DNA of 22,574 nt from a virus: IMG/VR virus record IMGVR_UViG_3300035698_006941, positions 1 to 22,574 of that record; one strand, given 5' to 3'. The translations under genes and the position numbers were made by a program. Under the pieces are notes generated by a model. The model saw only the letters and a program-made list of their open reading frames with translations. It did no database searches and had not been told where the DNA came from. Shown here piece by piece: positions 1-22,574 of the stretch. Every line of letters begins with the position of its first letter. Positions within the stretch are counted from its first letter, which is position 1.

Positions 1-1092
1 AGCCATTTCCCAGAGCTGGTGGCGCTTGTCCACGATAGCTGGGATCTCATCGATGTTCGGGCGGATCTCAATACCTTCATAGACCTGACCGAACCAGGCT
101 TTCCAGTCTTCGACGATCATCTGCAGCAGCGGGAGAACAGTGTCTTCCCAGAATGCGCGACGAGCTTCTTTGTAATTCGAGTACGTGTTGTCGCCGGGGA
201 TACCGAGAAGCTGTGGTGGCACACCGAAGCCGAGTGAGATGTCACGCGCGGCGGCGAGCTTGGCCTCGATGATCCCCATGTCGGTTGGGCTCATGCCCAT
301 CTGCTGCCACGTCAAACCGCCTTCAAGCAGCATCGGACGGCCTGCGTTTTTGGCGCCGCTGTACTGCTCTTCGAGCTGAGCCTTGGCGCGATTGAACTCC
401 TCGGTCGACAGCGCGCGGTCGCCTTTGACGATAAGAGCGCCTGAAGGCCGCGCGCTGTTTTGCAACAGCGACTGCAGCCATGCCATCCCAGCGTTTGACT
501 GGTCGATCGCGTATGCAGTCGCCTCGACCGGGCTCAAGCCGTAGGTGTCATGCAGCGGATGGAACGCCTTCAAGTGGCGCACGTCACAGGTGAACTTGCG
601 GTCGTCGAACTCCCATGTCCGGGCCGACTTGTTGTTGACGCGATACTGGTAGTGTTCCGGGAAACCGTTCGCGTTGAGCGTGACGGTCATGCGGTCGGGG
701 CGAAGCTGGTACAGCTCGCGGATATTCTTGCCCGCTGTGACGCGCTCCTCGTACCCGTTGCCCGAGATCAGGTAGTACCCGATCTTGGCGTGCAGATACT
801 CCGACTTCGATTGCATCGGGTTCGGGCGTTTGATCAGGGTAAGGAGCGGGTGGGTCGTGATCTCGCGCTCACCTTGGAACGCTAGGAACTCGACCGACGC
901 GACGGCTTCGGCGATCTTATTGATCGCCTGATACGCGACGACGTTCTGCGTGTACGCTTCTTTGGCAAACGAGCCATAGTCGCGCGGCGTCCAGACGGGT
1001 TGGCCTGGATTCAAGACGATAGTCGACTGCGCGAGGCTCGCCTTGGTGGCGACGATCGGCGCGCGCTGGGCGAATGGGTTGTACCAAGCCAT
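1..1092 (-). CDS. HK97-family phage portal protein (partial, C-terminus beyond window)
   Basis: The minus-strand frame is open from an ATG at 1092 to the left edge, giving about 364 residues. They read as an HK97-type portal: an N-terminal MAWYNPFAQR, then a YQAINKIAEAVASVEF segment, a HPLLTLIKRPNP segment, a long YHPL-type core, and the typical GIIEAKLAAARDISLGFGVP and LGIPGDNTYSNYKEARRAFW motifs. Portals form the dodecameric ring at one capsid vertex through which DNA is packaged. An AGGAG box sits 6 bases before the ATG, which overlaps the TGA of the terminase gene by one base (TGATG), so translation is probably coupled. The match to the family is strong. The missing end lies outside the window. 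Confidence 0.93.
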   Translation of the reverse strand, partial: MAWYNPFAQRAPIVATKASLAQSTIVLNPGQPVWTPRDYGSFAKEAYTQNVVAYQAINKIAEAVASVEFLAFQGEREITTHPLLTLIKRPNPMQSKSEYLHAKIGYYLISGNGYEERVTAGKNIRELYQLRPDRMTVTLNANGFPEHYQYRVNNKSARTWEFDDRKFTCDVRHLKAFHPLHDTYGLSPVEATAYAIDQSNAGMAWLQSLLQNSARPSGALIVKGDRALSTEEFNRAKAQLEEQYSGAKNAGRPMLLEGGLTWQQMGMSPTDMGIIEAKLAAARDISLGFGVPPQLLGIPGDNTYSNYKEARRAFWEDTVLPLLQMIVEDWKAWFGQVYEGIEIRPNIDEIPAIVDKRHQLWEMA

Positions 1093-2318
1093 CAAAGGCT
1101 CCTAATCGATGGTGCCGCGCGCTTACGGATGAGCGGCGCGAGCGCGTATCGGATTGCGTCGATGTAGTGATTGAATGCGTCGACGATGTCGGGCAGCACG
1201 TCGCCGGATAGCCGGTCGACCTTGTACGAATAGGCGCGCATCTCGTCGGCGGTGTTGGTGCAGCGTGGGTGCACGATGATCGCGCAAAATGAACGCATGA
1301 ATTGGACGCCGTCCTCGACCGAGCCCGGCCATTTGTCGACGGCTTCGGTGCGTGGGAGGTCGTGGCGTTTTAGGTAGCTGATGCTCTCGGGACGGGCGCT
1401 GTCCCAGCGCGTGGTGTGGCGTTCGAACTGCGGAATCGCGCTGCACAGGAAAGCGGGCGTGTGATCGAGTTCGAGGCCGGTGCGCCCCGCCTCGCGTTCG
1501 ACGTACAGGCACTCGTCCTTGATCCAGCACCGCACGGCGGCGGTCGGGTCTTGACTGAATCCAAAGTCGCCGCCTTGGTACGGGCCGTCGAACGTCTTGT
1601 CGGCCTCGAACTCCTCGACACGGAACTTGTCGGCGAACACCTGCGCCTTGCTGATCCGGAGATACGCGCCCTCCCATATCCACTGGTAGGTCGCGTCGTC
1701 GAGGCGCGCTTGGTCGGCGAGGCGCAGCCGGTCAAGCTCGACCGGGAAAAACGGGTTATCGCGCCAGTTCATCTCGACGGTGAGCGTGCCGGGCATCGGA
1801 TCGACGCGGAACCGTTTGTCGACAGGCGAGCCGGGCTTGCGCGGATTCCACAGCGCCCACACTTCCGACTTCGGGCGGCGCATGACGGTCGGCAGCAGTG
1901 CCTCCCATGAGTGCTCGGGTACGTCCTCGGCTTCCTCGATCACGGTGAGATCGACCTGCGCCATCGATTTGATGGAGCCGATCGAGTGCCGCAAACCGCG
2001 AAAAAAGAACTCCGTACCGTTCGCGCCCCGGATGTACTCGGCGCCGACGTCGTAGTGCGCGGCCAAGAATGGACGCGCCTCGATCGCCGATTTCAGCTCG
2101 GCGTGAAAGCTCTCGCGGATGCTGGCCTGGAACTCGCGGGTGGTGAGTACTCGCATAGGTTCGCACCAGCCCCACACAGCGGCCATCAGGGCGGCGTTGT
2201 ACGACTTCGAGCTACCCCGGCCCCCGTGGATCGCTCTCGCCGGTACAGAGCCCCGTGGAGGGCCGAACAGTGGCACGAGCTTGGGTGGTATCTGGATGTC
2301 GACGGAGCCGTCAAGCAT
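1092..2318 (-). CDS. Phage terminase large subunit (PBSX/Terminase_3 type)
   Basis: A 408-residue packaging motor, the usual length for the family. The N-terminal ATPase carries Walker A GGRGSSKS at residues 32-39 and Walker B VIEEAE at about 126-131. The C-terminal RNase H-like nuclease shows GGDFGFSQDPTA (Asp251), WDSARPESI (Asp306) and a final acidic DAFNHYIDAIRYAL segment. It cuts concatemeric DNA and drives it through the portal. The ATG at 2318 overlaps the end of the small terminase gene by 8 bases and its own stop overlaps the portal start, so the three genes form a packaging operon. No strong ribosome site precedes the ATG, which fits translational coupling to TerS. All motifs expected of an active enzyme are present. 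Confidence 0.95.
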   Translation of the reverse strand: MLDGSVDIQIPPKLVPLFGPPRGSVPARAIHGGRGSSKSYNAALMAAVWGWCEPMRVLTTREFQASIRESFHAELKSAIEARPFLAAHYDVGAEYIRGANGTEFFFRGLRHSIGSIKSMAQVDLTVIEEAEDVPEHSWEALLPTVMRRPKSEVWALWNPRKPGSPVDKRFRVDPMPGTLTVEMNWRDNPFFPVELDRLRLADQARLDDATYQWIWEGAYLRISKAQVFADKFRVEEFEADKTFDGPYQGGDFGFSQDPTAAVRCWIKDECLYVEREAGRTGLELDHTPAFLCSAIPQFERHTTRWDSARPESISYLKRHDLPRTEAVDKWPGSVEDGVQFMRSFCAIIVHPRCTNTADEMRAYSYKVDRLSGDVLPDIVDAFNHYIDAIRYALAPLIRKRAAPSIRSL

Positions 2319-2904
2319 TAGGCGGCGCCCCCATCGCTGCGGCGACGATATTCACGACGCGGGGCTGCAGGGTGCCGTCTGGATTGTTGAGGTCGAGGCC
2401 GGCCGTTTCTTTCCACCCGGCGCGCGTCTTGAGGAAAAACGTGATTGCCTGTGTGTCGCCTTTGCGGCATTTTTGGACGAGATGCCCGACGATTTCGTTC
2501 GTCAATTCAAACATGCCGTGAGCGAGTTCTTGCGAGTAACGCGCCTTAAGCGTGCTGGCGTCGATGCCCAGCGCCATCGCGATTTTGCTGTGCGGTGTAC
2601 CCATCGTCACGGCGCGCTGCACGTACTCGCGCTCGTTGTCCTCGGGCAGATGTTCGTAGCTGCTACCCTGTGGGGCGATCGCGCCGCCCGCGTTCACCGG
2701 CATCAATCCCCGCGCTAATGCGAGTTCGTCCTTGTACTTACGTTTTAAAGTCGGGACTGAGATGGTTAACGTGCGCGCGGTTTCCGATTGAGATTTCCCG
2801 GCCGTAATCATGTCGTAGACGACTTGACGCGACTCGTCGGTCGGCGTGTGGCGTATCCCACCCCGAGCTGCGTTCGTTGCGTTGCGTGTGGCGATGTCGC
2901 CCAC
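2311..2904 (-). CDS. Phage terminase small subunit with two HTH repeats
   Basis: The protein has 197 residues when started at GTG 2904, which has an AGAGGG ribosome site 6 bases upstream. The frame is open to a GTG at 3030, but that codon lies inside the predicted -10 box and would not be transcribed. Residues 37-60 (SQSETARTLTISVPTLKRKY) and 103-126 (PHSKIAMALGIDASTLKARY) are two related helix-turn-helix units. The C-terminus contains AITFFLKTRAGWKE, typical of small terminases of this class. TerS binds the packaging site and regulates TerL. It is first in the leftward packaging operon, and its promoter carries the phage-wide operator element. Function is inferred from the C-terminal motif and the position before TerL. 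Confidence 0.85.
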   Translation of the reverse strand: MGDIATRNATNAARGGIRHTPTDESRQVVYDMITAGKSQSETARTLTISVPTLKRKYKDELALARGLMPVNAGGAIAPQGSSYEHLPEDNEREYVQRAVTMGTPHSKIAMALGIDASTLKARYSQELAHGMFELTNEIVGHLVQKCRKGDTQAITFFLKTRAGWKETAGLDLNNPDGTLQPRVVNIVAAAMGAPPNA

Positions 2905-3023
2905 GGTTGTCCCTCTTTTCGGTCTAGGCTCATCGATCGAACTGCTCGCCGTTTGCTCTCCGCTTGATGGTCTGATCGTGATCGGAGCGTCGGCTGCGGT
3001 GTTCGGTTCGGTGTGCCTAGACC
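2905..3023 (-). promoter_or_regulatory. 5' leader of the packaging operon, closed by a 9-bp inverted repeat
   Basis: GGTCTAGGC (2921-2929) and GCCTAGACC (3015-3023) are perfect complements flanking an 85-base interior. The predicted transcription start lies at about 3020, just past the -10 box. The RNA could therefore begin near one arm and be closed by the other arm a few bases before the AGAGGG ribosome site. This could modulate TerS translation or RNA stability. It is a geometric inference and no known riboswitch was recognised. Confidence 0.35.
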
Positions 3024-3026
3024 AAA

Positions 3027-3060
3027 TCACTACTCGCGTTTGGCTCTCAACGCAAGTACT
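3027..3060 (-). promoter_or_regulatory. Promoter/operator of the packaging operon (site O1)
   Basis: On the minus strand, -35 TTGCGT (3050-3055) and -10 TAGTGA (3027-3032) are separated by 17 bases. Two facing 12-base half-sites cover them: ACTACTCGCGTT (3029-3040) and AACGCAAGTACT (3049-3060), 8 bases apart. The same 12-8-12 layout occurs at 3486-3517. The arrangement suggests a dimeric repressor blocking RNA polymerase at the terminase/portal operon. Confidence 0.6.
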
Positions 3061-3112
3061 TTTATTCGGGGTGTGCGCTATTGTCGCAGTCGTTGAGAAT
3101 TAGCCTCCCCGT

Positions 3113-3448
3113 TTACCAGCTATCGCGGTCGGGGTTTGCGAGTAGTTCGTCGACGCGGACCGCCAGAACGTCGCGCAGAAGGTCGGAAGCACTGCGCGCA
3201 GTCTCCGCCTCGACGACGGCATACGCCGCCGTGAGGTCTCCCCCGTTCGCCGCCATGAGTCGTTCGAACAGCGCCATGCGTTCGTCGTTGGCTGACAGAT
3301 CGTTCACGGTCAAATAAATCAACACTTTGGCGACCGTCAGCGCCAACAGGGCGACGACCTCGTCGGGGCCTGTGCGGCGCGTCCTGGGCGGGCCGAGCAG
3401 AGCATCCACCGCCTCCCGCGTCAGCGCGCGGCGTTCTTCATCGGTCAT
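3113..3448 (-). CDS. Hypothetical phage protein, 111 aa
   Basis: The ATG at 3448 is preceded by a perfect AGGAGG ribosome site and by promoter O2 at 3484-3512, so the gene is almost certainly expressed. The 111-residue product begins MTDEERRALTREAVDALLG, has a hydrophobic middle stretch (about residues 28-47, VVALLALTVAKVLIYLTVND), and is otherwise predicted helical and acidic. I do not recognise the family. It lies between the origin-like region and the packaging operon with its own operator, so it may be a regulator or an accessory to packaging. The middle stretch is too short and mixed to call a membrane segment with confidence. Confidence 0.7.
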   Translation of the reverse strand: MTDEERRALTREAVDALLGPPRTRRTGPDEVVALLALTVAKVLIYLTVNDLSANDERMALFERLMAANGGDLTAAYAVVEAETARSASDLLRDVLAVRVDELLANPDRDSW

Positions 3449-3483
3449 CGGTCGAACCTCCTGGATCTGTCTCCCGTGCTCGG

Positions 3484-3517
3484 ACTGTACTCGCGTTTCG
3501 CATTCAACGCGAGTACT
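3484..3517 (-). promoter_or_regulatory. Promoter/operator upstream of the 3113-3448 gene (site O2)
   Basis: Minus-strand -10 TACAGT (3484-3489) lies 17 bases from a weak -35 TCGCGT (3507-3512). Half-sites TGTACTCGCGTT (3486-3497) and AACGCGAGTACT (3506-3517) form an inverted pair 8 bases apart, the same geometry as O1. The start codon of the gene it serves is about 36 bases downstream. Confidence 0.6.
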
Positions 3518-3543
3518 TTGCCAACCGGGGCTCGTTTTCCAAG

Positions 3544-3561
3544 ATGTTCAATTTTGAACAT
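3544..3561. repeat. 18-bp palindrome ATGTTCAA-TT-TTGAACAT
   Basis: A perfect inverted repeat (8-bp arms, 2-bp centre) in the non-coding stretch. Its GTTCAA/TTGAAC core recurs at 3714-3719, 3880-3893 and 3904-3911, flanking and entering the GCGGGACGG cluster. Likely a protein-binding site associated with the candidate origin. Confidence 0.6.
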
Positions 3562-3649
3562 TTCCGCATTCGTGCCTCGCTGAGTGCTCGCGGGTGCGTG
3601 CGCCAAGTGAAGACATTTAGTCCGACTACGTCTTGTTTCGCGTACCTCC

Positions 3650-3871
3650 CCGTCCCGCATCGGTAGGGTAAACCCTATACCGATTTGCGGGACGGATGCG
3701 GGACAGGTCGATTTTTGAACGCGGGACGAACGCGGGACGGGACACCCCTGTTTTATCCTTGTATTTCAATGGTTTAACTTTCCCGTCCCGCGCGTCCCGC
3801 GTTCGTCCCGCGTTTTTGCGGGACGGGCTAAAAACAGGTTTGGGGACGGTTTGGGGACGGGCGCGGGACGG
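3650..3871. repeat. Cluster of about 12 GCGGGACGG repeats in both orientations; candidate replication origin
   Basis: Copies or near-copies of GCGGGACGG on the plus strand start at 3687, 3698, 3721, 3732, 3818, 3842, 3853 and 3863. On the minus strand, CCGTCCCGC-type copies start at 3650, 3783, 3791 and 3804. Some form hairpins. 3650-3669 pairs imperfectly with 3672-3695 around an AGGGT-AA-ACCCT centre, and 3804-3811 pairs perfectly with 3818-3825. A more AT-rich segment (about 3745-3780) lies between the sets. No convincing gene covers 3449-3921. The cluster sits directly downstream of the primase-helicase gene, so iterons of a replication origin are the best guess. A transcriptional control region is the alternative. 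Confidence 0.55.
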
Positions 3872-3872
3872 A

Positions 3873-3917
3873 GAAAACGGTTCAAATTTGAACAATGTTG
3901 AGATTTGAACCGTTTTC
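3873..3917. repeat. Perfect 15-bp inverted repeat with internal 14-bp palindrome
   Basis: GAAAACGGTTCAAAT (3873-3887) and ATTTGAACCGTTTTC (3903-3917) are exact complements 15 bases apart. Inside, GTTCAAATTTGAAC (3880-3893) is itself a perfect palindrome, so two alternative cruciforms are possible. It begins 5 bases beyond the primase stop codon. It lacks a GC-rich stem followed by a T run, so a protein site or origin element is likelier than an intrinsic terminator. Confidence 0.6.
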
Positions 3918-3921
3918 CGGG

Positions 3922-6051
3922 TTAAAATCCGCAGCCATCCGCCGTCGGATCGTCCGTAGGCGTTATGCGTCCGAGCGCGTCGGCGGGGACGTGGACAAGG
4001 CCTTTGTCCCGGAGTCGTAGCAGGGTGTTGCTCACCTGCTTTCGACGCGCGTCGTGATCATCGGCCCACACGCCTGGAGGTTCCGCGTCGACGATCGCGG
4101 ACAGTGCCTCCCGGCTGACCTCACCCTCGCCGACGATGATCGCGTACAGCGCAGCCTGCACCCCTCTGAGCTTGGTGGCGGCGGAGCCCTCGGTCTCGCC
4201 GCTGCGTGCCTCGGTCTCCTCGAACACGAGGCTCGACGCCTCGCCCGAACCGACCTCAGTCGCTTTGAACCACTTATCGGGCGGCTCAGCCGCGTCCTTC
4301 ATCTTTGTACAGACCATCTTGACCAGCCCCGAGTCCTCCCGGTCGAGCCGGTGTGCGCTGTCAAGCGCCCCGTGGATGGCTGAGGCGCCCCGCACGCGTT
4401 CTTTATGCTGCGTGCCGGTGTGGTGGATGATGAGCCCGGCGCAGCCGTAACGATTCTGCACGTCCGCCGCGTTCGACATAACGGCCATCATGTCCGTGTT
4501 GCTGTTCTCGTCGGCAGTGTTGTTGCGGGCGAGCGTATCGAACACGACCAGCCCGAGGCCGCCGAACCGCTTTGCGAACTCGTCCAACACGGGCAACACC
4601 GCCTTGATGGCCTCGCGGTCCGAGAGGTTAACCGGCCCCGAGGTAAAACCCAGGGGGACGGCGTGCGCGAGGCCGTGGTGCTGGCGCCATGCGGCCGCCC
4701 GAGCGCGCAGGCCGTGCCGCCCCTCGCCTGCTACATAAACGACGGCGCTCTGCTTGACCGGCCGCCCGTGCCACTCCCGGCCCGAGGCGATGTGATACGC
4801 CATGTCGACCGCGATGAAGGACTTATAGGAGCCGGGGTCGCCGTACAGCGCGGAGGACTCACCCCGCACCACATAGCCGTCAACCAACCAATCAGGCGGC
4901 GAGAAGTCTGCCGAGAACGCGTCCTCGTCTTCGATCGAGAACGCGGCGCGCTTTGGTTTGGTGGTCGGCGCATCTTCGACGACGCCGAAGTCGGTCGTGC
5001 CGTCCGCTGTCGGATCATAGTCCGGGTACCGGTATTCCCCGGCGTTAATCCAGTGTTGTAGTGTGCGGAGCGTGGCCTTGCGCCCGCCCCCGTTGCCTCG
5101 TTTGGCCCGTTCCCACCGAGCACGGAACCCGGCCGCGTGCCACTTGGCGCCCGCTTTTGCCCACTCTAAGAGTATCTCGCGACAGGCGTTCGACCCGTCG
5201 AACTCATCGCAGGCCGCCTTGATGACGACGTCGAACTTGTCGCCCTCCATGTCCGGGTCGAGCTTGGTCAACATCTCGCGCAGATCATCGAGCGACGCCC
5301 CGAACTTCGGCTCGACGAGGAATGTGTCCTCGGGGTCACGGTCCGGCTGCGGTGAGTCGCTTGACGGCGCGGACCTGTCCTTTTTGGGCCGATGCGGCAC
5401 CAACTCAGGCGTGGCGGCTGCGATCCGGTTGAACTCCTCCGCGATCAAAACGCAATGCTCACGGGTGATCAGGGGCAGGTCCGCCCGATCGACGTCTGCG
5501 AGTTCCGGCCCGTCGTAAGTGTACGCCACCTTGGTCTCGGGGTGAGTCGCGTAGGCGACAAACTGCCGACCCTCGCCGGACATAAACTCCACGCTCTGCT
5601 CGTCCAGGCTCAGATCATCCGGGTCGACCCACTTCGCCGTCGGCGGGTGCGCGATCGTGTCGTCGCACCGGTAGACGAGTATGACGCGAGGCGCGCGGCC
5701 TATCCGCCGCACACCCCGGCCGAGCAAGTCCTCGACGAAGCGGATCATGTGGGCGACGACGGACGGATGGCTTATGTCAAGGTCGACGCCGCACACGCCG
5801 CGCCCGAACACGCCGACCCCGGTGATCTGTGGATCATCTATCCAGTTCAGCACCTGTTGGTGACTTGACGGATCGCCCCGCGCCGCCCGGTCCGCGTCGT
5901 GTCTCAGCGCAACTTGATCGGTCTGCCATTTGCCTCGGACGGGGTACTTGTGCCCGGTCACAATCGAGGTGATGTCGTACCCCCGCGCGAGCAGCCGGTG
6001 CCCGTGCGATGCCATAAAGTCCGGGTACGTCGTTTCGGGGGTGTCTTTCAT
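3922..6051 (-). CDS. Fused primase-polymerase and RepA-like replicative helicase
   Basis: A 709-residue replication protein. Residues about 10-215 form a bifunctional primase/polymerase (archaeo-eukaryotic primase) domain with GVDLDI (Asp90, Asp92) and a downstream EFMSGEGRQFVAYATHPET block. Residues about 285-340 (WAKAGAKWHAAGFRARWERA) resemble a PriCT linker. Residues about 385-600 are a RecA-fold helicase of the AAA_25/RepA type, with Walker A GDPGSYKS at 404-411, Walker B LVVFDTL at 501-507, and IIHHTG and RGASAI motifs. A C-terminal winged-helix-like segment follows. It probably unwinds and primes phage DNA at the adjacent repeat cluster. The frame is open to GTG 6141, but that codon abuts the -10 box, so ATG 6051 is preferred. 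A short upstream ORF with a ribosome site overlaps this ATG. Confidence 0.92.
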   Translation of the reverse strand: MKDTPETTYPDFMASHGHRLLARGYDITSIVTGHKYPVRGKWQTDQVALRHDADRAARGDPSSHQQVLNWIDDPQITGVGVFGRGVCGVDLDISHPSVVAHMIRFVEDLLGRGVRRIGRAPRVILVYRCDDTIAHPPTAKWVDPDDLSLDEQSVEFMSGEGRQFVAYATHPETKVAYTYDGPELADVDRADLPLITREHCVLIAEEFNRIAAATPELVPHRPKKDRSAPSSDSPQPDRDPEDTFLVEPKFGASLDDLREMLTKLDPDMEGDKFDVVIKAACDEFDGSNACREILLEWAKAGAKWHAAGFRARWERAKRGNGGGRKATLRTLQHWINAGEYRYPDYDPTADGTTDFGVVEDAPTTKPKRAAFSIEDEDAFSADFSPPDWLVDGYVVRGESSALYGDPGSYKSFIAVDMAYHIASGREWHGRPVKQSAVVYVAGEGRHGLRARAAAWRQHHGLAHAVPLGFTSGPVNLSDREAIKAVLPVLDEFAKRFGGLGLVVFDTLARNNTADENSNTDMMAVMSNAADVQNRYGCAGLIIHHTGTQHKERVRGASAIHGALDSAHRLDREDSGLVKMVCTKMKDAAEPPDKWFKATEVGSGEASSLVFEETEARSGETEGSAATKLRGVQAALYAIIVGEGEVSREALSAIVDAEPPGVWADDHDARRKQVSNTLLRLRDKGLVHVPADALGRITPTDDPTADGCGF

Positions 6052-6083
6052 CGGCCGCACCGGGGTGTGTTTGTTCTGTCCAC
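6048..6083 (-). CDS. Possible 11-codon leader ORF coupled to the primase start
   Basis: GTG at 6083 has an AAAGGTGA ribosome site about 5 bases upstream and encodes an 11-residue peptide starting VDRTNTPRCGR. Its TGA overlaps the primase ATG (ATGA). The primase ATG itself has only a weak ribosome site, so ribosomes delivered by the leader could re-initiate on it. No product function is implied. The codons may be no more than the ribosome path. Confidence 0.35.
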   Translation of the reverse strand: MDRTNTPRCGR

Positions 6084-6141
6084 GGATCACCTTTCTGTGA
6101 GGGGGTTCGGGGGTGAGCGCGGTCCCGCGCCCGAACTGCAC

Positions 6142-6170
6142 ACAGTACTCGCGATCACGCGAGTACTCAA
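6142..6170 (-). promoter_or_regulatory. Primase promoter with overlapping operator (site O3)
   Basis: Minus strand: -35 TTGAGT (6165-6170), 17-base spacer, -10 TACTGT (6142-6147). The spacer and -10 lie within a perfect inverted repeat, AGTACTCGCG (6144-6153) facing CGCGAGTACT (6158-6167), 4 bases apart. The half-site matches the other operators but the spacing is tighter. The transcript would start near 6135, about 85 bases ahead of the ATG. Confidence 0.7.
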
Positions 6171-6203
6171 CTAAAATAAATCTCGTTTGTTTCTCGAAAT
6201 TAA

Positions 6204-6232
6204 TTGCTCGTTAAGCTGTTCTGCGCTAGAGT
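6204..6232 (+). promoter_or_regulatory. Promoter of the 6268-7945 operon
   Basis: TTGCTC (6204-6209), 17 bases, TAGAGT (6227-6232). The spacer contains GTTAAGCTGTTCTGCGC, very like GTTAACTGTTCTCGCG at the promoter before the 10150 gene, which suggests a shared second regulatory box. It is divergent from the primase promoter O3 about 60 bp away. Confidence 0.55.
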
Positions 6233-6267
6233 GCTTGCATTGAGGAACAGTAACGAGGATCAAGTAG

Positions 6268-6486
6268 ATGTTTGATGCACCGATCGAAGCCCCCGCCACC
6301 ACCCACCAAGACCGACAGATCGCGCTCTACTCGGTCGAAGTCAGTAACGGCTTGCGCACCTTCGACGTCCTTGTGCCCGCCGCCAGCGCCACCGAGGCGA
6401 TGATCCAGGCCGAGGAAACCGTCACCCTCGCGACCCGCGAGATGTACCACTACACCGGCCGTTTCACGTTCGCGGCCCTTCACTAA
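6268..6486 (+). CDS. Hypothetical phage protein, 72 aa
   Basis: ATG 6268 is preceded by an AACGAGGATCAAGTAG leader containing a GAGG ribosome site. The product has 72 residues, with IALYSVEVSNGLRTFDVLVPAASATEAMIQAEE in the middle, predicted as a small alpha/beta fold, and a hydrophobic, aromatic C-terminus (MYHYTGRFTFAALH). I do not recognise the family, though it has the look of small early-region phage proteins. It heads a five-gene plus-strand operon (6268-7945) reading toward the immunity region. Nothing suggests a membrane segment or catalytic site. Confidence 0.65.
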   Translation: MFDAPIEAPATTHQDRQIALYSVEVSNGLRTFDVLVPAASATEAMIQAEETVTLATREMYHYTGRFTFAALH

Positions 6487-6511
6487 GTCGTTGTTTTATA
6501 GGATAGAGTAA

Positions 6512-6682
6512 ATGCGCACCCCTGATGACACCCCACGACTGGCCGCCCGGTTCGCCCCGGTCACGCCGCCTCCGCCTGAGATCGACTACCGCGATCCAGC
6601 AACCGTCGTTCTGCTCGCCGCTTGCCTCGTAACATGGTTCGCGATGGGCTTCATGGCCGCCGTAAAATGGGGCGTGCACTGA
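6512..6682 (+). CDS. Small single-span membrane protein, 56 aa
   Basis: ATG 6512 follows an AGGATAGAG ribosome site. The 56-residue product has a proline-rich N-terminus (RFAPVTPPPPEIDYRDP) followed by a hydrophobic helix (about residues 33-53, TVVLLAACLVTWFAMGFMAAV) and a short KWGVH tail. One inner-membrane segment is likely. Its TGA overlaps the ATG of the next gene by one base, which supports a real translated frame. Function unknown. Small membrane peptides in this position of phage genomes can be exclusion or host-takeover factors, but nothing here shows that. Confidence 0.6.
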   Translation: MRTPDDTPRLAARFAPVTPPPPEIDYRDPATVVLLAACLVTWFAMGFMAAVKWGVH

Positions 6683-7425
6683 TGGGCGCGCACAAGCGAA
6701 AGGCCATCATGCGACGGCTGCAGGCGTTGCTGTCCATGACGGTCGAACGCGGCGCGTCTGAGGCCGAGGCGCTGACCGCAGCGCGGCAGGCGGCGGCGCT
6801 GATGTGCGAGCACGGTCTCACGTACCGCTCGGCCGAGGACGTAGCGGCGGACCGCTACGTTGCGTCCTCCCGCCCGTGGTTCAAGGGCCGCGAGGGGCGG
6901 ATGCGCGCTGGCCGTAAGCCCGCAACGCGCGGGTGCCTGTCCGGCATCTCGGCATTGTGCGGCGTCGACCATTTCTGGAACACAAGCACCGGCTCGCTGA
7001 CATTCTTCGGGACCGAGGACGAGGTCGAGGCGGCGCACTACTTCGTCGACATCATCGGCCGCGCCATCGCTGCCGAGCACAGGGCCTGGGCCGTTAGTCG
7101 CGGGACCGGCAAGGGCGGCGCAACCTTCGACAAGGTGATGGCCGCGCGGATCAACGAACGCCTGATCGGCATGGCGACCGAGAGCCGGTCCGCGTCGTTC
7201 TCGGGCGGGACCGACCTCGTGCCCGTGCGGGACGCGGCGCGTCGGGAGGCGTTCGAGGCTGAGTACCGCCCGCGCAGCGTCCGGAACAAGATCGACTTAA
7301 CCGACCGGGCCGCCGCCCTTGCCGGATACGCGGCGGGCGACACCGTGGCGTTGAGTCGAGGCGTTAAGGGTAACACTATCAACCACTTAATAGAGGACAA
7401 GAGCGAATGGTCATCGGATTCATGA
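6682..7425 (+). CDS. DUF2786-like phage protein, 247 aa
   Basis: Residues 10-47 (MRRLQALLSMTVERGASEAEALTAARQAAALMCEHGLT) match the DUF2786 pattern: a leading helix, a GA-x-EAEA turn, then an amphipathic helix. The later segment FFGTEDEVEAAHYFVDIIGRAIAAEH resembles the domain that usually follows it. The function of this family is unknown. It is common in phages and plasmids. The start at 6682 is chosen because it overlaps the previous stop (TGATG), although the frame is open upstream to 6622. The C-terminus is basic and then acidic, ending near the next start. Probably cytoplasmic. Confidence 0.72.
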   Translation: MGAHKRKAIMRRLQALLSMTVERGASEAEALTAARQAAALMCEHGLTYRSAEDVAADRYVASSRPWFKGREGRMRAGRKPATRGCLSGISALCGVDHFWNTSTGSLTFFGTEDEVEAAHYFVDIIGRAIAAEHRAWAVSRGTGKGGATFDKVMAARINERLIGMATESRSASFSGGTDLVPVRDAARREAFEAEYRPRSVRNKIDLTDRAAALAGYAAGDTVALSRGVKGNTINHLIEDKSEWSSDS

Positions 7426-7625
7426 GCGCGAACGAGGAAGCTTGGCTGCGCGCGCTGCGGCAAGCACAAAAGGAATGCCAGACACTCGGCCACAAGTACC
7501 TGTGCTCGCACACGGTCGAAGGGGTGGACGTGCTGGAGTGCGAGTGCTGCGGCCATGTCGTGAGCGACCCTAAAGTGTTCTGGTTCGAGCCCGCAGAGCA
7601 CGCGCAGGAGACAGCGCGGTCATGA
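7407..7625 (+). CDS. Small Cys-rich hypothetical protein, 72 aa
   Basis: ATG 7407 has an AGAGGA box 9 bases upstream. An alternative ATG at 7422 overlaps the previous stop as ATGA but has a poorer ribosome site. The sequence contains CSHTVEGVDVLECECCGHVVSDPKVFW. The cysteines at the start and in the CECC cluster, with nearby His, suggest a compact zinc-binding fold like small phage Zn-ribbon proteins. Its stop overlaps the next ATG (ATGA). Function unknown. Confidence 0.6.
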   Translation: MVIGFMSANEEAWLRALRQAQKECQTLGHKYLCSHTVEGVDVLECECCGHVVSDPKVFWFEPAEHAQETARS

Positions 7626-7945
7626 CGTACACCATCACTGCCCAGCGTGGCCCCGTCGTCGACGCTCTCGCCCAGCCGTGGCTCTGTAAGAGCAAATCCG
7701 TTTACGGGGGCGCAGCCGAAGCGCTCCGGCTGCTCAAGAAACTGCACACGCACGGCGCGGTACGTGTTGCGTCTGCATCCTCTCCGCGCCACGCGGAGCT
7801 TGCCGGTAACGGAGGGAGCCGGGTCGTCGTGACCTATTTCAACGGCGGCGCCGTCACGCGGCGGGACGTGTACGACCTCGTGGCGCGGCGGACGTTGCTC
7901 TCACAGGTGCACACCCCGCGCGGCGTTCATCGGGCGCACTGCTGA
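7622..7945 (+). CDS. Hypothetical phage protein, 107 aa
   Basis: ATG 7622 overlaps the previous stop and has a GGAG box 9-12 bases upstream (GCAGGAGACAGCG). The 107-residue product begins MTYTITAQRGPVVDALAQPWLCKSKSVYGG and includes VVVTYFNGGAVTRRDVYDLVARR. I do not recognise it. It is the last gene of the operon and overlaps the 3' end of the opposing membrane-protein gene by 19 bases, so the two transcripts converge with no obvious terminator between them. Confidence 0.55.
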   Translation: MTYTITAQRGPVVDALAQPWLCKSKSVYGGAAEALRLLKKLHTHGAVRVASASSPRHAELAGNGGSRVVVTYFNGGAVTRRDVYDLVARRTLLSQVHTPRGVHRAHC

Positions 7946-9111
7946 GTCCCCCGCACGAACTGCTTCTTGGCGGCGCGTCGGTACTTGGTGATTGTCGAGC
8001 TGGAGTAGCCGTAGCGCCGCTGGCACTCCGTCCAGGTGGGCGCGTGGCGATCGAAGTCGGGGCGCTCGCGCAGGTTCGACGCGCGTGTCAAGGTCTCTTT
8101 TAAGATGGCACGCACCACGTCGCCTTGAGTAACGCCGCCCGCCTTGCGCGGAGCGGTTGCCGACTGCGGTGACGTCACGACTACTCCACGCTGCTCTACT
8201 AGCGCGACGGCGCTACCGGGTGAAGCTACCGCAACGACGGGCGTTTTCTCGGGTTGTATGTCGGCTGTGACGTCACTGTGGTGTAGCGTGCTTTGCTCTA
8301 CGTCGCGTTGATTGACGCCACTTGGAGTAGAGTGAAGCTTGGTGACGCTACCAGTACTCGCGTTAACGCACGTTAACCGTGGCGCGAGCTCTCGCGTTGA
8401 TGGTGCAGAACTCGCATAAAGGAATAGGCTGATCGCACCGGGCAGCGCGAGTAGTGATAACGCGGCGGATACAACTACCCCAAGCCCCTGATACTGATCC
8501 GGTAGCGGCGGCCCCAGCGCCCGCACCGCCTCGCGCGCGGCCTTCTCGCGTTCGACAGCGGCGACGCGGGCCTCCTCCATGTTGGCGAGTGATTCGGCGG
8601 CGGCGTCCCGTTCGGCTAACGCGGCGCGGTAGTTCGGTCCCTTGCCCGGCGACGCGGGGTTCGATATTGCCGCTAACATTGCCGCTTCGGCGCGCTTGGC
8701 CTGTGACTTTACTGCAACGATTCGTTTCGCAATCGACGCGGCATCGGCGGCCGCCTTGTCGACCTCGCGCTCGGCTAACACGAGAGGCCAGTTGCTCGTC
8801 GCGGTGGCGTGTTGCGTGCGCTCGACTTGGCTCGCAGCCCGCTTGTACGTGAGCGTGCAACTGACCGTCGCGGCTATGCAAAAAGTGATCACGAGCAGCA
8901 CCGCCGAGGGCACGTCGCGGCGCTCGATCGCCGACCGGATGTACGAGGGCGCCGTCGCCGACAGAGTGACCGCGATGCCCACCAACACAAGCATGTCGGG
9001 CGTCCAGCCGTCCGCGACCGCTTGGCTGATGCTGTTCCACGCGTCGGATGCGGTGATCACGCACGCGAAAACGATTGCGCTTATCCGCAGCGCGGTGGTA
9101 CGAATAGACAT
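7927..9111 (-). CDS. Four-helix membrane protein with coiled coil and C-terminal HTH
   Basis: 394 residues from ATG 9111. An in-frame TTG at 9159 is possible but lies inside a hairpin. Predicted membrane helices lie at about 8-30, 38-58, 66-88 and 205-228. Between the third and fourth is an Ala/Glu/Lys-rich helix of about 100 residues with coiled-coil character. After the fourth helix comes a long, Ser/Thr/Val-rich linker and then a basic C-terminal module (TWTECQRRYGYSSSTITKYR) that reads as a helix-turn-helix. The family is unknown to me. It is leftward next to the repressor, a usual place for lysogenic conversion or superinfection-exclusion genes. A membrane-tethered DNA-binding protein, or a sensor, is possible. 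That is inference from architecture. Confidence 0.7.
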   Translation of the reverse strand: MSIRTTALRISAIVFACVITASDAWNSISQAVADGWTPDMLVLVGIAVTLSATAPSYIRSAIERRDVPSAVLLVITFCIAATVSCTLTYKRAASQVERTQHATATSNWPLVLAEREVDKAAADAASIAKRIVAVKSQAKRAEAAMLAAISNPASPGKGPNYRAALAERDAAAESLANMEEARVAAVEREKAAREAVRALGPPLPDQYQGLGVVVSAALSLLALPGAISLFLYASSAPSTRELAPRLTCVNASTGSVTKLHSTPSGVNQRDVEQSTLHHSDVTADIQPEKTPVVAVASPGSAVALVEQRGVVVTSPQSATAPRKAGGVTQGDVVRAILKETLTRASNLRERPDFDRHAPTWTECQRRYGYSSSTITKYRRAAKKQFVRGTQQCAR

Positions 9112-9141
9112 GCGATACCCCGGTCCCGATCGGTTCGCTTC

Positions 9142-9171
9142 GGGTGGGAAGGGCTGCAACCCTTCTCACCC
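9142..9171. repeat. 12-bp stem hairpin upstream of the membrane-protein gene
   Basis: GGGTGGGAAGGG (9142-9153) pairs with CCCTTCTCACCC (9160-9171) with one G-U, loop CTGCAA. There is no T run on either strand, so it is not a standard terminator. It lies in the 5' leader of the minus-strand gene and could affect its translation. Confidence 0.5.
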
Positions 9172-9208
9172 ACCCCCGAAAAAATTCACTTGACAAATCC
9201 GAATAAGC

Positions 9209-9227
9209 CGAACCGTAGAACGGTTCG
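9209..9227. promoter_or_regulatory. Operator-like dyad CGAACCGT-AGA-ACGGTTCG
   Basis: A perfect 8-bp dyad with a 3-base centre, between the divergent membrane-protein and repressor genes. A TTGACA (9190-9195) lies just upstream on the plus strand, but no good -10 follows at 17 bases. It differs from the CGCGAGTACT operators and could bind a second regulator. Confidence 0.45.
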
Positions 9228-9243
9228 CGCCGATCGGCTAGTG

Positions 9244-9282
9244 AAAACTTGCGTTGACGCATACTGCGAACGCGAGTACTGT
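9244..9282 (+). promoter_or_regulatory. Repressor promoter with operator half-sites (site O4)
   Basis: TTGACG (9254-9259), 17 bases, TACTGT (9277-9282): a near-consensus sigma70 promoter. AACGCGAGTACT (9269-9280) overlaps the -10 and AAAACTTGCGTT (9244-9255) overlaps the -35 as the facing half-site. Autoregulation of the repressor is the simplest reading. The start codon is 42 bases downstream of the -10. Confidence 0.7.
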
Positions 9283-9323
9283 CGGGCGCGGACTCGCACA
9301 CCACCCCGAAAGCGCGGCAGATC

Positions 9324-10061
9324 ATGGCCAAACAACGACCAGCGACACAATCCAACCGGCAGGCGGGCGAGGATGAACCGGCGACCCGGCTCGTCCGTGC
9401 TCGGATCGCGGCCGGGTATGACACGATGGAGTCTGCGGCGAAGGCGCTCGACGTTCCGACGTCAACCTACTCCCAGCACGAGTGCGGCGTGCGCGGGCTC
9501 AAGTTCGCGGCCGAGCGGTACGCGGCGGCGTTCGGCGTGACCAAGTCGTGGCTCCTGTACGGCACCGACCGCCCACCCGTCCCGCGCCGCGTCGTGAGCG
9601 TGCAGGCGGACCCCGACCCGATCGAGCTGGCCGAGTACCGGGGCGCCGACCCAGGGCGCGAGGGACCAGCGGGCGGCGTTAGTGTATGGGTCGAGCACCT
9701 GCCCGGCACGGACAGCGCAGACACGGCCGCCCCGTTCTCTGAGGCGTTTCTTTCCCGGCTTGGGCTGTCCGTGCAGTCTGCCGCCCTCGTAGCGATCGAC
9801 AAGACGACCGCCACGGCGGACCTGCGCCCCGGCGACACGGTGCTACTCGACACGGACGACGACGAGCCGGTGACGCGCGGCGTGTACGTGTTCCGGGCCA
9901 GCACAGGCCAGTTGGCTATCCGCGCCATCGATCCTCTGATCGGCACCGACCCACCCGAGGTCCGGATCAGCGTCGACGGCCCGGACGGTCACGCTTACGG
10001 CGTGCGGCGCAAAAGCATCCACGTGCTCGGGCGCGTGCGTTGGATCGGCCGTGTGATCTGA
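9324..10061 (+). CDS. CI-like phage repressor (XRE HTH plus S24-like fold lacking the catalytic dyad)
   Basis: 245 residues. Residues about 22-80 form an XRE-type helix-turn-helix (RIAAGYDTMESAAKALDVPT-STYSQHECG), ending in the WLLYGTD segment common in phage repressors. The C-terminal half (about 150-245) follows the LexA/CI S24 fold: GDTVLLDTD at 171-179, GVYVFRASTGQLAIRAI at 187-203, and the closing HVLGRVRWIGRVI. The Ser of the usual GDSMEP motif is replaced in an IDKTTATADLRPGD stretch, and the Lys of the VKRL motif is Arg (AIRAI). Autocleavage therefore looks impossible, and the domain may serve only for dimerisation. Its promoter carries the shared operator, which suggests autoregulation. 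It is probably the maintenance repressor. Confidence 0.85.
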   Translation: MAKQRPATQSNRQAGEDEPATRLVRARIAAGYDTMESAAKALDVPTSTYSQHECGVRGLKFAAERYAAAFGVTKSWLLYGTDRPPVPRRVVSVQADPDPIELAEYRGADPGREGPAGGVSVWVEHLPGTDSADTAAPFSEAFLSRLGLSVQSAALVAIDKTTATADLRPGDTVLLDTDDDEPVTRGVYVFRASTGQLAIRAIDPLIGTDPPEVRISVDGPDGHAYGVRRKSIHVLGRVRWIGRVI

Positions 10062-10091
10062 GTGCTCGCGATAATTCTCAGCATTAAGCGG

Positions 10092-10120
10092 TTGTTAACT
10101 GTTCTCGCGTAGTGTTAAAT
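10092..10120 (+). promoter_or_regulatory. Probable promoter of the 10150-10326 gene
   Basis: TTGTTA (10092-10097), 17 bases, TTAAAT (10115-10120). The region also holds GTTAACTGTTCTCGCGTAGTGT (10094-10115), closely matching the box in the 6204-6232 promoter, and a degenerate operator half-site GTTCTCGCGT (10101-10110). Another near half-site, AGTGCTCGCG, lies at 10061-10070. Confidence 0.5.
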
Positions 10121-10149
10121 CATCGAAACACGAAACACGGAGCCGCACG

Positions 10150-10326
10150 ATGCGCACTTATTACACACCTCGCATGATGATCGTTCGGGACGTACTTGAA
10201 GGCGCCAAAGCTAACGGCGATGTTGCCGTGATCAACGCTTGCCGCCGCCTGATCGCCGCCGACCGCATTGGCTGGCGCAAGCACGCCGACCCAGCCGACT
10301 ACCGCTTGGTCCTCGCGTTCGCCTGA
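10150..10326 (+). CDS. Small phage protein, 58 aa, possible Cro-like or early regulator
   Basis: ATG 10150 has a CGGAG ribosome site 7 bases upstream, a promoter about 30 bases before it, and an intrinsic terminator 25 bases after its stop, so this is a monocistronic unit. The 58-residue product (starting MRTYYTPRMMIVRDVLEGAK and containing VAVINACRRLIAADRIGWRK) is basic and helical. Size and position just after the repressor suggest an early regulator, but I see no clear helix-turn-helix, so function is unassigned. Confidence 0.65.
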   Translation: MRTYYTPRMMIVRDVLEGAKANGDVAVINACRRLIAADRIGWRKHADPADYRLVLAFA

Positions 10327-10351
10327 TATCCGACCCGGTCGTCGACTGACC

Positions 10352-10376
10352 AGCCCCGCCTCGTGCGGGGCTTTTT
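10352..10376 (+). terminator. Intrinsic terminator
   Basis: Perfect 8-bp stem AGCCCCGC (10352-10359) and GCGGGGCT (10365-10372), loop CTCGT, followed by a T run to 10376. It ends the 10150 transcript and insulates it from the promoter array beginning at 10381. Confidence 0.9.
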
Positions 10377-10380
10377 GTTG

Positions 10381-10520
10381 AGTACTCGCGTTTTAACATT
10401 TTATTGACACAATTTATTACTCGCATTTTTCCTAATTGAGTGTTGACGGCGCATAAAAACGCGAGTACTGTTCGGGTATTGAATACGTACTGCACACCCG
10501 GAACCCGAAACGCGAGTAAC
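10381..10520 (+). promoter_or_regulatory. Early promoter region with four operator half-sites (site O5)
   Basis: The main promoter is TTGACG (10443-10448), 17 bases, TACTGT (10466-10471), with half-site AACGCGAGTACT (10458-10469) on the -10. Further half-sites are AGTACTCGCGTT (10381-10392), ATTACTCGCATT (10416-10427) and AACGCGAGTAAC (10509-10520), the last between the transcript start and the ATG. A second possible promoter is TTAACA-N16-TATTAC (10393-10420). This is the densest operator array in the window and lies ahead of the replication genes, like an early rightward promoter. Confidence 0.65.
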
Positions 10521-10523
10521 ACG

Positions 10524-10754
10524 ATGCACCCCACACCCCGATACTTTGAAGGCTTCCGCATAGGCGCAACCGCGATCGTCGAGCGGCGCGAGTCCGACCG
10601 GCTGGTCTCGACGCACGTCTGCGAGGTCGTCGCGATCAACGAGGCGACCCGCCGCGTCAGCGTCTACTCCCACACATTCAAGAAGAACAAGCGCCGGGCC
10701 TACGCGATCGACAGTTGCAACATTGCTCCTGCCGACGCAGCGCGGCTCATCTGA
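10524..10754 (+). CDS. Hypothetical early phage protein, 76 aa
   Basis: ATG 10524 gives 76 residues (MHPTPRYFEGFRIGATAIVERRESDRLV...). The frame is open to 10440, but the upstream part contains the promoter, so it is not translated. No strong ribosome site is seen, and an operator half-site lies immediately before the start. The pattern of beta-strand-like segments and basic residues (SHTFKKNKRRAYAIDS) may indicate a small nucleic-acid-binding protein. The family is not recognised. It is the first gene after the O5 promoter. Confidence 0.6.
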   Translation: MHPTPRYFEGFRIGATAIVERRESDRLVSTHVCEVVAINEATRRVSVYSHTFKKNKRRAYAIDSCNIAPADAARLI

Positions 10755-10810
10755 TCAGGGCGGGCGGTTCCCGAGGCGCGGCGGCGCGTCTTACTGAGTA
10801 GAGAGGTGCG

Positions 10811-10843
10811 ATGCGGCCGCCCGACATGGTCATTATCCGTTAA
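10811..10843 (+). CDS. Possible 10-residue leader peptide
   Basis: ATG 10811 follows AGAGAGGTGCG, a good ribosome site, and encodes MRPPDMVIIR before TAA. About 100 non-coding bases then lead to the next gene, including a small hairpin GCACGA/TCGTGC (10900-10917). It could be a regulatory leader or chance. There is no further support. Confidence 0.3.
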   Translation: MRPPDMVIIR

Positions 10844-10942
10844 ATCGCATCACCGCCGTCACCACCGTTCCCGAGTAAACCGACCGAGATACGTGTTTTG
10901 CACGAGCGATTTCGTGCGCCCAATCGACAGGAGAACAGACCC

Positions 10943-11482
10943 ATGCAAATCGAACTTCGCGAACAGTTTCTCGTCCACATGGCCGCCGCGCAAGCCTCGC
11001 AGGCCGCCGCCTCAGAAGCCCTCGCCGCCGCCTTTTTGGTGATGTGTGGCGAGGCGCAGACAATCCCCGCCGCGCCTGAGTCAAAGAAGCCCGCCGCCCC
11101 GAAGCCCGACACCGCCAAGGCGGACGCCGAGGCCTTAGTACTCGCCGAAGCGAAACAAGAAGCCGCCGACGCGAAAGCGGCAAAGGCGAAAGCCGAGGCC
11201 AAGCGCGCCGCCGAGGTTGCCGAAGCGGTTAAAGCGGAGTCCGCTAAAGCGGCGGCCAAGCCCGCGCAGAAAGCTGAGCCCGCGACGGGCGACGCCGTGC
11301 CGACGCTCGAAGAGATGCGCGCCGCTGTGCTTTGGGTTGGCGCGAACAAGGGTGGACGCGCCGCCGTGACCGAACTGCTCACTGAGCACGCGGACGGCAT
11401 CCTCGCCGCGCCGCAGATACCCGAGAACATGCGCGCTCGTGTGATCTCCGCCTGCTGCGACTTAGGCTACCCGCCATTCTGA
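10943..11482 (+). CDS. Ala/Lys-rich coiled-coil phage protein, 179 aa
   Basis: ATG 10943 follows an ACAGGAG ribosome site. The frame is open 45 bases further upstream without one. The 179-residue product has an N-terminal helix (MQIELREQFLVHMAAAQASQAAASEALAAAF), a long Ala/Lys/Glu-rich central stretch (about 50-130) that should be a flexible helix or coiled coil, and a folded C-terminal domain (about 133-179, TLEEMRAAVLWVGANKGGRAAVTELLTEH, ending CCDLGYPPF). I do not recognise the C-terminal domain. It opens the replication/recombination operon ahead of the nuclease and SSB genes, so a DNA-metabolism accessory role is plausible. Confidence 0.7.
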   Translation: MQIELREQFLVHMAAAQASQAAASEALAAAFLVMCGEAQTIPAAPESKKPAAPKPDTAKADAEALVLAEAKQEAADAKAAKAKAEAKRAAEVAEAVKAESAKAAAKPAQKAEPATGDAVPTLEEMRAAVLWVGANKGGRAAVTELLTEHADGILAAPQIPENMRARVISACCDLGYPPF

Positions 11483-11532
11483 GAGCATGGCGCCCGCTCG
11501 TGTCTCCTCCTGCACTGAGCGCCCGCCGAGCA

Positions 11533-11568
11533 GCCCGCGCGCCGCCCCCAACCAACCGGCGCGCGGGC
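11533..11568 (+). repeat. Very stable 12-bp GC hairpin between genes
   Basis: GCCCGCGCGCCG (11533-11544) and CGGCGCGCGGGC (11557-11568) pair perfectly around a CCCCCAACCAAC loop. No T run follows, so it is probably an RNA-processing or stability element, or an attenuating structure, rather than a full terminator. The nuclease ATG lies 26 bases downstream. Confidence 0.6.
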
Positions 11569-11594
11569 ACCCCACCCCATCCAAGGACTGTGCT

Positions 11595-12923
11595 ATGACC
11601 GAACCGAAACACGCAAAACTAAGCGCCTCCGGCTCCGCCACTTGGTTAGTGTGTGCCGCCTCCGCCAAGCTGCAAGCCGGGACCGCCGATCGCGGCAGCT
11701 CCTACGCCGCCGAGGGCACCGCCGCCCACGAGGTCGCCGCCCGATGCCTGAAACACGACGTCGACGCCGACACCTACGCGGGCATGATGATCGAGGTCGG
11801 GGCCGCAACCGGAGACACCTGGATCGTCGAGACGGACGGCCCGAGTGATCGCGACCCGGCCGCCGCGTTCCGCACGTTCACTTGCACCGACGAGATGGTC
11901 GAGAGCGTGCAAACCTTCGTCGACGCGGTGCGCGCCCGTAACGCCGACGAACTTTTGGTCGAGCAGCGGGTCGATTATTCGCACTATGTCCCGGACGGGT
12001 TCGGCACGATCGACGCGGGCAGTGTCGTGATCGCCGAGCGGCGTCTGTACGTGGACGACCTAAAGTACGGAGCGAACGTCAGAGTCGACGCACGCACGCA
12101 CGAGGACGAGCAACTGTACGCGCTCGGCACCTACGGCAACCCGCAGCAACTTCTGTACGGGCTCGCGATGTTAGCCGAGGTCGACTTGTTTTATGAAATC
12201 GACACCGTGGTCGTCGGCATCCACCAACCGCGTATGGATCACGTCGACGAGTACGAGATTTCACGCGCCGATTTGTTAACGTGGGCGGAGAAGGTAGTGC
12301 GTCCCGCCGCCCAGCGCGCCTATGATCTCGTCGAGGTGAGCGAGGGCGACTTGTCGTTCGACAAGGACTTCGCGCCCGGCGACAAAACCTGCCAGTGGTG
12401 CAAGGCGAAGAACACCTGCGTCCCGCGCTCGCTGTGGCTCATGAAGGCCGCTGTCACGGATTTCGAGCCCGTCCCGATGAGCGACGACCTGCTCGATCTC
12501 GTTGACGAGATCAAGACATTCGACGCGCCCGTCCACTCGCTTGCCGCTATGGCTGACATGCTCCCGCGCCTCCGCGCGTTGGGCACCTGGGCGAACAACG
12601 TGCGCGACTACATCACCGCCGAGGTGCAAGCCGGCGTCGAGGTGCCCGGCTACAAGCTGGTCGGCACGCTCGGCAGCCGGACGTGGATCGATCCCGAGAA
12701 AGCCGAGAACGCGATCAAGCGCGCGGTGGGCGCCGCCGACGCATACGAGAAAAAACTACTCACCCCGCCCGCGCTCGAAAAGAAGCTCGGGAAGGACCAT
12801 CGACTACTGAGCGACAAGTACGTCACGCGTCCACCGGGCAAGCCGACGCTTGTCCCGGTGAGTGACAAGCGCTCCGCCTTGGAGCAGACCGCCGCCGGAG
12901 GGTTCGGCGTCGTAGAAGACTAA
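11595..12923 (+). CDS. RecB-like Fe-S exonuclease, DUF2800 family
   Basis: 442 residues from ATG 11595 (AAGGACTGTGCT leader). The N-terminus AKLSASGSATWLVCAAS and the AAEGTAAHEVAARCL helix are typical of DUF2800 phage proteins. The PD-(D/E)XK nuclease core is visible as VEQRVD (about 122), FGTIDA (136-141) and VDDLKYG (153-159). Cys20 with Cys266, Cys269 and Cys275 (CQWCKAKNTC) gives the C...CxxCx5C pattern of the 4Fe-4S cluster in RecB/AddB-type nucleases. It probably resects DNA ends for recombination-dependent replication. The adjacent SSB (DUF2815) is its usual neighbour. All core residues appear intact. Confidence 0.88.
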   Translation: MTEPKHAKLSASGSATWLVCAASAKLQAGTADRGSSYAAEGTAAHEVAARCLKHDVDADTYAGMMIEVGAATGDTWIVETDGPSDRDPAAAFRTFTCTDEMVESVQTFVDAVRARNADELLVEQRVDYSHYVPDGFGTIDAGSVVIAERRLYVDDLKYGANVRVDARTHEDEQLYALGTYGNPQQLLYGLAMLAEVDLFYEIDTVVVGIHQPRMDHVDEYEISRADLLTWAEKVVRPAAQRAYDLVEVSEGDLSFDKDFAPGDKTCQWCKAKNTCVPRSLWLMKAAVTDFEPVPMSDDLLDLVDEIKTFDAPVHSLAAMADMLPRLRALGTWANNVRDYITAEVQAGVEVPGYKLVGTLGSRTWIDPEKAENAIKRAVGAADAYEKKLLTPPALEKKLGKDHRLLSDKYVTRPPGKPTLVPVSDKRSALEQTAAGGFGVVED

Positions 12924-12947
12924 CCACCGACCGAAAGGACTCCGACT

Positions 12948-13490
12948 ATGCCTGATCATATTTTTATAAAGAATGCGCGCGTCTCCTACCCGCACCTATT
13001 CAAGCAGCCCATCATCAATGGCGAGCTTGCCAAGTGCGGCGCGACGCTGCTGCTCGAACCGGGGCACCCGGCGATCGCCAAGATCAACGCGGAGATCGTG
13101 CGGCTCCAGCGCGAGAAGTTCGACGGCTTGAAGCTGCCTGCGTCTAAGCTGTGTATGCGCAGCGGCGAAGAACGCATGAAGCCAGAATACGGCGACGCGA
13201 TGGGTGTGTCGGCTAACTCGAAAGGCTTCCCGCACGTTGTCGCCGGGGACGGTCGGACGACGATCAAGGACGCCGTCGACTGCAAAATCTACGCAGGCTG
13301 CTACGTCAACGCAAAGATCGCGCTATGGCCGCAGGATAACAAGCACGGCAAGCGGATTAACGCCGAGTTGATCGCAATCCAGTTTGCGGGCGACGGTGAA
13401 CCGCTCGACGACAGCTACGTCTCCGAGGACGAAGCCCTGGACGGCTTCGCCGCCAGTGACGCGCGCGTCGACGAGCCGGTCGATTTCTAA
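12948..13490 (+). CDS. Phage single-stranded DNA-binding protein, DUF2815 (Enc34 type)
   Basis: 180 residues from ATG 12948 with a GAAAGGACT ribosome site. The N-terminus IKNARVSYPHLFKQP and the later CKIYAGCYVNAKIALWPQDNK stretch are characteristic of the DUF2815 family, whose Enc34 phage member is an OB-fold ssDNA-binding protein. The acidic C-terminal tail (ending DEPVDF) resembles the protein-interaction tails of SSBs. It follows DUF2800 and precedes the polymerase gene, the standard order in this class of phages. It should coat ssDNA at forks and resected ends. Confidence 0.88.
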   Translation: MPDHIFIKNARVSYPHLFKQPIINGELAKCGATLLLEPGHPAIAKINAEIVRLQREKFDGLKLPASKLCMRSGEERMKPEYGDAMGVSANSKGFPHVVAGDGRTTIKDAVDCKIYAGCYVNAKIALWPQDNKHGKRINAELIAIQFAGDGEPLDDSYVSEDEALDGFAASDARVDEPVDF

Positions 13491-13497
13491 CTTCAAC

Positions 13498-13523
13498 GCG
13501 GCGGGCTTCGGCCCGTCGCTTTT
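13498..13523 (+). terminator. TTCG-loop hairpin with short T run
   Basis: GCGGCGGGC (13498-13506), loop TTCG, GCCCGTCGC (13511-13519), one G-U pair, then TTTT. The next ATG is only 13 bases downstream, so it probably attenuates rather than ends transcription, giving more SSB than polymerase mRNA. Confidence 0.75.
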
Positions 13524-13535
13524 CGAGGGCCTGAT

Positions 13536-13763
13536 ATGCCGCAACCCCCATTCGACTCCGTAGTAGTGACCGTCGACAGCGGCCGTCGCGGTGCGCTCGA
13601 CGGGACCATCACCGTCACACAAACGAACCACATCTTCCGTTGGCGCCAAGCCGGAACCGACCCTTATGTGCTCTCGCACGACAGCATCGTGATGGGAACC
13701 TACAGCACCGTATCGGCCATGCGCCAAGGCGTTCTCGGCTTGGTACGGACGGAGGTCGTCTAG
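13536..13763 (+). CDS. Hypothetical phage protein, 75 aa
   Basis: ATG 13536 has a CGAGGG ribosome site. The 75-residue product is beta-rich (PFDSVVVTVDSGRRGALDGTITVTQTNHIFRW) and unrecognised. Its TAG overlaps the GTG start of the DNA polymerase (TAGTG), so it may serve to couple polymerase translation. No catalytic motif is visible. Confidence 0.6.
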   Translation: MPQPPFDSVVVTVDSGRRGALDGTITVTQTNHIFRWRQAGTDPYVLSHDSIVMGTYSTVSAMRQGVLGLVRTEVV

Positions 13764-16006
13764 TGCCGACCCTTTGGGCAGACACCGAGACGTTTAACGT
13801 GCACGACCTAAAGGCGGGCGCGTACCGTTACGCGGAGACGGCGGAGCTGCTGCTGTTCCCGTATGCGCTCGACGACGGCCCCGTCCGTCTGTGGGACGCG
13901 GTGACGTGCGAGCTGTTGGACTGCGCTCTTCTACCAGACGGCGACGTCGTGTTCTCGTGCGCCGATCTCGCGATAGAGATGCCCGACGACCTGCGTGCCG
14001 CGCTCGACGATGACGCGACGCTGCTCGTGTTCCACAACGCGTCGTTCGATCGCCAGATACTCGCCCAGGTGCTCGGCATCCGCCCCCGCCTGGAGCGGTT
14101 CCGGTGCACGATGGTTCAGGCTCTGTCGCACGCGTACCCCGGCGCGCTGGGATCGCTCGGCCCGCTGCTCGGGTTGCCGCTCAACAAGGCCAAGAACACG
14201 GACGGCAAGAAGCTTATAAACCGCTTCTGCAAGCCTGCACCCCGCAACCACAAGGCCGACCGCTACACACCCGAGTCGCACCCCGAGGAGTGGCACCGCT
14301 TCCGGGTGTACGCGGTTCGTGACGTGCTCGCGATGCGCGAAGTGTCAGAGCGTTTGCCCAACTGGAACTGGCAACCGCGCGACGTCGCGCTGTGGCATCT
14401 CGACCAACGGATCAACGACCGAGGAATGCAGATCGACCGCGAGCTGTGTGCCGCTGGCGCGAAGGCCGCCGTCGCCGAGAAGGCCCGGCTCGCCGCTGAG
14501 TTCGTCGCGATCGTGAACGAGTACCAGTCGATTGACTGCCCGATGCCGACCGCGCCATCGCAGCGCGAGGCGTTCCGTCTGTATCTCAATCACCGGTTCA
14601 GTCTCGACCTGGACAACACGCGGAAAGACACCTTTCAGCCTCTGCTTGATGGCGACACGATCGAGCCCGAGTGTCGGCGCTTGATGGAGATTGCGCTGCT
14701 CAACAACAAAACGTCGACGAGCAAATACGCGGCGCTCCTGCCTGCGATCCAAGACGACGGCCGTTTCCGTGGCGGGTTGCAGTTCCGAGGCGCCGCACGC
14801 ACGCGGCGTTACGCCGGGCGGTTGTTCCAGCCGCAGAACTTGCCCTCGCGCGGACTACCACCGCAGGCGGCGATAGATCAATATATCGCAGCGCTCAAGT
14901 GCGACACGCACGACCTGCTGTTCGACGACCTCATGTTGTACGGCTCGGCCGCGCTGCGCGCCGTCGTGACCGCGCGTCCGGGCAAACGGTTGGCGGTCGC
15001 CGACCTATCGAATATCGAAGGCCGCCTCGTTGCGTGGCTGGCTGACGAGACGTGGAAGCTCGACGCGTTTCGCGCGTTCGACGCGGGCACCGGCCCTGAT
15101 CTCTACATGCTCACCGCGACCGCGATCGTCGGCGGCGATCCGTGGGACAAGCGGCGCACGATCCCCGGCCGCCAAGACAAGGTCCGCGACGTGTTCGGGA
15201 AGGTTCCCGACCTCTTTGGGGGGTACGAGGGCGGGTACGGCGCCGCGCGCACGTTCGCGAAAAACTCCGGGCTGCAGACACCTGACGGCCGCGCCCTATC
15301 GAACTACATGGACACGATCCTCGATAACGCGGACGCGGAGCTTGTCTCCTCGGCTCGCGCCAACTGGACCAAGTGGGGACAAGAGCGCGAGCCCGACGCC
15401 GACCCCGAGGAGTGGCTTGCGTGCGAGGTTGTCAAGCTCGCCTGGAGGCGGCGCCACCCGGCAACCGTCAAGCTGTGGGGGTTACTCAAGGAAGCCGCCG
15501 TCCGTGCCGTCCAGAACCCCGGCAAGGCGTACAAGGCGGGACAGTGGCTCACGTTCGCGGTGCGCCGACATGCGGGCATCGCGTACCTGCTCTGCAAACT
15601 CCCGAGCGGCGCGGTGCTCTGCTACTGCGACCCGCGCGTGCACCACGACGACCCAACCGGTGACGCCATGCGCGAGACCGACGTGCGCAAGCTCGCCATC
15701 ACGTACATGGGCACGCAAGCCGGGCTCACGGGCGGCGACTATGGCCCCTGGACCCGCATCCACACCTACGGCGGCAAGTTGCTGGAGAACGCGGCACAGA
15801 CCATCGCGCTCGATGTGATGATGCACGGCATCCCGCTGATCGAGGCGGACGGGTACGGGATCGTCCTGTCTGTGCACGACGAGCTGATCGCCGAGGGCGT
15901 CGACCACGAGCGCATGGCCGCACACATGGCGACCGTCCCCGCCTGGGCGCCGGGCCTACCGCTCGCCGCCGAGGGCTTCACGACAACCGTTTACCGGAAA
16001 GGATAG
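13763..16006 (+). CDS. PolA-family phage DNA polymerase with 3'-5' exonuclease
   Basis: 747 residues from GTG 13763, which overlaps the preceding stop. The exonuclease domain has WADTET (Asp7, Glu9), FHNASFD (Asp96) and YAVRD (Tyr183, Asp187). The polymerase domain has motif A AVADLSNIEGR (Asp414, Glu419), motif B RDVFGKVPDLFGGYEGGYGA (Arg475, Lys480, Tyr488) and motif C SVHDEL (His-Asp-Glu at 705-707). It also has the RGGLQFRGAARTRRYAG segment typical of phage enzymes. No 5'-3' exonuclease domain is present. It is the replicative polymerase for this phage, with SSB, nucleases and helicase in the same operon. All catalytic residues are present. Confidence 0.95.
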   Translation: MPTLWADTETFNVHDLKAGAYRYAETAELLLFPYALDDGPVRLWDAVTCELLDCALLPDGDVVFSCADLAIEMPDDLRAALDDDATLLVFHNASFDRQILAQVLGIRPRLERFRCTMVQALSHAYPGALGSLGPLLGLPLNKAKNTDGKKLINRFCKPAPRNHKADRYTPESHPEEWHRFRVYAVRDVLAMREVSERLPNWNWQPRDVALWHLDQRINDRGMQIDRELCAAGAKAAVAEKARLAAEFVAIVNEYQSIDCPMPTAPSQREAFRLYLNHRFSLDLDNTRKDTFQPLLDGDTIEPECRRLMEIALLNNKTSTSKYAALLPAIQDDGRFRGGLQFRGAARTRRYAGRLFQPQNLPSRGLPPQAAIDQYIAALKCDTHDLLFDDLMLYGSAALRAVVTARPGKRLAVADLSNIEGRLVAWLADETWKLDAFRAFDAGTGPDLYMLTATAIVGGDPWDKRRTIPGRQDKVRDVFGKVPDLFGGYEGGYGAARTFAKNSGLQTPDGRALSNYMDTILDNADAELVSSARANWTKWGQEREPDADPEEWLACEVVKLAWRRRHPATVKLWGLLKEAAVRAVQNPGKAYKAGQWLTFAVRRHAGIAYLLCKLPSGAVLCYCDPRVHHDDPTGDAMRETDVRKLAITYMGTQAGLTGGDYGPWTRIHTYGGKLLENAAQTIALDVMMHGIPLIEADGYGIVLSVHDELIAEGVDHERMAAHMATVPAWAPGLPLAAEGFTTTVYRKG

Positions 16007-16009
16007 ACC

Positions 16010-16279
16010 GTGCTGGAGAAGGACATCGAGCGCCGCGTGTGCGCCGCCGCCAAGTTGGCCGGGTTTCTCGTTTACAAGTTCTCGTCGCCGGGAAGTCGCT
16101 CGGTGCCCGACCGGCTGTTCATGCGCCCCGGCTACGTGTTTTTTATCGAGTTCAAAGCTCCGGGCATGCAGGCGACACCGGCACAACTGCACGAGCACAC
16201 GAAAATACGCCGCGCCGGGCTCGACGTGTATGTGGTCGACAGTGTCGAGGACGGCATTGCGTTGATAGCCTCATGCTGA
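16010..16279 (+). CDS. VRR-NUC domain nuclease, 89 aa
   Basis: GTG 16010 has a GGAAAGGATAG ribosome site within the end of the polymerase gene. The 89 residues make a minimal VRR-NUC (PD-(D/E)XK) domain: LEKDIERRV, SPGSRSVPDRLFM (Asp34), FFIEFKAPG (Glu47, Lys49), TPAQ (Gln59). Phage VRR-NUC proteins are structure-specific or nicking nucleases. It overlaps the start of the SNF2-like helicase gene by 7 bases, a pairing often seen in phages that suggests joint action on branched DNA. Confidence 0.9.
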   Translation: MLEKDIERRVCAAAKLAGFLVYKFSSPGSRSVPDRLFMRPGYVFFIEFKAPGMQATPAQLHEHTKIRRAGLDVYVVDSVEDGIALIASC

Positions 16280-17679
16280 GCCGCGACCACATGCACGGCT
16301 ACCAACGGCGGACGGTCGAGTTCGTCAAGTCGACGCCGCGTTGCGCACTGTGGTTAGATATGGGAATGGGGAAGTCGGTGAGCACCTTCACCGCGCTCGC
16401 CGACCTGCTCGCCGACCTCGACGTCGGCCGCGTGCTGATCGTCGCGCCTCTCAAAGTGGCGCGCAACACTTGGCCGGATGAGCCGCACAAGTGGGCGCAC
16501 CTTGCCGACGCGCGTGTGTGCGTGCTGCGCGGTACGCCCGCCCAGCGCCGCCGCCTGCTCATGACCGCCGACGCGGACTACTTCGTAATCAATCGCGAGC
16601 TGATCCCGTGGCTGGTCAAGCTGTGGCGCGAGGATGACGACCTTGCCGACCATTTCCGCAAGCATTGGCCGTTCGACGTGCTCGTGATCGACGAAAGCAG
16701 CGGGTTCAAGGATCGCGCGTCGAAGCGGTTCCGCGCGCTGCGCTCGGTGCGGTCCAAGTTCTCGCGCATCATCCAGTTGACCGGCACGCCCGCCGCGAAC
16801 GGGCTCATGGGATTGTGGTCGCAAATGTTTTTGCTCGATGGCGGCGCGCGTCTCGGCAAGACGCTGACACAGTACCGGCAGACCTATTTCACTCAACACC
16901 CGAACGGCTTCTCGTGGACGATCAACGAGGGCGCGGACGAGGAGATACACGAGCGCGTGCGCGATCTTGTGCTGCGCCTCGACGCCGATGACTACCTAAA
17001 TCTACCCGAGTATATCCGCTCGCCGGTATATATCGAACTGCCGCAGAAAGTGCGCGACACGTACCGCGAGATCGAGCGCGATTACGTGTCATATATGGCG
17101 GGCGGTGTGGTCGAGGTTCCGACTGCGGCGGTGCTCAAAAACAAGCTCCTGCAGTGTTGCAATGGGTTCGTGTACGCGACCAGTGGCGAGGACGAGGATC
17201 ACGCCACGATCCCGCTGCACGACGAAAAGATCGACGCGCTCCGCACGATCGTCGACGAGCACCCCGGCCGCCCGCTGCTCGTGGCCTACAGCTTTATACC
17301 CGACCGCGAGCGCATCTTGCGCGCGTTCCCGCAGGCCGAACTGTTCGACGGCCGCGACGACATCGTCGAGCGTTGGAACGCTGGCAAAATCGAGATGCTG
17401 GTCGCGCACCCCGCGTCGGCTGGCCACGGGCTCAACATACAAGACGGCGGAAACATCGTCGTGTGGTTCGGGCTCAACTGGTCGCTCGAACTGTTCCAAC
17501 AATTCAACGCGCGGCTCCGCCGCCAAGGTCAGCGCGCGGCGTCGGTGATGCTCTACATGATCCTCGCCCGCGACACCGCCGACGAGGACGTGCTCGCGCG
17601 CCTCGACAGTAAAGACGTCGGACAGCGCGCGCTACTCGATGCCCTGAACGACTCCGCCAAAAAGAGGCTTGCACGATGA
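16273..17679 (+). CDS. SNF2-like superfamily 2 DNA helicase/translocase
   Basis: 468 residues from ATG 16273. The frame is open upstream, but that part only shadows the VRR-NUC gene. Motifs: Walker A LDMGMGKSVS (Lys34), Ia IVAPLKV, Walker B LVIDESS (DESS at 140-143), III QLTGTPAANGLMGLW (TGTP 170-173), V MLVAHPASAGHGLNIQ, VI QFNARLRRQGQ. This is the phage SNF2-type ATPase thought to remodel forks or recombination intermediates. It uses DESS rather than DEAH, which is normal for the group. It overlaps both neighbours. Confidence 0.93.
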   Translation: MLSRDHMHGYQRRTVEFVKSTPRCALWLDMGMGKSVSTFTALADLLADLDVGRVLIVAPLKVARNTWPDEPHKWAHLADARVCVLRGTPAQRRRLLMTADADYFVINRELIPWLVKLWREDDDLADHFRKHWPFDVLVIDESSGFKDRASKRFRALRSVRSKFSRIIQLTGTPAANGLMGLWSQMFLLDGGARLGKTLTQYRQTYFTQHPNGFSWTINEGADEEIHERVRDLVLRLDADDYLNLPEYIRSPVYIELPQKVRDTYREIERDYVSYMAGGVVEVPTAAVLKNKLLQCCNGFVYATSGEDEDHATIPLHDEKIDALRTIVDEHPGRPLLVAYSFIPDRERILRAFPQAELFDGRDDIVERWNAGKIEMLVAHPASAGHGLNIQDGGNIVVWFGLNWSLELFQQFNARLRRQGQRAASVMLYMILARDTADEDVLARLDSKDVGQRALLDALNDSAKKRLAR

Positions 17680-17909
17680 TCACCGCACAGGAGCGACACC
17701 AACGGCGGGCACGCGTCGGCGATCGGCGGGCGCGGATCACGGACGCGCTCGACACGCTGGCGCTGATTATAAAGCTCACGGGCAACCGGAAAGTGATCCC
17801 GGTGTATGAACGGCTTGAGCGCGAACTCGCTGCGCTCGATGACGGCGACGAGGTCATGGCGCGCGCGTTGAAGCGCGTCGGCAAACGCAAGCACGTTAAG
17901 AGGGGTTGA
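17676..17909 (+). CDS. Small basic hypothetical protein, 77 aa
   Basis: ATG 17676 overlaps the helicase stop (ATGA). The 77-residue product is highly charged and helical (MITAQERHQRRARVGDRRARITDALDTLALIIKLTGNRK), with a basic tail. It is unrecognised. The tight overlap on both sides and a good position in the operon support expression. A nucleic-acid-binding accessory is possible but not shown. Confidence 0.6.
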   Translation: MITAQERHQRRARVGDRRARITDALDTLALIIKLTGNRKVIPVYERLERELAALDDGDEVMARALKRVGKRKHVKRG

Positions 17910-17911
17910 CT

Positions 17912-18310
17912 GTGGGAATTATTAAAGAGCTAGACGACGCCGAGATGTGGGCGGAGTGGAACGGCATCGCGGCGCGGCGCATCGGCGATTGCCTGTTGCT
18001 GAACGGCGACAGCGCGGAAGTGTTGCCAATGCTCGGCGACGGGTGTCTCGACGCCGTTGTGACCGACCCGCCTTACGGGCTGAGTAAAGAGCCGAATATG
18101 TCGGACGTGCTTGCCGCGTGGATTAGCGGCGAGGACTACCGGCACGGCGCTCGAAGGGCTGGGACGGTTCCCGGCGAACGTCATGCACGACGGCAGCGAC
18201 GAAGTGCTCGACCTGTTCCCCGACACGGGCGCGTCGAAACAGCGGACGGGAAAGCGGTCGTGGCTGATCCCGAAGCAATCGAGAAGCAACTCCAGAAAGG
18301 CCGCAAATAA
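17912..18310 (+). pseudogene. DNA methyltransferase remnant with two internal deletions
   Basis: GTG 17912 follows AGAGGGG. The first about 75 residues read as the N-terminus of a phage DNA methyltransferase: DCLLLNGDSAEVLPMLGDG, then motif IV AVVTDPPYGL (TDPPYGL at 51-57), then MSDVLAAWISGEDYRHG. At about 18140 homology jumps to another frame (GLGRFPANVMHDGSDEVLD), a segment normally some 150-200 residues further on in these enzymes. At about 18240 the original frame resumes and ends in EAIEKQLQKGRK. The intervening domain and the FxGxG SAM-binding motif are absent, so it cannot methylate DNA. The TAA still overlaps the next ATG (TAATG). The frame shifts cancel, giving a continuous 132-residue ORF. 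Confidence 0.8.
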
Positions 18311-19347
18311 TGTATGCACTAGCAGTTGAGGAACACGGCAGCCAACAGGCCGCCGCCATCGCGCTCGGTATTCCGCGCAGCACATTCCGCTATCGTCTCA
18401 AAGCGGAGGGCAAGGGCGCGCACAAAAAGACAAGCGGATCACGGCGCACGCTGTCGCCGCCGATGCCGACCACCAACCTCCCGGCCGACGTGCTCGTCGA
18501 ACGCCGCCTCGCGGACTTCCAGCGGTACACGCACGCCAAGAAAGCGCAAGACTGGTTCCCGGTCTCGCTTCCTGATCGGCTCCCGGTCGGCGTGTTGTGG
18601 TTCGGCGACCCGCACGTCGACGACAACGGCTGTAACTGGGCGCTGCTCAAGCGTCACGTCGACATCTGCAAATCAACCGACGGCCTGTACGGCGCCAACA
18701 TCGGCGACGTGACGAACAACTGGGGCGGGCGCCTCGGGCACTTGTTCGCGAAACAAGAGACGAGTCAATCGAGCGCGCGCGTCCTCGCCGAGTGGTTCCT
18801 GAATGAGAGCGGCGTCGATTGGTTGTTGCATGTGATCGGCAACCATGACGCATGGGGTGACGGCATCGACATCCTGCAGAGGATGAATGCAAAGGTCGTC
18901 CCTATGCTCGACTGGAAAGCGTCATTCAGGCTCGTGTTCCCGGCCGCCCCAGGCCAAGCGCGCAAAGAACTCCGCGTCGTTGCCGCGCACGATTTTCCGG
19001 GGCATTCGATGTGGAATAAATCGCACGGCCCAGCGCGCGCCGCACAGATGGGCGGCGACAACGCCGACTTGTACGTGTGCGGTCACAAGCACACGTGGGC
19101 GATGCAACAATTCGAGACGGCGGACGGCCGCTGTCCGCTGGCGTTGCGCGTGCGTGGGTACAAATACCATGACGAATATGCACATCGCCTTGGGTACTCA
19201 TCGGACCAAGCGGGGGCGTCCATCATGACGATCATCGACCCCGACGCAGAGTTCGGCGGCACAGTTATCCCGTTCGTTGACCCGGTGCAGGGCGCGGCGG
19301 TGTTGACCGCGCTGCGGTCGGCGCGGATCAAGAAAGGGCGTACATAA
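18310..19347 (+). CDS. Calcineurin-like metallophosphoesterase with N-terminal HTH
   Basis: 345 residues from ATG 18310. Residues 8-31 (EHGSQQAAAIALGIPRSTFRYRL) form a helix-turn-helix. The phosphoesterase domain then shows the full metal-binding set: GDPHVD (99-104), GDVTNN (132-137), GNHDAW (177-182), AAHDF (His227) and GHKHTW (258-263). Such HTH-MPP proteins are common in phage replication operons. Their substrate is not established, and DNA nicking, end processing or nucleotide hydrolysis are all possible. It overlaps both the methyltransferase remnant and the next gene by one base (TAATG in both cases). Confidence 0.88.
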   Translation: MYALAVEEHGSQQAAAIALGIPRSTFRYRLKAEGKGAHKKTSGSRRTLSPPMPTTNLPADVLVERRLADFQRYTHAKKAQDWFPVSLPDRLPVGVLWFGDPHVDDNGCNWALLKRHVDICKSTDGLYGANIGDVTNNWGGRLGHLFAKQETSQSSARVLAEWFLNESGVDWLLHVIGNHDAWGDGIDILQRMNAKVVPMLDWKASFRLVFPAAPGQARKELRVVAAHDFPGHSMWNKSHGPARAAQMGGDNADLYVCGHKHTWAMQQFETADGRCPLALRVRGYKYHDEYAHRLGYSSDQAGASIMTIIDPDAEFGGTVIPFVDPVQGAAVLTALRSARIKKGRT

Positions 19348-19688
19348 TGGCACGTCGATCTGACCCGCCGCAGGTCGTGACCAAGGACACGCCCGCGATC
19401 AAGTTCGACGAGGGCAAACCGGCGACGCACTTGCTGCCGGTCGACGCGCTGCTCGAAGTGTCGCGCGTTTACGCGTTCGGCGCGAACAAGTACGACGACC
19501 GCAACTGGGAGAAGGGTATGCGCTACTCGCGCATGTACGGCGCCGCCCTGCGCCACCTGTGGGCGTGGTGGGCGGGCGAGCGCGACGACCCCGAGACGCG
19601 CATCCACCACCTTGCGAGCGTGGCTTTCTGCGTGCTCGGGCTTCTCGCGTATGAGCTCAGAACGACCGGCGAGGATGACCGACCATGA
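19347..19688 (+). CDS. dATP/dGTP pyrophosphohydrolase-like protein (DUF5664/PF18909 type)
   Basis: 113 residues. The pattern IKFDEGKPATHLLPVDALLEVSRVYAFGANKYDDRNWEKG, then YGAALRHLWAWWAGERDDPETRIHHLASVAFCVLGLL, matches the phage dATP/dGTP diphosphohydrolase N-terminal family, related to MazG-type all-alpha NTP pyrophosphatases. The metal-binding acids are in GERDDPET (about 77-84). It would tune the deoxynucleotide pool during replication. Members called MazZ accompany 2-aminoadenine synthesis in some phages, but no purZ is present here. The C-terminus is short, ending GEDDRP. Confidence 0.85.
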   Translation: MARRSDPPQVVTKDTPAIKFDEGKPATHLLPVDALLEVSRVYAFGANKYDDRNWEKGMRYSRMYGAALRHLWAWWAGERDDPETRIHHLASVAFCVLGLLAYELRTTGEDDRP

Positions 19689-20125
19689 GAGCAACGACAG
19701 CACACGCGATCCGTCGATGGATCAAGCCGACCCGTGCCCCCGACTGGGTCATCGGGGGGCACGACGACCCGTACCTCCTGCGCTGGTACATCATCCCGCG
19801 CAACCGGTGGTTCAATATCTACTACCACCAATTTCAACGGGACGACGACGACCGCGCACTGCATGATCACCCTTGGTGCTCGGTGTCGCTCGCACTGAGC
19901 GGCGTAGCGCGGGAGATCGACGCGGACGGCGCCCGCCTTGTGCGGGCCGGGCGCTGGCGGTTCCGCTCTGCCAAATACGCGCACCGGATCACGTTGCCCT
20001 GCGGCGACGTCGAGACCCTGTTCATCACCGGCCCGGTGATCCGGCTGTGGGGCTTTCACTGTCCGCGCGGCTGGGTGCCGTGGCGTGAGTTCACGGGGGG
20101 CGCTGGGTGCGGCGAGGGAGATTGA
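19685..20125 (+). CDS. Cupin-like phage protein, 146 aa
   Basis: ATG 19685 overlaps the previous stop (ATGA). The 146 residues read AIRRWIKPTRAPDWVIGGHDDPYLLRWYIIPRNRWFNIYYHQFQRDDDDRALHDHPWCSVSLALSG, then a hydrophobic VETLFITGPVIRLWGFHCP block. The HDHPW and later His-rich positions suggest a cupin-type metal site (His-x-His). This family of phage cupin-like proteins is widespread and of unknown role, possibly small-molecule or modified-nucleotide chemistry. It is the last gene of the rightward operon. Confidence 0.8.
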   Translation: MRATTAHAIRRWIKPTRAPDWVIGGHDDPYLLRWYIIPRNRWFNIYYHQFQRDDDDRALHDHPWCSVSLALSGVAREIDADGARLVRAGRWRFRSAKYAHRITLPCGDVETLFITGPVIRLWGFHCPRGWVPWREFTGGAGCGEGD

Positions 20126-20170
20126 TTTACCCCATAATTCCCGACAAAATCAAAACAGGGGGTAACGCGC

Positions 20171-20219
20171 GGAGCGTCAGTTGCCCCCGAAATCGAAAAG
20201 TAGGGGCAACCGACGCTCC
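20171..20219. terminator. 17-bp stem hairpin between convergent operons
   Basis: GGAGCGTCAGTTGCCCC (20171-20187) and GGGGCAACCGACGCTCC (20203-20219) pair with a single mismatch around a 15-base loop. It lies 46 bases after the cupin stop and 10 bases after the minus-strand small-gene stop. No clean T run follows on either strand, so bidirectional termination is plausible but not classic. Confidence 0.55.
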
Positions 20220-20228
20220 TATGAGCAA

Positions 20229-20327
20229 TCAGCCCACGATGTTTCTGTCTTCGAACCAGCGGTCTCGCAGCCACATGCCAGCGCGCGGCCCGCCGATCAC
20301 CATTCCTGCGTATTCAGTCGCCTGCAT
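20229..20327 (-). CDS. Small phage protein, 32 aa
   Basis: ATG 20327 on the minus strand has a very good AAGGAGGCGAGA ribosome site and starts 14 bases after the stop of the preceding gene. The 32-residue product is MQATEYAGMVIGGPRAGMWL plus RDRWFEDRNIVG. The GG-PRAG-MW pattern recalls short phage proteins of unknown role. It ends just before the hairpin at 20171-20219. The ribosome site and operon position are the main support. Confidence 0.6.
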   Translation of the reverse strand: MQATEYAGMVIGGPRAGMWLRDRWFEDRNIVG

Positions 20328-20341
20328 TCTCGCCTCCTTAA

Positions 20342-20566
20342 TTATCCGCGCTCGCTCTCTGAGCAGTGGGCAGCACCGATTGCCTGATAAAGATCAAACA
20401 GCGCATGTGATGCCTCGTCTGCCTTTTTTCGCCATTCAGGATTAAGCATCACGGCTGGATGCTCGCACAACCGCTCTTCAACCATCTCCGCCAACACGCC
20501 GGCCATGTGCATGGCCTCATGGCAGCCGAATGACCCCGGCTCAAAACTATCCTTGTCGATCGCCAC
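20342..20566 (-). CDS. Hypothetical phage protein, 74 aa
   Basis: GTG 20566 has a TAGGAGG ribosome site 5 bases upstream and lies 9 bases after the resolvase-like gene. The 74-residue, mainly helical product (MAIDKDSFEPGSFGCHEAMHMAGVLAEMVEERLCEHPAV) contains HEAMHMAG, which superficially resembles an HExxH-type helix but has no such motif. NPEWRKKADEASHALFDLYQAIG is typical of small phage proteins. Unrecognised. Middle gene of a three-gene minus-strand operon. Confidence 0.7.
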   Translation of the reverse strand: MAIDKDSFEPGSFGCHEAMHMAGVLAEMVEERLCEHPAVMLNPEWRKKADEASHALFDLYQAIGAAHCSESERG

Positions 20567-20575
20567 CCCGGCCTC

Positions 20576-21121
20576 CTATGTTCTTCGACCGGGCCGAGCG
20601 TTACGCGGTATCGCGCCACCCTTCCGATCCTTGTGATTAAAATGCCGGTACAGCGTCGAGTATGCCATACCGCTCTCACGCTCGATTTCGGCGGCGGTTG
20701 CATCGGACAGCCACAAATCGCGCCATTGCTCTTTGTCCGTCGAGCCGTAACCGCCCGCCGCGCCACCCTTAGCGCCGCTTGCTGCTCGTTCGTCGGGGTC
20801 CGTGTCATTGCGTGCGGTTAAGATGCCAACCACTAGCGTATCTATGCAGTCTGGCGGTACGTCGTGATTATCTGCTGCGATATAGATGCCCGCGCCACGC
20901 GCCTGCACCATACGGCAGATGTCGGCGCGCTCACGGTATGACGCCGATAGATCGTGTAGCGTAGCCACAACGAGGCGGTCACCGCGTCGCAGCAATTTAA
21001 TGGCGTCAGGTAGTACCGCGCATTCAATGTCCACAATCAATTGATCCGTCACGCCGATTGCGTCGCGCTGTGCGCGCTCGGTATTCTGGCGTCGTGGCCG
21101 GATGTAACCTAATCTGTTCAT
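20576..21121 (-). CDS. Resolvase-like DNA-binding protein lacking catalytic residues
   Basis: 181 residues from ATG 21121. The N-terminal about 100 residues follow the serine-recombinase fold: LGYIRPRRQNTERAQRDAI, then LLRRGDRLVVATLHDLSASYRERADICRMVQARGAGIYI. The catalytic Ser of the usual YxRVS motif is replaced (RPR, Arg10), and the LDRLGRS arginines are missing (LHDLSAS at 55-61). A Gly/Ala hinge (about 113-128) leads to a C-terminal helix-turn-helix (TAAEIERESGMAYSTLYRHF). It should still bind DNA but not cut it, so a transcriptional or structural role is likelier than recombination. Palindromes just upstream could be its own operator. Confidence 0.8.
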   Translation of the reverse strand: MNRLGYIRPRRQNTERAQRDAIGVTDQLIVDIECAVLPDAIKLLRRGDRLVVATLHDLSASYRERADICRMVQARGAGIYIAADNHDVPPDCIDTLVVGILTARNDTDPDERAASGAKGGAAGGYGSTDKEQWRDLWLSDATAAEIERESGMAYSTLYRHFNHKDRKGGAIPRNARPGRRT

Positions 21122-21140
21122 TAGCTATGGATAGCACTAT

Positions 21141-21156
21141 GCAATTAATTGCGCAA
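21141..21156. promoter_or_regulatory. Overlapping palindromes upstream of the resolvase-like gene
   Basis: GCAATTAATTGC (21141-21152) and TTGCGCAA (21149-21156) are perfect palindromes about 20-35 bases before the ATG at 21121. A minus-strand TTGCGC-N17-TATCCA promoter overlaps them. Placement suits autoregulation. Confidence 0.45.
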
Positions 21157-21225
21157 TATGCAAAATTAGCTGTTGCAATACTCAATCGACTATGCCCTAT
21201 TACATTCATCGGCGGTTGAGACTGA

Positions 21226-21468
21226 TACCGGCGCCTCGCGGAAATCAGGGGCGGAGACGATGTTCCAGAGCACGCTCTCACAGAGGACGATGCCGCGCCG
21301 TGGACCTACTGCAACGTCGCTAATGTCAGCAACGTCTTCGGTGGTCGTAGCAATTGGATTGAGGACGAAAGAGGACACGTTGTCCTCGAAAACGTTGGCC
21401 ACATAGACGGCCCTCGTATCGTGCGCGCCATTAACGAAATGGCGCGGCGCGACAACATAATCTCATAA
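21226..21468 (+). pseudogene. Open frame without start codon; probable 5'-broken small phage gene
   Basis: The frame is open from 21226 to TAA 21466-21468 (80 residues). It reads like protein (EDDAAPWTYCNVANVSNVFG, then SNWIEDERGHVVLENVGHID and PRIVRAINEMARRDN) yet has no ATG, GTG or TTG before its last 20 codons. It ends 20 bases before the next gene, as an operon member would. ATG 21192 in another frame (MPYYIHRRLR) might be the detached start, requiring a frameshift. Competing readings are an ATG at 21260 with a GGAG box but Ser/Thr-rich, shadow-like coding, and an antisense frame at 21190-21402. The true gene is uncertain. Confidence 0.4.
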
Positions 21469-21470
21469 CT

Positions 21471-21483
21471 GCAACGGAGCCCC
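21471..21483 (+). repeat. Duplicated translation-start box GCAACGGAGCCCC (copy 1)
   Basis: An identical 13-mer occurs at 21871-21883, exactly 400 bp away. Each starts 18 bases before an ATGAC start and supplies the GGAG ribosome site. The two small genes thus share a duplicated initiation region. Confidence 0.7.
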
Positions 21484-21488
21484 ATCGA

Positions 21489-21854
21489 ATGACTGACGTG
21501 AAAGCAATACTTGAAGCATCAATCAAGGCCGAGGTCATCAAGGCTGTCAACAATACGCCGGAGCTTATTGATAAGTTGGTAGCGGCTGCATTGGAAAAGC
21601 CATTTGAGACTGGACGGAACAGCTACGAAAAACTGCCATACCTCGATCATATCGTTGGCGAAGAAATACGCAGGGTAGCACGCGATATCGTCCACGGAGT
21701 TGTAACATCTCGATCTGACGTAATTCGGGAGGCGGTGCGTAGTCGGTTTTCGGAAGATGACCTAGTAAACAGTTTTGCTGACGCGCTAATAAAATCGGCG
21801 AGTGAGGATTGGCGCATTAACGTCCGGTTCGAAACCGTCAAAGATCAGTTTTAA
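21489..21854 (+). CDS. Hypothetical helical phage protein, 121 aa
   Basis: ATG 21489 with GGAG 11 bases upstream. The 121-residue product is predicted almost all helical (VKAILEASIKAEVIKAVNNTPELIDKLVAAALEKPFETG, then YLDHIVGEEIRRVARDIVHGVV). GC content and codon choice are visibly lower than in the replication operon, suggesting separate acquisition. Unrecognised. Helical phage proteins of this type are often of unknown function near integrases. Confidence 0.7.
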   Translation: MTDVKAILEASIKAEVIKAVNNTPELIDKLVAAALEKPFETGRNSYEKLPYLDHIVGEEIRRVARDIVHGVVTSRSDVIREAVRSRFSEDDLVNSFADALIKSASEDWRINVRFETVKDQF

Positions 21855-21870
21855 TAAGCACAAACAGCTG

Positions 21871-21883
21871 GCAACGGAGCCCC
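21871..21883 (+). repeat. Duplicated translation-start box GCAACGGAGCCCC (copy 2)
   Basis: Second copy of the 13-mer at 21471-21483, placed identically (18 bases) before the ATG of the 41-residue gene. Confidence 0.7.
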
Positions 21884-21888
21884 GAACG

Positions 21889-22014
21889 ATGACCGTTCTG
21901 ACATACGAAGAAGAATGCTCAGCAATTTGGCGGCGCATCGAGCGTGGCGAGATCACAGAATTGCAGGGCAAAATCATGGTCTTGCAAATCATCCACAGAC
22001 GAGCTGGAAATTGA
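21889..22014 (+). CDS. Small hypothetical protein, 41 aa
   Basis: ATG 21889 follows the duplicated start box. The 41-residue product is MTVLTYEEECSAIWRRIERG then EITELQGKIMVLQIIHRRAGN, one or two amphipathic helices. Unrecognised. The conserved initiation region, shared with the preceding gene, supports translation. It converges with the integrase, whose stop lies 6 bases away. Confidence 0.6.
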   Translation: MTVLTYEEECSAIWRRIERGEITELQGKIMVLQIIHRRAGN

Positions 22015-22020
22015 GGCCGG

Positions 22021-22518
22021 CTATTCCGACAGCCACACGGGCACATCGAACGCCGCCCGCGCCACCCACTCAGCTAGTACGCTGAGCGGGTAGCCTTCGC
22101 CGTATGCGGGCTTGCGCGAGGCGTGCCCCATAAGTGCGTCCATGATCTCCTCGGGGCACTGTGCGGCCCGCAGGCGGTCTTTAAACGTATGACGTAGCGA
22201 GTAGAGCGAGTGTGCAGGCGTGGGCAGTAGGCTGTTCTCCGCTAGGTACGCCCCGAGCGCCGTCGTCAGTTGGTTGTGCTTGCGGGCGTACCGCACCGGC
22301 CCGTCCGGCATCGAGCGCATAGCGGCCAGCGCACTACCACACAGCGGCACGCGCCGCGCTGATCCCTTAGTCTTGAGCCCGTCCGTCAACGCCAGATGCG
22401 GCACCGGATCGTCGATCTCGATATTCTCGCGCCGTAAGAACGCGACCTCGATCGTCCGCAGCGCGGACAGTAAGATGAGGGGATTATCTGACGTGAGCCA
22501 AGATGGATTTTTTGGAAG
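22021..22518 (-). pseudogene. Tyrosine recombinase (integrase) catalytic domain, N-terminus missing
   Basis: The minus frame is open from TAG 22021-22023 to about 22518, where TGA (22519-22521) ends it upstream. It encodes a tyrosine-integrase catalytic domain: DNPLILLSALRTIEVAFLRR (Arg I), LKTKGSARRVPL (Lys), YSLRHTFKDRL (box II Arg), ALMGHASRKPAYGEGYPL (His and Tyr). This resembles the Burkholderia/Pseudomonas-type phage integrases. About 180 N-terminal residues (arm-binding and core-binding domains) are absent, and no good start codon exists in the open part. At about 22500 the composition turns AT-rich. Either the gene is truncated at a junction or the assembly is chimeric. As it stands it could not be a complete integrase. 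Confidence 0.8.
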
Positions 22519-22545
22519 TCATTGAAAACAAAAAGGAGAACTAAG

Positions 22546-22574
22546 ATGCCAAAATGGATCAAAGACGAAAACGG
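22546..22574 (+). CDS. Start of a new AT-rich gene (partial)
   Basis: ATG 22546 follows AAAAGGAGAACTAAG, a strong ribosome site, and begins MPKWIKDEN before the window ends. A short frame ending DFLEVIENKKEN (ATG 22503 to TAA 22544) directly precedes it. The DNA is about 35 percent GC, unlike the rest of the window. The first residues resemble small proteins found near phage structural genes, but too little is visible to assign it. Confidence 0.5.

Follow-up and report, generated by a model that had tools for sequence, protein, structure and literature searches.

Between the gene of a primase-helicase and a block of packaging and structural genes in the window (the whole stretch of viral DNA analysed here, 22,574 nucleotides) lies a short segment crowded with copies of one word, and the question is what this segment does for the phage. 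The original prediction, made from the sequence alone, took it for a replication origin with about 12 repeats next to the primase-helicase gene. We find that the GGGAC cluster is very likely a replication origin, all of the support being computational, and the whole mechanism, with the primase-helicase as the initiator acting on this cluster, appears probable.

Layout of the repeat cluster

Thirteen GGGAC/GTCCC cores are found in the 222 bp from 3650 to 3871, where shuffles of the segment (n = 300) give at most 4 and shuffles of the whole window at most 6 per 222 bp. The predicted number of repeats thus holds for the GGGAC core only and not for GCGGGACGG, of which this segment contains 5 exact copies and 5 with one mismatch. 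The positions of the cores bear out that the repeats occur in both orientations. On one strand, the distance between neighbouring cores is mostly 11 bp, and the blocks are opposed, with five plus-strand cores followed by an AT-rich gap, three minus-strand cores and four further plus-strand cores. The gap between the repeat sets is indeed richer in AT, as had been noticed, and perfect 22-nt arms (3718-3739/3793-3814) enclose 53 nt that include it. The hairpins were likewise recovered (I4, 3649-3664/3692-3707, and 3804-3825), and the folding of the cluster strand is much stronger than that of shuffled sequences (z -8.0). The features of the segment are as follows.

3641-3871, no strand: 13 GGGAC/GTCCC iteron cores arranged as opposed blocks, the proposed origin of replication (repeat counts and class-wide position test)
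3689-3743, plus strand: left GGGAC iteron block, cores at 3689, 3700, 3723, 3734 and 3739 (core count)
3718-3814, no strand: 22-nt perfect inverted repeat around the AT-rich gap (inverted-repeat search, folding)
3742-3783, no strand: AT-rich gap (64% AT), candidate DNA unwinding element (composition; AT excess in the largest gap of relatives)
3785-3809, minus strand: right GTCCC block, cores at 3785, 3794 and 3805 (core count)
3820-3869, plus strand: helicase-proximal GGGAC block, cores at 3820, 3843, 3854 and 3865 (core count)
3873-3917, no strand: 22-nt hairpin with TTTGAAC/GTTCAAA, separating the iterons from the helicase stop codon, non-canonical as a terminator (inverted-repeat search)

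The cluster does lie beside the primase-helicase gene, on the 3' side of this minus-strand gene, the last iteron being at 3871 and the stop codon at 3922. The region from 3640 to 3921 is bounded by this stop codon and by a leftward block comprising a 111-aa ORF, a TerS candidate, a Terminase_3 TerL and the portal. The sole ORF over the cluster is a mechanical 89-aa ORF, and no long ORF of a known family is present there. A search of the region against Rfam gave no match, no DNA-level similarity to phages and plasmids was found, and no promoter-like match was detected at the cluster. GC skew near the cluster shows a peak rather than a dip; it is confounded by gene direction and uninformative for an origin. 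Another word, TTTGAAC, occurs in 5 copies around the cluster (3553-3910), including the hairpin at 3873-3917, and in 7 copies in the window versus 1.65 expected.

The primase-helicase and its predicted winged-helix tail

Two features of the neighbouring gene matter for its proposed role as initiator.

3922-6141, minus strand: primase-helicase, primase-like N-terminus and RecA-fold RSF1010 RepA-like helicase, residues ~404-630 (domain search, PHROG, AlphaFold2, Foldseek)
3922-4251, minus strand: C-terminal winged-helix region of the primase-helicase, proposed iteron reader (predicted fold; covariation in relatives)

The protein comprises 739 amino acids and contains an AAA_25 domain (PF13481, E 1e-40). 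RepA, the hexameric helicase of plasmid RSF1010, is its closest solved relative in both sequence (1g8y, E 4e-4) and fold (best Foldseek matches, E 3e-11), and the RecA-fold domain of this helicase family is present. The AlphaFold2 model (mean pLDDT 81) consists of a mixed alpha/beta N-terminus, a helical linker, a RecA-like core and a small C-terminal domain. PHROG matches and the Prim-Pol or Toprim domains of relatives are the basis for calling the N-terminal part primase-like. A separate model of the last 109 residues has three helices and a wing, with a core pLDDT near 90, and resembles the winged-helix repressors MecI, BlaI and MarR (probability near 1, TM about 0.5); because the E values are just 0.03-0.2, the predicted likeness is at the level of the fold only. 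Searching viral contigs with this single protein returned no relatives. IncQ/RSF1010-type replicons have a separate iteron-binding protein, RepC, and a separate primase, RepB'. Among the larger ORFs scanned in the window, which is a partial genome, no match to a RepC-like family was obtained, and helicase and primase-like domain are joined in one protein.

Repeat clusters in helicase relatives

A search by repeat word recovered dozens of phages with similar bidirectional GGGAC clusters, whereas a narrow triple-repeat pattern matched 4 contigs only. In most of the motif-selected phages, the cluster begins where a primase-helicase gene, of the DUF5906/D5, VapE or Toprim kind, ends. Because this first sample had been picked by motif, relatives were sampled again through the helicase protein only, ignoring the repeat. 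Among the RepA-like helicases, a significant cluster of short repeats was detected within 560 bp at the stop codon in 44 of 73 loci, versus 11 of 584 control windows drawn from the same loci (Mann-Whitney p=8e-27); the query profile contained one motif-selected phage (L294) beside others picked by protein. After removal of redundancy, the fractions are 33/52 for RepA-like, 17/33 for VapE-like and 47/64 for D5-like loci, the VapE and D5 profiles having been built from motif-selected phages, a few close relatives of which remain in these two samples. The fraction of loci with a cluster peaks sharply at the helicase stop codon and amounts to about 0-7% for windows lying over 500 bp from it. In about 40% of the RepA-like relatives no cluster was detected by the test, which scores exact 5-mers and misses degenerate iterons.

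The original prediction had named conservation in related phages as one check on the origin. This comparison was run, and the origin reading survived it: relatives picked by their helicase carry clusters at the stop codon far above background, and relatives picked by their terminase do not. Universality of the word GGGAC, which the motif-selected loci had suggested, is not borne out; in the motif-blind samples it is one phage-specific word among many, which include GGACA, GGGAC, CGCAC, GTCAC, TCACA, CCTAC, CTCCC, ACCCT and others. GGAC-core words are the commonest RepA-like type (8/33), and in two phages found by protein only, MW202867 and Salicola phage CGphi29, a GGGAC cluster immediately follows the gene of the RepA-like helicase on its 3' side. 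The repeated words of relatives mostly occur in both orientations, the spacing of same-strand iterons peaks at 9-10 bp in the RepA-like, VapE and D5 families, and the largest gap within the cluster is AT-rich relative to the genome in the three families (p=0.0033, 1.5e-5 and 3.5e-11).

Repeat word and helicase tail

If the helicase recognizes the repeats through its tail, both might be expected to vary together. Covariation was assessed by partial Mantel tests controlled for whole-protein identity, taking only DNA beyond the stop codon and omitting the last 20 residues. Similarity of the repeat word correlated with identity of residues 21-80 from the C-terminus in the RepA-like (partial r 0.30, p=0.001) and D5 (partial r 0.30, p=0.001) families, and in the VapE family with partial r 0.20 (p=0.06). 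No correlation was found with other parts of the helicase, including the adjacent residues 80-130. This suggests that the last ~80 residues read the repeats. Covariation could in part come from physical linkage of the 3' end of the gene with the adjacent DNA, but residues 80-130 give no such signal. It is tempting to speculate on a general rule for temperate phages, according to which primase-helicases of three or more unrelated types (RepA-like with RecA fold, VapE and D5) each initiate at phage-specific short iterons right after their own gene, with tail and word coevolving as lock and key. We regard this rule as slightly more probable than not.

Alternative functions of the cluster

Terminase genes lie 0.6-2.5 kb from the cluster, with TerS (2311-3030), TerL and the portal just beyond, and many phages start packaging near terS. 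The repeats might thus be binding sites of the small terminase subunit, that is, a pac or cosB site. However, among 50 loci selected by TerL similarity, a GGGAC cluster within 2 kb upstream was found in 0/50 and any cluster in 3/50. The strongest of these, in L057 (GGACA), belongs to a phage that also has a RepA-like helicase, and another cluster lies inside terS. Since the TerL loci are mostly devoid of clusters, the cluster follows the helicase and not the terminase; moreover, the stop-codon clusters in the three helicase families accompany different terminase families. We consider a packaging site very unlikely and rejected it, given that the repeats are not tied to terminase genes across the 50 TerL relatives. 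Even less probable is an operator array, at which a repressor or activator would control the packaging and structural genes of the left operon or else the terminal part of the primase operon. Such a role would suit the opposed short sites, which lie close to where a leftward operon begins, and phage regulators with arrays of short sites are known, but gene starts in the window are already marked by a separate motif, CGCGAGTA (13 copies versus 1.35 expected), the cluster has no promoter-like match, and its class-wide position goes with the helicase gene and not with a regulator.

The strong fold of the cluster strand (z -8) raises the possibility that the cruciforms or hairpins matter as such and the repeat sequence is incidental. 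In pRN1, a stem-loop downstream of the replication gene is needed, and specific binding was not found there (PMC4234260). Retention of a repeated word in relatives, at 9-10 bp spacing and mostly in both orientations, and the tracking of this word with the helicase tail speak against a purely structural element, which we rate lower again. Least probable of all is a parS-like partition site or other segregation element placed by the replication gene. Its precedent is the parS loci of mycobacteriophages, which are clusters of 8-bp direct repeats, one of them downstream of repA (PMC7157519). However, no window protein scanned matched a ParA or ParB family, the phage seems to integrate, judging from recombinase-like ORFs at the right end of the window, and an origin accounts better than a partition site for opposed blocks with an AT-rich gap between them.

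Comparison with known origins

Judged by sequence, the proposed origin is laid out like those known or proposed for Sfi21, SaPIs, SCCmec and pRN1. In the GenBank record of Streptococcus phage Sfi21, 302 bp immediately 3' of the primase gene are annotated as 'origin of replication'; in these we find GTAAC and GTTAC, the repeat in its two orientations, surrounding an AT-rich core. Like the window, Sfi21 thus has a non-coding origin directly 3' of a primase-helicase gene and short two-orientation repeats flanking an AT-rich core; unlike the window, it has a D5/DUF5906 helicase, an AT-rich genome and another repeat word. Satellite phage P4 (ori/crr) is similar in that primase, helicase and winged helix are joined in one protein, its helicase and primase are of other types, and its repeat word differs from GGGAC. 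In this P4 alpha protein, the winged helix binds short repeats (PMC4234260). In SaPI Rep and SCCmec Cch2, C-terminal domains read short iterons just downstream of their own genes, the Cch2 word being AAGTG (PMC7581432). In these systems, as in the window, short iterons follow immediately after the gene of the initiator helicase. The systems differ in the type of helicase, Cch2 being discussed with the D5 family, whereas the window, from a Caudoviricetes phage, combines a RecA-fold RSF1010 RepA-like helicase fused to a primase-like domain with the word GGGAC.

RSF1010 oriV resembles the proposed origin in its RepA helicase fold and its iterons. Its iterons are bound by a separate protein, RepC (PMC4234260), whereas the window helicase has its own predicted winged helix and no RepC-like gene was found among the larger ORFs. 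Replication of pRN1 requires a stem-loop just downstream of the primase-helicase gene, and the authors of that study suggested the same for BPP-1-like phages (PMC4234260). In pRN1 and in the BPP-1/BIP-1 proposal, too, the primase-helicase carries a winged helix at its C-terminus and its gene is closely followed by the replication element (PMC4234260); pRN1 differs from the window in its SF3 helicase and in having a single large stem-loop, with no iterons. Set beside the origins of Sfi21, SaPIs, SCCmec and pRN1, the window shows a variation on a known layout, with a RepA-type RecA-fold helicase in place of their helicases and with GGGAC iterons. In the open-access literature, to which the search was confined, we found no description of GGGAC/GTCCC origins, of a class-wide position rule or of covariation between tail and word. 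A VarioGold literature match for GGGAC/GTCCC was attachment-site text and was discarded.

Proposed mechanism of initiation

Iteron origins of the SaPI and Sfi21 type are recognized by repeats beyond chance, a position just downstream of the helicase gene and an AT-rich region between the blocks, all of which are found here, and recognition of the iterons by the C-terminal domain of the helicase is suggested by the predicted winged helix and by the covariation, seen in relatives, that involves the final ~80 residues. The steps of initiation that follow go further than position, composition and covariation and are inferred from the systems named above. The primase-helicase would bind the GGGAC iterons via its C-terminal winged-helix domain, and one or more hexamers might assemble on the opposed blocks and melt the AT-rich gap between them. 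The RecA-fold helicase ring would then be loaded, followed by priming by the N-terminal primase. Forks might be extended by the phage DNA polymerase (13640-16006) together with the Enc34-like single-strand-binding protein (12948-13490).

To our knowledge, the origins of most temperate phages are unmapped. If the tight positional rule is true, sequence alone would suffice to locate the origins of many viral genomes, small phage replicons would become available for vectors, and the evolution of initiator specificity, a long-standing question, would be open to a direct test by swaps of tails and iterons. A code linking tail and word, if true, would perhaps also make incompatibility between phages predictable from sequence.

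Other repeat arrays and motifs

Several further arrays were noted in the sampled loci. In the D5 sample, CTCCC, ACCCT and AGGGA are the dominant words in L498-L577; their spacing is very sharply set at 9 bp (123 neighbour pairs), and they form another recurrent iteron class. Six D5-type loci (L210, L225, L295, L308, L316 and L317) have GGGAC arms around a centre with GTAAC/GTTAC, which is the Sfi21 origin word; two iteron types are nested there. Bordetella phage BPP-1, a laboratory phage for which a stem-loop origin has been proposed elsewhere, also has a candidate origin: at 11000-11140 of L328, AACGAGGCAA is repeated in both orientations in the interval that separates the D5-type primase gene from the terminase genes. 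The terS gene of one TerL relative (L013, 7358-8008) contains 10 GCGAA words in 250 bp, possibly a pac-like array within the gene. A short GTCCC-repeat match near the ends of PQ189294, PQ189324, PQ189328 and similar 8-13 kb Vibrio phage records may be due to chance (E about 3).

In the window itself, the copies of CGCGAGTA lie mostly at gene starts (2624, 3031, 3488, 3508, 6146, 6158, 8355, 8446, 9271, 10383, 10460, 10511 and 19524) and twice form inverted pairs (3488/3508 and 6146/6158). They are probably operators of the CI-like repressor encoded at 9324-10061. Translations read by eye revealed a resolvase-like ORF at 20576-21121 and, at 22021-22404, a fragment similar to the C-terminal part of a tyrosine recombinase.
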